Assembly (NCBI RefSeq): GCF_016612865.1
Contig: NZ_JAENZZ010000001.1
Coordinates: forward strand, 1,364,001-1,428,000
Length of the DNA stretch: 64,000 bases
Reading direction: 5' to 3'
Origin: Blastococcus sp. TML/M2B
GTDB lineage: Bacteria; Actinomycetota; Actinomycetes; Mycobacteriales; Geodermatophilaceae
The notes below the pieces were generated by a model. It was not told where the DNA came from. It did not search any database and was given only the letters and a program-made list of their open reading frames with translations. Of the stretch, positions 1 through 64,000 are shown piece after piece; positions within the stretch are counted from its first letter, which is position 1, and each line of letters starts with the position of its first letter. Both the position numbers and the translations under genes were made by a program.

Positions 1-149
1 ACCAGCAGCGCTTGCGCCCTACCGGCGCTGGCGTGTGCCGCGAGGATCGCGCCATCTTCCAGCAGCGCGCAGGCGTTGGCCACCAGCGTCTTCCACCACC
101 GCCGGGCGAATTCGGGGCTGACTTCCTCTACCTGCTCCTCTTGTGCCAT
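1..149 (-). CDS. AbiV-like abortive infection protein, N-terminal fragment (runs off left edge)
   Basis: An open frame of 49 codons reads leftwards from an ATG at 149-147 and leaves the window without a stop. After an acidic start (MAQEEQVEEVS) comes an amphipathic helix, then NACALLEDGAILAAHAS, then AGRAQALL. The pattern NA-x-x-LLEDG-x-IL followed by a Gly and an A-x-AL helix resembles the first helices of AbiV (HEPN-type) phage-resistance proteins, in which small helical subunits block phage development. Only about a quarter of such a protein is visible and the family's later Glu/Lys signature is outside the window. A purine-rich GGGAGAG lies about 14 nt upstream of the ATG. The identification is tentative. 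The sequence here has lower GC than the neighbours, which would suit an acquired gene. Confidence 0.45.
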   Translation of the reverse strand, partial: MAQEEQVEEVSPEFARRWWKTLVANACALLEDGAILAAHASAGRAQALL

Positions 150-793
150 CAACGTCCAGCATGCTCTCCCGCGGAGCTCGCCGGGCACGTCGTCAACCGC
201 GCAGACTGATGCGGTGTCCCAGGGAAGGATCCGCTTGAGCGCGTCCGGCGCGGCGATCCTCTTGCGGTGATCACCTGACCGGCATACTCGGCGCTTCGTA
301 CGGCTTGAAGGTCCCCGACGCCCATCCACACAGTTCTGGTCGCTTTCCACAACCGACCCCCATCCGGCTGCGGCGGGTCGGGTGAAGGGTGGGCCGCAGG
401 CCCATCCCGCAGGGACGCGGAGCGCCCTTCGGGCGAACCCGTCGCAGCCGGCATCCTGAACCGGCTGTGGAGCGGCGCCGTCGTCCCGACACGGTCCGGG
501 TGGGGCCACCCCGATCGTGCGCCCTGAGTCCGCACCCAGTCCGCAAATAGTCCGCAACTCAGCCGAATCTGGCCGTTACCAACCAGTAGCCTTCAACGGA
601 AAATCCGCAGGTCAACCCCCATATTCGACGAAGTCCATGATCAGTCCAACACCGGCGAACTGTGCCCGGCGTACAGGCCGACTCGTCCGTCGCCCCGCCC
701 CGCCCGGGGTCGGTCGACCCTGGTCCAGGGGAGGCGGCCGGCGCTAGCGTCGGCCGTCCCACGGGGGCCGACGGTGGCGACGGGAGGCTCGCC
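150..793. other. Intergenic stretch without a recognisable gene
   Basis: No frame here looks like a protein: the open frames are Arg/Pro-rich shadows of GC-rich DNA. The segment 530-660 is clearly lower in GC than the rest of the window. I see no tRNA, integrase or attachment-site repeat. The last 150 bp presumably carry the promoter of the gene starting at 794. Two small hairpins lie at 387-435. Confidence 0.6.
387..435. other. Two adjacent stem-loops
   Basis: A stem GGGTGGGCC (387-395) pairs with GGCCCATCCC (399-408) with one bulge and a 3-nt loop. It is followed by CGCCC-TTC-GGGCG at 423-435. There is no T-tract, so this is not a standard terminator. It could be part of a structured RNA or a REP-like element; function unknown. 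Confidence 0.35.
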
Positions 794-1471
794 GTGTTCG
801 TCCAACTCATCCAGGGCAGGACGTCGGACGCCGAGGGGTTGCGCGCGGCGATCGACGGGTGGCGCCGGGACCTGGCGCCCGGCGCGATCGGCTGGCTCGG
901 CAGCACCGGCGGGGTCACCGACGACGGCCGGTTCTTCGCGCTGGCGCGCTTCGAGTCGGCCGAGGCCGCGGCCAGGAACTCCGAGCGGCCGGCGCAGGAC
1001 CGCTGGTGGCGGGACACCGAGCGGCTGCTCGACGGGGAGGCCGACTTCGCCGAGAGCGAGGACGTCCAGGTCGAGCGGGTCGGCGACATGGACGCGGCCG
1101 GTTTCGTCCAGGTCATGCGCGGTCGGGTGACCGACCGGGCGCGGGCCCGCGAGCTCGTCGCCCAGCTCTCCACCGGTGAGATGGCCCGGCTGCGCCCGGA
1201 GATCCTGGGCAGCGTCCTGGTCAACCACGGCGCCGACGGCTGGACGCAGACCATCTACTTCACCTCCGAGGCCGCAGCCCGCGAGGGCGAGCGCATCGAG
1301 CCGCCCGAGGAGGTCCGGGCCGTGCTCGAGGAGCTGATGGCGCTCGGCGACGGCCCGCCCGAGTTCCTCGACCTGCGGCAGCCGATCCTGCACGCGCCGT
1401 CCCCCGAGACGGACCTGCCCGGGCCCCGGGCGTCGGCCGAGAGGGCCGAGGAGGCCACCCGCACGAGCTGA
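794..1471 (+). CDS. Hypothetical protein, possible duplicated ABM-type (dimeric alpha/beta barrel) domains
   Basis: 225 aa starting at GTG 794 with GGGAGG seven bases upstream; the longer frame to 662 has no such site. The N-terminal half begins MFVQLIQGRTSDAEGLRAAI and the middle begins AGFVQVMRGRVTDRARAREL, so the protein holds two copies of a unit of about 95 aa beginning with F-V-Q-(L/V)-(I/M)-x-G-R. Such units resemble antibiotic-biosynthesis-monooxygenase-like ferredoxin folds. The C-terminal 30 residues are Pro/Ala/Glu-rich and probably disordered. No signal peptide or membrane segment is visible. The gene stands alone and ends at a strong hairpin. The substrate cannot be told from the sequence. 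Confidence 0.65.
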   Translation: MFVQLIQGRTSDAEGLRAAIDGWRRDLAPGAIGWLGSTGGVTDDGRFFALARFESAEAAARNSERPAQDRWWRDTERLLDGEADFAESEDVQVERVGDMDAAGFVQVMRGRVTDRARARELVAQLSTGEMARLRPEILGSVLVNHGADGWTQTIYFTSEAAAREGERIEPPEEVRAVLEELMALGDGPPEFLDLRQPILHAPSPETDLPGPRASAERAEEATRTS

Positions 1472-1494
1472 CCCGGGCCGGCTGGTCGCCCCAC

Positions 1495-1560
1495 TCCGCG
1501 AGATCTGCACAGTCGGGCCCCCAGGACGCTCGAAAGCCCCGAGTGTGCAGATCTCGCGGA
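1495..1560. terminator. Long bidirectional hairpin between convergent genes
   Basis: The 17-bp arm TCCGCGAGATCTGCACA (1495-1511) is repeated inverted, ending at 1560. The stem continues for about five more pairs (TCGGG/CCCGA) after one mismatch. It sits exactly between two convergent genes whose stops are at 1471 and 1561. It has no T-tract, so termination is inferred from position. It resembles other gene-bracketing hairpins in this window. Confidence 0.6.
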
Positions 1561-1911
1561 TCAGGGGGCGAAGGTGGCGCGCACCAGATCGCGCAGGTGC
1601 TCGTCGGGGATGCCGGCGGCCTCGGTGTGCGGCAGCTTGAGCGTGCCGCGCTCGCCGCACAGGTGCGGGTGGCGATCGCAGAAGCCACCGCTGCGGTCCG
1701 CGCTCCACCCGTAGAGCGACAGCCCGTGCTTCCACACGCCGACGTGCAGCCGTCGCTCGCCCACCACGAAGGTCGGCATCCGGTAGGCCCAGGTGACCGT
1801 CGCCTCCGGGTGCTCGGCGCGGAGGAGCGCGGCGAACCGGTCGAACAGCGCACGCCCGGCCGGGTCCAGGGCGTCCACGTAGTCGCGCACGGCCTGGTCG
1901 GGGGAGTTCAT
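1561..1911 (-). CDS. DUF1801 domain protein (YdhG-like)
   Basis: 116 aa, ATG at 1911. The sequence AVRDYVDALDPAGRALFDRF followed by AEHPEATVTWAYRMPTF and LHVGVWKHGLSLYG is the pattern of DUF1801/YdhG proteins (small soluble single-domain proteins, some linked to iron handling). It ends near KLPHTEAAGIPDEHLRDLVRA, also typical of the family, in which the last helix holds an (I/L)P-x-x-x-(L/I) motif. Length is normal. The gene is divergent from the prepilin peptidase gene and convergent with the gene ending at 1471. Biochemical role unknown. Confidence 0.8.
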   Translation of the reverse strand: MNSPDQAVRDYVDALDPAGRALFDRFAALLRAEHPEATVTWAYRMPTFVVGERRLHVGVWKHGLSLYGWSADRSGGFCDRHPHLCGERGTLKLPHTEAAGIPDEHLRDLVRATFAP

Positions 1912-1987
1912 GCGCCCACTGTGGCGCAGCCGGGGCCGCCGGGGAGCCTCCCGGACGCCGGGCAGCCGCTGTGCCAGGGTGGCCGCC

Positions 1988-2665
1988 GTGTCCGTGCTCC
2001 CCGCCGTCGTCCTCGGCGTCGCCGGCGTCGGGATCGGGACGGCGGTGGACCGCGCTGCGGCGCGCTACCCCTGGCCGAGCCGGCCGAGCGCGGCCGGCCT
2101 GCTCGGCCCCGGACCGCGAACCTCCCGCCCGCCGGTCGTGGAGGTCATCGCCGCCGCGCTGCTCGCGGTGATCGGGCTGCGCTTCGGCTGGTCACCGGAG
2201 CTGCCGGCCTACGCGTGGTTCGCCGCCGTCGGCCTGCTGCTCGCCCTCGTCGACCTGCGCGTGAAGCTGCTGCCCAACCGCATCCTGCTGCCCGCGACCG
2301 TCGTCGCGGTCGCCCTCCTCACCCTCGCGGCCGTGCTCGACGACGCCTGGCCGGACCTGTGGCGCGCCCTGCTCGCAGGCGCTGCGAGCTTCGCAGTCCT
2401 GCTCGTCATGGCGCTGCTCGCGCCGACCGGGCTGGGCATGGGCGACGTCAAGCTCGCGGGCCTGCTCGGGCTGGTGCTCGGCTGGTTCGGCTGGCCGGCC
2501 GTGCTCCTCGGATTCCTGCTCGGCTTCCTGGTCCAGGCGGTGCTCGGCCTGGCCCTCCTCGCCGTGCGGCGGGCCGACCGCGGCACCGAGCTGCCCTTCG
2601 GCCCCGCCCTGCTCGCCGGCACCGTCGTGGCGGTACTCCTGTCGGGGGACTGGGCCGGCCTGTAG
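1988..2665 (+). CDS. Prepilin peptidase (A24 family) of the Tad pilus
   Basis: Membrane aspartyl protease of about 225 aa, expected to remove the leader of the Flp pilin and of TadE-like pseudopilins. The two catalytic Asp residues are visible: VDLRVKLLPN near residue 89 and GMGDVKLAG near residue 152, the GxGD signature. Six or more hydrophobic helices and the closing LPFGPALLAG fit the family. The N-terminal cysteine/methyltransferase domain of PilD is absent, as in other Tad/CpaA-type peptidases. I chose GTG 1988; GTG 1979 in the same frame is possible. It is the first gene of the Tad locus, separated from the pilin by a promoter-sized gap. Confidence 0.88.
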   Translation: MSVLPAVVLGVAGVGIGTAVDRAAARYPWPSRPSAAGLLGPGPRTSRPPVVEVIAAALLAVIGLRFGWSPELPAYAWFAAVGLLLALVDLRVKLLPNRILLPATVVAVALLTLAAVLDDAWPDLWRALLAGAASFAVLLVMALLAPTGLGMGDVKLAGLLGLVLGWFGWPAVLLGFLLGFLVQAVLGLALLAVRRADRGTELPFGPALLAGTVVAVLLSGDWAGL

Positions 2666-2903
2666 GCGTTTCCGCACGCTCAGTGATCACGTTCGGTCAC
2701 CGGAACGGGCGACGCAGTGTCACCGGTTCGGGCTCCTCGGTGGGGCCGCGACGGCCCCGAGCGCCCGTTCGGTGGTCCCCCCTCCGAGTGACGACGTCGG
2801 CCCAACCCCTCGTCGTGCGGCCGGCGGCCCCCGATCTTGGGGAAGCCGCGACCCCGGTCACCACGGCCCGACAAGTCGACGGCGGACCTCCTAGGAGATC
2901 ACC
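2666..2903 (+). promoter_or_regulatory. Leader/promoter region of the flp-tad operon
   Basis: 238 bp without a gene. It contains related short motifs (TTCGGTCACCGGAAC near 2693 and GTCACCGGTTC near 2718) that could bind a regulator, and ends in an AGGAG ribosome site at 2893-2897, seven bases before the Flp start. No certain -10/-35 pair. Promoter assignment rests on position before a highly expressed pilin gene. Confidence 0.4.
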
Positions 2904-3128
2904 GTGATCAACCCGTTCATCGCTCTGCAGCTGCTCGCCTCGATGGCCGAGGACCGCATCGCCGAGTTCAAGGCGAACGAGAAGGGCGCGACCGCGGTCG
3001 AGTACGCGCTGATCGTCGGCGCCGTCGCCGCCGTCATCGTCACCGCGATGGTCGCGTTCAAGGGCAAGCTCGAGGGCCTGTTCAACAGCATCAACGTCGG
3101 TGGCTCCGGCTCCACCACCGCGCCCTGA
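2904..3128 (+). CDS. flp: Flp family type IVb pilin
   Basis: 74-aa major pilin subunit, GTG start with AGGAG seven bases upstream. A short polar leader (residues 1-29) ends in EKG, followed by ATAVEYALIVGAVAAVIVTAMVAF. That is the Flp motif: cleavage after Gly, Glu at +5, Tyr at +6, then one hydrophobic helix. The leader is longer than in many Flp pilins. The C-terminus is Gly/Ser/Thr-rich. After cleavage by the upstream peptidase the subunits would polymerise into an adhesive surface pilus. It is followed by a 146-bp gap and then the assembly genes, the usual order where the pilin is made in excess. Confidence 0.93.
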   Translation: MINPFIALQLLASMAEDRIAEFKANEKGATAVEYALIVGAVAAVIVTAMVAFKGKLEGLFNSINVGGSGSTTAP

Positions 3129-3274
3129 CGTAGCGCCCTCGGGTCGTGGTCGGCGGCGTGCCCGCCCCCGTGCGAGCACGCCGCCCCACGCCCCCGCGCC
3201 GCCGCCCCCTGTCCCCGGGCCGGCGCAGCCCCCTCCGCCCCGCACCCCACCCAGCACAGGAAGGAGCCCGCGAG

Positions 3275-3712
3275 GTGTCCAGCCAGAACCGCACGCACGT
3301 GCCCGGCCGGCGCCGGGTCGCCGCCCGCCTGCTCGGCGAGCGCGGTGCCGCCGCGGTCGAGTTCGCGCTCGTCGCGCCGGTGCTCCTGCTGCTGCTCTTC
3401 GGCATCATCGAGTTCAGCAAGGCCTTCAACAACCAGGCGACGCTCTCGTCGGCCGCCCGCGAGGGCGCCCGGTCGATGGCGCTCGGCCACACCGTGGCCG
3501 AGGCCCGTGCCGCCGTCCGAGCGACGCTGCCGGCCGGGTTCACCCTGCCCGACTCGCAGATCACCATGTCGCTGCCGTCGTGCACCACCGCCACCGGGAC
3601 CAACCCGACCGTGACGGTGACCGTCCGCTATCGCCAGAACGTCGTCGCGGGTCTCGTCCGCGGCGCCGGCTTCGACCTCACCGGCAAGGCGGCCATGCGA
3701 TGCGGCGGCTGA
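3275..3712 (+). CDS. tadE: TadE-like pseudopilin
   Basis: 145 aa from GTG 3275, with AGGAAGGAG about nine bases upstream. Near residue 23 it has GERG followed by AAAVEFALVAPVLLLLLFGII. This is a pilin-like processing site with Glu at +5 and one transmembrane helix, characteristic of TadE. The remaining ~90 residues form an extracytoplasmic domain with a Cys pair (residues near 102 and 140). TadE proteins are minor pilins needed for Flp pilus assembly. Its last 13 bases overlap the start of the next gene, so the two are probably translationally coupled. Confidence 0.88.
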   Translation: MSSQNRTHVPGRRRVAARLLGERGAAAVEFALVAPVLLLLLFGIIEFSKAFNNQATLSSAAREGARSMALGHTVAEARAAVRATLPAGFTLPDSQITMSLPSCTTATGTNPTVTVTVRYRQNVVAGLVRGAGFDLTGKAAMRCGG

Positions 3713-4716
3713 CCCTGCGCACCCGCCTGGGCGACGAGCGCGGCGCCGTCGGCGTCATGGTCGCCCTCCTGCTCGTCCCGCTCCTCGGCTTCGCCGCCAT
3801 CGCCGTCGACCTGTCGGCCGTCCAGTCCGAGCGCGCCCAGCTGCGCAACGGCACCGACGCCGCCGCCCTGGCCGTCGCCACCGACTGCGCCTGGCGGCCC
3901 GACTGCGGCGACGAGCTCGGCACCGCGACCGCGCTCGTCTCCGGCAACTCCGGCCAGGCCGGCGCGACCGTGTCGACGCCGACCGTGCAGCTCGGCCCCG
4001 TCGGCTCTCAGGGGCAGTCGGTCACGGTGACGGCGACCGCCCAGCAGAAGCACTGGTTCGCGCCGGTGCTGGGTCGCAACGCCTCCACGGTCTCCGCCGC
4101 TTCCACGGCGGCGTGGAGCGGTACGAGCCGGGCCACGGCGAAGCTCCCCCTGGCCATCGGGCGGTGCGAGTACGACAAGCACCGCTCGCGGCCCAGCGTG
4201 TCGATGGAGGCGAGCAACTCCGGCTGCACCGGCGCGGGGCAGGCGAACATGCGGTTCGTCTGGCTGGCCACCGACTCCGGCTCCGTGTGCCAGACCACTG
4301 CCAGCGTCGGCGCTCAGGTTGCTCGGTCGGCCGGCGGCGCCACGAGCATGCCCAGCGCCTGCGCGAACCAGAGCCAGTACCTGTTCGACCTCGTCGGCAC
4401 CACGGTCCTCCTGCCGGTCGTCGACGACAGCCAGGGGTCGGCGACCAGCTATCGGGTGTACGGCTTCGCCGCCTTCAAGGTGTCCGGCTACGACCTCGGC
4501 ACCGGCAAGAGCTGGGCGCAGATGAGCTGGTTCGAGCGGCTTCTCGCCATCATCGACTTCCTCATCCGGCTCTTCACGGGTCAGGGCGGCGGCAGCGAGA
4601 AGGGCCTCGTCGTCGAGGGCTCCCTCACCACCCACGTCCAGCTCTCGGACGCACGAATCCAGACATCGGCTCCCGACCTGGGTGCCCGGTCCGTCTTCCT
4701 CACGGAACAACGGTGA
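3700..4716 (+). CDS. TadG-like pilus-associated protein
   Basis: 338 aa, ATG 3700 inside the end of tadE. The N-terminus DERGAVGVMVALLLVPLLGFAAIAVDLS is a single membrane anchor of the putative Flp pilus-assembly TadE/G type. It is followed by RAQLRNGTDAAALAVATDC, the helix conserved in TadG-like proteins. The long C-terminal part is predicted extracytoplasmic, with several Cys residues (CAWRPDC, C..C pairs near residues 160-230). It lacks the Glu+5 of true pilins. The role, anchoring the pilus to the envelope, is inferred from the family and the operon position. Confidence 0.75.
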   Translation: MRRLTLRTRLGDERGAVGVMVALLLVPLLGFAAIAVDLSAVQSERAQLRNGTDAAALAVATDCAWRPDCGDELGTATALVSGNSGQAGATVSTPTVQLGPVGSQGQSVTVTATAQQKHWFAPVLGRNASTVSAASTAAWSGTSRATAKLPLAIGRCEYDKHRSRPSVSMEASNSGCTGAGQANMRFVWLATDSGSVCQTTASVGAQVARSAGGATSMPSACANQSQYLFDLVGTTVLLPVVDDSQGSATSYRVYGFAAFKVSGYDLGTGKSWAQMSWFERLLAIIDFLIRLFTGQGGGSEKGLVVEGSLTTHVQLSDARIQTSAPDLGARSVFLTEQR

Positions 4717-4721
4717 TTGCC

Positions 4722-5384
4722 ATGCAACGTCGAGTCCTCGCCGCGATCGCGGCCTTCGCGCTGGCCCTGGTCGGTGCGTTCCTGCTCATCAGCTACGTCA
4801 GCAGCGCCGACGACCGGGCCCGGGCCGACGAGCAGACCATCCAGGTCCTCGTCGCCCAGGCGCCGATCCCCAAGGGCACGCCGGCCAACCAGCTCGAGGC
4901 CAAGGTGGCGCTCCTGGACGTGCCGGTCCGGCTCGTGCCGGACGCCGAAGGCGCGATCACCGACCTCGCCGAGCTGGGTGACACCCCGTCCGCGACCGCG
5001 ATGCTGCCGGGCGACCAGCTGACGAAGGCCCGGTTCGCCGGCGACGACGCCGTGGGGCAGACGAGGGACGACGGCCGCGAGGCGGTCAGCGTGACCCTCG
5101 ACGTCCAGCGGGCCGTCGGCGGCAGCCTCGACGAGGGCGACCGCGTCGCGGTCTACCTGACCCGCACCGCCCCGGACGGCGTGAGCACCAGCGAGCGCCT
5201 CTACGAGGACGTCGAGGTGACCCGCGTGAGCGAGGTCGAGGCCTCGGGCGTCAACGGCGGCGCCGTGACGGTCACCCTCGCCCTCACCCCCGAGCAGGCC
5301 GGCGCCGTCGTCGCCGGCATGTACGACAACGCCCTGTGGCTGTCGATGGTCGACGCCACCTCCACCTCCGGGAGCGACAAGTGA
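4722..5384 (+). CDS. cpaB: CpaB/RcpC-like Flp pilus assembly protein
   Basis: 220 aa. An N-terminal transmembrane anchor (LAAIAAFALALVGAFLLISYV) is followed by an SAF-like domain: VLVAQAPIPKGTPANQLEAKVALLDVPVR, then a stretch with MLPGDQLTKARF. This is the RcpC/CpaB order. ATG 4722 lies six bases after the preceding stop; GTG 4713, overlapping that stop, is an alternative. CpaB proteins stabilise the pilus channel at the cell surface. No secretin gene accompanies it, as expected for a cell without an outer membrane. The stop overlaps the next start (GTGA). Confidence 0.8.
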   Translation: MQRRVLAAIAAFALALVGAFLLISYVSSADDRARADEQTIQVLVAQAPIPKGTPANQLEAKVALLDVPVRLVPDAEGAITDLAELGDTPSATAMLPGDQLTKARFAGDDAVGQTRDDGREAVSVTLDVQRAVGGSLDEGDRVAVYLTRTAPDGVSTSERLYEDVEVTRVSEVEASGVNGGAVTVTLALTPEQAGAVVAGMYDNALWLSMVDATSTSGSDK

Positions 5385-6574
5385 GCCAGGTCCTGATCAT
5401 CGGCGCGGACACCGCGCTCGAGCAGCAGTTCGCCCGGGCCACCGACGGCGACCTGGTCCAGCTCACCGTCGAGCACCTCGACGTCCACGGCGGGCTGCTG
5501 GCCCGCATGGAGGAGGCCGGCTTCCCCAACGTCGTCGTCCTCGGCTCCGACGTGGCGCTGGAGCGGGCCCTCGAGCTCGCCCAGGCGGTCGACCTGAGCC
5601 GCCCGGCGACCAGCGTCGTCATCGTCGCCCGGGCCGACGCCGACCTGTGGGTGACGGCGATGCGTGCCGGCGTGCGCGACGTCCTCGCCCCCGACGCGGG
5701 CCTGCCGGAGGTCACCGCCGTCCTGGAGCGCGCCGACGAGCGCGCCCAGACCCGGCTGCAGGCGACCCTGCAGGAGACCTCGCGGGTGCCCGACCACCGG
5801 CTGATCGTCGTCGCCTCGCCCAAGGGCGGGGTCGGCAAGACCACCGTCTCGACCAACCTGTCCGTGGGTCTGGCGCAGTCGGGCCTGGGCTCGACCGTGC
5901 TGGTCGACCTGGACATGCAGTTCGGCGACGTCGCCAGCGCCCTGGCGCTCGCCCCGGACTACACCCTGCCGGACACCGTGCACGGCGCGGCCAGCACCGA
6001 CCCGCTGGTGCTCAAGACCTTCCTCAGCCGGCACCCCAGCGGGCTGTACGTCGTGGCCGGCAGTGACTCGCCGGCCTCCGGCGACGCGGTCTCCGCCGAG
6101 CAGGTCGCCCGGCTGCTGGAGACGCTGAGCCACGAGTTCCGGCACGTCGTCGTGGACACCGCCCCCGGCCTGTCCGACCACACGCTCGTCGCCCTCGAGC
6201 GCGCCACCGACCTGGTGCTCATGAGCAGCATGGACGTCCCCGGCGTGCGCGGGCTGCGCAAGGAGCTCGACGTGCTGCGCGAGCTGGACCTGGTGCCGGA
6301 CCAGCTGCACCTGCTGCTCAACATGTCCGACCCGGCCGGCGGCCTCTCGCTGGCCGACGTCGAGAAGGCCGTCGGCGCGCCGCTGGACGTCGTGCTGCCG
6401 CGCAACTCGGCGGTCACGCTGTCCACGAACACCGGCGTCCCGCTGCTCCAGGAGAGCAACCGCGACCCGGTCAGCCGCGGGCTGCGCCAGCTGCTGGGCC
6501 GCTTCCTGCCCGCCACCGAGGAGCGCGCCACCGGGCTGCTCGGCCGGCTGCCCTTCCGGGCGGGCTCGCGGTGA
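5381..6574 (+). CDS. tadZ: TadZ/CpaE-like MinD-family ATPase
   Basis: 397 aa starting at GTG 5381 in a GTGA overlap with cpaB. Residues 1-125 form a receiver-like domain without an obvious full phosphoacceptor set. From about residue 145 comes the MinD/ParA-type P-loop SPKGGVGKTTVSTNL with a deviant Walker A lysine, then LVDLDMQFGDVASAL and VVVDTAPGLSDHTLVAL. TadZ proteins act as polar hubs that position the pilus machinery on the inner face of the membrane. It ends at RLPFRAGSR and overlaps tadA by four bases. Confidence 0.88.
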   Translation: MSQVLIIGADTALEQQFARATDGDLVQLTVEHLDVHGGLLARMEEAGFPNVVVLGSDVALERALELAQAVDLSRPATSVVIVARADADLWVTAMRAGVRDVLAPDAGLPEVTAVLERADERAQTRLQATLQETSRVPDHRLIVVASPKGGVGKTTVSTNLSVGLAQSGLGSTVLVDLDMQFGDVASALALAPDYTLPDTVHGAASTDPLVLKTFLSRHPSGLYVVAGSDSPASGDAVSAEQVARLLETLSHEFRHVVVDTAPGLSDHTLVALERATDLVLMSSMDVPGVRGLRKELDVLRELDLVPDQLHLLLNMSDPAGGLSLADVEKAVGAPLDVVLPRNSAVTLSTNTGVPLLQESNRDPVSRGLRQLLGRFLPATEERATGLLGRLPFRAGSR

Positions 6575-8052
6575 GCCTCACCGAGCGCCTCGCCGAGGCG
6601 CGCGGGGAGCAGGCGCTGGGTGCCGACCCGGTCCGGCTGGCCCGCGAGGCGGCGGCCGAGGAGGCGCGCAGCCTGGCGGCCCGCGTCGAGACGACCGCGA
6701 AGAAGCGCGGCGACGGCGACGTCGTCCGCCCGGCGACCGAGGTCGGCTCGCCGGGGGAGGGGCTCAACCGGCTCCGCGAGCGCGCCACCGTGGCGCTGTT
6801 CAACCGGCTGGGCGCCAAGCTCAACGACCCGGACCTGCCCGAGGAGCAGCTGCACGGCCTCGTGCGCGCCGAGCTGCAGCGGGTGCTCGCCAACGAGCAG
6901 ACGCCGCTCTCGGCCGAGGACCGCACCCGGCTCACCGCCGACGTCACCGCCGAGGTGCTCGGGCACGGGCCGCTTCAGCCGCTGCTGGACGACCCGACGG
7001 TCAGCGAGATCATGGTCAACGGACCGGACATGGTCTACGTCGAGCGGGCCGGCAAGCTCACCCGCTCGACGGTCACCTTCGCCTCCGAGGACCACCTGCG
7101 CCGGGTCATCGAGCGGATCGTCTCCCGCGTGGGGCGCCGCATCGACGAGTCCTCGCCCCTGGTGGACGCCCGCCTGGCCGACGGCTCGCGCGTCAACGCG
7201 ATCATCCCGCCGCTGGCGTTCGGCGGCTCGTCGCTGACCATCCGGAAGTTCGCCCGCAAGCCCTTCCAGGTCAGCGACCTGGTCGCCTTCGGGACGATGT
7301 CGCCGGAGATGGCCGAGCTGCTGCGCGCCTGCGTCGAGGCCCGCCTCAACATCATCGTGTCCGGTGGTACCGGCACCGGTAAGACCACGCTGCTCAACGT
7401 GCTGTCCTCGTTCATCCCCGCCAACGAGCGGATCATCACGATCGAGGACGCCGTCGAGCTGCAGCTGCAGCAGGAGCACGTGGTCCGGCTGGAGTCCCGC
7501 CCGGCCAACATCGAGGGCAAGGGCGCCGTCGGCATCCGCGACCTGGTGCGCAACTCGCTGCGCATGCGGCCCGACCGCATCGTCGTCGGCGAGGTCCGCG
7601 GCGGCGAGAGCCTGGACATGCTGCAGGCGATGAACACCGGCCACGACGGCTCGCTGTCCACGGTGCACGCCAACTCGCCGCGCGACGCGGTGTCCCGCCT
7701 GGAGACCCTCGTGCTGATGGCGGGCATGGACCTGCCGCTGCGCGCGGTCCGGGAGCAGGTCGCCTCGGCCGTGGACGTGATCGTCCAGATCAGCCGGCTG
7801 CGCGACGGCACCCGCCGGGTCACCCACGTGACCGAGGTGCAGGGCCTGGAGGGGGAGACGGTGACCCTCCAGGACGCCTTCCTCTTCGACTACTCGGCCG
7901 GCACCGACCTCAACGGCCGGTTCCTCGGCAAGGCCGTCCCCACCGGCGTGCGGCCCCGCTTCGCGGAGAAGTTCGCCGACCTCGGGATCTCCCTGTCGCC
8001 GCGCGTCTTCGGCGCCGGCACGGAGCGGCCGCGGGTGCGGGGGAACGCCTGA
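6571..8052 (+). CDS. tadA: TadA/CpaF secretion ATPase
   Basis: 493-aa hexameric ATPase that powers Flp pilus extension. Visible motifs: Walker A GGTGTGKTTLLN near residue 265, the Asp box IIT-IEDAVELQL, Walker B RIVVGEVRGGE near residue 335, and the His box TGHDGSLSTVHANS. The N-terminal 90 residues are charged and typical of CpaF. GTG 6571 overlaps the tadZ stop, and the stop overlaps the tadB start (TGATG). The protein is intact and is the best-conserved member of the locus. Confidence 0.95.
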   Translation: MSLTERLAEARGEQALGADPVRLAREAAAEEARSLAARVETTAKKRGDGDVVRPATEVGSPGEGLNRLRERATVALFNRLGAKLNDPDLPEEQLHGLVRAELQRVLANEQTPLSAEDRTRLTADVTAEVLGHGPLQPLLDDPTVSEIMVNGPDMVYVERAGKLTRSTVTFASEDHLRRVIERIVSRVGRRIDESSPLVDARLADGSRVNAIIPPLAFGGSSLTIRKFARKPFQVSDLVAFGTMSPEMAELLRACVEARLNIIVSGGTGTGKTTLLNVLSSFIPANERIITIEDAVELQLQQEHVVRLESRPANIEGKGAVGIRDLVRNSLRMRPDRIVVGEVRGGESLDMLQAMNTGHDGSLSTVHANSPRDAVSRLETLVLMAGMDLPLRAVREQVASAVDVIVQISRLRDGTRRVTHVTEVQGLEGETVTLQDAFLFDYSAGTDLNGRFLGKAVPTGVRPRFAEKFADLGISLSPRVFGAGTERPRVRGNA

Positions 8053-8990
8053 TGGACCCCGTCGTGCTCCTCGGGGTGACCGCCCTGGTCGCGGCCCTGA
8101 CCCTCTCGGTCGGGCTCGTGGCCGGGGGTGGTCGCGCCCGCGTGCCGCTGGTCCGCCTGGACCCGGCCGCTGCGCCCGCCTCCACCCGGCTGGCCGGTGC
8201 GCTCGACGACGCCACCGCGGTGGCCGACCGGCTGCTCAAGCGGCTCGGTCGCCAGCACCTGCTGGAGACGGCGCTGGAGCGGGCCGGCATCACCCGCCGG
8301 CCGGCGGAGGTCGTCGTCCTCACCGCCGTCGGCAGCCTCGTGGCCATGATGGTCGGCGGCGTGCTGGGCGGCCCGGCGCTCGCCGTGCTGCTCGCGCTGC
8401 TCGCGCCGCTGGTCGCCAAGGTCGTCGTCGGCCGCTACCGCAGCCGCCGGCAGGCCGCGTTCGTCGACCAGCTCGACGACACGTTGCACCTCATGTCCAG
8501 CAGCCTGCGGGCCGGGCACAGCGTGCTGCGCGCGGTGGACGCCGTCTCCCGGGACGCGCAGTCGCCCACGGCGGAGGAGTTCGCCCGCGTGGTCAACGAG
8601 ACCCGCGTCGGGCGCGACATCAACCTCGCCCTGGAGGAGGTCGCCGAGCGCACCGGCAGCGAGGACTTCGCCTGGGTCGTGCAGGCCATCGCCATCCACC
8701 GCGAGGTCGGCGGCAACCTGGCCGAGGTGCTGGACCGCGTGAGCACCACCATCCGCGAGCGCAACCAGATCCGCCGCCACGCCGAGGCGCTGTCGGCCGA
8801 GGGCCGGCTCTCCGGCATCGTCCTCATGTCGATGCCGTTCGCGCTGTTCCTGCTGCTCAGCCTCGTCTCGCCGGACTACACCGCGGTGCTCACCGGCACC
8901 GGCTCCGGCCGGGTGCTGCTCGTCGCGGCCATCTCCCTGCTGACCATCGGCGCCCTGTGGCTCCGCAAGACGGTGAAGGTGACGTTCTGA
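8052..8990 (+). CDS. tadB: TadB-like membrane platform protein (GspF family)
   Basis: 312 aa, ATG 8052 in a TGATG overlap with tadA. Hydrophobic segments lie at residues 5-25, about 95-130, about 255-275 and 285-305. Between them is the cytoplasmic T2SSF domain with the family's LMSSSLRAGHSVLRAVDAVS and AIAIHREVGGNLAEVLDRV. With TadC it forms the inner-membrane platform on which TadA acts. The stop codon overlaps a possible ATG for tadC. Confidence 0.9.
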   Translation: MDPVVLLGVTALVAALTLSVGLVAGGGRARVPLVRLDPAAAPASTRLAGALDDATAVADRLLKRLGRQHLLETALERAGITRRPAEVVVLTAVGSLVAMMVGGVLGGPALAVLLALLAPLVAKVVVGRYRSRRQAAFVDQLDDTLHLMSSSLRAGHSVLRAVDAVSRDAQSPTAEEFARVVNETRVGRDINLALEEVAERTGSEDFAWVVQAIAIHREVGGNLAEVLDRVSTTIRERNQIRRHAEALSAEGRLSGIVLMSMPFALFLLLSLVSPDYTAVLTGTGSGRVLLVAAISLLTIGALWLRKTVKVTF

Positions 8991-9002
8991 TGCCCACCAC
9001 GG

Positions 9003-9875
9003 TTGCTCGTCGGCGTGCTGCTCGTCGTGGCGCCCGCCGGCTACCTGCTGTCGGTCGCGTTCGGCACCTCGGGCCGCACCCTGGCCATCGCCCGCCGCAA
9101 CCTCACCCGCGGCCTCGGCGCCCGGGTCATCGAGGTCGGCTCGCTGGAGTCCCGCGGCACCGGCCTGGACGCGCTGCTGCGCGTGCTGACTCCGGACCGT
9201 GCGGCGGCGCGCATGCGCCGGCTCATCGAGCTGGCCGGCTTCGCCGGCGGCCGCAGCATGAGCCGCGCCCTGTGGGCCAAGCTGGTCGGCGGCGCGACCG
9301 GCGCCGTCGTCGGGTTGCTGCTGCTGGCGGCCTCGCCCGGCCTCTTCTCCCTCGTGGTCACGGCCGGCCTGGCCGCCGGCGGGTACCTCGTGCCCGACGC
9401 GATCGTGTGGGGCCGCGGCAAGGAGCGCCAGGAGGCGATCCGCAACGAGCTGCCCGACACCCTGGACCAGATGACGATCGCCGTGGAGGCCGGGCTCGGC
9501 TTCGACGCCGCGCTGGCCCGCGCCGCTGCCAACGGCAAGGGCGCGCTGGCCGAGGAGCTCAGCCGCACGCTGCACGACGTCACCGTCGGCCGCCCGCGCC
9601 GGGAGGCCTACAACGCCCTCGCCCGGCGCACCGACGTGGAGGACCTGCGCCGCTTCGTCGCCGCGGTCAACCAGGCCGACTCCTACGGCATCGCCATCTC
9701 CGACGTGCTGCGGGCGCAGGCGGAGGACCTCCGCGACAAGCGCAAGCAGCGGGCCGAGAAGAAGGCCATGGAGATCCCGGTCAAGGTGGTCTTCCCGCTG
9801 ATGGTCTGCATCCTCCCGGCGCTGATGATCGTCGTCGTCGGGCCCGCGGTCATGGACCTCGTCCGCGTGCTCTGA
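9003..9875 (+). CDS. tadC: TadC-like membrane platform protein (start uncertain)
   Basis: About 290 aa with the T2SSF motifs LPDTLDQMTIAVEAGLGFDAAL and AVNQADSYGIAISDVLRAQ and four hydrophobic segments; it ends in a membrane helix and VMDLVRVL. The only start in frame near the N-terminus is TTG 9003. An ATG at 8990, overlapping the tadB stop exactly like the other genes of the operon, is out of frame by one base. Removing one G from ACGGTTG (8999-9004) would join ATG-CCC-ACC-ACG to the frame. A one-base insertion error is therefore likely, and the real protein probably begins at 8990. Confidence 0.85.
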   Translation: MLVGVLLVVAPAGYLLSVAFGTSGRTLAIARRNLTRGLGARVIEVGSLESRGTGLDALLRVLTPDRAAARMRRLIELAGFAGGRSMSRALWAKLVGGATGAVVGLLLLAASPGLFSLVVTAGLAAGGYLVPDAIVWGRGKERQEAIRNELPDTLDQMTIAVEAGLGFDAALARAAANGKGALAEELSRTLHDVTVGRPRREAYNALARRTDVEDLRRFVAAVNQADSYGIAISDVLRAQAEDLRDKRKQRAEKKAMEIPVKVVFPLMVCILPALMIVVVGPAVMDLVRVL

Positions 9876-9878
9876 CGG

Positions 9879-10218
9879 TCAGCTGCGGGGTTGGGCGGGG
9901 TTGGTCGGGTCGCCGTGCGACGGCGGGTTGACCGGCGGGCCGGAGGTCGCCTCGGAGGCCTTGGACCCGCCCTCGGGCGCGGCCGGCGCGTCGGCACCGC
10001 TGGCGCCCCGACGGATCGCCGCCGGAGGGCTGCGCCCCGTTCCTCAGGCTGCTCAGCCGGCTCTCCATGACGCGGACGACCTGGAACCGGTTCCCGTGCG
10101 CCTTCTCGTAGTCGAGCAGCGTGGTCAGGTCCTCGACGCCCAGGCTCCGGATGCGGGTGGTCAGCGAACCCACGGGCAGGTGGTCGTAGTCCTTCAGCGG
10201 CAGATCGCGCTCGGGCAC
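9879..10218 (-). CDS. Small DUF8129-like (lipid-droplet-associated type) protein, frame broken
   Basis: About 113 aa from GTG 10218, with AGAGGA six bases upstream. The start PERDLPLKDYDHLPVGSLTTR, then LLDYEKAHGNRFQVVRVMESR, is a pattern I associate with small actinobacterial proteins labelled DUF8129 or lipid-droplet-associated. After GAQPSGGDPSG the frame must shift by one base (an extra C in CCCC, 10007-10010 on the plus strand) to continue as ASGADAPAAPEGGSK and end NPPSHGDPTNPAQPRS. Without the shift the frame runs into Arg-rich nonsense. The tail is Pro-rich and disordered. Function unknown. Convergent with tadC, the two stops lying five bases apart. Confidence 0.55.
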
Positions 10219-10362
10219 GTCTCGTCCTCTCGGCAGGTGCTCGTCCTCGGTCCCGGTCGGCCTACCCCCGGGCCCGGGATCCGACACGGGTGTGGGCCGG
10301 CGGCCGGTGGGTAGGCGGCTCCCAGGCGTCCCCGACGCACCCGCACCGGAGGAGGAGTCCCC

Positions 10363-10410
10363 GTGACCGACCCGCACCAGCCCGCGCCCACCGAGCAGCA
10401 GCGGTTCTGA
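10363..10410 (+). CDS. Possible 15-codon leader ORF coupled to the next gene
   Basis: GTG 10363 has a strong GGAGGAGGAG just upstream and encodes MTDPHQPAPTEQQRF. Its TGA shares the A with the ATG of the following small gene (TGATG). The good ribosome site belongs to this mini-ORF, not to the downstream ATG. That suggests translational coupling, or that a frameshift splits one protein. No leader-peptide codon bias or terminator accompanies it. Confidence 0.35.
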   Translation: MTDPHQPAPTEQQRF

Positions 10411-10641
10411 TGGCCACGCAGAAGCAGCCCAGCGCCGAGGCCCTCGACAACGTCACCGAGGGCAACATCGCCAGCCGTGCCGAGCTCCTCCCCGAGGAGG
10501 CACCGCTGGCAGGGCAGCGGCATGGAGCAGGTCGCCGCCGAGCTCATCCTCGCCGAGTCGGAGGAGCGCACGGTCCACGCCGACCCCGACGACGCCCAGG
10601 GCGGCCACCGCCAGTCGTCCGACACCGCCGACCTGCCCTGA
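10410..10641 (+). CDS. Small hypothetical acidic protein, frame broken
   Basis: About 76 aa. ATG 10410 reads ATQKQPSAEALDNVTEGNIASR and ELLPEEAPLA. One extra G near 10508 must be skipped to continue GSGMEQVAAELILAESEERTVHADP and end at DTADLP (stop 10639-10641). The product is soluble, acidic and probably helical. I do not recognise the family. It follows the 15-codon ORF with a TGATG junction. The codon pattern across the two pieces is consistent, so a one-base sequencing insertion is more likely than two genes. Confidence 0.5.
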
Positions 10642-11401
10642 CCTTCTTCGCCGGCTTCGCGGAGTCGCGGGTCGACGTCGGCGACGGCGTCGTCCTCCGG
10701 CTCCGCGCCGGCGGATCCGGCCCGCCGGTGGTGCTCCTGCGCGGACACCCGCGGACGCACACCACCTGGCACCGGGTCGCGCCGCTCCTGGTCGCGGCGG
10801 GGCGCACCGTCGTCTGCCCCGATCTCCGCGGCTACGGCCGTTCCTCCAGGCCGGCGACCAGCCCGGACCACGCGCCCTACTCGAAGCGCGCCATGGCCCG
10901 CGACGTCGTCGCGCTCATGCGCGCGCTCGGGCACGAGCGGTTCGCCGTCGTGCCGCTTGGTGGCACTGGTTCTTCTACGCCCAGCCGGGCAAGCCGGAGC
11001 GGGCCATCTGCGCCGATCCCGAGGCCTGGGACGGCTCGCTGGCGCCCGGGCGGGCCGCGGCGATGGGGGAGGAGAACCACGCCGACCACCTGGCCGCGAT
11101 CCGCGACCCGGCCACCGTCCACGCGATGGTCGAGGACTACCGGGCCGGGCTCGGCGTCGACCGCGCCGCCGAGGAGGCCGACCGGGCGGCGGGGCGCCGG
11201 GTCGGTTGCCCCACGCTGGTGCTCTGGTCGGCGCGCGACGACCTCGCGGACCTGCACGGCGACCCGCGGGAGATCTGGGCGGGCTGGACGAGCGACCTGC
11301 GCGGGGGAGGCCCCATCGACAGCGGCCACCACATGGCGGAGGAGGCCCCCGACCGGCTGGCCGCGGAACTGATCCCGTTCCTGTCGGCTGAGCCGATGTG
11401 A
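10642..11401 (+). pseudogene. Alpha/beta hydrolase (haloacetate-dehalogenase-like), internally deleted
   Basis: The N-terminal part (10642-10952) encodes FFAGFAESRVDVGDGV ... VVLLRGHPRTHTTWHRVAPLL ... VCPDLRGYGRSSRPA ... GHERFAVV. The C-terminal part (10958-11401, another frame) resumes at WWHWFFYAQPGKPE and ends with the catalytic-His region SGHHMAEEAPD. Between FAVV and WWHWFF the family should have GHDRG, carrying the nucleophile Asp, plus about 40 more residues. All of this is missing and the frame changes. The oxyanion motif HGHP reads RGHP, and no start codon sits at the usual N-terminus. So the gene is non-functional, or the sequence is misassembled here. It lies directly downstream of the small acidic protein gene. 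Confidence 0.7.
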
Positions 11402-11454
11402 TCTTGGGCCCGTCCCGGGGTAGGGGGAGGCCCAGCACGCGAGGAGGAGAGGTC

Positions 11455-11898
11455 ATGCCGAAGACCACCACGAAGGGCGACGCCAAGAAGTCGGAGCTGC
11501 CCAGCACGCTGCAGCGCTCGCCGAAGAAGGCGCAGCGCACGTTCGCCAAGGCGCACGACTCCGCGGTCGACGAGTACGGCGACGAGCGGAGGGCCAACCA
11601 GGTCGCCTGGGCGGCGGTCAAGCACTCCTTCGAGAAGGTGGGTGACCGCTGGGCGCCCAAGGAGGGCGGCAAGAAGGGCCCCTCCGACGAGCAGGCCAAG
11701 GGCGGCCGGAACACGCGCAAGGCGACCAAGGGCGGCGTCGACGCGAACGCGACGAAGGACCACCTCAAGGCGATCGCGAAGAAGCTGGACATCTCCGGGC
11801 GCTCGACGATGAAGAAGAAGGAGCTCGTCGACGCCATCCAGAAGGCCAGCACGAAGAAGACCGCGGACGCGCGGAAGAAGAAGAGCGCGAAGAAGTAG
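11455..11898 (+). CDS. chaB: ChaB family protein with Rho-N/SAP-like C-terminus
   Basis: 147 aa, ATG 11455, strong GAGGAGGAGAGG ribosome site. Residues 12-70 hold the ChaB core: LPSTLQRSPKKAQRTFAKAH, DEYGDERRANQVAWAAVKHSF and VGDRWAPKEG. Residues 100-135 (KDHLKAIAKKLDISGRSTM then KKELVDAI) look like a Rho-N or SAP-like helix-hairpin that binds nucleic acid. The protein is very Lys-rich, with a KKKSAKK tail, which suggests DNA binding. ChaB was named for a cation-transport regulator but the biochemical role in actinobacteria is not established. Confidence 0.8.
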   Translation: MPKTTTKGDAKKSELPSTLQRSPKKAQRTFAKAHDSAVDEYGDERRANQVAWAAVKHSFEKVGDRWAPKEGGKKGPSDEQAKGGRNTRKATKGGVDANATKDHLKAIAKKLDISGRSTMKKKELVDAIQKASTKKTADARKKKSAKK

Positions 11899-11918
11899 CG
11901 GCGCGGTCCCGGCCGGTC

Positions 11919-13211
11919 TCAGCCGGCCGGGACCAGCACCAGCGCGGTCTGCCGCGGGCCGAGGTACCGCACGCCGGCACCGGTGAGCGCGATGCCCTGC
12001 TCGAGGCCCATGCGGACGCACTGCCCGCCCCACTCGGGCACCGGGCCGCGGACGGCGAGCTCGAGCGCGTAGGCGGTGTCGGGGTGCACGCGGTGCTCGC
12101 CCGGCCCGGGGACGCCGCCCTGCTCGTCCCACTGCCCGATCGCGGGCCCCGCGCCGTGCCCGTGGACACCGACCGGGTGGGAGTAGACGTCGACATCGAT
12201 GCCCGCCCGGGTCGCCGCAGCGCGGGCCGCCGAGAGCACCTCGTTGCCGGTGCGGCCGGGCCGCAGCTCGGCGACGGTGAGGTCCTGCATCCGGTTGCCG
12301 GCGGCGAGCAGCGCGCGCAGCCCCTCCGGTGCGGCGTCCTCGCCCGGCTGCAGCACGTAGGCGTTGTGCTGGGTGTCGGTGCGCAGCCCCAGGCTGCTCA
12401 GCCCGACGTCGCAGTGCACGAGGTCGCCCGGCTCGACGACGGCGTCGAACGGGACCGCCGGCAGCAGCGCCCCGCCCTGGTCGACCAGCGGCACCCCCGC
12501 GCGCTGCAGGGTGACCGACGGGTGGAACCACGGCTCGACGCCGAGGTCGTGCAGCCGCTGGCGCAGCCACCAGGCGACGTCGACAGCGGTCGAGACGCCG
12601 GGGGTGACGGCGGTGGCGAACGCCTCGGCGACGACCTCGGCGATGAGCCCATGGAGCGCGTGCAGCGCCTCGATCTCCTCCGGGAGGCGGGTCTCGAGCC
12701 AGGCGACCACGAGCGCCTCGGCCGGCACGAGGCGGTCGGCGTACGGGCCCAGCGCGGCGACCAGCCGGCCGTGCTCGCCGTGCGACAGGCCGTCGGCCAG
12801 CGCGAAGTCGGCGGAGACGTCGATGCCGATGCGCGCCGGTCGGGCCTGCTCGACGAAGCGGCGGACGACGTCCCACTCGCTGCCCGCCGGACCCTCGCCG
12901 GGCTCGGCGGGGAGGAACTGCCCCACGGGGTAGCGGGACACGGCGACGGGGGTCACGCCGTCGTCGCTGCGGTGCAGCAGGAGGACGGTGCGGCGGCGCG
13001 CCGACAGCCAGGTTGCCGGCAGCAGGGTCGCGAGGACCGGGTCCTCGTTGTACTCGCGGCCGGCCACGATCCACAGGTCGATGCCGGTGCGGTCCATGAG
13101 CTCGGGCAGCAGGTCGCGCAGCCGCTCGCTCAGCCACCGGTCGCGCACGCCGGCCTGGGCGCGCAACGGCAGGGGCGCCGTCCGCGTCGGGTCGGGCGCG
13201 AGGAGCGACAT
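11919..13211 (-). CDS. M24 family metallopeptidase (Xaa-Pro aminopeptidase-like)
   Basis: 430 aa, ATG 13211. The N-terminal domain (creatinase-N-like, LWIVAGREYNEDPVL) is followed by the pita-bread domain. Candidate metal ligands are visible in order: HCDVGL, TDTQHN, GHGAGPAIGQWDEQ, a Glu in YALELAV, and the last Glu in MGLEQGI. In this family these bind two divalent metals and cleave peptides with Pro at the second position. Length is normal and the protein is probably cytoplasmic. It lies 29 bp downstream of the diguanylate cyclase gene on the same strand, so the two may be co-transcribed. Confidence 0.85.
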   Translation of the reverse strand: MSLLAPDPTRTAPLPLRAQAGVRDRWLSERLRDLLPELMDRTGIDLWIVAGREYNEDPVLATLLPATWLSARRRTVLLLHRSDDGVTPVAVSRYPVGQFLPAEPGEGPAGSEWDVVRRFVEQARPARIGIDVSADFALADGLSHGEHGRLVAALGPYADRLVPAEALVVAWLETRLPEEIEALHALHGLIAEVVAEAFATAVTPGVSTAVDVAWWLRQRLHDLGVEPWFHPSVTLQRAGVPLVDQGGALLPAVPFDAVVEPGDLVHCDVGLSSLGLRTDTQHNAYVLQPGEDAAPEGLRALLAAGNRMQDLTVAELRPGRTGNEVLSAARAAATRAGIDVDVYSHPVGVHGHGAGPAIGQWDEQGGVPGPGEHRVHPDTAYALELAVRGPVPEWGGQCVRMGLEQGIALTGAGVRYLGPRQTALVLVPAG

Positions 13212-13240
13212 GCCCCTAGCGAAACAGAAGTTGGTGGAAC

Positions 13241-14398
13241 CTACCGGTCGAGCACCCGGTCGCCGCCCCCGTCGTCGGGCAGGAGGGCGGCACGGGGGAG
13301 CGGAACGGCGGCGGCCACCCGGTCACGGCCGGCGCGCTTGGCGGCGTACATCGCGGTGTCCGCGCGCGCGACCAGCCGCCACAGCGCCGCCGCCGGGTCG
13401 TCGGGGACCTCCGGAGCGGCCACCGCCAGGCCGACGGAGGCGGTCGCGGCGTGCCCGCCGGTGCCGCGCGCCCGGGCGACCGCGAGGCGTAGCCGCTCGG
13501 CCAGCCCCTGCGCCTCGTCCGGCGCCCCGACCGTGCCCAGGACGACGAGCTCCTCGCCGCCGGTGCGCGCGAGCACGTCGGTGGGCCGGACCGTGGCGGT
13601 CAGGGCCCGGGCCACCGCGCCGAGGACGTCGTCGCCGGCGGCGTGGCCGAACTCGTCGTTGAGCCGCTTGAAGTGGTCGAGGTCGAGCACGACGGCGCAC
13701 AGCAGGCCGCTCTCGCGGCGGGCGTGCGCCCACAGCCGCGACGCCTCCTCGTCCAGGTACCGGCGGTTGAACAGGCCGGTGAGCGGGTCCTGCCGGCTGA
13801 GCGTCTCGGTGGCCTCGAGCAGCCGCTGCACCCGCCGGCGGAGCAGGAAGATCGCCGCGGAGGCGGCGTTCAGCATGGCGGCGCTGACCCCGACCTGGAG
13901 CAGGAGGCCGGCGGCGCTGTCGTAGCTCGGCCACAGCGCGGCCAGGCACACGGCGACGATCACGACCATGTGCACGGCCAGGGGGCGCGGGCGCAGGAAC
14001 CACGCGGCGGCCAGCGCCGGGAACAGCAGCATCAGCGGGGTGGCGTAGCGCAGCGGGTCCTCGATGCAGAGGACGACGACCAGGTGCATCAGGTCGCCCA
14101 GCAGCACCAGGCCGAGGGTGTACCGCTGGCCCACCCGGCCGCGGACGGCGAGGTGCCCCGCCCGCGCGAGCAGCAGCAGCATCGTCGACCCGTAGGCCCA
14201 GCGCGCGGCGCCGTCGTGCAGCACGCCCTCGACGAGCAGGTTGACCGAGCCCATGACCGCGCCCAGCGACAGCAGCGCGGCGAGGGAGAGAGCGGCGACC
14301 CGACGGTCGAGGCCGGACGGCGTGGACCGCGCCGGCAGGCCCGTGCCGGGCAGGGGAGGCGGAGGGGCGACGCCGGTCACAGCTGCAGGATGCCTCAT
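13241..14398 (-). CDS. Membrane diguanylate cyclase (GGDEF domain)
   Basis: 385 aa from ATG 14398. About six hydrophobic helices (residues 35-205) form a sensory membrane region without a recognised input domain. The GGDEF domain follows from LSRQDPLTGLFNRRYLDEE. The active-site loop is GGEEL (a functional variant), and RPTD five residues before it matches the RxxD inhibitory I-site. The enzyme should make c-di-GMP from two GTP and be product-inhibited. No EAL domain is attached. It is the only c-di-GMP enzyme in the window and lies about 3.4 kb from the Tad locus; a link to pilus or surface control is possible but unproven. Confidence 0.88.
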   Translation of the reverse strand: MRHPAAVTGVAPPPPLPGTGLPARSTPSGLDRRVAALSLAALLSLGAVMGSVNLLVEGVLHDGAARWAYGSTMLLLLARAGHLAVRGRVGQRYTLGLVLLGDLMHLVVVLCIEDPLRYATPLMLLFPALAAAWFLRPRPLAVHMVVIVAVCLAALWPSYDSAAGLLLQVGVSAAMLNAASAAIFLLRRRVQRLLEATETLSRQDPLTGLFNRRYLDEEASRLWAHARRESGLLCAVVLDLDHFKRLNDEFGHAAGDDVLGAVARALTATVRPTDVLARTGGEELVVLGTVGAPDEAQGLAERLRLAVARARGTGGHAATASVGLAVAAPEVPDDPAAALWRLVARADTAMYAAKRAGRDRVAAAVPLPRAALLPDDGGGDRVLDR

Positions 14399-14531
14399 CC
14401 CGGTGACATTCCGAACACGGAGCGACACGGCACCGCGGCGGCCGCCCGATCGGGCCGCCGCGCAGGCGGCCCGAGCGGGGCGCGCCGCTCGGTGCCAGCA
14501 TGGGGGCCTCGACGAGCACGAGGAGGCACGC

Positions 14532-14714
14532 ATGGCCGGGGGGCCCTGGTTCTACTGCCTGAAGCACGACACCGTCGAACCGCGCGACGGGTGCGCCGAG
14601 CGGCACCGGCTCGGCCCGTACGAGACCCGCGAGCAGGCCGAGCACGCGCTGAGCTCGGTGGCCGAGCGGGAGAAGCAGATCACCGAGGAGGACCGCGCCT
14701 GGGAGGGCGACTGA
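14532..14714 (+). CDS. Small conserved actinobacterial protein
   Basis: 60 aa, ATG 14532 with AGGAGG six bases upstream. The sequence begins MAGGPWFYCLKHDTVEPRDG, then CAERHRLGPYETREQAEHAL, then a charged helix ending WEGD. I recognise the type (short proteins with a WFYCLKH start and a GPY-x-T-(R/P)-x-x-A segment, perhaps SPOR-like) as widespread in actinobacteria, but know no function. The two Cys and the His could bind a metal. Divergent from the diguanylate cyclase gene. Confidence 0.7.
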   Translation: MAGGPWFYCLKHDTVEPRDGCAERHRLGPYETREQAEHALSSVAEREKQITEEDRAWEGD

Positions 14715-14784
14715 CAGGGACGCACGTCGTCCCTGGATGATCGGTGCAGGAGCCGGGCCGTCCGGTGCCGCGGAAGGGGCTGAC

Positions 14785-15480
14785 GTGACCGAAGGTCGTG
14801 CGGTGGAGGAACTGGTCGTCGGGATCATCGGGGGCACCGGGCCGCAGGGCCGCGGGCTCGGCGTTCGCCTGGCCGCCGCCGGGCAGCGCATCCTGCTCGG
14901 TTCGCGGGACGCCGAGCGCGCCGCGGAGGTGGCCTCCGACGTCGCCGCCCGCGCGACCACCGCGTCCGCCGGCGCCGAGGTGTCGGTGCAGGGCGGGTCG
15001 AACGCCGACGTCGCCGGCGCCGCCGACCTGGTGATCATCGCCGTCCCGTTCGACGGGCACGCCGCGACGGTCGCCGAGCTGGCCGCGCCGCTGGCCGGGA
15101 AGATCGTCGTCGACTGCGTCGTCCCCATGGGCTTCGACGAGCTGGGCGCCTACGTGCTCGACGTCCCGGAGGGCAGCGTCGCGCAGCAGGCGGCCACGCT
15201 GCTGCCCGACTCGCACGTGGTCGGCGCGTTCCACCACCTCTCGGCCCGGCTGCTGGAGGACCTCTCCAAGCCGACCATCGACGGCGACGTCATGGTCGTG
15301 GGCGATGACCGCACCTCCATGGACACCGTGCAGGCGCTCGCCGGCCGGCTGCCCGGCATGCGCGGCGTCTACGCCGGCCGGCTGCGCAACGCCCGCCAGG
15401 TCGAGGCGCTGACGGTCAACCTGGTCTCGGTCAACCGCCGCTACAAGGTGCACGCCGGCATCCGCGTCACCGACGTCTGA
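14785..15480 (+). CDS. npdG: NADPH-dependent F420 reductase
   Basis: 231 aa from GTG 14785, with GGAAGGGG five bases upstream; upstream in-frame starts lack a site. The Rossmann motif GIIGGTGPQGRGLGVRLAAAG, the NADP-binding GSRDAERAAE, then LVIIAVPFDGHAATV, VDCVVPMGFDELGA and GAFHHLSARLLEDL follow the order of F420:NADPH oxidoreductases. The enzyme moves hydride between NADPH and the deazaflavin cofactor F420. An F420-type luciferase-family oxidoreductase at 52068 could use the reduced cofactor. Soluble, normal length. Confidence 0.9.
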   Translation: MTEGRAVEELVVGIIGGTGPQGRGLGVRLAAAGQRILLGSRDAERAAEVASDVAARATTASAGAEVSVQGGSNADVAGAADLVIIAVPFDGHAATVAELAAPLAGKIVVDCVVPMGFDELGAYVLDVPEGSVAQQAATLLPDSHVVGAFHHLSARLLEDLSKPTIDGDVMVVGDDRTSMDTVQALAGRLPGMRGVYAGRLRNARQVEALTVNLVSVNRRYKVHAGIRVTDV

Positions 15481-15496
15481 CCCGGGTCGCCCCGCT

Positions 15497-15568
15497 CACT
15501 CTGCGGGCGCATTCCGGACGGTGCCGACGCGATCGCGCCCGCACCGTCCGGAACCCGCCCGCAGAGTG
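15497..15568. repeat. Long hairpin repeat, copy A
   Basis: Arms of 28 nt, CACTCTGCGGGCG... and its inverse, pair with two mismatches around the core CCGACGCGATCGCGCCC. The inner part, starting ATTCCGGACGGTGCCGACG and continuing for 44 nt, is identical to copy B at 16587-16657. The two copies bracket exactly one gene. No T-tract. Confidence 0.75.
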
Positions 15569-15657
15569 GCCGCACGGTCCTGTCCACAGGGCGAGCCGCC
15601 GTCCACCGATGACGCCGGCACCTCCGACGCGGGGCGACCGGCACCCACGCTGACGGC

Positions 15658-16587
15658 ATGCAGACGTGGGACGTGCCGGACCTGCTCCTCCGCGGTGCCG
15701 CGCTCGAGGCCGGCTGGAGCGACGACGAGCTGCAGCGCGAGGTCGGCCGCGGGCAGCTGGCCCGGCTGCGACCCGGGGCCTACCTGCCCGTCGACCAGCC
15801 ACCCGATCCGGCCGGACGGCACCGGCGGCTGGTCGCGGCCACTCTCGCCGCGCTGCGCCGTCCCGCGGTGGTCAGCCACCAGTCCGCCGCGGTGCTGCAC
15901 GGGTTGCCCCTCTGGGGCGTCCGGCTCGACCGCGTGCACGTGACCCGCCGTCCGCCCGCCTCGGCGCACGTCGGCCGGCACCTGCACTGCCACGTCGCCC
16001 GCCTCCCCGACGACGACGTCGTCCTGGTGGGTGGGGTGGCGGTCACGAGCCCGCTGCGCACCGTGCTCGACCTCGCCCGGTCGCTCCCGTTCGAGCCGGC
16101 GGTCGTGCTGCTCGACGCGGCGCTGCACGAGCACGTGGTCGGGCCCACCGAGCTGGAGCAGGGGGTGGCCGGGCTCGGGCGTGCGCCGGGGACGCGGGCG
16201 GCGACCCGGGCGGTCCGGTTCGCCGACGCCCGCAGCGACAGCGTGGGGGAGAGCCGCAGCCGGGTGGTGCTGCACCGGGTGGGGCTCGGCCCGTCGACGC
16301 TGCAGCTCGAGGTGCGGACACCGCGCGGCGCCCTGGTGGGCCGGAGCGACTTCGGCTGGGAGAAGGAGGGCGTGCTCGGGGAGTTCGACGGGCGGGTCAA
16401 GTACGGCCGGCTCCTGCGCCCGGGGCAGTCGCCGGGCGACGCCGTCTTCGAGGAGAAGCGCCGCGAGGACGCGCTGCGGGACGAGGGCTGGGGCGTCGTC
16501 CGGTGGACGTGGGACGAACTGGTGCCCGGCGTCCTGGGGCCGCGGGTCCGGCGCGCCCTGGAGCGCGGCCGCCGCCGTCCGGGCTGA
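15658..16587 (+). CDS. AbiEi-antitoxin-like / DUF559-like protein
   Basis: 309 aa, ATG 15658. The N-terminal third resembles the winged-helix domain of AbiEi-type (type IV) antitoxins: LQREVGRGQLARLRPGAYLP, then VVSHQSAAVLHGLPLWG. A middle linker TSPLRTVLDLARSL follows. The C-terminal part has a possible PD-(D/E)xK nuclease core: SDFGW, then GEFDGRVKYG, then VVRWTWDEL, as in DUF559/Vsr-like proteins. No partner toxin gene is adjacent, so such genes may act alone. The gene is flanked on both sides by copies of one 70-bp hairpin, which suggests a small mobile or exchanged cassette. Defence function is inference. Confidence 0.65.
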   Translation: MQTWDVPDLLLRGAALEAGWSDDELQREVGRGQLARLRPGAYLPVDQPPDPAGRHRRLVAATLAALRRPAVVSHQSAAVLHGLPLWGVRLDRVHVTRRPPASAHVGRHLHCHVARLPDDDVVLVGGVAVTSPLRTVLDLARSLPFEPAVVLLDAALHEHVVGPTELEQGVAGLGRAPGTRAATRAVRFADARSDSVGESRSRVVLHRVGLGPSTLQLEVRTPRGALVGRSDFGWEKEGVLGEFDGRVKYGRLLRPGQSPGDAVFEEKRREDALRDEGWGVVRWTWDELVPGVLGPRVRRALERGRRRPG

Positions 16588-16657
16588 CTCTGCGGGCGGA
16601 TTCCGGACGGTGCCGACGCGATCGCGCCCGCACCGTCCGGAACGTGCCCGCAGAGTG
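16587..16657. repeat. Long hairpin repeat, copy B
   Basis: Direct repeat of the element at 15497-15568, beginning at the last base of the preceding stop codon. The inner sequence is identical; only a few arm bases differ, and the differences keep the pairing good. It lies between convergent genes and may terminate both. Confidence 0.75.
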
Positions 16658-16664
16658 GGGAGGG

Positions 16665-17495
16665 CTACTCGAAGGAGTGCTCCGGGCCGGGGAAGACGCC
16701 GCCGCGCACCTCGTCGGCGTACTCCCGGGCGGCGCGCAGCAGCTCACCGCGCAGGTCGGCGTACTTCTTCACGAACTTCGGCACCCGCCCGCTGTTGAGC
16801 CCGGCCATGTCCGGCCACACGAGCACCTGGGCGTCGCAGTCCACGCCGGCGCCGATGCCGACGGTCGGGATGGCCAGCTCGCGCGTCACCTCGGCGGCGA
16901 GCGCGGCCGGCACCATCTCCAGGACGACGGCGAAGGCGCCCGCCTCCTGCACGGCCCGGGCGTCGGCGAGCAGCTGCTCGGCACCCGCCCCGCGGCCCTG
17001 CACCCGGAACCCGCCGAGGGCGTGCTCGCTCTGCGGCGTGAACCCGATGTGCGCCATGACCGGGATCCCCGAGTCGTGCAGCAGCTTGATCTGCGGTGCG
17101 ACCCGGACGCCGCCCTCGAGCTTGACGGCCTGCGCGCCGCCCTCCTTCATCAGCCGCACGGCGGTCTCGAAGGCCTGCTGCGGGCCGGACTCGTAGGAGC
17201 CGAAGGGCAGGTCGGCCACGATCAGCGACCGCTTCGTCGACCGGGTCACGGCCTTGGTGAGCAGCAGCATGTCCTCGACGGTCACCTGCACCGTGCTGGT
17301 GTGCCCGAGGACGACGTTCCCGGCGGAGTCACCGACGAGCATCACCGGGATGCCGGCCTCCTCGAAGATGGCCGCGCTGTAGGTGTCGTAGGCGGTGAGC
17401 ATGGCCCACTTCTCGCCACGCTCCTTGGCCTGCTGCAGGTGGTGCACCCGCACCCGGGCCGTGGTCTTCCCGCCGTACAGCGGCGACTCCGTCAT
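16665..17495 (-). CDS. panB: 3-methyl-2-oxobutanoate hydroxymethyltransferase
   Basis: 276 aa, ATG 17495, GAAGGAG seven bases upstream. It transfers a hydroxymethyl group from methylene-tetrahydrofolate to alpha-ketoisovalerate, the first committed step of pantothenate synthesis. Family landmarks are clear: [30 protein letters not shown] (metal-binding Asp), [25 protein letters not shown] and the catalytic Glu region [13 protein letters not shown]. Length is normal. It is placed after nadE, whose open frame continues over the first ~167 bp of panB in another frame. The pair suggests shared CoA/NAD cofactor supply. Confidence 0.95.
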
Positions 17496-19329
17496 GCCTG
17501 AGCTCCTTCGCGCGCACGGTGGGCAGCGTCTCCCGCCACCGGTTGGTCACGGGCAGCCGCCGGTCGCGGCCGAACGCCTTGAGGCTGATCTTGGTGCCGG
17601 GGGCCGACTGCCGGCGCTTGAACTCGGCGGTGTCGACGAGCCGGAGCACCCGCGCCACCACCTCGGGGTCGTGGCCACGCTCGAGCAGCTCGGCCATGCC
17701 GAGGTCGCGGTCGACGTAGTCGGCGATGACGGCGTCGAGCACCTCGTAGGAGGGCAGCGAGTCGCTGTCCTGCTGGCCGGGTGCGAGCTCGGCCGACGGC
17801 GGCTTGTCGATGGAGTTCTGCGGGATGGGCTCGGTCTCGCCCCGCTCCCGCGCGGAGGCGTTGCGCCAGCGGGCGAGGTCCCACACCAGGGTCTTCGGCA
17901 CGTCCTTGATCGGGGCGAACCCGCCGGCGGCGTCCCCGTAGAGCGTGGAGTAGCCGACGGCCACCTCGCTCTTGTTCGACGTCGCCAGCAGCAGGTGCCC
18001 GTGCTGGTTGGACAGCCCCATGAGCAGCGTCCCGCGAACCCGGGCCTGCAGGTTCTCCGCGGCGACGCCGGACAGCTCCACCGACGCCTCGTACGCGTCG
18101 ACCATCGGCGCGATCGGGACGACGGAGTAGTGCATGCCCAGCCGGCGTGCGGAGTCCTCGGCGTCGGACAGCGAGTGCTCGCTGGACCACTTCGACGGCA
18201 GCCCGACCCCGTGCACCCGGTCGGCGCCCAGCGCGTCGACCGCCAGGGCCGCGACCAGGGCCGAGTCGATGCCGCCGGACATGCCGAGCACGACCGAGGG
18301 CATGCCGTTCTTGTCGATGAAGTCGCGCAGCCCCAGGACGAGTGCCCGCCACACCTCCTCGGCGTCGCTGAGCGGCTCGACGACGGTCGCGTGCCGCCGC
18401 TCGAACGCGGCGACCGGCTCCTCGGAGACGACGTGCCGGGTGACCGTCATCGGGCCGATCCGGCCCTCGCGCCGCTCGGGCACCGACGAAGGGTCGAGGT
18501 CCAGGTCGATCGTCGCCAGGTGCTCGACGAACTGGGGGGAGCGGGCCAGCAGCGTGCCGTCGGCGGCGACCGCCATCGAATCGCCGTCGAAGACCAGCTC
18601 GTCCTGCCCGCCGACCTGGTTGCAGTACAGGACGGTCGCCCGCGCCTCGGCCGCGCGCCGGCGGACCAGCGGCAGCCGCAGGTCGTCCTTGGCCCGTTCG
18701 TAGGGGGAGGCGTTGGGGGAGACGACCAGGTCGACGCCGGCCTGGCCGGCGACCCCGCACGGCCCGCCCTCGACCCAGAGGTCCTCGCAGATCGTCAGCG
18801 CGACGTCGACACCGTGCAGCCGCACGACCGGCAGCTCGGTGCCGGGCACGAAGTAGCGCGCCTCGTCGAAGACGCCGTAGTTGGGCAGGTGCCGCTTGTA
18901 GTAGCGGACGACGACCTCGCCCCCGAACAGCAGCGCGGCGGCGTTGCGGGGCGCACCGCGGCGCGGGTTGGCATCGCCGGGCCGGTCGTCGTCGGTCGGC
19001 GGCTGGTCGACCGGTGCCGGCCCGCTGCCCTCGGTGTGCGCGAGGTAGCCGACGACGACGGCGATGCCGCCGAGGCCCCGGTCGGCCAGCGCGGCGGCCA
19101 GCTCCACCAGCCCGCGCTCGCTGGCGCGGGCGAAGGACTCGCGCAGGACGAGGTCCTCGGGCGGGTAGCCGGTCAGCGTCATCTCGGGGAACACCACGAG
19201 GTGCGCGTTCTCGGCGGCCGCCCGCGCGGTCCACCGCACCACGAGCTCGCTGTTGCCCTCGAGGTCACCGACGCGGGTGTCCACCTGCGCCATCGCCACC
19301 CGGAGCTGCACCGGTCCTTGATCGCTCAC
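17329..19329 (-). CDS. nadE: Glutamine-dependent NAD+ synthetase
   Basis: GTG 19329. The N-terminal nitrilase-like glutaminase domain has its triad in [14 protein letters not shown] (Glu), [14 protein letters not shown] (Lys) and TICEDLW (Cys). The C-terminal ATP-pyrophosphatase domain has the P-loop SGGIDSAL near residue 305 and [16 protein letters not shown]. It amidates nicotinate adenine dinucleotide with ammonia from Gln. The family normally ends shortly after LPVTNRWRE. Here the frame runs about 60 codons further, overlapping the start of panB, to a stop at 17329. That tail is Arg/Gly-rich and probably not native; a lost base near 17510 would end the protein at 17492 instead. Confidence 0.9.
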
Positions 19330-19453
19330 GGCGCACAGTCTGGTCTCGGACGTGCGACGGGGGCCAGGCGGGCCGTCCGCCGGGTGGGGAAGCGCGGGCC
19401 CGCGTGGCGTGCCGGGTGTCCTACGCCCCCCGTTGGGGGCAGGGTGGCGGCAC

Positions 19454-19469
19454 GTCACATCCCGGAAAC
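19454..19469 (+). promoter_or_regulatory. GlnR-type box upstream of glnA2
   Basis: GTCAC-n6-GAAAC is a 10/10 match to the GlnR core gTnAC-n6-GaAAC known from Streptomyces and mycobacteria. It lies 24 bp before the chosen start, closer than usual for an activator site. Only one a/b pair is present. Confidence 0.6.
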
Positions 19470-19492
19470 GAGCGGACGAGAGCATGGCGAGC

Positions 19493-20833
19493 ATGGATCG
19501 ACAGCAGGAGTTCGTCCTGCGCACCCTGGAAGAGCGCGACATCCGGTTCGTCCGGCTGTGGTTCACCGACGTCTCGGGCTACCTCAAGGCCGTCGCGGTG
19601 GCGCCGGCCGAGATCGAGGCGGCGTTCGCCGAGGGCATCGGCTTCGACGGGTCGGCGATCGAGGGCTTCGCCCGCGTCTACGAATCCGACATGCTCGCCA
19701 AGCCCGACCCGGGCACCTTCCAGGTGATGCCCGGGCGCGACGGCCGGCCCAGCGACACCGCGCGGATGTTCTGCGACATCACGCTGCCCGACGGCTCGCC
19801 GTCCTGGGCCGACCCCCGGCACGTGCTGCGCCGGGCGCTGGCCAAGGCCGCGGACATGGGGTTCACCTTCTACACGCACCCCGAGATCGAGTTCTTCCTG
19901 CTCAAGGACCTGCCGACCGACGGCACGGCCCCCGAGCCGGCCGACACCGGCGGCTACTTCGACCTCTCCACGCACAACGTGGCCCACGACTTCCGCCGCG
20001 AGGCGGTGTTCGCGCTCGAGGCGATGGGCATCTCGGTCGAGTTCAGCCACCACGAGGTCGCTCCCGGCCAGCAGGAGATCGACCTGCGCTACGCCGACGC
20101 GCTGTCGATGGCGGACAACATCATGACGCTGCGGCACGTCGTCCGGGAGGTGGCGCTGGGTCAGGGCGTGCACGCCACGTTCATGCCCAAGCCGTTCACC
20201 GAGCTCGCGGGCTCCGCGATGCACACGCACTTCTCGCTCTTCGAGGGCGACCGCAACGCCTTCTACGACGCCGCCGACCCGATCCGGCTGTCGACGACGG
20301 CCAAGCAGTTCATCGCCGGCCTGCTCACCCACGCGCGCGAGGTCACCGCCGTCACCAACCAGACGGTCAACTCCTACCGGCGGCTGCTGGCCGGCACCGA
20401 GGCGCCGACGGCGGCCACCTGGGGCCGGGCCAACCGCTCGGCGCTGGTGCGGCTGCCCGAGTACAAGCCGAGCAAGGCGCAGTCGGCCCGCGTGGAGGTC
20501 CGGTCGCCGGACTCCGCCTGCAACCCGTACCTGACCTTCGCGGTCCTGCTCGCCGCCGGGCTCAAGGGCATCGAGAAGGGCTACGAGCTGCCGCCCGAGG
20601 CCGAGGACGACGTCTGGTCGCTCACCGACACCGAGCGCCGCGCGGCCGGCTACGAGGACCTGCCGGTCTCCCTCGGCGAGGCGCTGACCGCCATGCAGAG
20701 CAGCGAGCTGGTCGCCGAGACCCTCGGCGAGCACGTCTTCGAGTTCTTCCTGCGCAACAAGTGGGAGGAGTTCAACTCCTACCGGCGCAACGTGACGCCG
20801 TTCGAGCTGCAGCGCTACCTGCCGGGTCTCTGA
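19493..20833 (+). CDS. glnA2: Glutamine synthetase, GlnA2 type
   Basis: 446 aa from ATG 19493 (MDRQQEFVLRTLEERDIRF). This start matches the GlnA2 branch; ATG 19484 is also possible. GS landmarks: GIGFDGSAIEGF, FTFYTHPEIEFFLLK, the H-x-H of AMHTHFSLF, NSYRRL and the NR of GRANRSAL. At the place where GlnA1 has the adenylylated Tyr (DLYELPPE), this protein has EDDVWSLTD with no Tyr, so it should escape GlnE control. GlnA2 homologues are accessory synthetases, some acting on other amines. A GlnR-type box sits just upstream. glnE lies 2.7 kb further on. Confidence 0.9.
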   Translation: MDRQQEFVLRTLEERDIRFVRLWFTDVSGYLKAVAVAPAEIEAAFAEGIGFDGSAIEGFARVYESDMLAKPDPGTFQVMPGRDGRPSDTARMFCDITLPDGSPSWADPRHVLRRALAKAADMGFTFYTHPEIEFFLLKDLPTDGTAPEPADTGGYFDLSTHNVAHDFRREAVFALEAMGISVEFSHHEVAPGQQEIDLRYADALSMADNIMTLRHVVREVALGQGVHATFMPKPFTELAGSAMHTHFSLFEGDRNAFYDAADPIRLSTTAKQFIAGLLTHAREVTAVTNQTVNSYRRLLAGTEAPTAATWGRANRSALVRLPEYKPSKAQSARVEVRSPDSACNPYLTFAVLLAAGLKGIEKGYELPPEAEDDVWSLTDTERRAAGYEDLPVSLGEALTAMQSSELVAETLGEHVFEFFLRNKWEEFNSYRRNVTPFELQRYLPGL

Positions 20834-20857
20834 GCGGGCCGGCGCCGTCGGGGCCGG

Positions 20858-22714
20858 TCAGCGGACCGCGACCTCCCCGACGGCGCCGAAGGTCAGGCAC
20901 GCGCCGAACCCGTCGGTCCCGCTGGCCACCCGCACCGCGGGCACCGGCCCCTCCAGCCGGACGAACACCCGGCCGAAGCCGGCCGTCACCGGCGCCCGTA
21001 CGACCGCGCCACCGCCCTCGGCGGCGACCTCGAGGACGCCGTCCTGGTTGGCGATGTAGTCCAGCTGCACCGTCCACACCCAGCCCGGCAGCGCGGCCCC
21101 GAGCGGCAGCGTCGCCGGTGCCCCCGGCAGCATCGGGTGGCCGCAGAGCGGGTCCGGTCCGGGCAGCACCGGGACGGCGGGCACGAGGACGGCGGGCACG
21201 AGGCGGCCGGCGCCGTCGAGCAGCTGCAGCTCGGTCGTCCAGGCGGCGAACGGCGGGCGGTCGGGCAGCGCGGCCAGCAGGCCGTGCAGCGAGTGGGCCG
21301 GCGGGGCCATGCCCGCCGTGACGAGCAGCGGGAGCGCCTGGTCCAGCAGAGGGGTGCGGCCGGCCGCGGCGAGCGAGGCCCGGGCGGTGGACAGGTACTC
21401 CCCGGTGCGGTTGCCCTGCCAGGCCTCGGCGTGGTCCACCGTCGAGCGCACCCCGCTCGCGACGAACGCCGCGGTCAGCACCCCGGTCAGCACGGCCGCG
21501 GTCACCGCGGGCGCCGGCGGATCCGGGGCGGCCGGTCGAACCGGCCCGGCGCGAACACGTCGCGGAGCGGCAGGGTGAGCAGCAGCGCACCGGCGATCGG
21601 CAGCACGACGGCATCGGCGGCGAAGTAGCGGTAGGCCAGCGGCACGACCTCCCCCAGGCCCAGGGAGGCCCGGCCGATCGCCGCCATCAGCAGCCCGGCG
21701 AGGACGGCGCCGGCGGTCATGGACCAGACCGTCACGGCGCCGCGCAGCCGCACGGCGGTCCAGGCGAAGGCCCCGGCGAGGACCACGCAGCCGGCCACCG
21801 TCGCCCGGTGCGGAGGGTTGGAGAGGGGGGAGCCGGCGTCCAGGAGGACCCAGTCCCAGGGCCCGCCGACCACCGCGGGCGCGATCGCGCGCAGACCGGT
21901 CGTGAGCGTGGCGACGACGTCGTCGGTGCTGCCGGCGCTCACGGGCGAGTGCTCGCGCGTGAGCAGGTAGGTCACCGCCCACACCAGGACGACGACGGCG
22001 GTGCCCGCCCACAGCGCCCGGGCCTGGCGCACCGCGGCCGCCACGGGATGGCGCGCGCCGTCGCGCAGGAGCACCACGACCACGACGACGAACGCGATGG
22101 GCGGCAGCAGCACCGCCTTGAGGTAGAACGCGAACGCGAAGGCGAGCGCCGCGGTGCCGCTCACGGCGTGCCGCCGCCGTCCGGTCTGCGCGTACCGCAC
22201 GGCGGCCGCGACGTACCAGGCCAGCCCGATCTGCAGCGGGAGCGAGTTCAGCGCCGCCGCCCACCAGGTGGCCGCGCCCAGCGCCACCGGCGTGAACAAC
22301 CCGAAGGTCAGGGGCACCAGCAGCACCGGCCGGTCCCCGACCAGCACCCACAGCACGCGCAGCAGGGCGAGGGAGGCCAGCGCCTGCAGCAGCACGAGGG
22401 AGACCGCGGCCGGCCACCACTCCAGCGGCGCGGCCCGCTCGGCGAGGCCGGCGACGAGGAAGCTGCCCGGCATGAGGTGGCCGTCGTAGTCCTGGAGCAG
22501 GAGCTCGCGCGACGAACAGCGGGAGCCGGTCGGAGAGCAGCTGCAGGTGCAGGTCGTCGCCGTAGAAGCTCCGCTGCGCGAACACCCACGTGCGCAGTCC
22601 CAGCTGGGCGGCGACCAGCAGCAGCGCGACCGGCAGCACCGACCGGGCGCGCCGCGGCATGACCGCGGCCGACGGCGGCCGTGCGACGGAGCCCGGGACC
22701 GCCCGGACCGGCAT
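20858..22714 (-). CDS. GT-C-like polytopic membrane protein A, frame broken twice
   Basis: About 618 aa read across two indels. ATG 22714 begins MPVRAVPGSV; a first helix is followed by FYGDDLHLQLLSDR. Near 22508 one extra base is skipped to reach RELLLQDYDGHLMPGSFLV. Ten or more hydrophobic helices follow. Near 21517 a second shift leads to APAVTAAVLTGV and the soluble C-terminal domain (CLTFGAVGEVAVR end). The acidic DD pair in the first outer loop and the helix pattern resemble GT-C glycosyltransferases that use lipid-linked sugars. It is a paralogue of the gene at 26765: both share a DD motif, an x-GHL motif and an ALPLQI-like stretch. Substrate unknown. Confidence 0.6.
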   Translation of the reverse strand: MPVRAVPGSVARPPSAAVMPRRARSVLPVALLLVAAQLGLRTWVFAQRSFYGDDLHLQLLSDRLPLFVARAPAPGLRRPPHAGQLPRRRPRRAGRAAGVVAGRGLPRAAAGAGLPRPAARAVGAGRGPAGAAGAPDLRVVHAGGAGRGHLVGGGAELAPAADRAGLVRRGRRAVRADRTAAARRERHRGARLRVRVLPQGGAAAAHRVRRRGRGAPARRRAPSRGGRGAPGPGAVGGHRRRRPGVGGDLPAHARALARERRQHRRRRRHAHDRSARDRARGGRRALGLGPPGRRLPPLQPSAPGDGGRLRGPRRGLRLDRRAAARRRDGLVHDRRRRPRRAADGGDRPGLPGPGGGRAAGLPLLRRRCRRAADRRCAAAHPAAPRRVRAGPVRPAAPDPPAPAVTAAVLTGVLTAAFVASGVRSTVDHAEAWQGNRTGEYLSTARASLAAAGRTPLLDQALPLLVTAGMAPPAHSLHGLLAALPDRPPFAAWTTELQLLDGAGRLVPAVLVPAVPVLPGPDPLCGHPMLPGAPATLPLGAALPGWVWTVQLDYIANQDGVLEVAAEGGGAVVRAPVTAGFGRVFVRLEGPVPAVRVASGTDGFGACLTFGAVGEVAVR

Positions 22715-22838
22715 GGTGTCCACGGTGCCCCTCCCCGCCGGCGGCTTCCGGAGTTTAGGCCCGCCGCGGTGCCGGAGGGGGTCGGGAACGCACCCGTCCG
22801 AGCGGGGCCCGAGGGGATGCGCCGCTAATCTCGACCGC

Positions 22839-23570
22839 GTGGCCAGCCTCCTCGTCGTCGTCCCGAGCGAGACCGACCCGCCCGCCCGGCTGGGGGAGTG
22901 GCTGGCCGCGGCCGGCCTGACCCTCGACGAGCGGTACCTCGACCGCGGGGACGCGCTGCCCGGCACGCTGGACGGGCACGACGGGCTGCTCGTCCTGGGC
23001 GGCCCGCAGTCGGCGACCGACGACGAGGCCACCAGCCCCGAGCTCGTCGGACTGCGCGCGCTCCTGCGGCAGGCGATCGACGACGACACGCCCAGCCTCG
23101 CGGTCTGCCTGGGTGCCCAGCTGCTCGCCGACGTCGGTGGGGGCGCGGTCCGGCGCGGCACCGAGGGCCCCGAGGTCGGCGCGGCCCTGGTCGCCAAGCG
23201 GGACGCCGCCTACGCCGACCCGGTCTTCGGGCCGCTGCCGCTCACCCCCGACGTCGTCGAGTGGCACCACGACGAGATCGCCGCGCTGCCGCCGGGCGCC
23301 ACGCTGCTGGCCAGCAACGCGCACTACGAGAACCAGGCCTTCCGCGTGGGCGAGGCGGTCTACGGCCTGCAGTTCCACATCGAGACGACGCCGGACATGG
23401 TGCGGGCCTGGGCGGCGGCCGACCGCTCCGGGGTGGCGGCGGCACCGGTGGACGCCGAGACGCTCTGCGCCCGCTCCGACGCCGTGCACGACGACCTCGC
23501 CGAGACGTGGGCACCGTTCGCCGCGCGCTTCGCCGACCTGGTGCGGGCGCACGCCCCGCAGGCGGGCTGA
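22839..23570 (+). CDS. Class I glutamine amidotransferase-like protein
   Basis: 243 aa, GTG 22839. A TAATCT -10 box (22826-22831) ends seven bases before the GTG, so the mRNA is probably leaderless. GATase landmarks: GLLVLGGPQSATDDE, the nucleophile in LAVCLGAQLLADVGGG, VVEWHHDEIAALPPG, and the His-Glu pair in GLQFHIETTPDMV. This triad makes ammonia from Gln, or acts on a small amide. No synthetase domain is fused. Four bases separate its stop from the glnE start, so the two genes may form an operon with a link to nitrogen metabolism. The true substrate is unknown. Confidence 0.85.
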   Translation: MASLLVVVPSETDPPARLGEWLAAAGLTLDERYLDRGDALPGTLDGHDGLLVLGGPQSATDDEATSPELVGLRALLRQAIDDDTPSLAVCLGAQLLADVGGGAVRRGTEGPEVGAALVAKRDAAYADPVFGPLPLTPDVVEWHHDEIAALPPGATLLASNAHYENQAFRVGEAVYGLQFHIETTPDMVRAWAAADRSGVAAAPVDAETLCARSDAVHDDLAETWAPFAARFADLVRAHAPQAG

Positions 23571-23574
23571 GCCC

Positions 23575-26500
23575 GTGGGACCCGAGCTGGAGATCCCGCG
23601 TCGCGCCGTCGTCCGGCTGGTGCGGTTCGGCTTCGAGGACGGCGAGCGGGCCGCCCGCGTGCTCTCCCACCCCGACCTGGGGCTGTGGGACCTGGAGCGC
23701 AACGAGCCCGCCGACCCCGAGGCCGGTCCCGTCGTCGCGGCGCTGGCCCGCGCCGGCGACCCCGACCTCGCCGCCCGCTCGCTGCACCGCCTGGTGGAGG
23801 CGCTCGACGAGGCCGACCCGCACGGGGAGTCGGCCGCGTCCCTGCTGGCCCGGCTGCGCGGCTCGGGGCTGCTGCGCAGCCGGCTGCTCGCGGTGCTGGG
23901 CGCCAGCTCCGGTCTCGCCGACCACCTCGCCGCGCACCCCGACGACTGGACGGTCCTCGACGCCGACGACTCCGGGCAGGCGCGGCCGACGCCCGCCGCG
24001 CTGGAGCAGCAGATGCTCACCGCGGTCGGCGCGGACCCCGACGACCCGCCGTGGGGCGTGCGGCTGGGGAAGGGCGCGCCCGACGCCGACCCCGCCCGGG
24101 TGGCCGCGCTGCGGCTGGCCTACCGGCGGGCGATCCTCTCCCTGGCCGGCCGCGACCTGGGCGACAACCTGGCTGCCGAGGAGGTCGCCGCCGAGCTCGC
24201 CGACATCGCCGCGGCGGTGCTCACCGCGGGGCTGGCGCTCGCCGTCGCCGAGCAGCCGGCCGACGCCGCGGCCTGCCGGCTCTCGGTCATCGCGCTGGGC
24301 AAGACCGGCGGCCGCGAGCTCAACTACGTGAGCGACGTCGACGTCGTCTTCGTCGGCGAGCCGGTGGACCCCGAGGACTCCGAGAGCGCCGCCCTGGGCA
24401 GCGCCACCCGGGTGGCCGCTGCCCTCATGCGGATCTGCCGCGAGGCGGCCTGGGAGGTCGACGCCGCGCTGCGCCCCGAGGGCAAGGCCGGGGTGCTGGT
24501 GCGCACGGTCGCCGGGCACTCGGCCTACTACGAGCAGTGGGCCAGCACGTGGGAGTTCCAGGCGCTGCTCAAGATGCGCCCGGTGGCCGGCGACCCCGAC
24601 CTCGGGCGGGCCTACGTCGACGCGCTGTGGCCCATGGTGTGGCGCGCCGGTGACCGCCCCGGGTTCGTCGGCGAGGTGCAGGCCATGCGCCGCCGGGTGG
24701 AGGAGAACATCCCGCCCGCGCAGGCCGACCGCGAGCTGAAGCTGGGCCGCGGCGGGCTGCGCGACGTCGAGTTCGCCGTCCAGCTGCTCCAGCTGGTGCA
24801 CGGCCGGGCCGACGCCTCGCTGCGGGCGGGCGGCACCCTGCCGGCGCTCATGGCGCTGTCGTCGGGGGGCTACGTCGGGCGGGACGACGCGGTCACCCTC
24901 ATCGCCTCCTACCGGTTCCTGCGCACCGTCGAGCACCGGCTCCAGCTGCTCCGGCTGCGGCGCACCCACCTGCTGCCCACCGACGAGCAGCAGCTGCGCT
25001 GGCTGGCCCGGTCGCTGGGCTACAAGCCGGACGCGCGCGGCGGGGCGGTCGACGTCCTGCAGGCCGAGCTGAACCTGCACACCCGCGAGGTCCGCCGGCT
25101 GCACGAGAAGCTCTTCTACCGCCCGCTGCTGTCGGCGGTGGCCCGCGTCCCCGGCGAGCGGCTGCAGCTGGGCTCGAAGGCCGCCGGCGACTGGCTGCGC
25201 GCGCTCGGCTTCGGTGACCCCGACGCCGCGCTGCGGCACCTCGCGGCGCTCACCGGCGGGGTCTCCCGCTCGGCGTCCATGCAGAAGTACCTGCTGCCGG
25301 TGCTGCTGCAGACCTTCGCCTCCTGCCCGAACCCGGACGCCGGGCTGCTCGCCTACCGGCAGGTCAGCGAGGCGCTGGGTGGCAACCAGTGGTTCCTGCG
25401 GCTGCTGCGCGACGAGGGCCAGGTCGCCGAGCGGCTGGCCCACCTGCTGGGGTCCAGCCAGTACGTCGCCGGCCTGCTGACCCGCACGCCCGAGGCGCTG
25501 CGGCTGCTCGCCGACGACGCCGAGCTCGAGCCGCGCGGGGTCGCCGCGCTGACCAGGGCGTGGGGCCTGGCCGCCGCGCGCGCCGGTGATCCGCAGGGCG
25601 GCATCCGGGTGCTGCGCGGGCTGCGCCGCCAGGAGCTGCTGCGGATCGCCTGCGCGGACCTCCTGGGCCGGCTCGACGTGCTGCGGGTGGGGGAGGCGCT
25701 GACCGACGTCGCCGTCGCCACCCTGCGGACCGGTCTGGACGTCGCCCTGCGCGCGCACGCCCTCGAGAGCGGCACCTCGGTCGACCAGCTGCCCGTGGAC
25801 GTCGCGGTCATCGGCATGGGCCGGCTCGGCGGCGGCGAGATGGGCTACGGCTCGGACGCCGACGTCCTCTTCGTGCACCGCCCGCGGGCGGGTGCGGAGG
25901 AGGCCGCCGCGACGGCGACGGCCAACGCCGTGGCGCACACCCTGCGGAGGCTGCTCGGCGAGCCCGGACCGGACCCCGCGTTCGAGATCGACGCGGACCT
26001 GCGGCCCGAGGGCCGGCAGGGCGCGATGGCCCGCAGCCTGTCGGCGTTCCGCGAGTACTACGAGCGCTGGGTGTCGCTGTGGGAGGTGCAGGCGCTGCTG
26101 CGGGCGACGCCGGTCGCCGGCGACGAGGAGCTGGGTGCGGCGTTCGTCGAGCTCATCGACCCGATCCGCTACCCCGAGGGCGGCCTGGCCGCCGACCAGG
26201 TGGCCGAGATCCGCCGGATCAAGGCCCGCGTGGAGCGCGAGCGGCTGCCGCGCGGCGCCGACCCCGCGACGCACACCAAGCTGGGCCGCGGCGGGCTGGC
26301 CGACGTCGAGTGGACCGTGCAGCTGCTGCAGCTGCAGCACGGCGGCGAGCTGCCGGGCCTGCGCGTCCGGTCGACCGTGGAGGGGCTGGCCGCGGCCTCG
26401 GACGCGGAACTGGTGACCGCCGAGGACGCCGAGGCGCTGCGCGCGGCGTGGGAGCTGGCGACGCGAGCGCGCAACGCGGTCTTCCTCGTCCGCGGGCGGC

Positions 26501-26670
26501 CCAGCGACCAGCTGCCGCGGCCGGGGCTCGAGCTGGAAGGCGTGGCGCGGGCGTGCGGCTACGGCGCCGAGACCCAGCCCGGGCAGTTCCTCGACGAGTA
26601 CCACCGGACCACCCGGCGCGCCCGCACCGTGGTCGAGCACGTCTTCTACGGGCAGGCCGGCGAGGGCTGA
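23575..26670 (+). CDS. glnE: Glutamine synthetase adenylyltransferase / adenylyl-removing enzyme
   Basis: 1031 aa, GTG 23575. It has two nucleotidyltransferase domains. The N-terminal one (ALGKTGGRELNYVSDVDVVF, then LRPEGKAGVLV) removes AMP from glutamine synthetase; the C-terminal one (GMGRLGGGEMGYGSDADVLF, then LRPEGRQGAMARS) adds it. Each is followed by a GlnD/HD-like helical domain with KLGRGGLRDVEF or KLGRGGLADVEW. The target should be Tyr in the GlnA1 encoded at 41582, not GlnA2. Intact, normal length. The neighbour order with glnA2 matches mycobacteria. Confidence 0.95.
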   Translation: MGPELEIPRRAVVRLVRFGFEDGERAARVLSHPDLGLWDLERNEPADPEAGPVVAALARAGDPDLAARSLHRLVEALDEADPHGESAASLLARLRGSGLLRSRLLAVLGASSGLADHLAAHPDDWTVLDADDSGQARPTPAALEQQMLTAVGADPDDPPWGVRLGKGAPDADPARVAALRLAYRRAILSLAGRDLGDNLAAEEVAAELADIAAAVLTAGLALAVAEQPADAAACRLSVIALGKTGGRELNYVSDVDVVFVGEPVDPEDSESAALGSATRVAAALMRICREAAWEVDAALRPEGKAGVLVRTVAGHSAYYEQWASTWEFQALLKMRPVAGDPDLGRAYVDALWPMVWRAGDRPGFVGEVQAMRRRVEENIPPAQADRELKLGRGGLRDVEFAVQLLQLVHGRADASLRAGGTLPALMALSSGGYVGRDDAVTLIASYRFLRTVEHRLQLLRLRRTHLLPTDEQQLRWLARSLGYKPDARGGAVDVLQAELNLHTREVRRLHEKLFYRPLLSAVARVPGERLQLGSKAAGDWLRALGFGDPDAALRHLAALTGGVSRSASMQKYLLPVLLQTFASCPNPDAGLLAYRQVSEALGGNQWFLRLLRDEGQVAERLAHLLGSSQYVAGLLTRTPEALRLLADDAELEPRGVAALTRAWGLAAARAGDPQGGIRVLRGLRRQELLRIACADLLGRLDVLRVGEALTDVAVATLRTGLDVALRAHALESGTSVDQLPVDVAVIGMGRLGGGEMGYGSDADVLFVHRPRAGAEEAAATATANAVAHTLRRLLGEPGPDPAFEIDADLRPEGRQGAMARSLSAFREYYERWVSLWEVQALLRATPVAGDEELGAAFVELIDPIRYPEGGLAADQVAEIRRIKARVERERLPRGADPATHTKLGRGGLADVEWTVQLLQLQHGGELPGLRVRSTVEGLAAASDAELVTAEDAEALRAAWELATRARNAVFLVRGRPSDQLPRPGLELEGVARACGYGAETQPGQFLDEYHRTTRRARTVVEHVFYGQAGEG

Positions 26671-26730
26671 CCGCGCCGGCTCCCGGTGTCCCCCGGTCAG
26701 GTGACCGCGAACCCGGAGCTCGCGACGAGG

Positions 26731-26753
26731 GCCACGCGGCCGTTCCGCGTGGC
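26731..26753. terminator. Hairpin after glnE
   Basis: GCCACGCG pairs with CGCGTGGC across a short loop, 61 bp after the glnE stop and just before the next start. It has no T-tract, so it is only a weak terminator candidate. Confidence 0.35.
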
Positions 26754-26764
26754 ACGCTCCCGGG

Positions 26765-28562
26765 ATGCGCGACGGGGTGGCGACGGAGGACCGGCGTGCC
26801 CGGCAGGCGGACCCGCTGCTCGTCGGCGGCCTCGTCCTCGTCGCGCTGCAGACCGTCGTGCGCGCGGTCCTGGTCCTGGGCTCGAGCCTGTGGCAGGACG
26901 ACCTGTTCCACCTGAGCATGTTCCAGCGGTGGGGGTTGTCACGCGAGTTCCTGGTGCGGGAGCACAACGGCCACCTGGAGATCGGGCCGAACCTCGTCTA
27001 CGCCGTCCTCGGCAGTGACCCCGGGCTCTCCTTCGTCCCGGCGGCGCTGCTCCTGCTGGCACTCCAGCTGACCGCGTCCTGCCTGCTGCTGGTGGTGCTG
27101 CGGCTCCTGTTCGGCCGGTCCCCGTGGGTCCTCGTGCCGTTCACCGTCTACCTCTTCACGCCCCTGGCGCTGCCGTCGGCGACCTGGCTGGCGGCGGGGC
27201 TGGAGGCGCTGCCGCTGCAGATCGCCCTGTTCACGGTGCTGATCGGCGGCGTCCGGGCCTACCGTGAGCGCTCCTGGCGCTGGGCCGCGCTCTCGGCCGT
27301 CGGCACGGCGACGGGGCTGCTGTTCTGGGAGAAGGCGGTGCTCGTCCTGCCCGCCCTCGTCGCCGTCCTGGTGCTCGTCGAGGAGGCCGGCACCCCGTGG
27401 TGGGAGAGCCTGCGCCGGGTCGCGCGCTCCTGGCCCTACCTCCTGCCGCACGCGCTCCTGGTCGCCGGCTACGTGCCGTTCTACCTGTCCGTCGTGGGCC
27501 GGTCCGAGCTGGCACCCGAGCCGGGAGCCGTGCTCTCCACGACCGCCGAGACGGTCTTCTCCATGCTGCTGCCCGGGCTGGTCGGTGGCCCGTGGACGGC
27601 GGAGGGCGCCGACGACACCGTGGCGGCGGACGCCGGCACGGTCCGGGCGGTGCTCGTCGCCGTGCTCGTGGCCGTCGTCGTCGCGGTCAGCATCTGGTTG
27701 CGGAGGGGGCGCGCGGTCAAGGCGTGGCTGCTGGTCGCCGGCTACCTGGCGGTGGACATCGCGCTGGTCCAGCTCACCCGCGCATCCGACCTGGCCATCG
27801 CCGCGCGCGACCCCCGGTACATCACCGACGCCATCCCGGTGGTCGTCCTGGGCTGCTGCGCGGCGTTCAGCGGGCCGCGGCGGGCGTCCACCGCACCGGC
27901 GTGGACCGGTCGGCTCGCCGGACGGGCGCTCCCGGCCGTGGCGGTGAGCGCGCTGCTCGTCGTCAGCTCGCTGGGCAGCAGCGCGCTGATCGTCGACGAG
28001 TTGCAGCACACCCGGCGCGGCCACCTTCGTGTCCGACGTGCTGGAGACGATGGACGCCCGGCCGGAGGTGTCGGTGGTGAGCACGCTCCCGCCGGTGCAC
28101 GTCACGATCTTCGAGTCCTTCGACCTCGACGCGACCCTCCGCACCGTCGGCGAGCCACGCCCCTTCGACCGGCCGGCGACCGAGATGGGGATGTTCGACC
28201 AGGACGCCGTCCTGCGCCCGATCACGCTGCTGGAGCCGATCCTGGAGGCGTCGGGACCGGTTCCGGGCTGCGGCTGGCCGCTGCCCGCCGGTGGCCAGGT
28301 GCTCGGCGACGTCCCGATCTGGTTCGGCCTCCAGGTGCTCCGGTTCGGCTACGACAGCCCGGCGGAGGTCACGGTGCACCTGGCGGTGGGGGACGACCGG
28401 CAGGACGTGACGGTCCCCGCCGGCACCGGCCGGGTCATGTTCGTCGTCACGGGTCAGCAGGGGCCGGTCGCGGTCCGGGCGTCGGGTGCCCCGGCCGGCA
28501 CCGTCTGCGTCGACGACGTCGTCGTCGGCACGCCGTGGCCCGAGGGGCTGAGCGGGAACTAG
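26765..28562 (+). CDS. GT-C-like polytopic membrane protein B, frame broken once
   Basis: About 598 aa. ATG 26765 is followed by a first helix and SLWQDDLFHLSMFQR, then REHNGHLEIGPNLVY, SATWLAAGLEALPLQIALF and about ten hydrophobic helices. After VDELQHTRR an extra base near 28018 must be skipped to continue ATFVSDVLETMDARPEV and the soluble C-terminal domain, which ends GLSGN at TAG 28560-28562. The DD pair in the first outer loop suggests a GT-C glycosyltransferase. It is paralogous to the gene at 20858. The following GT4, DUF3068 and AftD genes make an envelope polysaccharide role likely. The stop shares CTAG with the stop of the convergent gene. Confidence 0.65.
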
Positions 28563-29837
28563 TCCGTGCGCCGGGCCGCGAGCTCCTCGAGCGCCCGCGG
28601 GCCCCGGGCCAGCCGCGCCAGGCGCACGCGGCCGGTCACGGAGGCCGGTCCGGCGGCGTCGCCGGTCGCGATGCGGTCGAGGGCCGCGGCCAGGGGACCG
28701 AGGGCGGTGCGCGCGCCCGCGGCGGACGCGGAGCGGGCCGAGGCGGCCAGGACCGCGGCGAACGCCCGCGCGCTCGCCCCCCAGGCCAGCGAGGCGGCGT
28801 GCCGGGCAGCGGCGGCGCCCATCGCCTCCCGCGTGCTGCGGTCCTCGAGCAGCTGCGCGGTGGCGGTCACCATCTCCTCGAGGTCGTCGACCAGGACGCC
28901 GCTGACGCCGTCCACGACCGATTCGCGCAGACCGCCGGCGGACCGGTAGCCGACGGTCGGCACCCGGTGCCCGCCGGCCTCGTTGACCACCAGGCACCAC
29001 CCCTCCTTGACCGAGGGGACCAGGTGCACCCAGGCCGAGGCGAGCCGCTCGTGCTTGGTCTGCTCGTCGACGAACCCGGCGAAGGTCACCCGGTCGGTCA
29101 CCCCGAGGCGCTCGGCCTCGGCGCGCAGCTCCGGCTCGCACCAGCCCTCACCGACCACGGTGAGGGTCAGGTCCGGCCAGCGGTCGGCGAGCCGGGCGAG
29201 CACCGCCAGCGCGTGCTCGACCCGTTTGTGCGGCACGAGCCGGGCGACGACGAGCAGTTCCGGTGCGGGCGAGCGCGCGGACCGGACGGCGGGGGTCGGT
29301 TCGACACCGACCGGGACGATGTCGATCCGGGCGGCGTCGATCCCGAGCTCGACGAGCTCGGTGCGGGTGGCCTCGGAGACGGTGACGTACCGGGCCCGGC
29401 GGTAGAGGCGTGGTGCGAGGACCGACTCGATCCACCAGCCGAGCCGGCCGCCGACGCGGCCGAAGACGATCGGCCACTGCTCGCGGTGCACGTGGTGCAC
29501 CAGCACCGTCACGGGGCGCCCGGGTGACCAGCGTGCTGCCGAACGGGATGCCGTTCTGCACGTCCACCACCAGCCGCGGGCGGTGGCGCAGGACGTGGGA
29601 CAGGGCCCGGGGGTAGACGGTCAGCCGGCCGCCGCGACGCACGATCCGGACGCCGTTCACGACCTCCTCGGCCGGAGCGCGCCCGTGCGCGGCGCAGAGC
29701 AGCGACACGCGCAGGCCGGCCGCGGCGAGGCCCTCCGCGATGCGGTGGACGTACCGCTCGGAGCCACCGCCCTCCGGATGGCTGAGGTCGCGCCAGTTCA
29801 CGAAGAGCACGTCGGTGTCCTCGGAGGCCCTGAGCAT
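28559..29837 (-). CDS. GT4-type glycosyltransferase, frame broken once
   Basis: About 425 aa from ATG 29837 (MLRASEDTDVLFVNWRDLSH). The N-terminal fold shows PEGGGSERYVHRIAEGLAAAG, the donor-side GT-B start of GT4 enzymes. After FGSTLVTRAP one extra C (GGGG 29513-29516 on the plus strand) must be skipped to reach VTVLVHHVHREQWPIVFGR. The C-terminal Rossmann domain has LLVVARLVPHKRVEHAL and SVKEGWCLVVNEAGGHRVPTVGY, holding the EGW-x6-E sugar-nucleotide motif. It is soluble or membrane-associated and probably acts on a cytoplasmic lipid-linked acceptor. Sugar specificity cannot be read. The neighbours point to cell-wall or surface glycan synthesis. Confidence 0.8.
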
Positions 29838-30156
29838 TCGCGGCACGGTAATGGAAGAGAGCGCGTTGTCGAGCCGACGGTTATGTCTTTTCTCGGTACG
29901 GAATCCCGCATCCCCGAATGGGTGGCGCATCCATTGACTGAGAGCAATTGTGCGCTCACGCGGGGTGCACATTTCGCCCGCCTTCCGAGCTGCCGGGAAT
30001 GCGCGCTGGTCAGGAGGGTGACGAAGGGTTCCCGCGCGCAGCGCCGCGTGATACGAACCCGACGTCGATGCGTCACGGGACCGGTCGGAATGGCTGCCGG
30101 GGTCCGGACAATTGCCGGACGGGCGCCCACGTGACCGTTCCACCAAGGGGAGCCGC
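29838..30156. promoter_or_regulatory. Divergent promoter region
   Basis: 319 bp with lower GC than its surroundings, between the divergent GT4 and DUF3068 genes. Both promoters should lie here. I see no convincing ORF, tRNA or inverted operator. AT-rich patches lie at 29875-29895 and 29940-29965. An AAGGGGAG ribosome site for the rightward gene is at 30146-30153. Confidence 0.45.
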
Positions 30157-31125
30157 ATGGGGGCACGGGGAGCCGGGCGGGCCGTCGCCGTGCTCGGTGG
30201 CGTCGTGCTCGCCGTGGGTCTGCCGGCGTCGGCGGCGTCGGGGTCGCGGATGCCGCTGCTCCCCGTGGAGGAGGCGTACGAGACGGTCGTCGAGGGCTCC
30301 GACGTCACGCTGCTGGACCCCGTGACCTTCGAGCAGCGCACCGGCGTGGACGTGTCGGTGGAGGTCCGGGTCCACGACGACGCCGAGGCCGGGCAGGTGG
30401 ACGACGACACCGCCGTGCGGGTGTCGGAGACGACGGCCCGCACCGCGGAGGGGACGCTGCTCTCGACGACGACCACGACGGCCTGCCTCGACCGGCGCAC
30501 GCGGGAGGCCGTCGACTGCCCGGTGGAGGCGGTGGACGGCCGGCGCGTGGACGTGCGGGGGCTGACCCTCGCCTTCCCGCCCGGGGCCGCCGCCCAGGAC
30601 CGGATGATGTGGGACGACACGGCGGAGGCCTCCTTCCCCGTCCGGCTGCTCGGCACCGAGCGCTTCCACGGGCTCGAGGTCCAGCGGTTCGAGCACCGCG
30701 TCCCCGAGCAGGTGCTCCGCGCGGTCACCGTGCCCGGGTTGCTCGTCGGCTCCCCGGAGGCGACGGCGCCGGCCGACGTCCTGTACGGGACGACTCGGTT
30801 CCTGCTCGTCGAACCGGTCAGCGGGGTCGTCGTGGCGAGCGAGGACATCCGGCTGACCCGGCTGCGGGGAGCCGACGGCACCCCCGGCGCGGTGCTGCTC
30901 GGCGGGGCGTTCGCCTCGTCGGAGGAGAGCGACGCCGACGCCGTGGCCCGCGCGCGGGCGGCGATCGGGCAGCAGGACGGCGCTGACGGGGTCCTCTCCT
31001 GGGCGGCGGCGGGCACGGGGGTGGCGCTGCTGGGCCTGGGCGGGCTGCTCGTCGCCCGCGGGCGTGCACTGCCGGCCGGACAGGTACCGGGCGGGGCCCT
31101 CGGGCACCCCGTCCCGGTGTCCTGA
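30157..31125 (+). CDS. DUF3068 domain protein (porin/envelope-associated type)
   Basis: 322 aa, ATG 30157, AGGGGAG upstream. The N-terminal membrane segment (AVAVLGGVVLAVGLPASAASG) is signal-like. A large extracytoplasmic domain follows (YETVVEGSDVTLLDPVTF, TACLDRRTREAVDC, FPVRLLGTERFHGLEVQRFE). A C-terminal helix (AAAGTGVALLGLGGLLVA) and a short cytoplasmic tail close it. This two-anchor layout matches DUF3068, a family common in mycolate-type and related actinobacteria, often beside arabinan genes as here. Function is not established. It ends 17 bp before the AftD gene, so an operon is likely. Confidence 0.8.
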   Translation: MGARGAGRAVAVLGGVVLAVGLPASAASGSRMPLLPVEEAYETVVEGSDVTLLDPVTFEQRTGVDVSVEVRVHDDAEAGQVDDDTAVRVSETTARTAEGTLLSTTTTTACLDRRTREAVDCPVEAVDGRRVDVRGLTLAFPPGAAAQDRMMWDDTAEASFPVRLLGTERFHGLEVQRFEHRVPEQVLRAVTVPGLLVGSPEATAPADVLYGTTRFLLVEPVSGVVVASEDIRLTRLRGADGTPGAVLLGGAFASSEESDADAVARARAAIGQQDGADGVLSWAAAGTGVALLGLGGLLVARGRALPAGQVPGGALGHPVPVS

Positions 31126-31142
31126 GCGGCGGCTCCCGCGAC

Positions 31143-34100
31143 ATGGCGACGATCCCCCTCGACGAGGTCACCGCACCGGCCGTGCCGGTCCCCGCCCCTC
31201 CGGCGGATCGGGCCGGGCGGGTGCGCCCGGGGGCGGGGGCGCTGCTCGTCCGGTTCCGGTCGGCGCTGGTCTGCCTCGGCTTCGTGGTCCTGGCGGTGCT
31301 GCAGGAGCCGGGGCAGGTGGTCGGCGACACCAAGCTCGACCTGGCGGTGGACCCCGTCGACTTCCTCCACCGCGCGTTGACGCTGTGGGAGCCGGAGGGC
31401 GCGGCCGGGCAGCTGCAGAACCAGGCCTACGGCTACTTCTTCCCGATGGGCCCCTTCTTCGCCGCCGGTCGGCTGATCGGCCTGCCGCCCTGGCTGGTCC
31501 AGCGGCTCTGGCTGGCGCTGCTGCTGAGCGTCGCCTACCTGGGCGTGGTCGTCCTGGCCCGCCGGTTGAGGATCGGGACGCCGGCGACCGCGGTGCTCGC
31601 CGGCGTCGCGTACGCCTGCGCCCCCCGGATGATCACGTCGCTGGGGGCCCACTCGGTCGAGATGGTGCCGATGGCGCTGGCGCCGTGGGTGGTGGTGCCG
31701 CTGGCCGGGATCGCCCTGCACGGCTCGGCCCGGCGCGCCGCGCTGCGATCGGGCCTGGCGGTGTTCTGCATCGGCGGGGTGAACGCCGTCGCCACGGCCG
31801 CCGCGCTGCCGCTGGCCGCGCTGTTCGTCCTGACCCGGCCGGCGGGGCCGCTGCGGCGCCGGCTGATGGCCTGGTGGGTCGTGGCGGTGGGCCTGGCGAC
31901 CGCCTGGTGGGTCGGGCCGTTGCTGCTCCTGGGCCGGTACAGCCCGCGCTTCCTGGACTACATCGAGACAGCTGCGTCGACCACCGCGCCGACCGACGTC
32001 CTCAGCGTGCTGCGTGGCACCTCGCACTGGCTGGCGCCGCTGCGCACCTCGGCCGGGCCGGTCTGGCCGGCGGGGTGGTCGCTGGTGGGCGACGCGATCC
32101 CGGCCGGGGCCACGGTGGTCCTGGCCGCGGCGGGGCTGGTCGCGCTGTGCCGGCGTGACCTGCCCGAGCGCCGCTGGCTGGTGCTGGCGGTGGTGGCGGG
32201 GACGGCCCTGGTGTCGATGGGCCACCTGGCCTCGGTCGACGGGGCGGCGGCGGGGTGGCTGCACGAGGCCCTGGACGGACCGCTGGCCCCGCTGCGGAAC
32301 GTGCACAAGTTCGACCCGCTGCTGCGGCTGCCCCTGGTGCTCGGCCTGGCGCACCTCGCGGCGGTGCTGGTGCGGTGGCCGGGCCGGGGCGCCGGGCCGG
32401 GATTGGGCGCCCGCTCGGCGGCCGCCGCGAGGTGGACGTCGCGGGCGCTCGTGGCCGGGCTCGTGCTGGCCCTGGTGGCCACCGTGTCACCCGCTCTCGC
32501 CGGACGTCTGGTCCCGCCGACGGGCTTCGAGGACGTGCCCGACCACTGGCGCGAGGCGGCGGAGTTCCTGGCCGCCGAGCAGCCCAGCGGCCGGGCGCTG
32601 CTGGTGCCCGGCTCCTCGTTCCCCACCTACGCGTGGGGGTCGGCCACCGACGAGCCGATCCAGGCCCTCGCGGAGTCGCCGTGGGACGTCCGCAACCAGA
32701 TCCCGCTGACACCCGCGGGGCACATCCGGGTGCTCGACGCGGTCGAGGCGAGGCTGTCCCGGGGGGAGGGGTCGGCCGGACTGGCGCCCTACCTCGCCCG
32801 CGCCGGCTTCTCCCACCTGGTGCTGCGCAACGACCTCGATCCCGGTTCGTCGGGTGCGACGCGTCCCCTGCTGGTCCGGCAGGCGCTGGCCAACTCGCCG
32901 GGCATCACCGAGGTCGCCGAGTTCGGGCCGGTCCAGGGCGAGGAGGTGTCCGACCGGGGGGTCGTGGTCGACGCCGGGCTGGTCGAGCCGGCGCCCGCGA
33001 TCCAGGTCTACGCGGTGGCCGACGTGGCGCCACCGGCCTGGACGGCACCGCTGTCCTCGGTGGTCGGCGTCCACGGCGGTCCCGACGCGGTGCTCGCGCT
33101 GGAGGACCGCGGCCTGGTGACCGACCGCCCGACGGTGACCGCGGGGGAGCTGGACGTGCCGGCGGGCCCGGTGATGCTCAGCGACGCGTGGGTCCGCCGG
33201 GAACGCAACTTCGGCCGCATCTCCGGCGCGACCTCGGCCGGCCTGGGCGTGTGGGACCCGCTGCGGCTGGACGCACCGGCGCGCGACTACACGGTGCCCG
33301 GGCTGAGCGGCGCCGAGTCCACCGTCGCCTACTTCAACGGGCACATCAGCGCCTCCAGCTCGGCGTCGGACGCGGACGGCTTCCAGGCCCCCCAGCTCGA
33401 CGCCCAGCCGTGGTCGGCGCTGGACCGCAACCTGCTCACGGCCTGGCAGCCGGCGCCGTGGGCCGGTGCCTCCGCGCCGTCGTGGTGGCGGCTGACCACG
33501 ACGGAGCCGTTCACCCGCCACGGGCATCATCGTCCGGCTCGGCCGGCCGCTGGACGGTGCCCGCCCCGACCGGTTGCGGCTGACCACGGACGCCGGCGAG
33601 GTGACCGTGCCGGTGGCCGACACCGGGGAGGCCCAGATCCTCCCGCTGCCGGGCGGGGCGACCCGCTCGCTGACCATCAGCACGGTCGTCGACGAGGCGG
33701 ACGGCACCCACGGCGCCGGCCTCTCGCTCGCCGAGGTGGCCATCCCCGGGGTCACCATCCAGCGGACCGTCGTCGCCCCCGGCATCGAGGAGCCGGTGCA
33801 GGTCTACGCCTTCGACGTCTCGGCGGGCACCTCCGGCTGCGTCGTCGACACCGGGGGCGCGCCCCGGTGCGCCGCCACCCTGGCCGACGCGGCCGAGGAG
33901 AGCCTGATCCTGGACCGGGTGTTCGAGACCGCCGGCGCCTCCGACCACTCGGTCGCCGTGACCGGGCTGCCCCGGCTGGGGCCGGAGCTGGATGCGCTGC
34001 TCGCCCAGGTGCGCGGCGGCCCACGCGCGGAGTCCGGCAGCGCGGTGTGGGACCCGCGGGCCAGCCCCGGGGCCGCCGTCGACGGCGACCCGCGGACCAC

Positions 34101-35467
34101 GTGGCTGGGCGGGGTCGACGGCAGCCGGCCCACGCTGACGCTGACCTTCCCCGAGCCCCGCACGGTGGACCGGCTGCGCGTCGTCACCGACCCCGGCGCC
34201 CCGGTCTCGGTCGCGCGGGCGGTGACCGTCGACATCGGTGGCCTGCGCCGCACCCTCGAGCTGGACGCCGACGGCAGCACGCGGTTCGCGCCGGTGGTGA
34301 CCGACCGCGTGTCGGTGACCCTCGAGATGCCCGACGTCCGGACGACGTACGACCCGCGCAACCGGTGGGACGTCGAGCTGGGGATCGGGGTCAGCGAGCT
34401 CGAGGTCGGCGGGCCCAACCCGGCGGCGGCCGCGGACGCGCCGGTCGAGTTCCCGTGCGGGACCGGGCCCGACGTGCAGCTGGACGGGGTGGTGCTGCAG
34501 ACGGCCGCGACCACGACGCTCGGCGCGCTGCTGGCGGTCCGCCCCATCCCGCTGCGGATCTGCGGGGACGCCCCTGACGTGGTCGCCCTCGACGACGGGG
34601 AGCACCGGCTCCAGGCCCGCGCCGGCCGGCTGCTCACGGCGCAGTCGGTCACGGTCACGCGGGCCGACGGCGCGGACGAACCGGCGCCCGACGGCCGGAC
34701 GGCTGTCGAGCGGACCCGCTGGGACGCCGAGCACCGCGAGGTGCGGGTCGGCGACCGGAGCGAACCGGAGCTGCTGGTGGTCCCGGAGAACGCCAATCCG
34801 GGCTGGGTGGCCCGGCTGTCGGGCACCGAGCTCCGCGCCGTGACGGTCGACGGGTGGATGCAGGGCTACCTGCTGCCGGAGGGCCCCGGCGGAACCGTCC
34901 GGTTGGACTTCGCGCCCGCCGCGGACTACGACCGGGCGCTGCTCGTCGGCGCCGTGGCGGTGCTGCTGCTCGTGCTGCTCTGCCTCCTCCCGGCCCGCCC
35001 GGTGGTCGTCCCTGGCCGGCGGACGGCGCCGGTCGAGCGTCTCGACGGCGTGGACCGGTGCCACGCTGGTGGCCCTGGTCGCGCTGGGGATGGCGCTGGT
35101 CGGGGGCGCGGTCGGCGTCGTCCTGCTCGCCCTCCTCTGGGCGGTGGGCCGGAGAGCCGGGGCGCGCGCGGCCGCCGTCCTCGGCGCCGTGGCCGCGGGC
35201 GCACTCCTCACCGCCGGCCTCCTGCTCCTGGTCGTGCCCGACGGCACCGGAACGGCCCGGCAGGTGCTGGCGATCACGGCGCTGGCCGCCGCGGCGGCGG
35301 GCGTGCTCCCGGTCCGCGGACTGCGGCGGCTGGGGCAGGGCCGGGTCGGGACGGCGGTACGCCGGGTGGGCCGGCTCGGGGCGGGAGCGCTGCGCCGGGT
35401 GGGCCGGCTCGGGGCGGTCGCGCGGCGCCGGGTGGCGCGGCTCCTCCCCGCCAGATCGAGGACCTGA
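31143..35467 (+). CDS. AftD-type alpha-(1->3)-arabinofuranosyltransferase, frame broken twice
   Basis: About 1440 aa read across indels at about 33519 and 35055, each one extra base. The N-terminal GT-C part (DUF3367 type) has GDTKLDLAVDPVDFLHRAL in the first outer loop, LQNQAYGYFFPMGPFF, and about ten helices. A long extracytoplasmic region follows, with carbohydrate-binding-like segments (WDPRASPGAAVDGDPRTTWLGG is typical of F5/8-type folds). The protein ends with two helices and a basic tail. AftD adds arabinofuranose to arabinogalactan or lipoarabinomannan in mycobacteria, and the length matches. Start ATG 31143. The breaks look like errors, because the coding pattern continues smoothly after each. 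Confidence 0.82.
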
Positions 35468-35562
35468 GAAACCTGCCGGAACCGGGCAGCAACTCCTGTC
35501 CTCGTGGGCTCCGCGGGGCCATCCTGGGCGCGCCCGCAGAGGCCGACCCCGGAGGTCCCGCC

Positions 35563-36321
35563 GTGCCACCGACGCTTCCCCGTTCGCTGGTCGCCGAGTT
35601 CCTCGGCACCGCCCTGCTCGTGTTCCTCGCCGTCGGTGCGGCGGTGGGCGGCATCGACAGCATCGGCGCCCTCGGCGTGGCGCTGGCCTTCGGCCTCACC
35701 CTGCTCGCGCTCGCCTATGCGATCGGGCCGGTCTCCGGCTGCCACATCAACCCGGCGGTCACCCTCGGCGTGCTGCTGTCCGGCGGGATGACCGCGGCCG
35801 AGGCCGGGGCCTACTGGGTCGTCCAGTTCGCCGGCGGCATCGCCGGCGCCGCGCTGCTCCAGCTGCTCACCAGCGACTTCGGCGAGGTCACCGACCAGAC
35901 CGGCGTGCTCGGCGCCAACGACTGGGGCGCCACCATCAGCGGCGGCGGGGCGTTCCTGCTCGAGGTGCTGCTGACCTTCGTGCTCGTCGCGGTGGTCCTG
36001 CTGGTGACCGGCAAGGCCGCGGCGCCGGGCTTCGCCGGGCTGGCCATCGGCCTCACCCTCGCCGCCGTGCACCTGATCGGCATCCCGCTGGACGGCACCT
36101 CGGTCAACCCGGCGCGGTCGCTCGGCCCGGCGCTGTTCGCCGGCGGCGACCCGCTGGCCCACGTCTGGCTGTTCATCGTCGCCCCGCTGGTCGGCGCGGT
36201 GATCGCCGTCGGCGCCGTCCGCTTCCTGGCGCCCCCGACGCTCACCCCCGCCCAGGCCGAGGCCGGTACCGACGAGACCGGCGTCCAGCTGCCCGAGGAG
36301 CAGACCGGCCGGCGGAGCTGA
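35563..36321 (+). CDS. Aquaporin (MIP family, AqpZ-like)
   Basis: 252 aa, GTG 35563 with GGAGGT seven bases upstream. Six membrane helices and two half-helices carry the NPA boxes: GCHINPAVTLGVLL near residue 64 and TSVNPARSLGPALF near residue 184. These line the water pore; the selectivity filter appears of the water (AqpZ) rather than the glycerol type, but I cannot be certain. The C-terminal 25 residues are acidic. It follows the AftD gene after 95 bp on the same strand. Membrane location is certain. Confidence 0.92.
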   Translation: MPPTLPRSLVAEFLGTALLVFLAVGAAVGGIDSIGALGVALAFGLTLLALAYAIGPVSGCHINPAVTLGVLLSGGMTAAEAGAYWVVQFAGGIAGAALLQLLTSDFGEVTDQTGVLGANDWGATISGGGAFLLEVLLTFVLVAVVLLVTGKAAAPGFAGLAIGLTLAAVHLIGIPLDGTSVNPARSLGPALFAGGDPLAHVWLFIVAPLVGAVIAVGAVRFLAPPTLTPAQAEAGTDETGVQLPEEQTGRRS

Positions 36322-36392
36322 GCCGTCCCCCGTGCGGGTCGCGCCGCCCGCCCGGGCGTGTGACCGCCGCGGGGGCGGGGCAGAGTGGGGGA

Positions 36393-36707
36393 GTGCCGAG
36401 CCCCCAGTCCGCCGAGTCCGACCTGCCCGACGACGTCGAACCGGGCGCCGACGACGCCGAGGGCGCGACGATCACTCCCTACCGCGACGGGCCGCTGATC
36501 GTGCGCGGCGACTTCCGGCTGCTCGACCAGGACGGCGGGGAGATCGACCCGGGGCGCCGCACGATCGCGCTGTGCCGGTGCGGCAAGTCCGGGATCAAGC
36601 CGTTCTGCGACGGCACGCACAAGCGGGCCGGCTTCTCCGCGCCCAGCGCACCGAGCCGACCCCGCCCCGCCGCCCAGCTCCGGGCGGAGCCGGACGTCCC
36701 GGCCTGA
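36393..36707 (+). CDS. CDGSH iron-sulfur domain protein
   Basis: 104 aa from GTG 36393. The motif ALCRCGKSGIKPFCDGTHKR holds the three Cys and one His that bind a [2Fe-2S] cluster in CDGSH proteins. It is preceded by PYRDGPLIVRGDFRLLDQDGGEI, the usual beta strands. The acidic N-terminal 30 residues are probably disordered. Such small proteins act in redox sensing or electron transfer. The next gene, on the opposite strand and convergent, encodes a haem-oxygenase-fold enzyme, a pairing I recall for small CDGSH proteins. The stop codon region is duplicated. Confidence 0.88.
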   Translation: MPSPQSAESDLPDDVEPGADDAEGATITPYRDGPLIVRGDFRLLDQDGGEIDPGRRTIALCRCGKSGIKPFCDGTHKRAGFSAPSAPSRPRPAAQLRAEPDVPA

Positions 36708-36728
36708 CCGGACGTCCCGGCCTGACCG
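36692..36728. repeat. Tandem duplication spanning a stop codon
   Basis: The 18-bp unit GGACGTCCCGGCCTGACC occurs twice in a row, with a degenerate third copy after it. The first copy contains the stop codon of the CDGSH gene. This is a recent slippage-type duplication with no evident function. Confidence 0.7.
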
Positions 36729-36743
36729 GGCGGCCCGGCCGGC

Positions 36744-37770
36744 TCAGGCGGCCAGCGAGGGCTCGCGGCGGAGGGCCGACCGGCCCGCCTCCCACGCGCC
36801 GAGCAGGTGACGGGCGGCGACGCCGTCCATCGCCAGGGAGCAGCGCGCCCCGAACAGCACGTCCTCGGTGAGGGCGGGGTTCTCCGCGACGAAGGACCCG
36901 CACATGTCCACCGAGGCGATCTGCTCGTGCACCGCGTCGGCCTCGACGTGCTCGTCGTAGAAGACCGACGTCGACGGGCCGTAGCCCAGCCGGCGCAGCC
37001 CCGCGGCGTAGCGGCGGGCTGGGCTCCGACGAGGTCATCTCGACCGTGGCCAGGTGACCGAGCGCCGCGCCGCGCCACCGCCGGTGCAGGCCGAACAGCG
37101 ACATCGTGTTGACGTTGGCGAAGGCGACGGCGGGTGCGTCCTCCCACAGCGCGCCGTAGCCGGCGTCCAGGTCGAGGTCGCGCATCAGGCCGGCGAACAG
37201 CTCGCTGTGCATGCGGGCGGCCGATCCGCCGCCGTACTCGTCGGCCTGGATCTCGACCATCGCGGCCTTCGTCCGGCCGGAGAGCCGCGGCACGGCGAAC
37301 GTGTGCGGGTCGGCCTCCTTGAGGTGGTAGACCGACCGCAGCACCAGGTACTCCCGCCACTGCTCGAGGCTGCCCTCGCGGGCCATGAACCTCGACAGCG
37401 ACGGGCCGTCGTCCTCGGTGATGGCCCGGGTCAGCTGCACGTCGATCGGCTCGTCGGTGACCGGCACCGGCCCGACCAGGTGCCGCAGCGCGGCCAGGTG
37501 CCGGCGCTCCAGCCCGGCACGGAGCCCCAACAGCTGCGGATCCCACTCCCACGCGTCGTCGACCTCGTCGAAACCGCGGTAGTGCAGCTCGTAGCAGACC
37601 GCCAGCGACAGCTGCAGGTCCTCGTCGGCGAACGCGCCGGCCGGGTCGTCGGCCAGCCGGTCGGCGGCCGTCACGGTCCCGGCGGAGAGCGCGGAGCCGG
37701 AGGCCAGGTCGCGGACGAGGGACTCGCTGAGGGGACCGCGGGCAGCAGGCAGGTGCATGAGGTCGACCAT
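36744..37770 (-). CDS. Iron-containing redox enzyme (haem-oxygenase-like fold), frame broken
   Basis: About 342 aa. From ATG 37770 (MVDLMHLPAARGPL) it reads LSLAVCYELHYRGFDEVDDAW, MVEIQADEYGGGSAARMHSEL and NTMSLFGLHRRWRGAALGHLA. Then one extra base near 37020 must be skipped to reach ARRYAAGLRRLGYG, FYDEHVEADAVHEQIAS and the end. The Glu/His/Asp residues in these helices are likely ligands of a diiron site, as in haem-oxygenase-like diiron oxidases. A better-placed start, ATG 37804 with GGGGGA before it, joins the frame if one G of AAGG near 37797 is removed. The neighbouring CDGSH protein may donate electrons. Reaction unknown. Confidence 0.68.
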
Positions 37771-37833
37771 GCCCAGGACCAGCGCGATCGAAGCCTTGCT
37801 GCATGTGATGTCCCCCGTGGGTAGGACCCCGCC

Positions 37834-38681
37834 ATGCCTGAGCTCAGCGCGCGCGTCGTCGTCGTCACCGGAGGGAGCGCCGGCATCGGCCGCGCCACCG
37901 TGGAGCGGCTGGTCCTCGGTGGTGCGCGGGTGGTGACCTGCGCCCGGGACGGCGACCGGCTCGCGGACGCCGTCGGTGCCCTGCCCGGCGTGACCTCCGT
38001 GACCGCAGACGTGGCCTGACGCCGCCGACCGGGTCCGACTGGTCGAGGCGGTGCTCTCCGAGCACGGCCGGCTCGACGGCGTCGTCCTCAACGCGGGGCT
38101 GGGCTGGGCCGGGCTGGTCGAGGAGATGCCGGGGGAGGTGGTCGAAGGCATCGTCGCGCTCAACCTCACCGGCGCCGTCGAGCTGACCCGGCTGGCGTTG
38201 CCGCACCTGCTCGCCGCCGCGCGCGAGCGGGGGAGGGCCGACGTCGTCGCGGTCTCCTCGGTCGCCGCCTGGGCGCAGGTGCCTCCGCTGACCGTCTACT
38301 CGGCGACGAAGGCCGGGCTCGCGGGGTTCGTGAAGGGGCTGCGCCGCGAGGTGACCGCCCGCGGTGTGCGGGTGCACACGGTGAACCCGTTCTTCGTCGA
38401 GACCGAGTGGCTCGCCCGCGGCCACGGGCACGCGCCGGTCTCCGACACCGACGCCGAGGGCCGGCTGTCCCGTGGCATCGCGCCCGGGCGGGTGGCGGAC
38501 CGGATCGCGGACTGCCTCCACCGCGCCGCGGTCGCGCACGATCTCGGTGCCGCGGTGGGCCGGCGCCGCCCGGCTGGGCGAGGTGACGCCGGTCAACCGG
38601 GTGCTCGACGCGGTGCTCTCCCGGCAGGCGGGCCGCATCCGCGCCGCCGCCCGGTCCGCGGTCGAGCGGCGCACCGGCTGA
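37834..38681 (+). CDS. Short-chain dehydrogenase/reductase, frame broken twice
   Basis: About 282 aa from ATG 37834. The N-terminal NAD(P) motif is VVVVTGGSAGIGRATVERL. After VTADVA an extra T at about 38017 makes a false TGA; skipping it gives DAADRVRLVEAVLSEHG. The catalytic part reads VLNAGLGWAG, VAVSSVAAWAQVPPL (Ser) and VYSATKAGLAGFVKGLR (Tyr-x3-Lys). A second extra base near 38568 leads to ARLGEVTPVNRVLDAVLSRQ and the end. All catalytic residues are present, so the breaks are probably sequencing errors. Soluble oxidoreductase, substrate unknown. It is divergent from the redox enzyme gene. Confidence 0.8.
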
Positions 38682-38704
38682 GCCGCCCCACCTACGATCC
38701 GGGC

Positions 38705-39433
38705 GTGCGGCCCTTCCTCCTGCTCTCCACCCGGCCCGAGGACGACGCCGCCGACGACGAGTACGCGGGCTTCCTGCGCGCGACCGGTCTGGCCGAGCAC
38801 CGGCTGCACCGCATCCGCGTCGAGGCCGGGCCGCTGCCCGAGCTCGACCTGGACGGGTACGCCGGCCTCCTGCTCGGCGGCAGCCCGTTCAACGCCAGCG
38901 ACCCGGAGCCGGCGAAGAGCGACGTCCAGCGCCGGGTGGAGCGCGACCTGGCCCGGCTGCTGGACGACGTCGTCGCCCGGGACGTCCCGTTCCTCGGCGC
39001 CTGCTACGGCATCGGGACCCTCGGCGTCCACCAGGGCGGCGTCGTCGACCGCACCTACGGGGAGCCGATCTCCGCCGTGCGGGTGCAGCTCACCGGCGCC
39101 GGCCGCGCCGATCCGCTGCTCGCCGGCATGCCCGCGTCGTTCGACGCCTTCGTCGGGCACAAGGAGGCGTGCCGCGTGCTGCCGCCGTCCGCGACGCTGC
39201 TGGCCGGCTCCGCTGGCTGCCCGGTGCAGATGTTCCGCGTCGGGCGCAACGTCTACGCCACCCAGTTCCACCCGGAGCTCGACGTCGCGGGGCTGGTCAC
39301 CCGCATCCACGTCTACCGCGACGCCGGCTACTTCCCGCCGTCCGAGCTCGAGGAGCTCGTCGCCCGCGTCACCCCTGCCGTCGTCACCGAGCCGGCCCGC
39401 ATCCTCGCCGCCTTCGCCGACCGCTACGCCTGA
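38705..39433 (+). CDS. Class I glutamine amidotransferase (GuaA-N-like)
   Basis: 242 aa from GTG 38705. A TACGAT -10 box ends six bases upstream, so the transcript is probably leaderless. Landmarks: YAGLLLGGSPFNASDPEP, the nucleophile Cys in FLGACYGIGTLGVHQGG, FVGHKEACRVLPP, and the His-x-Glu of YATQFHPELDVAG. It is a stand-alone triad-type GATase resembling GMP-synthase-like proteins that lack the synthetase domain. It is not closely similar to the one at 22839. Ends at a hairpin repeat. Confidence 0.85.
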   Translation: MRPFLLLSTRPEDDAADDEYAGFLRATGLAEHRLHRIRVEAGPLPELDLDGYAGLLLGGSPFNASDPEPAKSDVQRRVERDLARLLDDVVARDVPFLGACYGIGTLGVHQGGVVDRTYGEPISAVRVQLTGAGRADPLLAGMPASFDAFVGHKEACRVLPPSATLLAGSAGCPVQMFRVGRNVYATQFHPELDVAGLVTRIHVYRDAGYFPPSELEELVARVTPAVVTEPARILAAFADRYA

Positions 39434-39495
39434 CGGTTCGTGCACTCACCGTCGTCCGGGCGCCGGGATGACCGCGGTTCGTGCACACACCGCGG
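39434..39495. repeat. GGTTCGTGCAC-type intergenic repeat, copy 1
   Basis: About 60 bp holding two GGTTCGTGCAC-x2-ACC units around a core with CGTCGTCCGG and GGGATGACCGC. The same element returns at 39899-39958, and the two copies bracket one small gene. It starts right at the GATase stop codon, so it may also terminate transcription. Confidence 0.65.
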
Positions 39496-39559
39496 CCGGT
39501 CCGGCGGCCCTGCGAAATCGGCGCGAGATCGGATCGGTCCCGGTCTAGGGTGCCTCCTC

Positions 39560-39889
39560 ATGCCCGAGACCGACGACGTCCTGACCTGCGATCTCTGCGG
39601 GGGCGCTCTCGACGCCGAGGACTGGGCCGCGACTGAGCTCCGCGTGGAGGTGTCCCGCGAGGAGGATGGCGAACTCCGCTACTGGGTAGCCGACTTCTGC
39701 ACCCAGGAGCACGCGGCGGAGTGGTTCCGTCGTCCGCTGCCGTCGCCGCAGCCCCCGGCGCCGATCGAGCAGTCACCCTGGCGAGACCGGGCGGAGGCCG
39801 CCGGCTGCTTCGGAGCGTTGACGGCGGTCCTGCTGCTCGTCGTCGTGGGCGCCTGGAACGTGGTCGAGTGGGCGCTCGACCTCCTCTGA
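39560..39889 (+). CDS. Small zinc-ribbon-like membrane protein
   Basis: 109 aa, ATG 39560. A TAGGGT box ends eight bases upstream (leaderless). The N-terminus holds TCDLCGGALDAEDWA, and later FCTQEHAAEWFRR, so a C-x2-C ... C-x3-H set could bind zinc. A Pro-rich linker follows. A single hydrophobic helix (FGALTAVLLLVVVGAWNVV) lies near the C-terminus. I do not recognise the family. The gene is bracketed by two direct copies of a palindrome-containing repeat, like the gene at 15658. Confidence 0.65.
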   Translation: MPETDDVLTCDLCGGALDAEDWAATELRVEVSREEDGELRYWVADFCTQEHAAEWFRRPLPSPQPPAPIEQSPWRDRAEAAGCFGALTAVLLLVVVGAWNVVEWALDLL

Positions 39890-39898
39890 GCCGCCGAT

Positions 39899-39958
39899 GG
39901 TTCGTGCACGAACCGTCGTCCGGACGGCGGGATGACCGCGGTTCGTGCACGAACCGCG
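39899..39958. repeat. GGTTCGTGCAC-type intergenic repeat, copy 2
   Basis: Two perfect 16-bp palindromes, GGTTCGTGCACGAACC, at 39899-39914 and 39940-39955. They are separated by 25 bp with the same core as copy 1 (CGTCGTCCGG, GGGATGACCGC). Each can form a hairpin alone, or the two can pair with each other. Confidence 0.7.
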
Positions 39959-39980
39959 TGCCCCGATCGGGCGGGGCGGG

Positions 39981-41303
39981 CTAGTCCAGAGCCAGCTGGA
40001 CGTCGGTGTAGCTCGCGCTGACGTACACGTCGACCACGTCCTCCGGGGCCATGCTCCGCAGCGCGAACAGCTGCGACCCCTTCGCGCGGGGCTTCAGGTC
40101 GCCGAGCTGGGCATCGCTCAACTGCATGTTCAGGTCACCACCGGTCGCGCTGTACGCGTCGGGGTCGACGTCGTCGGTCTCGTTGAGCAGCCCGACGAGG
40201 TCCTCGAGCTCGACCTGCGTCCCGTCCTTCCCGACCACCGTCACGCCTCCGAGGTAGGTCTCCTCGGTGCTGTTGTTCGTCAGCTCCACCTGGACGAGCG
40301 TGACGTCGGCAAAGGGCCCGCCGACGGCCTGGAGATAGGCCGCTACGTCGCTCGCGAGCGGAGCAGTGGCCGGCGCCGGCAGAGCCAGCGCGATCTCGAC
40401 ACCGTCCTCCGTCGTCCCGCTGTAGGCGCCCGGGCCACCCGTGTTGAGCGAGCTCGACGGCGAGTCGGCGGGGGTCTCCGAGGCGACCGGCGCGTCCTTC
40501 GCGACCAGGTGCGCCTTCTCGAGCTTCTCGAAGCCGGCGTCCATCGCCGCGCGGAGCGCCGGGACGTCGGCCTCCCCGAGGCCGCCGACGAAGACGCTGT
40601 GCATGTTGTGGCCCAGACGGTTGAAGCCGAGGGCGAACTCGATCGGGAACGCCGAGACCTGCCCCCTCATGCGGATGCCCAGGGTGTCGTCACCGTGCTC
40701 GGGCACGTCCAGCGTGCTGATCGAGAGCGTCACCGGGACCCCGTCGGCGGAGAACGTCAGCTCGTCGCAGTCGTCGATGATGCCCTTGAGCTCGTCGAGC
40801 GCGTCGGCAAGGGCGTCCTCGTCCTCGTTCGAGCTCACGGACTGGCTCAGGGAGGAGATGGCCTCCTCGCCGGCGTCGAAGCTCCGCTCCACCTCGGCGA
40901 CGACGTCGCTGTCGTCGTCGTCGCCGATGCCGGCCTCGAGCGCGGCGGCGCACTCGGACGTGCCGAAGTCGGTGTCGTCCTCCTCCTCGTCATCGGTGGA
41001 GGAGCTGAGCACGTACCCCTCGGGGAGGTCGGCCGGGCTGAGGAGCACGGTCGACAGCTGCCCCGCCGTCAGGACGTCGCCGGGGCTGGACTCCTGTCCG
41101 GCGGCTCCTGATTCCGTGGTCGTACCGCCGTCGGAGCTGGAACCGCCGCAGGCGGTCAGGGTCACGGCCAGGACCACTGCCGCGGCTGCGCGACCACTGT
41201 GGACGGACAGCGCAGCGCTCGATCCGAGCGACAGGCGTCGGACGCCGCGAGGCCGCCCGACGGAGTTCGGCGAAGCCGCCACGCGCTTGCTCAGTGTTCG
41301 CAT
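39981..41303 (-). CDS. Lipoprotein of unknown function
   Basis: 440 aa from ATG 41303. A long basic N-region is followed by AAAAVVLAVTLTACGGSSSDG, a lipoprotein signal with LTAC lipobox, so it should be anchored to the outer face of the membrane. A Gly/Ser/Thr linker follows, then a domain of about 190 aa (LLSPADLPEGYVLSSS, an Asp/Glu-rich run, SECAAALEAGIG, DDCDELTF, GHNMHSVFVGGLG). It looks vaguely like PknH-type extracytoplasmic sensor domains. The last 160 residues form a second domain (VTLVQVELTNNSTEETYLGG), like DUF4352-type Ig folds. Function unknown; ligand binding is a guess. Confidence 0.6.
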   Translation of the reverse strand: MRTLSKRVAASPNSVGRPRGVRRLSLGSSAALSVHSGRAAAAVVLAVTLTACGGSSSDGGTTTESGAAGQESSPGDVLTAGQLSTVLLSPADLPEGYVLSSSTDDEEEDDTDFGTSECAAALEAGIGDDDDSDVVAEVERSFDAGEEAISSLSQSVSSNEDEDALADALDELKGIIDDCDELTFSADGVPVTLSISTLDVPEHGDDTLGIRMRGQVSAFPIEFALGFNRLGHNMHSVFVGGLGEADVPALRAAMDAGFEKLEKAHLVAKDAPVASETPADSPSSSLNTGGPGAYSGTTEDGVEIALALPAPATAPLASDVAAYLQAVGGPFADVTLVQVELTNNSTEETYLGGVTVVGKDGTQVELEDLVGLLNETDDVDPDAYSATGGDLNMQLSDAQLGDLKPRAKGSQLFALRSMAPEDVVDVYVSASYTDVQLALD

Positions 41304-41435
41304 GCGCCTAGGTTCGGCAGTGCCGACCGACGGGTTCACCTGAGAGCCGCTTGCGAAACGGGACTGGCCCCATCCGCATCAGTCGCCCCGGGGTCGATGG
41401 GCACGTCCGGGCCTTCGCGCAACCACTGGGCGAGC

Positions 41436-41482
41436 GTGCACTTGTCGGGGCCTCGACAGCGGGATGACCCCGGCAACTGCAC
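41436..41482. repeat. Divergent member of the GGGATGAC hairpin family
   Basis: GTGCACTTGTCGGGG pairs with CCCCGGCAACTGCAC apart from two mismatches. The loop CCTCGACAGCGGGATGA shares GCGGGATGACC with the repeats at 39434 and 39899. The arms differ from those repeats but keep complementarity. Confidence 0.5.
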
Positions 41483-41512
41483 GATCGGGAGCCGCGGCAG
41501 AGCCTGGGCGCA

Positions 41513-41552
41513 CCGCGGGCCCCCGTCCTGGCGGGCAGGACGGGGGCCGCGG
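41513..41552 (-). terminator. Terminator hairpin of glnA1
   Basis: CCGCGGGCCCCCGTCCTG pairs almost perfectly with CAGGACGGGGGCCGCGG across a 5-nt loop, 30 bp after the glnA1 stop. The T-tract is poor, as usual in this genome. Confidence 0.75.
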
Positions 41553-41581
41553 CGTGCGACGGGACGCAGATGCCAGGCGAC

Positions 41582-43015
<1,434 letters not shown>

Positions 43016-43064
43016 CGATCCCTCCGGGTTTGTGGACGGCCGAACGAGAAGCTACGAGGGCGGA

Positions 43065-43102
43065 GTTGCCCCGCCGTGTCCCGAGTGTTTCGGGGCGGTA
43101 AC
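43065..43102 (-). promoter_or_regulatory. Four-part GlnR box upstream of glnA1
   Basis: Read on the minus strand: GTTAC-n6-GAAAC-n6-GACAC-n6-GCAAC, the a1-b1-a2-b2 layout with exact 6-bp spacing known for Streptomyces glnA. The first pair is a 10/10 match and the second is weaker. The box ends 50 bp before the start codon, a position that suits activation by GlnR under nitrogen limitation. Confidence 0.75.
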
Positions 43103-43177
43103 AACGCGGCCCGGCGTGTCGGGCTCCCGTCCGGCGCGTTCCAGGGGTGCTTCGAGCCAGGTTCTAGGCTGGCAGTC

Positions 43178-43603
43178 ATGGGCAGGGACGTGCAGCCACC
43201 TTCTCAGGAGCGACGGCGGGGCGCCTCCCTGGGGCTCCCGGCCGACGGCGCCGGCTCGCTGGCGGCGTTCAGCACGCGGATCGGCGCCTTCCTGATCGAC
43301 TCGCTGGCCGCGGCCCTGGTGGCGGGGCTGTTCACCGCTCCCGAGCTGCCCGGCAACTGGAGCCTGGTGTCGTTCGCGGCGCTCACCGTCGTGTTCCTCG
43401 TGGTCGCGGGCCAGACCCCCGGCATGCGGCTGCTCGGCCTGCGGCTGGCCCACCCGCGGCCCGGGCAGCGGCTCGACCTGTGGCGCGCCGTCGTCCGCAC
43501 CGCGCTGCTCGTGCTGCTGGTGCCTGCCCTGCTCGTCGACGCCGACGGCCGCGGCCTGCACGACCGGCTCACCGGCACGGCCGTCGTCCGCGACCGGGCG
43601 TAG
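43178..43603 (+). CDS. RDD family membrane protein
   Basis: 141 aa, ATG 43178. A TAGGCT box ends seven bases before the ATG, so it is probably leaderless. The RDD-type start FSTRIGAFLIDSLAAALVAGLF is followed by VFLVVAGQTPGMRLLGLRL, a third helix and DADGRGLHDRLTGTAVV. Three membrane helices. Function unknown; some RDD proteins are cation/proton antiporters or envelope proteins. The divergent position beside glnA1 matches Rv2219A and supports orthology. It converges with amtB. Confidence 0.85.
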   Translation: MGRDVQPPSQERRRGASLGLPADGAGSLAAFSTRIGAFLIDSLAAALVAGLFTAPELPGNWSLVSFAALTVVFLVVAGQTPGMRLLGLRLAHPRPGQRLDLWRAVVRTALLVLLVPALLVDADGRGLHDRLTGTAVVRDRA

Positions 43604-43633
43604 CACCCGGCCGCGGACGACGGCGGCCCCGCG

Positions 43634-44977
43634 TCAGGGCTGCTGCGCCGGCTCCAGCTCCGCCCCGAGGTGGAGGTGGTGCTCCTGCTCGGCGTGCCCA
43701 CGCGGCTGGTGCGCCAGCGCCGAGGGGTTCTCGTAGGCGCTCTCCGCGTGCAGCGCGGTGTCCAGGCCCTGGCGCTCCTGCTCCGGGGTGACCCGGATGC
43801 CCACGGTCCGGTCGAGGACCTTGGCCAGCAGGAAGGTCAGCGTGAACGTCCACGCGCAGGTGGCCAGCAGCGCGAGGGCCTGCTTGCCGAGGAGCCCGGC
43901 GCCGCCGCCGTAGAGGAGGCCGGCCACGCCGGTGGGGGCGTCGGGGTGCGCGATGAGGCCGATGGCCAGCGCGCCGACGATGCCGCCGACCAGGTGCAGC
44001 GCGACGACGTCGAGGGCGTCGTCGTAGCCGAAGCGGTGCTTGAGCAGGACGGCGAAGTAGCAGACGACGCCGGCGGCCACGCCGATGGCCATCGCCCCGA
44101 CCGGGGAGACCGTGCCGCACGACGGGGTGATCGCGACCAGCGCGGCGATCGCGCCGGAGCAGGCGCCCAGCGTGGTGGCGTGCCCGTCGCGGACCTTCTC
44201 GACGACCAGCCAGGCGCAGGCGCCGGCGCAGGCGGCGGCGAGGGTGTTGAAGATGGCGACGGCGGCGTCGTTGTCCGCGGCGCCGAGCGCCGAGCCGTCG
44301 AAGCCCAGCCAGCCGGTGAGCAGCAGCCCGACGCCGACGACGACGAAGGGCAGGTTGTGCGCCTTGGGCTGCACCGGCCACGTCCGGCGCTTGCCGAGCA
44401 CGATCGCCAGGGCCAGCGCCGCGATGCCGGAGTTGACGTGGATGGGCGTGGAGCCGGCGTAGTCGACGGCGCCGAGCACGTTGGCCAGCCAGCCGCCGGT
44501 GGTGCTGCCGTCCTCGGCGTCGAACGCGAAGGTCCAGTGCGCGACGGGCAGGTAGCAGAGCACGACCCAGAGGCCGGCGAACACCATCCAGGCGCCGAAC
44601 TTCATCCGGTCGGCCGCCGCGCCGGCGATGATGCCGATGGTCAGCCCGGCGAAGCTCAGGTGGATGGCGGCCAGCCCCAGCGGGGGCAGCCCGTCGGCGT
44701 CGTCGGGGGAGAGCAGCTGGCCCAGGCCGGCGAACTCCAGCGGGTTGCCCAGCAGGCCGGCGCCGCCGAGGGAGTCGCCGAAGACGGCGGAGTAGCCGAC
44801 GGCGACCCAGGTGAACGCGGTCAGGGCGAAGGCGCCGAAGACCATCATCATCATGTTCGTCGTCGTCCGGCGGGAGACCATCCCGCCGTAGAAGAGGACG
44901 AGGCCGGGCAGCATGAGGACGACCGCGATGATCGCGGTCAGCAGCCATGCCGTGTTGCCGGTCGTGGTCGGATCCAT
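43634..44977 (-). CDS. amtB: Ammonium transporter (Amt family)
   Basis: 447 aa, ATG 44977, CTCCAGGGGG region upstream on the coding strand. Eleven membrane helices. The twin pore histidines are visible in PIHVNSGIAALALAI and VVALHLVGGIVGAL. The Phe-gate region is SFAGLTIGIIAGAAADRMKF. A His-rich, acidic C-terminal tail (about 60 aa) would face the cytoplasm and could interact with a PII protein; no glnB/glnK gene is near. The promoter, between this gene and the TetR gene, holds two TetR-type palindromes and a GlnR-like box. Expression is therefore probably under nitrogen control. Confidence 0.95.
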   Translation of the reverse strand: MDPTTTGNTAWLLTAIIAVVLMLPGLVLFYGGMVSRRTTTNMMMMVFGAFALTAFTWVAVGYSAVFGDSLGGAGLLGNPLEFAGLGQLLSPDDADGLPPLGLAAIHLSFAGLTIGIIAGAAADRMKFGAWMVFAGLWVVLCYLPVAHWTFAFDAEDGSTTGGWLANVLGAVDYAGSTPIHVNSGIAALALAIVLGKRRTWPVQPKAHNLPFVVVGVGLLLTGWLGFDGSALGAADNDAAVAIFNTLAAACAGACAWLVVEKVRDGHATTLGACSGAIAALVAITPSCGTVSPVGAMAIGVAAGVVCYFAVLLKHRFGYDDALDVVALHLVGGIVGALAIGLIAHPDAPTGVAGLLYGGGAGLLGKQALALLATCAWTFTLTFLLAKVLDRTVGIRVTPEQERQGLDTALHAESAYENPSALAHQPRGHAEQEHHLHLGAELEPAQQP

Positions 44978-45014
44978 GTGCGCCTCCAGGGGGACGGCCG
45001 GGGCGCACCGACAC

Positions 45015-45033
45015 CTTCGATGCGCTATCGGAA
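45015..45033. promoter_or_regulatory. TetR-type operator S1 (amtB side)
   Basis: CTTCGATGCGCTATCGGAA fits the palindrome TTTCGA-n7-TCGAAA with two deviations. It lies 38 bp upstream of the amtB start. Confidence 0.6.
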
Positions 45034-45048
45034 GTCTGCGGAGGCGTC

Positions 45049-45086
45049 GTTCCGATGCGTTATCGAATTCGTGTCGCGCAGGTTAC
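45049..45086 (-). promoter_or_regulatory. GlnR-like box in the amtB promoter
   Basis: On the minus strand: GTAAC-n6-GACAC-n6-GATAA-n6-GGAAC, with exact 6-bp spacing. The first site is perfect, GACAC and GGAAC match 4/5, and GATAA matches poorly. It overlaps operator S2 and the tetR stop codon. Confidence 0.45.
45050..45068. promoter_or_regulatory. TetR-type operator S2 (amtB side)
   Basis: TTCCGATGCGTTATCGAAT fits the same palindrome. Its centre is 35 bp from that of S1. Confidence 0.6.
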
Positions 45087-45818
45087 GGTTCGTCCCCCGC
45101 CGCCAGGGCCGCCCGCTCGACCTCGGCCGAGCGGGCCGGATCGGCGAGCAGCGCGCGCACCGCGGTCCGCGCGGCGAGCTGCGCCGCGGCCGCGGGGTCG
45201 GGGAGCACCGCACCTCGGCCGGCGTCGTCCGGCGTCGGCGTCCGGAACCGGTGCTGCACCCCCTCGGTCTGCGCGAGGCAGGCCGTCACCGCGGCGCGCG
45301 GGTCGCCCGCGAGGAAGTCGCCGGATGTCATCCCGGCCGCGACGATCCGCTCGAGCTCGGCGCGCAGCTGCCCGTAGTCGGCCAGGATCTCGGCGAACGA
45401 GTCCGGCTGCGCGTGCGCGGCCCGCTCGAGGTCGTAGAAGTCCAGCGCGCCGCGGCACATCTGCAGCACGTCGGCGTGCAGGACGGCGTACAGGTGCACC
45501 GGCGGGGGAGTGGCGGCCGCGGGCCAGCCGGCGGGCCACCTCCAGCGACTCGCGGTTGGCGCCGGTCAGCGCCAGCAGCAGGTCCTCCTTGGAGCGGAAC
45601 CAGTAGTAGACCGACGACTGGCCCAGCCCGACCGACCGGGCGATCTCCGACATGGTCGTCGCCGCGTAGCCGCGGTCGGCGAACAGCCGTGCCGCGGACT
45701 CGAGGATCTCCTGCCGCGGGTCGCCGGCGGGGGCGACGCCGGTGCGCCGCGGGCGCCCGAGGGTGCGGGGGCGTTCCGGGGTGCCGGAGCGCGGGGGAGA
45801 GGTCGGGGAGTCGGCCAT
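45083..45818 (-). CDS. TetR family regulator, AmtR-like, frame broken once
   Basis: About 245 aa from ATG 45818. After a Pro/Arg-rich start and GRPRRTG comes the HTH domain: EILESAARLFADRGYAATTM, then SEIARSVGLGQSSVYYWFRSKEDLLLAL. One extra base near 45521 must be skipped between VARRLA and ATPPPVHLYAVLHADVLQM. The C-terminal ligand domain ends ALAAGDEP. It sits between amtB and the divergent glnT, and four copies of one palindrome lie in the two flanking promoters, so it very probably represses both and itself. The AmtR-like label rests on this context and the YYWF recognition helix, not on a search. Confidence 0.78.
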
Positions 45819-45827
45819 GGGCGGAAG

Positions 45828-45865
45828 TTAACACGACCGACACCGTTTCGATGCGGCATCGGAAT
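45828..45865 (+). promoter_or_regulatory. GlnR-like box in the glnT promoter
   Basis: TTAAC-n6-GACAC-n6-GATGC-n6-GGAAT, the same spacing and very similar sites as in the amtB promoter. The match to GlnR consensus is moderate. It overlaps operator S3. Confidence 0.4.
45846..45864. promoter_or_regulatory. TetR-type operator S3 (glnT/tetR side)
   Basis: TTTCGATGCGGCATCGGAA: half-sites TTTCGA and TCGGAA seven bases apart; inner CGATG/CATCG is a perfect palindrome. It lies 28 bp upstream of the tetR start. Confidence 0.65.
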
Positions 45866-45879
45866 GCGCGGACGGCACC

Positions 45880-45898
45880 TTTCGACATGACATCGAAA
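45880..45898. promoter_or_regulatory. TetR-type operator S4 (glnT side)
   Basis: TTTCGACATGACATCGAAA: perfect half-sites TTTCGA/TCGAAA seven bases apart. Its centre is 34 bp from S3, and it lies 18 bp before the glnT start, next to the AGGAGG site, so binding would block transcription start or early elongation. Confidence 0.7.
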
Positions 45899-45916
45899 GC
45901 CCCGCCAGGAGGAACC

Positions 45917-47296
45917 ATGACCATCACCACCGGCACCAGCACGCAGCGCGACGCGCAGGACGTCGAGGCGGTCCGCGCCCGGCTGGAGGCCGCCGGCGTC
46001 CGGTACGCCCTGGCCGGCTTCAGCGACCTGCACGGCCGGCTCAAGGGCAAGGTCGTGCCGCTGGCCCACCTCGGGAACATGGCGGCGGGCTCCGAGCTGT
46101 TCACCGGCGCGGCGCTGGACGGCGTCCCGCAGCACATCAACGACGAGGAGGTCTCGGCGCACCCGGACCTGGCGCGCGGCTTCCAGCTGCCGTGGAAGCG
46201 CGACGTCGCCTACTTCCCGTCCACCCTCTACACCGGGGGCGAGCCGTTCGAGGCCGGGGCCCGCTGGATCCTGCAGCGCCAGATCGCCGCCGCCGCCGAG
46301 CTCGGGTTCACCTTCAACCTCGGCATCGAGACCGAGTTCTTCGTCCTCAAGGACGGCGCGGACGGCCCCGAGGAGGTCTCCGACCGGGACACTGCGGCCA
46401 AGCCCTGCTACGACCTGACGACGACGCTGGACAACTTCGGCTGGCTCACCGAGCTGGTCGAGGCGATGGACGAGCTGGGCTGGGGCGTCTACTCCTTCGA
46501 CCACGAGGACGCCCGCGGCCAGTTCGAGATCGACTTCGGCTACGCCGACGCGCTCACCTCCGCCGACCGGGTCAGCTTCTTCCGCATGATGGCCGGCGAG
46601 ATCGCCCGCAAGCACGGCTACTTCGCCTCGTTCATGGCCAAGCCGTTCGCCGACCGGACCGGGTCCGGCGCGCACTTCAACATGTCGCTGGCCGACGTCA
46701 CCACCGGCGTCAACCTGTTCGCGGAGGGCGAGGACCCCAAGGGCGCCGGGGTCACCGAGCTCGGCTACGCGTTCATCGCCGGGATCCTGCGGCACGCCAA
46801 GGCCATCAGCGCGGTCATCGCGCCGACGGTCAACAGCTACAAGCGGCTGGTCCGCAAGGGCTCGATGTCCGGCTCCACCTGGGCACCGGTGTTCGTCAGC
46901 TACGGCGACAACAACCGCACGAACATGGTGCGCATCCCGCTGGCCGGCGGCCGGGTCGAGTGCCGCGCCGCCGACATCTCCTGCAACCCCTACCTGGGCG
47001 CGGCGATGATCCTCGCCGCCGGGCTCGAGGGGGTCCGGGAGCACCTGGACCCGGGCGCGCCGCACCGCGAGAACATGTACGAGTACACCGACGCCCAGAT
47101 CGCCGAGCTGGGCATCGACCTGCTGCCCCGCGACCTCTCCGGCGCGATCGACGCCTTCGAGGCCGACGCGCTGTCCCGCGAGGTGTTCGGCCCGGCGCTC
47201 TACGACTCGTTCATCGATTACAAGCGTGGCGAGTGGGAGTCCTACCAGTCGCACATCTCCGCCTGGGAGACGGAGCGCTACCTGAAGTTCTTCTGA
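45917..47296 (+). CDS. glnT: Type III glutamine synthetase (GlnT-like)
   Basis: 459 aa, ATG 45917, AGGAGG seven bases upstream. It has the GS fold landmarks SDLHGRLKGKVVPL, FNLGIETEFFVLK, SGAHFNMSLADV, APTVNSYKRLVRKG, YGDNNRTNMVRIP and the EC-(R/A)-AAD stretch. It lacks the Tyr adenylylation segment of GlnA1. GlnT-type enzymes include gamma-glutamylmethylamide synthetase and other glutamate-amine ligases as well as glutamine synthetase, so the amine substrate is open. The TGATG junction couples it to the next gene. Operators for the TetR protein lie in its promoter. Confidence 0.88.
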   Translation: MTITTGTSTQRDAQDVEAVRARLEAAGVRYALAGFSDLHGRLKGKVVPLAHLGNMAAGSELFTGAALDGVPQHINDEEVSAHPDLARGFQLPWKRDVAYFPSTLYTGGEPFEAGARWILQRQIAAAAELGFTFNLGIETEFFVLKDGADGPEEVSDRDTAAKPCYDLTTTLDNFGWLTELVEAMDELGWGVYSFDHEDARGQFEIDFGYADALTSADRVSFFRMMAGEIARKHGYFASFMAKPFADRTGSGAHFNMSLADVTTGVNLFAEGEDPKGAGVTELGYAFIAGILRHAKAISAVIAPTVNSYKRLVRKGSMSGSTWAPVFVSYGDNNRTNMVRIPLAGGRVECRAADISCNPYLGAAMILAAGLEGVREHLDPGAPHRENMYEYTDAQIAELGIDLLPRDLSGAIDAFEADALSREVFGPALYDSFIDYKRGEWESYQSHISAWETERYLKFF

Positions 47297-48288
47297 TGGC
47301 CGCGTCGTTCGACCTCGGCAGGTTCGCGCTGGAGTCCGGCGCGGACCTGCCGGCCCGGCTCGGCTACACCACCCACGGCACGCTGGCGCCGGACGGCGGC
47401 AACGCCGTCCTGGTGCCCAGCTACTACACCGGCACCTCGGCCAGCTACGCGCCCTGGATCGGCCCGGGCGGGGTGCTGGACACCGACGAGCTGTTCGTCG
47501 TCGCGGTGGACATGCTCGGCAACGGCGTCTCGACCTCGCCGTCGAACGCCCCGCCGGAGGTGGCGGGGCCGGACTTCCCGCTGGTGACGGTGCGCGACCA
47601 GGTGCGGGCCCAGCGGCTGCTCCTCGACGCGCTCGGGGTCGGCCGGCTGCGGCTGGTCGTCGGGTGGTCGATGGGGGCGATGCAGGCCTACGAGTGGGCG
47701 GTCACGCACCCGGACGACGTCGACGCGCTGCTCCCGATCTGCGGCGCAGCCCGCTGCTCCCCGCACAACGCGGTCTTCCTCGAGGGGGTGCGGGCGGCGC
47801 TGCTGGCCGACCCCGAGTTCCGCGGCGGGCGGTACGCCGCACCCCCGCGGGCCGGGCTGGCGGCGTTCGGCCGGGTGTACGCCGGCTGGGCCTACTCGCG
47901 GGAGTTCTTCGCCGCGGGCACCCACCGGGAGCTGGGCTACCCGACCGTGCAGTCGGTCCTGGACGGCTGGGCCGACGACCACGCCGCCATGGACGCCAAC
48001 GACCTGCTGGCGATGATGGCCACCTGGCTCAGCGGGGACGTCGGCCGGGACCGGCCCGGCGGGTACGACGCCGCGCTGCGCTCGGTGCGGGCGCGCACGA
48101 TCGTGCTGCCGTCGACCACCGACGCGTACTTCACCCTCGCCGACGCGGAGGTGGAGGCATCGCTCGTACCGGGGGCGGAACTGCGGCCGCTGCGCTCGGA
48201 CCTGGGGCACGTGGCCGGTCGCCCGGGCGTCCGGGCGGCGGAGACCGCGGAGATCGCCCGGGCGGTGCGGGACCTGCTCGCCGGCTGA
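47296..48288 (+). CDS. Alpha/beta hydrolase, homoserine acetyltransferase-like, coupled to glnT
   Basis: 330 aa, ATG 47296 sharing its A with the glnT stop. The nucleophile elbow is VVGWSMGAMQAYEW (Ser near residue 122). The acid lies in PSTTDAYFTLADAE and the His in SDLGHVAGRPGV. N-terminal LGYTTHGTL and NAVLVPSYYTGT resemble MetX-type acyltransferases, but the overall sequence is that of a hydrolase branch. Co-translation with glnT suggests it acts on the same metabolite, for example an amide or ester made or used by GlnT. No signal peptide. Reaction not known. Confidence 0.8.
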   Translation: MAASFDLGRFALESGADLPARLGYTTHGTLAPDGGNAVLVPSYYTGTSASYAPWIGPGGVLDTDELFVVAVDMLGNGVSTSPSNAPPEVAGPDFPLVTVRDQVRAQRLLLDALGVGRLRLVVGWSMGAMQAYEWAVTHPDDVDALLPICGAARCSPHNAVFLEGVRAALLADPEFRGGRYAAPPRAGLAAFGRVYAGWAYSREFFAAGTHRELGYPTVQSVLDGWADDHAAMDANDLLAMMATWLSGDVGRDRPGGYDAALRSVRARTIVLPSTTDAYFTLADAEVEASLVPGAELRPLRSDLGHVAGRPGVRAAETAEIARAVRDLLAG

Positions 48289-48338
48289 CCTCGGGAATGC
48301 GGTGGACCGGCGGTGCGGCCGGCCGCAGACTGCCGGGC

Positions 48339-48875
48339 GTGATCGTCCGCCGCGAGCTGCCCGCCGACGCCGACGCCGTCCGCGCGGTGCACCGCGCCGC
48401 CTTCGCCCGGGACCCGGCCACGGGGGCGGACCGCGCCCCGGCCGACGTCGTCGAGCCGGGGCTGGTCGACGAGCTCCGCCTCGACACCGGCTTCCTGCCC
48501 GCGCTCTCGCTCGTCGCCGAGGTGGACGGCGTCGTCGTCGGGCACGTGATCGCCACCCGTGGGCACCTGGACCCCGGCGACGCGCCGGCTCTCGGGCTCG
48601 GCCCGCTCGGGGTGCTGCCGGGGATGCAGGGGCGCGGTGTCGGCACCGTGCTGGTGCACGCCCTGCTCGCCGTCGCGGAGGCCGCGGGGGAACAGCTGGT
48701 CGCGCTGCTGGGCGAGCCGGCCTACTACCGCCGGTTCGGCTTCCGGCCGGCCGCGGAGTTCGGCGTCACCGCGCCGGAGCCGGCGTGGGGCGGCTACTTC
48801 CAGGCCCGGCTGCTCGGTGGTTCGGCGACGGTCGGGGGTGCCTTCCGCTACGCGGCCCCCTTCGACCGGCTCTGA
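48339..48875 (+). CDS. GNAT family N-acetyltransferase
   Basis: 178 aa from GTG 48339. It reads VIVRRELPADADAVRAVHRAAF, then ALSLVAEVDGVVVGHVIAT, then the acetyl-CoA loop LGPLGVLPGMQGRGVGTVLV, and LLGEPAYYRRFGFRPA. This is the YhbS-like branch of GNAT, which acetylates small molecules or proteins; substrate unknown. Soluble. It is followed by a duplicated stop region and a strong terminator. Confidence 0.85.
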   Translation: MIVRRELPADADAVRAVHRAAFARDPATGADRAPADVVEPGLVDELRLDTGFLPALSLVAEVDGVVVGHVIATRGHLDPGDAPALGLGPLGVLPGMQGRGVGTVLVHALLAVAEAAGEQLVALLGEPAYYRRFGFRPAAEFGVTAPEPAWGGYFQARLLGGSATVGGAFRYAAPFDRL

Positions 48876-48900
48876 ACGCGGGGCCCTGAACGCGGGGCCC
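48874..48900. repeat. Tandem duplication at a stop codon
   Basis: The unit TGAACGCGGGGCCC occurs twice in a row (13-14 bp period). The first copy contains the stop of the GNAT gene. Similar to the duplication at 36692. Confidence 0.7.
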
Positions 48901-48907
48901 CGAACAC

Positions 48908-48945
48908 GCAGGAGGCCCCGTCCGGAACCGGACGGGGCCTCCTGC
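48908..48945. terminator. Strong bidirectional terminator hairpin
   Basis: GCAGGAGGCCCCGTCCGG pairs perfectly with its complement across AA (18-bp stem, effective loop GGAACC). It lies between the convergent GNAT gene and the DUF4191 gene. No T-tract. Confidence 0.8.
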
Positions 48946-48958
48946 GGGAGCGAATGGA

Positions 48959-49720
48959 TCAGCGGCGGCGCACCTGGCGCTGGCTGATCGACATCTGCCG
49001 GCCGCCGGGCAGCGGACCGCCGGGCACGGGCATCTTCGGGCCGCCGAGCGCGCTCAGCCGGCGGCCGAGGGTGTTGAGCTCGCCGGCGCTGAGGTTGCGC
49101 GGCAGCTTCATGACGTGGGCGCTGAGCTTCGGCAGCGGCACCTGACCCTCCCCGTCGCCGACGAGGATGTCGTAGATCGGGGTGTCGCCGACGAGGCGCG
49201 CGACCTTCTTCTTCTCCTGCGCGAGCAGGTTGCGCACGCGGGCGGGGGAGCCCTCGGCGACCAGGATCACCCCGGGCCGGCCCAGCACGCGGTGGACGGC
49301 GTCCAGCTGCGTGGTCCCGGCGACGCCGGAGGTCACCCGCCAGTCACCGCGCAGGCCCTCGAGCACCCAGGCGGCAGCGCCGGGCTGGCCCTCCACCTGG
49401 CGGTACGCCGACCCCTGCGCGCGCCGGCCGAAGACGATGAGCGCGGCGAGCAGGCCGAAGAGCACGGCCAGCGGGATGAAGACCAACGGCAGGCCGATCA
49501 GGATGCCGATCAGCTCGATGACGGCGCCGACCGCCACGAAGGTGATGAGCAGGATCCACGGCAGCTTCGGGTCGTTCTTCGCGGTCATCGAGTACGCCTG
49601 CTTGATCATGCGGGCGTTCGTGCCGAGCTTCTTCAGCCGGCCGACCTTGGGGTTGCCCTTCTTGTCCAGCTTCGGCGCCGTGGCGGCGGTCGAACCGGAC
49701 GAGGGCTTGCTGCGTGCCAT
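48959..49720 (-). CDS. DUF4191 membrane protein
   Basis: 253 aa, ATG 49720; a TATCCT box ends six bases upstream, so it is probably leaderless. A basic N-terminus (KLDKKGNPKVGRLKKLGTNAR) is followed by two membrane helices (WILLITFVAVGAVIELIGIL and LVFIPLAVLFGLLAALIVF), then a cytoplasmic domain (AAWVLEGLRGDWRVTSGVAG, RPGVILVAEG). The pattern matches DUF4191 (Rv2219 type). Its position beside lipA, and near RDD and glnA1, agrees with mycobacterial synteny. Function unknown. Confidence 0.9.
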   Translation of the reverse strand: MARSKPSSGSTAATAPKLDKKGNPKVGRLKKLGTNARMIKQAYSMTAKNDPKLPWILLITFVAVGAVIELIGILIGLPLVFIPLAVLFGLLAALIVFGRRAQGSAYRQVEGQPGAAAWVLEGLRGDWRVTSGVAGTTQLDAVHRVLGRPGVILVAEGSPARVRNLLAQEKKKVARLVGDTPIYDILVGDGEGQVPLPKLSAHVMKLPRNLSAGELNTLGRRLSALGGPKMPVPGGPLPGGRQMSISQRQVRRR

Positions 49721-49745
49721 GCCCCCAGGATAGGGGCCGGGGAGA

Positions 49746-50720
49746 TCAGACCTGGGGAGCGAGCCCGCGGGCGGCCACGGCCTGCTGGTAGAGCCGCCCG
49801 GCGCGGTACGAGCTGCGCACCAGCGGGCCGGCGAGCACGCCCGGGAAGCCGATCGCCTCGGCGTCGGCCTGCAACTGCACGAACTCGTCGGGCTTGACCC
49901 AGCGGACGACGGGGTGGTGCCGCGGCGACGGGCGGAGGTACTGGGTGATCGTGAGCAGGTCGCACCCGGCGTCGTGCAGCGCCTGCATCGTCTCCACGAC
50001 CTCCTCGGGCTCCTCGCCCATGCCGAGGATGAGGTTGGACTTGGTCACCAGGCCGGCCTCGCGGGCCGCGGTGATGACGGCGAGCGACCGCTCGAAGCGG
50101 AAGCCCGGGCGGATGCGCTTGAAGATCCGCGGCACCGTCTCGACGTTGTGCGCGAGCACCTCGGGGCGGGAGGAGAAGACCTCGGCCAGCTGCGCCGGGT
50201 CGGCGTTGAAGTCGGGGATGAGCAGCTCGACGCCGCAGCCGGGGAGCTGGGCGTGGATCTGGCGGACGGTCTCGGCGTACAGCCACGCGCCGCCGTCGGG
50301 CAGGTCGTCGCGGGCGACGCCGGTGACCGTGGCGTACCTCAGGCCCATGGTGGCGACGCTCTCGGCGACCCGGCGGGGCTCGTCGGCGTCGAAGTCCGCG
50401 GGCTTGCCCGTGTCGATCTGGCAGAAGTCGCAACGCCGGGTGCACTGGTCGCCACCGATGAGGAAGGTGGCCTCGCGGTCCTCCCAGCACTCGTAGATGT
50501 TGGGGCAGCCCGCCTCCTCGCACACCGTGTGCAGGCCCTCGCGGCGGACCAGCGACTTCAGCTCGGTGTATTCCGGGCCGGTCTTCAGCCGGGTCTTGAT
50601 CCACTCGGGCTTGCGCTCGATCGGCACCTGGCTGTTGCGGACCTCGAGCCGCAGCAGCTTGCGGCCGGCCGGCGCGGTGGTGGAGTCCTGGGCGGGGACC
50701 GGGGGCGCCGTCTCGCTCAT
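49746..50720 (-). CDS. lipA: Lipoyl synthase
   Basis: 324 aa, ATG 50720; a TACGGT box ends seven bases upstream (leaderless). Radical SAM enzyme that inserts two sulfur atoms into octanoyl groups. The auxiliary [4Fe-4S] cluster Cys are in [15 protein letters not shown]; the radical SAM cluster is [23 protein letters not shown] and the closing [13 protein letters not shown], with its conserved R-S-S-Y-x-A, are present. It works after LipB (57157) to lipoylate SucB (61734). Normal length, intact. Confidence 0.97.
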
Positions 50721-50746
50721 GATCCCCACCGTACGCCGGGAAAGGC

Positions 50747-50780
50747 CGCAGCCCCCGTCGCGGAGGCGACGGGGGCTGCG
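50747..50780 (-). terminator. Terminator of the Ala-rich repeat gene
   Basis: CGCAGCCCCCGTCGC pairs perfectly with GCGACGGGGGCTGCG across GGAG. It lies 23 bp after the stop of the gene at 50803, before lipA. Confidence 0.8.
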
Positions 50781-50802
50781 ACGTGGAGCACGGACGGGCA
50801 GG

Positions 50803-51951
50803 TCAGACGGGGTTGCCCTGCGGACCGGCGGTCGGGCCCTCGTCGGCGTTGCCGCCGCTGGTGAAGGGCTGCGGCGCGTCGGTGCCGTTGACGGTCTCGT
50901 CGTCGGGGCCGTCGCCGTCCACGAGCTGCGCGTCCCGGACGCCCATGTCGGACTCGTTCGGGGAGGCGTCGCCGGACTGGTCGGCGGTGGAGACGGTCTT
51001 GCCGGAGTTCTCGGAGCTGGGCACGGGGTCCTCTCGGTAGCTGGGAACCGGGCCGTCGCCGGCGGGCGCGGGGGTCCAGTCGTCGTCCTTCCTGCGGCGG
51101 AGGGCGACGAAGGCCGCGGTACCCAGCAGGAGCGCGCCGAACACCCAGGTCCAGCGGCGGCGCGGCTCGGGCTCGACGCCGGCCTTCCGCTTGACCGTCT
51201 TCGCGGTGGCGAGCGCGGCCTTCTCGAACTCGCGGTGCTTGCGTCCGGCGTTCTTGCGGGCCTTCTTCGCGACCTTGCGCGCCTTGCGGCCGGAGGACTC
51301 CGCCGCGGCGGCGAGCTCGGCCCGGCGTGCGTCGAGCTCGCTGCGCGCGCTGTCCACGCCGGCGACCAGCGTCTCGCGGGCGCTCTCCAGAGCCGGGGCC
51401 ACCGCACCGCGGGCCGCGGCCACCTTGGGGGTGGCGTAGGCGAGTGCGGCGACCTGGGCGGCCTCGAGCCGCGGGACGACGTCGTCCTTGAGCGTCTTCT
51501 GCGCCGCCTCGACGCGGGGGGCGAGGTCGGCGGCGGCCCTGGCCGCGGCGACCTGGGCGGCGCTCACCGCCGAGGCGACCCGGGGCGCGGCGGCCTCGCG
51601 GGCCGCCTCCACCCGGGGTGCGAGGTCGGCGGCGGCCTTCGCGGCGGCCGCCTGGGCGGCGTCGAGCCGCGGGGCCAGCGCGGTGCGGGCGGCCTCGACC
51701 CTGGGCGCGAGGGTGTCACGGGCGGTGGCCACGGCCGGGGCGGCGGCGGCGACCGCGGCCGCCACCTTGGGGACGACGGCCTCGCGGGCCGCCTCGTATG
51801 CGGGTGCGGCGGCCTCGCGGGCAGCCGCCACCCGGGGGCTCACCTGCTCTGCGGCGAGCCGGCCTGCCTGGGTGGCCGCCACACCGAGGTGGGTGAAGCC
51901 CTCCTGCAGTTCGGCGCCGATGACCTGACCGCGCGTCTTCTTGCGGAACAC
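50803..51951 (-). CDS. Ala-rich helical repeat protein with one membrane helix
   Basis: About 382 aa from GTG 51951 ([19 protein letters not shown]). Residues about 25-215 consist of degenerate 11- to 13-residue repeats of the form A-P-R-V-E-A-A-R-(E/T)-A-x, apolipoprotein- or LEA-like amphipathic helices. A basic stretch ([19 protein letters not shown]) follows, then one membrane helix ([22 protein letters not shown]). The acidic, Gly/Ser/Asp-rich C-terminal tail (about 100 aa) is probably disordered. No signal peptide. It could coat or shape the membrane or bind DNA/polyphosphate through the Lys-rich part; these are guesses. I do not recognise a named family. Confidence 0.7.
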
Positions 51952-52067
51952 GAGCTGCACCTCCGAGTTGATCGCTTGGCGATCATCCTGCCCGGTCGGG
52001 CCGCTGCGCACACCCCCAGCGGCGAGGTGGGGGCGCGGAGCACGGCGGGTGTGGCTAGCGTCGCACC

Positions 52068-52999
52068 GTGCAGCTCCGCATCTTCACCGAACCGCAGATG
52101 GGCGCCACCTACGACGACCTGCTCGCCGTGGCGCGGCGCACCGAGGAGACCGGTTTCGACGCCTTCTTCCGGTCCGACCACTACCTGACCATGGGTGGGG
52201 ACGGGCTCCCCGGTCCGACCGATGCGTGGCTGACCCTCGCCGGGCTGGCCCGCGAGACCAGCCGCATCCGGCTCGGCACGCTCATGACGGCGGGCACCTT
52301 CCGGCTGCCCGGGCCGCTGGCGATCTCCGTGGCGCAGGTCGACCAGATGAGCGGTGGCCGCGTGGAGCTGGGCATCGGCGCGGGCTGGTTCGAGCGCGAG
52401 CACACCGCCTACGGCATCCCGTTCCCGTCGCTGGGCGAGCGGTTCGACCGGTTCGAGGAGCAGCTGGCGATCATCAGCGGGCTGTGGGGCACCCCGCCGG
52501 GGGAGACGTTCGACTTCACCAAAAAGGTCAGCACTACCGGGTGAGCGGCTCGCCGGCGCTGCCCAAGCCGGTGCAGGACGGCGGCATCCCGATCCTCGTC
52601 GGCGGCGGCGGGAAGAAGCGCACGCCCCGGCTGGCCGCGCGCTACGCCGCCGAGTTCAACGTGCCGTTCATGTCGGCCGAGGACAACGCGCGGCTGTTCG
52701 GCGGCGTGCGGGAGGCCTGCGACGAGGCCGGCCGCGACCCGTCGTCCCTGGTGTGCAGCTCGGCCCTCGTGCTGTGCGTGGGGAAGGACGAGGCGGAGAT
52801 CGCCCGCCGGGCGGCCGCGATCGGGCGCGAGGTCGACGAGCTGCGGGCCCACGGCGTGGCCGGGACACCCGCCGAGGCGGTCGACGTCCTGGGCCGCTAC
52901 GCCGAGGCGGGCGCCCAGCGGGTCTACCTGCAGGTGCTCGACCTGGCCGACCTCGACCACTTGGACCTGGTGGCCTCGGAGGTCGCGCCGCAGCTCTGA
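52068..52999 (+). CDS. F420-dependent LLM-class oxidoreductase, frame broken once
   Basis: About 310 aa from GTG 52068. A TAGCGT box ends six bases upstream (leaderless). It has the luciferase-like barrel sequence FTEPQMGATYDDLLAVARRT, SDHYLTMGGDG, ARETSRIRLGTLMTAGTFR, QVDQMSGGRVELGIGAGWF. The frame then breaks at AAAAA (52521-52525). Reading resumes at GQHYRVSGSPALPKPVQ and IPILVGGGGKKRTPRLAARYA, typical of the F420-binding region. The break needs one lost or two extra bases. The reductase NpdG (14785) could supply F420H2. Substrate unknown. Confidence 0.82.
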
Positions 53000-53034
53000 G
53001 TCCGGCGCTCCGCTTCGAGGCAGGGGCCGCGCGG

Positions 53035-53040
53035 TAGCAT
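53035..53040 (+). promoter_or_regulatory. -10 box of the leuS leader transcript
   Basis: TAGCAT ends seven bases before the GTG of the leader peptide, so transcription should start at or next to that GTG. No clear -35. Confidence 0.55.
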
Positions 53041-53047
53041 CGGCGCC

Positions 53048-53083
53048 GTGACCGGCGGGCTCCTGCTTCCCCTGCCGTGCTGA
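53048..53083 (+). CDS. leuS leader peptide (attenuator)
   Basis: An 11-codon ORF, GTG-ACC-GGC-GGG followed by CTC-CTG-CTT-CCC-CTG-CCG-TGC and TGA, encodes MTGGLLLPLPC. It has four Leu codons in five, including CTT, a rare codon here. It is probably leaderless. It lies 87 bp upstream of leuS. Right after the Leu codons a 9-bp stem (GCCGTGCTG 53074-53082 with CAGCACGGC 53099-53107) can form, and then the terminator. This is the layout of ribosome-mediated attenuation sensing charged leucyl-tRNA. I could not identify the antiterminator pairing. Confidence 0.7.
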   Translation: MTGGLLLPLPC

Positions 53084-53108
53084 TCTGACGACAGCGGACA
53101 GCACGGCG

Positions 53109-53133
53109 GCCCCTCCTGCGTGAGGGGCTTTTT
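53109..53133 (+). terminator. Attenuator terminator before leuS
   Basis: GCCCCTC, loop CTGCGT, GAGGGGC, then five T. This is the best intrinsic terminator in the window by T-tract and it lies between the leader peptide and leuS, 37 bp before the leuS start. Confidence 0.8.
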
Positions 53134-53169
53134 CATGCCCGTCGGCGAACGAGACCAGGAGCACGAACG

Positions 53170-56086
53170 ATGAGCCAGACGGCCGACCAGCCCAACGTCG
53201 AGCAGGCGGCGGGGGACATCCCCCCGCACCGCTACACGCCCGCGCTGGCCCAGCAGATCGAGCTCTCGTGGCAGGACCGCTGGGAGGCCGAGGGCACCTT
53301 CCACACGCCCAACCCCACCGGCCGGCTGAGCGAGGGCTTCGAGCGGGTCGCCGATCGCCCGAAGTTCTTCGCGATGGACATGTTCCCGTACCCCTCGGGC
53401 GCGGGCCTGCACGTCGGACACCCGCTGGGCTACCTGGGCACCGACGTCACCAGCCGGTTCCGCCGGATGGACGGCGACAACGTGCTGCACCCGATGGGCT
53501 ACGACGCCTTCGGCCTGCCCGCCGAGCAGTACGCCGTGCAGACCGGGCAGCACCCCCGGGTCACCACCGAGGCCAACATCGCCGCGATCAGCGCGCAGCT
53601 GCGGCGGCTGGGCGTGGACCACGACCAGCGGCGCACCTTCGCCACGATCGACCCGGGCTACTACAAGTGGACCCAGTGGATCTTCCTGCAGATCTTCGGG
53701 TCCTGGTTCGATGAGGACGCCGGCAAGGCCCGCCCGATCGAGGATCTGGTCGCCGAGCTCGACGCCGGCACCCGGGAGCCCGCCGCCGGCACCAACCCGA
53801 CCGGCCGCCCGTGGGCGGAGCTGGACGCGCGCGAGAAGAAGGTCGTCGTCGACGGCCACCGGCTGGCCTACCTGAACGAGGCCCCGGTGAACTGGTGCCC
53901 CGGCCTGGGCACCGTGCTCTCCAACGAGGAGGTCACCGCCGACGGGCGCTCCGAGCGCGGCAACTTCCCGGTGTTCCGGCGCCCCCTCAAGCAGTGGATG
54001 ATGCGGATCACCGCCTACGCCGACCGGTTGCTGGCCGACCTGGACCGGCTGGACTGGTCGGAGTCGCTGAAGCTGATGCAGCGCAACTGGATCGGCCGCT
54101 CGACCGGGGCGAGGATCCGGTTCGCCGGTGGGGCGGGTGGGGGCGACACGGCCTCGGGCGAGACCATCGAGGTCTTCACCACCCGGCCGGACACGCTGTT
54201 CGGCGCGACCTACGTGGTGCTGGCGCCCGAGCACCCGCTGGTCGAGGCCCTCACTGCGGGCGCGTGGCCCGACGGCACCGACCCGCGGTGGACCGGTGGC
54301 GCGGCCACCCCGGCCGAAGCCGTGCGCGAGTACCAGCGGCAGGCCTCCCGCCGTTCCGAGCTGGACCGCCAGGACGCCGGGCGCGAGAAGACCGGCGTCT
54401 GGCTGGGCGTACACGCGGTCAACCCGGTGAACGGCCGCGAGCTGCCGGTGTTCATCGCCGACTACGTGCTCACCGGCTACGGCACCGGCGCGATCATGGC
54501 GGTGCCCGGCGAGGACACCCGCGACATTCGAGTTCGCCGAGACCTTCGGGCTGCCCGTCGTCCGCACCGTGCAGCCGCCGGCCGGCTTCGAGGGCGGCGC
54601 GTACACCGGCGCCGGACCGATGATCAACTCGGCGAACGACGAGATCTCGCTCGACGGGTTGGAGAAGACCGAGGCGATCGAGCGGATCACCGCCTGGCTG
54701 GTGGCCCGTGGCGCCGGCGAGGCCACCACCACGTACAAACTGCGGGACTGGCTGTTCAGCCGGCAGCGCTACTGGGGCGAGCCGTTCCCGATCGTCTACG
54801 ACGAGGACGACCGCCCGGTCGCCGTCCCGACGTCGATGCTGCCGGTGCTGCTGCCCGAGGTCGACGACTACTCGCCCAAGACGTTCGCCGACGACGACGC
54901 CGACTCCGCCCCCGAGCCGCCGCTGTCCCGCGCCACCGACTGGACGACGGTCGAGCTGGACCTGGGCGAGGGCCTGAAGAAGTACCGCCGCGAGACCAAC
55001 ACGATGCCCAACTGGGCCGGGTCGTGCTGGTACTACCTGCGCTACCTGGACCCGGGCGACGACGAGCGCATGGTCGACCCCGAGCTGGAGCGGTACTGGA
55101 TGGGCCCGCGCTCCGAGGGCGACACCGGCGGCGTCGACCTGTACGTCGGCGGCGTCGAGCACGCGGTGCTGCACCTGCTGTACGCCCGCTTCTGGCACAA
55201 GGTGCTGCACGACCTCGGCCACGTGTCCAGCGAGGAGCCGTTCCGCCGGCTGGTGAACCAGGGCTACATCTCCGCCTACGCCTACACCGACGAGCGGGGC
55301 TTCTACGTGCCCGCCGCCGAGGTCGTGGAGAAGGACGGCCAGTTCCTGTACGAGGGCAAGCCGGTCAACCGCGAGTACGGGAAGATCGGCAAGAGCCTCA
55401 AGAACATGGTCACGCCGGACGAGATGATCGGCGCGTACGGCGCCGACACCTTCCGCGTCTACGAGATGTCCACCGGCCCGCTGGAGCAGTCGCGGCCGTG
55501 GGAGACCAAGGCCGTGGTCGGCTCGCAGCGGCTGCTGCAGCGGATCTGGCGGGTCGTCGTCGACGAGGTCTCCGGCGCCGTCCGGGCCACCGCCGACGTG
55601 GAGCCCGCGGAGGAGACGCTGCGCGCGCTGCACAAGGCGATCGACGGCGTGCGCGACGGCTACGCGACGCTGCGGTTCAACATCGCGATCGCCCGGATCA
55701 CCGAGCTGACCAACCACCTCACCCAGGCCTACGGCGCGTCGTCGCCGGTGCCGCGGTCGGTGGCCGAGCAGCTGGTGCTCATGGTGGCGCCGCTGGCCCC
55801 GCACCTGGGCGAGGAGCTGTGGTCGCGGCTCGGCGGCGAGGGCTCGGTGGCCTGGGCGCCGTTCCCGACCGCCGACCCGCGCTGGCTGGTCGAGGACACC
55901 GTGCAGGTCGCCGTCCAGGTCAACGGCAAGGTCCGGTCGCAGGTGACCGTGCCGGCCGACGCCGACGCCGCCGCGCTGGAGGCCGCCGCCCGCGCCGACG
56001 AGAAGATCGCCGGCCACCTCGAGGGCGCGACGATCCGCCGCGTCGTCGCCGTCCCCGGCCGGCTGGTCAACTTCGTCCTCGGCTGA
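53170..56086 (+). CDS. leuS: Leucyl-tRNA synthetase, frame broken once
   Basis: About 970 aa, ATG 53170, AGGAGC upstream. It charges tRNA-Leu. The HIGH motif is HVGH in [14 protein letters not shown]; the KMSKS loop reads KIGKS in [11 protein letters not shown]. The editing domain contains [21 protein letters not shown]. At GACATTCG (54521-54530) one extra base breaks the frame between VPGEDTRD and [12 protein letters not shown]. The enzyme is essential and normally single-copy, so the break must be a sequence error. Control is probably by the leader-peptide attenuator upstream. Confidence 0.93.
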
Positions 56087-56118
56087 AAAGCGGTTGTCGG
56101 GGCCGGTAGAACGGTCGG

Positions 56119-57147
56119 GTGAGCACCTCTCCCGTCCGCCTGGTCGAGGTCGGGCCCGGCGACGCCGCCTTCCCCGCGTGGTGCGCGGTGTGGGCGGCGG
56201 CCGAGCTCGCCGACCGCCCGGACGAGGCGCCCCGCCCGGTCAGCGAGCACGTGGTCCTGGGCCGGCAGCTGGCCGAGCCCGGGACGTCGAAGGACGGCAC
56301 GCACCGCGCCGCCGTCCTGGGGGACGACGTCGTCGGCGCGCTGCGGCTCATCCACCCGGTGCGGGACAACACCACGGTGACCTTCGTCGACCTGGCCGTG
56401 CACCCGGACCACCGCCGCCGCGGCGTGGGCCGGGCGCTGCTCGCCGAGGCGCTCGCGCTGGCCGCCGACGCGGGCCGCACCGAGCTGATCACCGAGGTGG
56501 ACGAGCCCGGTCCGGACGCACCCGGCCGGCTGTTCGCGCAGCGGGCCGGCTGGACCTGCGCCCTGCTGGAGACCCGCCGTGACCTGGTCCTCCCGGCCGA
56601 CGAGGGCCGGCTGGCCGCGGTGGAGGCGGAGGCGTGGCAGGCTTCGCGCGGCTACGAGGTGGTCACCTGGCGGGACCACGTCCCCGACGCGCTGCTGGCC
56701 GACCGGGCGCTGCTCGAGGAGCGGATGAGCACCGACGCCCCGCACGGCGAACTGCCCGTGGAGGAGGAGCGCTGGGACGCCGCGCGGATCCGGGAGACCG
56801 AGGAGCTCAACGTGGCCCGCGGCCGCGCGGTGCTCTCCGCCGGGGCGGTGCGCGACGGCCGGCTGGTCGCCTTCACCGACCTGCACGTCTCGCTCGGCCG
56901 GGTCGAGCACGCCCGGCAGGGGGCCACGCTGGTGCTACGCGAGCACCGCGGCCACCGGCTCGGCGCGCTGGTCAAGGCGGCAGTGCTCCGCGACCACGCG
57001 ACGGCGTTCCCGGGCACGCGGCGGATCAGCACCTACAACCTCGAGGGCAACGCGCCGATGGTCGCGGTCAACGAGTCGCTCGGCTTCGTCCCCGCCGGGC
57101 AGCTCTCGATGTGGTCGCTGCGCCGTGACGTGCTGGGCGCGCCGTGA
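56119..57147 (+). CDS. Tandem GNAT N-acetyltransferase
   Basis: 342 aa, GTG 56119. It holds two acetyltransferase domains. The first, from RLVEVGPGDAAFPAWCAVW, has the acetyl-CoA loop LAVHPDHRRRGVGRALLAEAL. The second, after residue 170, has FTDLHVSLGRVEHARQGATLVL, EHRGHRLGALVKAAVL and ISTYNLEGNAPMVAVNESLGFV. The double-GNAT layout is that of mycothiol synthase (MshD)-like and related actinobacterial proteins, but I cannot assign MshD. Soluble. Placed between leuS and lipB; convergent with lipB. Confidence 0.82.
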   Translation: MSTSPVRLVEVGPGDAAFPAWCAVWAAAELADRPDEAPRPVSEHVVLGRQLAEPGTSKDGTHRAAVLGDDVVGALRLIHPVRDNTTVTFVDLAVHPDHRRRGVGRALLAEALALAADAGRTELITEVDEPGPDAPGRLFAQRAGWTCALLETRRDLVLPADEGRLAAVEAEAWQASRGYEVVTWRDHVPDALLADRALLEERMSTDAPHGELPVEEERWDAARIRETEELNVARGRAVLSAGAVRDGRLVAFTDLHVSLGRVEHARQGATLVLREHRGHRLGALVKAAVLRDHATAFPGTRRISTYNLEGNAPMVAVNESLGFVPAGQLSMWSLRRDVLGAP

Positions 57148-57156
57148 CCGGGGAGG

Positions 57157-57816
57157 TCAGGCGGCGGACGCGGGCACGCCGGCCAGCACGGCCCGCATCG
57201 CTGCCTCGACCGGGTCGAGCGCCGCGGCCACCGTCACGTCGCGGCCCAGCTCGGCCGACAGCGAGGTGACACCGGCGTCGGGGATGCCGCACGGCACGAT
57301 CGCCCCGAACGCACCCAGGTCGGGATCGCAGTTGAGTGCGAAGCCGTGCATGGTGACCCCGCGCGCGACCCGGATGCCGATGGCCGCCACCTTGCGCTCC
57401 GGCCGGTAGCCCTGGCCGGGCTCGTCGGCGGGTAGCCAGACGCCGCTGCGGCCCTCCACGCGGCCGGCGGTCACGCCGAACCCGGCGCAGACGTCGATGA
57501 GCGCGCCCTCCAGCCGGCGGACGTAGGCGACCACGTCCACCGGGTCGGGCAGCGCCACGATCGGGTAGCCGACCAGCTGCCCGGGGCCGTGCCAGGTGAT
57601 CTTGCCGCCCCGGTCGACGTCGACCACGGGAGTGCCGTCGGCCGGGCGCTCGTGGGCCTCGGTGCGCTTGCCGGCGGTGTAGACCGACGGGTGCTCCAGC
57701 AGCAGCAGCGTGTCCGGGCCCTCGCCGGCCACCCGCCGCGCGTGCACCTCGCGCTGCATCTCCCACGCCTGCTCGTACGGGACGACGCCCGCCCGGATCA
57801 CCTGGAGCTCGGTCAC
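57157..57816 (-). CDS. lipB: Lipoyl(octanoyl) transferase
   Basis: 219 aa, GTG 57816; a TAGGCT box ends six bases upstream (leaderless). It moves octanoyl from acyl carrier protein to the lipoyl domains of E2 proteins. Motifs: [33 protein letters not shown], the catalytic Lys in [22 protein letters not shown] and the catalytic Cys in [14 protein letters not shown]. With lipA and sucB it makes a lipoylation module in this window. Intact, normal length. Confidence 0.96.
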
Positions 57817-57825
57817 GGGCCCAGC

Positions 57826-59052
57826 CTAGGCCCGCAGCCGGCGCAGCACCGCCCGCGCGGCACGGGCGCCGCTCGCCAGGGCGCCCTGGATGGAGGGGGT
57901 GTCCCGGTGGTCACCGCAGACGAACACGCCGTCGCCCAGGTCGACCGCGCGCCGCAGGTCCAGCGGCGGCACGGCGGCCGGCTGCGCGTGCGGCACGGTC
58001 ACGCTGGTCAGGTGGTCCAGGTCGGCGGCGGCGACCCCGTGCGCCTGCGCGACCTCCCCGCGGACGTCGGCCTCCCGGGTGGGGGCGAGCGTGGAGCTGG
58101 CCACCAGGGCGCGGCCGTCCGGGGCGTACCGCGGCTGGGCGTCGGTGAGGACGACGCTGTTCACCAGCTGCCCGCCGGGCCGGCCGAGGACCAGCAGCGG
58201 CTCGTCCCACGGCGAGGCGGGCAGCACGTGCAGGTGCGTGGTGACCTGGCGTGGAGCCGAGGCGGTCACGCCCGGCAGCAGGCCCGCGGCCGCCGTCGGG
58301 TCGGTGGCGACGACGACGGCGTCCGCGGCGATCGGCCCGGCCGCGGTGTCGACGGCCCCGCTCCGGACGGCGGTGACCGGGCAGCCCAGGTGCAGCGCCC
58401 CCGCCGGCAGCCGTCCGGCCAGCTGCTCGCCCACCGACTGCATCCCGCGGGCGGGCAGCCCGATGCGGCCGCGCACGAAGCTGCGCCACAGCAGGTCCAG
58501 GTAGCGGCTCGAGGTGTCCAGCCGGTCCTCGAGCAGGACGCCGGCGAGGAAGGGGCGGAGGAAGCGCTCGAGCACCGCACAGCCCAGGCCGGCCCGCTGC
58601 AGCGCCTCGGCGGCGGTGCGTTCCGGCGCGGCGAGCAGCCGCGGCACGGGGAGGTAGCCCGCGCGCAGCGAGAACGCGGCCAGCGCCGCCTTCTCCCGCA
58701 GCGAGCCGATCGGGGCGGTCGCCGTCGCCGGCAGGGCCGCGGGCCGGCTACGCGGGTCGACGACGGCGTGCGCCCGGCCGTCGACCCACACCCGCGCGCC
58801 GGTGAGGAACCAGCCGAGGTCCAGCGACGGCAGGTCGAGGTCGGCCACCCGCGGGTAGCCGGTGTTGAGCACCTGGAAGCCGCGGTCGACGACGAACCCG
58901 TCGATCCGCTCGGTCGTCAGCCGGCCGCCGGCGTGCTCCGCGGCCTCGACGACGTGCACGTCGCACCCGGCCGCGGCCAGCCGGGTGGCCGCGGCGAGCC
59001 CGGCCAACCCGGCACCGACGACCACGACCTCCGCACGCGCCGGCACCGTCAC
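57826..59052 (-). CDS. FAD-dependent amine-oxidase/phytoene-desaturase-like oxidoreductase
   Basis: 408 aa, GTG 59052; a TAGGTT box ends six bases upstream (leaderless). The FAD motif VVVVGAGLAGLAAATRLAAAG is followed by EAAEHAGGRLTTERIDGF. C-terminally, GVFVCGDHRDTPSIQGALASG forms the second FAD contact. The fold is that of protoporphyrinogen oxidase and carotenoid desaturase relatives; the substrate is unknown, and no carotenoid genes are near. It lies 10 bp upstream of lipB on the same strand, but each has its own -10 box. Confidence 0.85.
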   Translation of the reverse strand: MTVPARAEVVVVGAGLAGLAAATRLAAAGCDVHVVEAAEHAGGRLTTERIDGFVVDRGFQVLNTGYPRVADLDLPSLDLGWFLTGARVWVDGRAHAVVDPRSRPAALPATATAPIGSLREKAALAAFSLRAGYLPVPRLLAAPERTAAEALQRAGLGCAVLERFLRPFLAGVLLEDRLDTSSRYLDLLWRSFVRGRIGLPARGMQSVGEQLAGRLPAGALHLGCPVTAVRSGAVDTAAGPIAADAVVVATDPTAAAGLLPGVTASAPRQVTTHLHVLPASPWDEPLLVLGRPGGQLVNSVVLTDAQPRYAPDGRALVASSTLAPTREADVRGEVAQAHGVAAADLDHLTSVTVPHAQPAAVPPLDLRRAVDLGDGVFVCGDHRDTPSIQGALASGARAARAVLRRLRA

Positions 59053-59136
59053 CGCCCCAACCTAGCCAGCGGAGCGCCCGTCCACCTGTGGACGACGGGA
59101 ACGGCGAGGGCGCCGGAACGCCTACGGTCCCTGGGC

Positions 59137-60741
59137 ATGCCCGCACCCGTCCCCGCGCCACCCGTGGTCCCCGGCTACACCTGCGAGGAGCTGCTGGGCC
59201 GCGGCAGCACCGGCGAGGTGTGGCGCGCCGCGCCCCGCCGCGGCGGACCGTCGGTGGCGGTCAAGGTGCTGGTCGAGGGCGATCCGCAGCGGCAGGCGCG
59301 CGAGGCCGCGCTGCTGGGCGAGCTGGACCACCCGCACCTGGTGCGGCTGGTCGAGGTGGTGCACCAGCCGCGGCGAGGGGGCGCGCCCCGGGTCGCCCTG
59401 GTCCTCGACCTGCTCGAGGGGGGCAGCCTCGCCGACCTGCTGGCCGCGCGCGGCCGGCTCGACGCGGGGGAGGTGGTGACGGTGTGCGCGCCGGTCGCCG
59501 CCGCGCTGGCGCACGTGCACTCCCACGGCGTCGTCCACGGCGACCTGTCGCCGGGCAACGTCGTCTTCACCGCGGAGGGCCGGCCGGTCCTCACCGACCT
59601 GGGTGTCGCGCGCATCCTCGGCGAGACGGCGGCCGCGGCGGTCACCCCCGCCTACGTCGACCCGGCGGTGGCCCGCGGCGCGGCACCCGGCCCGGCGTCG
59701 GACGTGTTCGGCGTGGCGGCCGCCGCGTTCCACGCCCTCACCGGCATCGCGCCGTGGAACGCGGCCACCCCCGGCGACACGCTGGCCGTCGCCGCGCACG
59801 GGCAGCTGCCCGACCTCGCCGAGCTGGCACCCGAGGCCCCGCCCGCGCTCCTGGAGGTGGTCCGCCGGGGGCTGGCGGCCGATCCCCACGAGCGGGGCTC
59901 GGCCGCCGCGTTCGCCCTCGACCTCCGGCACGCCTGCCGGCCGCAACCGGTGGCGCTCACGGCGGCCGCTGCGGCGCGGCGCGATGCGGCGCCGCAGGCC
60001 GAGCTCACGCACGTCGTGCCGGGCCGGACGCCCCGCCCGGCGCCGGTCGTCGTCCCGCCGGCCGGCCGGTTCGCGCGGTGGCGCGCACTGCTCGGTGACC
60101 TCTGGCCGGCCCGGCCGCGGCGGGCTGCTGCCGGTGCCGCGGTGCTCGTCCTCGCCGTCGCGCTCACCGGCTGGCTGGTCGTCCGCTGGGGGAGCGGGGA
60201 AGCCGGGCCGGGGACGGCGGTGGCGGCCGCCACCGCACCGGCCGGGCCGGCACCTGAGGCGTCGGTCCCTGCCCAGTCGCCGCCGGCCGAGCCCGAGCCC
60301 GCGCCCGAGCCCGCGCCCGCCGAGCCGCTTCCCGCCGACCCGGTCACCGCCGCGGACTGGGCGGCGCTGGTCGAGCGCCTGTACGCGGTGCGGGCGGAGG
60401 CGTTCACCTCGGCCGAGGTGGAGCCGCTGGCCGGCGTCTGGGTCGACGGCAGCCCGCAGGCCGCCGCCGACGCCGAGCACGCCCGGGCGCTGGACGCGGC
60501 GGGGGAGCGGCTGCGCGGCTTCGCGCCGACGGTCGCCGACGTCGTGGTCGGGACGCTGACGCCCGACCGGGCGGAGCTGCGGCTCACCGACGGCTGGCCC
60601 GGCTACGAGGTGGTCGCGGCGGAGCGCCCCGACGGGCCGGCGTTGCGCACCGCACCGGCGCGGCCGCCGGCACCGGCACGCGTCGTGCTGGTCCGGACCG
60701 CTGACGGCTGGCGGATCGAGCGCGCCGAGCGGCTGGGCTGA
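59137..60741 (+). CDS. Membrane Ser/Thr protein kinase with atypical catalytic motifs
   Basis: 534 aa, ATG 59137; a TACGGT box ends eight bases upstream. Kinase domain at residues 8-270: Gly loop LLGRGSTGEVW, Lys in VAVKVL, catalytic loop VVHGDLSPGNVVF (HGD in place of HRD), and DLG in place of DFG in LTDLGVAR. It is thus a non-RD kinase with the catalytic Asp and Asn kept. A linker, one membrane helix (GAAVLVLAVALTGWLVVRW), a Pro/Glu-rich stretch with PEPAPEPAPAEP, and an outer domain of about 130 aa follow. It may sense an envelope signal. Convergent with the TIGR01777 gene. Confidence 0.85.
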   Translation: MPAPVPAPPVVPGYTCEELLGRGSTGEVWRAAPRRGGPSVAVKVLVEGDPQRQAREAALLGELDHPHLVRLVEVVHQPRRGGAPRVALVLDLLEGGSLADLLAARGRLDAGEVVTVCAPVAAALAHVHSHGVVHGDLSPGNVVFTAEGRPVLTDLGVARILGETAAAAVTPAYVDPAVARGAAPGPASDVFGVAAAAFHALTGIAPWNAATPGDTLAVAAHGQLPDLAELAPEAPPALLEVVRRGLAADPHERGSAAAFALDLRHACRPQPVALTAAAAARRDAAPQAELTHVVPGRTPRPAPVVVPPAGRFARWRALLGDLWPARPRRAAAGAAVLVLAVALTGWLVVRWGSGEAGPGTAVAAATAPAGPAPEASVPAQSPPAEPEPAPEPAPAEPLPADPVTAADWAALVERLYAVRAEAFTSAEVEPLAGVWVDGSPQAAADAEHARALDAAGERLRGFAPTVADVVVGTLTPDRAELRLTDGWPGYEVVAAERPDGPALRTAPARPPAPARVVLVRTADGWRIERAERLG

Positions 60742-60751
60742 GCGATGCGGC

Positions 60752-61661
60752 TCAGCCCTTCCCGAGCGCCGTGCGGAGGGTCTTGTCCAGGTCGGTGTCG
60801 GCGAACACGTAGCCGGACTCGAGCAGCCTCGCGGGCACCGCCCGCTGCCCGCCGATGACGCTGGCGCGGCCGAATTCCCCGAGCCCCGTGGACACGGCGA
60901 AGGCGGGCACCGGCAGCGGGGTGGGCCGGGAGAGCACCCGGCCCATCACCTCGGTGAACTCGGCGTTGGTCACCGGCGCGGGCGCGGCGAGGTTGACCGG
61001 CCCGGAGACGTCGGCGGTGAGCAGGGTGCCGGATCGCGCCGATCTCGTCGTCCAGGCTGATCCACGGCCAGTACTGCTTCCCGGAGCCCATCCGGCCGCC
61101 CAGCCCGAGCCGGAACACCAGCCCGAGGACCTTGATGAGCATGGCGTCGGGACCGAGCACCAGACCGGTCCGCAGCAGCACGACCCGCACGCCGGCGTCG
61201 GCGGCCGCGGCGGTGGCGGCCTCCCACCGGACGCACAGCTGGGCGAGGAAGTCCGACCCGGGCGGCGCGTCCTCGCGGATCTCCGCCGGCCCGGTGTCGC
61301 CGTAGTAGCCGATGCCCGAGGCGTTGAGCAGCACCCGCGGGCGGGAGGGGTCCTCGGCCACGGCGTCGGCCAGCGCCTGGCTGATGGTGGCCGTGGCGTC
61401 CAGCCGGCTGTTCACCAGCTCGTGCCGGTAGCCACGGGTCCAGGGACGCGGCCGGATCGGGGCCCCGGCGAGGTTGATCACCGCGTTCACGTCGCGCAGC
61501 AACGCGGGGTCGATGCGCCGGTGCTGGGGGTCCCAGCGGTGCTCCTCGGCCGTGCGCGGGGTGCGGCGGACCAGCTGCACCACCTCGTGACCGTCGGCGC
61601 GCAGGGCGGGCACCAGGGCGCCACCGATCAGGCCGGAGGCCCCGGCCACGGCGATCTTCAC
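60752..61661 (-). CDS. TIGR01777 family NAD-dependent epimerase-like protein, frame broken once
   Basis: About 302 aa from ATG 61661. It reads MKIAVAGASGLIGGALVPALR, VINLAGAPIRPRPWTRGYR, LLNASGIGYYGDTGPAEIRE, LLRTGLVLGPDAMLIKVLG and YWPWISLDDEIGAIRH. One extra C (GGG 61024-61026 on the plus strand) must be skipped. It then continues LLTADVSGPVNLAAPAPVTN and ends TLRTALGKG. The family (YfcH, SulA-like SDRs) has an unknown reaction. It is the counterpart of Rv2216, next to the E2 gene as here. The motif Y-x-x-x-K is replaced by GIGYYGD, normal for the family. Confidence 0.88.
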
Positions 61662-61690
61662 GAGCTACCTCCTTCGGTCCCCCCGGACGC

Positions 61691-61724
61691 GATCAGGGCC
61701 CCGGCTGCTGCCGGGACCCTGATC
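61691..61724 (-). terminator. Terminator of sucB
   Basis: GATCAGGGCCCCGGC pairs with GCCGGGACCCTGATC with one mismatch across a 4-nt loop. It is 10 bp after the sucB stop and before the TIGR01777 start. Confidence 0.75.
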
Positions 61725-61733
61725 GAGGTGCTG

Positions 61734-63608
61734 TCAGGCGAGACCGAGCTCGCCCTGGAACTGCCCGGATTCCAGCCGTTCCTTCACCGTGGTGAGGAAG
61801 CGGGCGGCGTCGGCGCCGTCGACGATGCGGTGGTCGTAGGTCAGGGCCAGGTAGACCATCGACCGGACGGCGATGACCTCCCCGAGCTCCGGGTCCTCCA
61901 GGACGACCGGCCGCTTGACCACCGAGCCGACGCCGAGGATGGCGACCTGGGGCTGGTTGATGATCGGGGTGTCGAACAGGGCCCCGCGGCTGCCGGTGTT
62001 GGTCAGCGTGAAGGTGCCGCCGCCCAGCTCGTCGGGGGTGACCTTGTTCGACCGGGTGCGCTCGGCCAGGTCGGCGATCTTGCGCGCGATCCCGCCCAGG
62101 CTCAGGTCGCCGGCGTCGTGGATGACCGGCACCAGCAGCCCGCGCTCGGTGTCCACCGCGATGCCGAGGTTCTCGGCGTCGTGGTAGGTGACCGTGCCGG
62201 CCTCCTGGTCGATCGAGGAGTTCACCGACGGGTGCGCCTTGAGCGCCTCGACGGCGGCCTTGGCGAAGAACGGCAGGAACGACAGCTTGACCCCCTCGCG
62301 GGCCTCGAAGTCGGCCTTGGCCTGCTGGCGCAGGTGGGCGATCCGGGTGACGTCGGCCTCGAGGACCGTCGTCAGCTGGGCGCTGACTTGCAGCGACTCG
62401 ACCATCCGCTTGGCGATGACCGTGCGCAGGCGGGACATCTTCTCCGTGCGTCCGCGCAGCGAGGTGTCGGGCGTGGCGGCCGGCGACGGGGTCCGCGTGC
62501 CACCGGCGGCCGGAGCGGCGGGAGCCGGCGCGGACGCCTTCTCCGCCGCGGCGAGGACGTCCTGCTTGCGGACCCGCCCGCCGACACCGCTGCCGGTGAC
62601 CGAGCCGAGGTCGACGCCGCGCTCGGCGGCGAGCCGGCGCACCAGCGGGGTCACGTAGCTGCCGCCGTCCCCGCCCGCGGACTGCCCGGCCGGCGCCTGC
62701 GGCGCGACCTGCGGGGCGGGCTGCGAGGTGGGGGAGGCGGCCGGCTGGGCGCCGCTGGCGCCGTAGTCGCCACCGGGCTGGGTGGTTGTGGTCGCCGCGG
62801 GCTTGGCCTCGGGGGCGGCCTGCGGCTTCTCCTCGGCGGGCGCCTGCTGCGGCGCCTCCTGGGCCGGCGCTTCCTGCTGGGGGGCCTCCTGCTGCTGGGG
62901 GGCTTCCTGCGCGGGCGCGGCCGGGGCCGGCGCGGACCCGCCGGCCGAGCCGGTGCCGATGACGGCCAGCTGCGCGCCGACGTCGACGGTCTCGTCCTCG
63001 TTCACCGTGATCTCGAGCAGCGTGCCGCTGACCGGCGCCGGGATCTCGGTGTCGACCTTGTCGGTGGACACCTCGAGCAGCGGCTCGTCGGCGGTGATCT
63101 CGTCGCCCACGGCCTTGAGCCAGCGGGTGACGGTGCCCTCGGTGACGCTCTCGCCGAGCGCCGGCATGGTCACCGGGGTGCCCTCGCCGCCACCGCCACC
63201 GCCGGCCGGGGATGCCGGGGGCTCCTCCTGCTGCTGCTGCGGGGCGGGCTGCTCGGCGGCCGGCTCGGGAGCGGCGTCCTCGACCTGCTGGTCGGGGGTC
63301 TGCGGCGTCTCGGCGTCCTCGGCCGACGCGGAGGCGGCGTCGCCACCCCCGGCCTGCCCGCCGCCGTCGCCGTCCCCACCGATGACGGCGAGCTCCGCGC
63401 CGACGTCGACGGTCTCGTCCTCGGCGACGAGGATCTTGGTCAGGATGCCCGCTGCGGGCGAGGGGATCTCGGTGTCGACCTTGTCGGTCGACACCTCGAG
63501 GAGGGGCTCGTCGACCTCGACCTGGTCACCCTCCTGCTTGAGCCATCGGGTGACCGTGCCCTCGGTGACGCTCTCGCCCAGGGCGGGCATGGTGACGGAC
63601 GTCGGCAT
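61734..63608 (-). CDS. sucB: Dihydrolipoamide acyltransferase E2 (2-oxoglutarate dehydrogenase type)
   Basis: 624 aa, ATG 63608, AGGAG upstream. Two lipoyl domains at residues 1-80 and about 145-225 carry the target Lys in [15 protein letters not shown] and [15 protein letters not shown]. Ala/Pro/Gln-rich linkers separate them. The peripheral subunit-binding domain is [20 protein letters not shown]. The catalytic domain ends with [15 protein letters not shown] (His and Asp). In mycobacteria the counterpart (Rv2215, DlaT) serves both the pyruvate complex and other systems, so pyruvate is also a possible substrate. The lpd gene follows upstream on the same strand; lipA and lipB are nearby. Confidence 0.95.
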
Positions 63609-63653
63609 CGGGGCAGGACTCCTTCGTGGCGCGGGGCAGGTGGGGTGTGCGGG

Positions 63654-64000
63654 TCAGCCGTGGACGTGCAGCGGCTTGCCGGCGAGGGCCAGGTGGGCCT
63701 CGCCCAGCGCCTCGCTCTGGGTCGGGTGCGGGTGGATGAGGCTGGCGACGTCGTCGGCCTCGGCCTCCCAGTTGTAGATGAGCTGGGCCTCGGCGATGAG
63801 CTCGCCGACCCGGCTGCCGACCATGTGGATGCCGACGACGGGGCCGTCCGGCGCCTGGATGAGCTTCACGGCCCCGGTGGTCTTGAGGATCTGGCTGCGG
63901 CCGTTGCCGGCGAGGTCGTAGGTGAGGGTCTTCACCTCGCCGTAGCGCTCCTTGGCCTGCGCCTCGGTGAGCCCGACGGAGGCGACCTCGGGGTCGGAGT
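63654..64000 (-). CDS. lpd: Dihydrolipoyl dehydrogenase, C-terminal fragment (runs off right edge)
   Basis: The last ~115 residues of the E3 flavoprotein. From the window edge it reads SDPEVASVGLTEAQAKERYG, LAGNGRSQILKTTGAVKLI, GIHMVGSRVGELIAEAQLI and the active-site HPHPTQSEALGEAHLAL, whose His-Glu pair activates the redox disulfide. Stop at 63654. The beginning is beyond 64000. It reoxidises the lipoyl groups of SucB, whose gene starts 46 bp downstream on the same strand. Operon likely. Confidence 0.93.
   Translation of the reverse strand, partial: SDPEVASVGLTEAQAKERYGEVKTLTYDLAGNGRSQILKTTGAVKLIQAPDGPVVGIHMVGSRVGELIAEAQLIYNWEAEADDVASLIHPHPTQSEALGEAHLALAGKPLHVHG

Follow-up and report, generated by a model that had tools for sequence, protein, structure and literature searches.

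The leuS gene of Blastococcus sp. TML/M2B appears to be controlled by a leucine leader-peptide attenuator, a reading to which we give a probability of about 0.9 from sequence and comparative data. Such a switch would very probably let the cell make more LeuRS when charged leucine is short. The element lies between leuS and its upstream neighbour, an oxidoreductase-like gene, in the 64,000-nucleotide stretch of DNA that we analysed (hereafter, the window), and is made up of the following parts:

53035..53040, + strand: -10 box TAGCAT (from the sequence); by implication, transcription would start at the GTG of the leader ORF
53048..53083, + strand: leader-peptide ORF MTGGLLLPLPC with its stop codon, probably leaderless (from the sequence; similar leaders in relatives)
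53060..53068, + strand: putative regulatory leucine codons CTC CTG CTT, the last (CTT) near-invariant in the family
53069..53073, + strand: 5-nucleotide spacer from the CTT codon to stem A (spacing count in leuS elements)
53074..53107, + strand: stem A, 9 bp, GCCGTGCTG/CAGCACGGC, proposed antiterminator (fold; covariation)
53108..53133, + strand: intrinsic terminator, 8-pair stem and T tract (fold; consensus scan; covariation)
53170..56086, + strand: leuS, the putatively controlled gene (ORFs; LeuS homology)

The leuS element in the window

The TAGCAT box is separated by 7 nucleotides from the GTG that opens the leader (GTG ACC GGC GGG CTC CTG CTT CCC CTG CCG TGC TGA), and the 5' arm of stem A, GCCGTGCTG (53074-53082), holds the end of this ORF and most of its stop codon. 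It pairs with CAGCACGGC (53099-53107), and the predicted fold leaves a gap of 0 nucleotides between stem A and the terminator, GGCCCCTC-CTGCGT-GAGGGGCT-TTTT (53108-53133). The ATG of leuS follows at 53170, 86 nucleotides beyond the leader stop codon. The leader folds at -46.4 kcal/mol (z -3.17), which beats 198 of 200 shuffles. An earlier note on this DNA had described the ORF MTGGLLLPLPC before leuS, the TAGCAT box, the 9-bp stem and the terminator, and its coordinates and description hold. It had also called this the only T-tract terminator in the window, which is fair: four consensus scans spanning the window returned 13 terminator-like matches, some of them overlapping, and the one in the leuS leader has the longest stem of the 13 (8 pairs, against 5 to 7) with a T run immediately 3'.

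T-box riboswitches control aminoacyl-tRNA synthetase genes by charging state. Unlike these, the window gave no Rfam T-box match: the scan found nothing at gathering score for any family, T-box included, and the matches at E <= 10 in 52990-53200 were five, from unrelated families far below their gathering scores, with no T-box among them.

The sequence of leuS itself calls for a comment. LeuS of a relative (L083) aligns to the window in two successive frames, with the junction at 54503-54525, so that leuS carries an apparent frameshift in the window; an assembly error is the likely cause. Upstream, an ORF that we read as an F420/LLM-type oxidoreductase also seems, by reading, to switch frame near 52530, and a protein comparison at this place returned nothing. 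Elsewhere in the same genome, trpE appears as two overlapping matches. Several indels in this assembly are likely.

Conservation and geometry of the element

A similar leader pattern was found 5' of leuS in all 17 further Blastococcus genomes of a search among relatives. An RNA covariance model built from 11 elements (R1) then identified it in all 23 Blastococcus genomes, that of the window included. Streptomyces leuS loci match R1 as the window does, and the element occurs both before LeuS proteins close to that of the window (60% or more identity) and before distant ones (about 45-50%). In a class-wide draw, searched with stricter filters that lose weak matches and counting any downstream gene, R1 gave matches in 137 of 296 genomes, belonging to 59 of 106 genera; the 159 genomes with no match include 20 listed genomes of one family (f8). 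At one locus (L100), there is a terminator-like hairpin 5' of leuS with no recognisable leader peptide, perhaps a decayed element.

Both helices covary. In an alignment of 81 matches (81 rows from 79 sources, two rows being partial matches on the opposite strand), stem A is paired in 99.0% of cells, with 4 pairs changed on both sides, and the terminator in 93.9%, with 6 such pairs, hence changes on both sides in 10 of 17 pairs for the two together; as the alignment had been fitted to the structure, these pairing and covariation figures are on the favourable side. As a control, partners slid along the alignment pair in 44-53% of cells. On five measures of covariation, none of 500 shuffles reached the observed value of any, and neither did any slid version. 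The element is far beyond chance, as judged from its presence in 23 of 23 Blastococcus genomes and from the covariation of both helices. The alignment of leuS upstream regions from related actinobacteria, which had been proposed as a check on the original observation, shows conservation of the leucine codons and of both stems.

To describe the geometry, we started from 195 regions with both structure and gene, of which 140 passed a score of 33 together with a -10 box and 128 were non-identical (125 leuS, 2 cimA and 1 leuA). In these 128 filtered elements, a TANNNT box stands 6 (89) or 7 (39) nucleotides 5' of the start codon, where the filter demanded 5-9. Fifteen rows with a score of at least 33 failed. 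They include four leuS rows (L014, L015, L064 and L224), for which the program chose a wrong hairpin or start, as well as the two rows for ilvB, the one for ilvA and 6 of the 8 for cimA, where the search for a leader having a TANNNT box at 5-9 nucleotides gave none, so that the case for leaderless translation rests on leuS. The spacing of the -10 box suggests that the leader of the window is probably leaderless too.

Clustering below 88% identity left 87 representatives, 76 of them leuS in the codon count and 75 in the counts of abutment and folds. Of the 76, 70 have CTT and 4 have CTC as the codon that ends 5 nucleotides before the GCC of stem A; the codon preceding it is CTN in 73, and the next one back is a leucine codon in 65. 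CTT is a rare codon here, with 16 of 1208 leucine codons (1.3%) in 25 high-GC3 ORFs of the window; in the same ORFs ATT, which is found in cimA leaders (see below), accounts for 1 of 250 isoleucine codons. The pattern CTT-N5-GCCG was first searched with CTT fixed, and the counts over 76 representatives and 125 elements left the codon free. By automatic call, the distance from the last leucine codon to stem A is 5 nucleotides in 99 of the 125 leuS elements; the 26 exceptions include 10 in which a further CTC follows CTT and 12 whose stem is lengthened outward by 1-2 pairs. To the latter belongs the window, scored at 3 because two weak pairs could extend its stem A outward into the base of the terminator. 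The place of the stop codon is also constrained: counted from the codon at the CTT place, it is TAG at +2 codons in 13 elements and TGA at +5 in 56, that is, 69 of 74. In one leader (L149, MASQQQRLIGPR), the sole leucine codon is a CTT at the usual third place. A pattern search with TGGTGGTGG was uninformative.

Stem A abuts the terminator in most elements. The strongest stem ending within 40 nucleotides upstream of the terminator ends 0 (41) or 1 (23) nucleotides from it in 64 of 75 representatives, a figure in which distance was unpenalised but which is not wholly independent of the earlier choice of terminators, since these were picked together with a distance-penalised stem. Of the remaining strongest stems, 7 end at 2-3 nucleotides and 4 at 24-40. 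Gap counts over the filtered set of 128 come from a search that penalised gaps. The stem beats all 20 of its own dinucleotide shuffles in 65 of the 76 leuS representatives.

Possible action of stem A on the terminator

We propose the following sequence of events. Transcription would start at the GTG of the 11-codon leader ORF, to be translated without a Shine-Dalgarno sequence. With leucyl-tRNA in short supply, the ribosome would stall when a leucine codon, ultimately the rare CTT, occupies its A site; stem A, which starts 5 nucleotides beyond CTT, would lie at the mRNA entrance and remain folded. With folded stem A 0-1 nucleotide away, the terminator would be unable to close inside RNA polymerase, and transcription would run on into leuS. 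With ample leucyl-tRNA, the ribosome would reach the stop codon and open stem A at its base, whereupon the terminator would end transcription. The start of transcription, the stalling, the polarity and the steric block by abutment are steps that we infer; that stem A acts as an antiterminator through this abutment is the version of its role towards which we lean.

Published work on ilvB suggests the polarity. In the accessible text on ilvB1 of Mycobacterium tuberculosis (PMC13236596), replacement of the LVVI codons abolishes induction and leaves a low expression. For ilvBNC of Corynebacterium glutamicum, a hairpin whose base adjoins the terminator was modelled as the antiterminator, and the mutants, as far as the available text goes, inform mainly on the stability of the terminator (PMC11857589). 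As to distance, a structure that follows the A-site codon by 5-9 nucleotides probably sits at the unwinding site of the entrance channel, according to the part of PMC5009743 at hand, and the 5-nucleotide spacer of leuS elements is at the short end of that range. A footprint of 15 nucleotides beyond the start of the P-site codon would cover about 5 nucleotides of stem A when the ribosome is at CTT, which weakens the argument from geometry. That folded stem A hinders the closing of the terminator in the RNA exit channel is put forward as a hypothesis, since the two helices fold side by side in free RNA.

Attenuators of the E. coli trp and leu type combine a leader peptide with control codons, an intrinsic terminator and the position of the ribosome as signal, and one helix shares bases with the terminator. 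Is the leuS element of this classical design? Stem A would then serve as the protector (1:2) or pause hairpin, and its 3' arm, freed by stalling of the ribosome, would pair with the terminator to form a 2:3 antiterminator. The tandem hairpins with regulatory codons just upstream do resemble trpL. The consensus of hairpin-stabilised pause sites contains a TG, and a TG stands 10, 11 and 12 nucleotides after stem A in 35, 21 and 20 of 75 leuS elements, which is loosely like a pause site. A hairpin-stabilised pause of RNA polymerase was rejected as more than an idea: by reading, the TG is not at that place in cimA elements. Seliverstov et al. in 2005 also described the leuS attenuators of Streptomyces as classical ones with antiterminator hairpins, in the text of PMC1262725 available.

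The predicted folds speak against this design. In the window and most relatives, stem A and the terminator are neighbouring helices that form together. Modelled with a ribosome at the leucine codons, at the stop codon or absent, 15 of 18 representatives keep the terminator in every state; of the exceptions, two Brachybacterium loci (L057 and L058) lose it in some states and one segment (L105) is too short. More broadly, the terminator stem is part of the best fold in 72 of 75 representatives with no ribosome, in 73 and 70 of 75 with two alternative footprints at CTT, and in 71 of 74 with the ribosome at the stop codon. We also computed the mean probability that the 5' arm of the terminator pairs upstream in a transcript cut before the 3' arm, with the upstream sequence intact or shuffled. 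With the ribosome at CTT and a 15-nucleotide footprint, this is 0.13, against 0.42 after dinucleotide shuffling (n=75), a low value due in part to what remains of stem A, which holds upstream bases; mononucleotide shuffling gives 0.46, and a 10-nucleotide footprint brings the observed value to 0.00. With the ribosome at the stop codon, it is 0.28 against 0.37 after dinucleotide shuffling (n=74). The widely variable length of the stem A loop among elements is a further point against this design. Thus, unlike in the E. coli attenuators, an antiterminator helix sharing bases with the terminator is predicted neither in the window nor in most members. The exceptions, which favour the classical design, are the leuS elements of Brachybacterium equifaecis (L057), Brachybacterium massiliense (L058) and L172, whose terminator stem is lost in masked folds and where a competing structure may exist. 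We consider a classical attenuator rather unlikely. A competing helix is not a feature of the family, and what is conserved between stem A and terminator would be their contact.

Contact could also work the other way, with stem A stacking on the terminator and strengthening termination, so that a stalled ribosome partly opening stem A would cause read-through. Abutting helices could stack coaxially, and the 15-nucleotide footprint of a ribosome at CTT could reach into stem A as noted above. However, the terminator is stable on its own: when the leader of the window is masked up to the stop codon, the leftover RNA, mainly the terminator, folds at -17.6 kcal/mol, and the same masking gives -11.6 to -15.6 kcal/mol at six other loci (L083, L091, L054, L028, L104 and L068). 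The ilvB work in relatives, in the portions of PMC11857589 and PMC13236596 consulted, moreover gives antitermination to the structure that the stalled ribosome leaves free. A terminator-strengthening role for stem A is, in our opinion, improbable.

Control at the level of translation, after the LEU element of leuA, would have the run of leucine codons pair with the Shine-Dalgarno region of leuS. GCTCCTG in the leader of the window could indeed form 7 bp with CAGGAGC ahead of leuS, but such complementarity is not clearly above that of exchanged partners (50 loci, p 0.12) and the conserved terminator would be left without a role, which makes this very improbable. That the terminator merely ends upstream transcription, with a chance ORF and no regulation, is hardly credible: it does sit after the upstream gene, but a promoter-like box, a start codon and leucine codons lie between the two and are conserved together with it.

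We thus return to a leucine attenuator in which stem A would act by abutment. The earlier proposal of leader-peptide attenuation on a leaderless ORF gains from the conserved tandem leucine codons, the TANNNT box and the covarying hairpins; what does not follow from the predicted folds is the 9-bp stem as a classical competitor of the terminator.

Other genes and other systems

The element also occurs upstream of other genes of branched-chain amino acid metabolism. We examined 40 R1 matches, not a random sample but mostly ones without a listed leuS place, and called their genes from sequence motifs in the downstream frames: 28 lie before leuS, 8 before cimA, one each before ilvB, ilvA and leuA, and one (L239) before none of these. 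NCBIfam models matched 9 of 10 proteins scanned: citramalate synthase above cut-off for six (L231, L236, L240, L241, L250 and L252), acetolactate synthase for L211, 2-isopropylmalate synthase for L247 and, below cut-offs and for a fragment, threonine ammonia-lyase for L238; L239 had no match.

The eight cimA elements (L231, L232, L236, L240, L241, L243, L250 and L252) have leaders that end in isoleucine codons, such as MTVRQIIF, MNTQVIII, MTRSLIIT and MFYGLLIIGRRAG, each followed by a stop codon. The last isoleucine codon is ATT or ATC and lies 4-5 nucleotides from the stem, and all eight stems abut a terminator. Only 2 of the 8 elements have a -10 box at 5-9 nucleotides.

The genome of the window has a second R1 match, before ilvB (L211; G000:C2:1178945-1179027, minus strand), with a leader ending in LLVVP and a stop codon. 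We located ilvB by protein family in 10 genomes, a set independent of R1 except for this copy, which R1 had already matched. A terminator is present in 9 of the 10 (none in L274), and the same layout in 9 of 10. The strongest upstream stem lies 0-1 nucleotide from the terminator in 8 of 9, and 3 nucleotides from it in the genome of the window. By reading, the last branched-chain codon stands 4-5 nucleotides before the stem in 8 of 9 and 7 nucleotides before it in L276. Only 3 of the 10 loci gave a leader preceded by a -10 box. One member (L267), from a presumably mycobacterial genome of family f8, has an LVVI leader with the succession of codon, spacer, stem and terminator. As a check of the layout rule on Trp leaders, we looked for TGGTGG within 480 nucleotides upstream of the trpE match, and it was absent at 7 of 7 loci.

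The closest known systems are those of Streptomyces. In 2005, Seliverstov et al. predicted that leuS of Streptomyces coelicolor and S. avermitilis is under attenuation (PMC1262725), and an RNA-seq paper on S. lividans in 2021 reported leuL2, MRAVRLLLSEPR, as leaderless, with a hairpin and a U stretch behind it (PMC8079986). As far as the accessible text of both goes, the window shares with them the gene, the leucine leader and a hairpin with a U-tract terminator. The leader peptide differs, MTGGLLLPLPC in place of MRAVRLLLSEPR, and so does the evidence for a leaderless start, which comes from RNA-seq for leuL2 in the part of PMC8079986 available and from the position of the -10 box in Blastococcus. 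The text of PMC1262725 at hand has a classical antiterminator, whereas here a stem abuts the terminator with no predicted replacement of it. Leaderless leader-peptide attenuation of leuS, called unusual in the earlier note, is therefore not so in this phylum, where both Streptomyces papers, in the parts available, offer precedents; the 2005 prediction and the 2021 leader had anticipated the core idea. Another paper (PMC4833913) makes no mention of leuS by name in its accessible part.

The 'fast' attenuator of C. glutamicum ilvBNC, in the sections of PMC11857589 at hand, is similar in that the base of its antiterminator hairpin is adjacent to the terminator and in that its leader, with control codons CUU and GUA, starts within a nucleotide of the transcript. 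It differs by hairpins that overlap by the trinucleotide GCC and by a further hairpin, H1. No such shared GCC was found at the boundary in the window, where the 9-bp stem A ends before the terminator. Similarly, M. tuberculosis ilvB1 has branched-chain codons in its leader, and the relative with the LVVI leader (L267) has the present layout; however, ilvB1 involves another gene and other amino acids and, in the available text of PMC13236596, is described as two mutually exclusive structures.

In the open-access literature and a few subscription journals, we did not find in print the rule linking CTT, 5 nucleotides, stem and terminator, nor a stem abutting the terminator, nor the lack of a predicted competing helix seen in most members, nor the same layout before cimA, ilvA, ilvB and leuA. 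As cimA and ilvA leaders of this type did not come up in that literature, they are candidates for regulation not described there. We suggest tentatively, at slightly below even odds, that one actinobacterial attenuator design serves leuS, cimA, ilvA, ilvB and leuA, a switch without competing helices in which a hairpin pressed on the terminator is opened once the ribosome passes a control codon about 5 nucleotides upstream. If this is true, an untranslated leader would lead to read-through and not to termination, the opposite of the trp paradigm.

The element of the window extends a switch known from Streptomyces to Blastococcus; this switch is widespread in Actinobacteria and its geometry is unusually strict. 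Its wider value lies in a rule that can be checked on sequence, namely a control codon, about 5 nucleotides, stem A and a terminator without gap. This rule fits the leuS, cimA, ilvA, ilvB and leuA leaders found here, and it points to a way in which termination could be governed by a leaderless ORF with no helix to compete.
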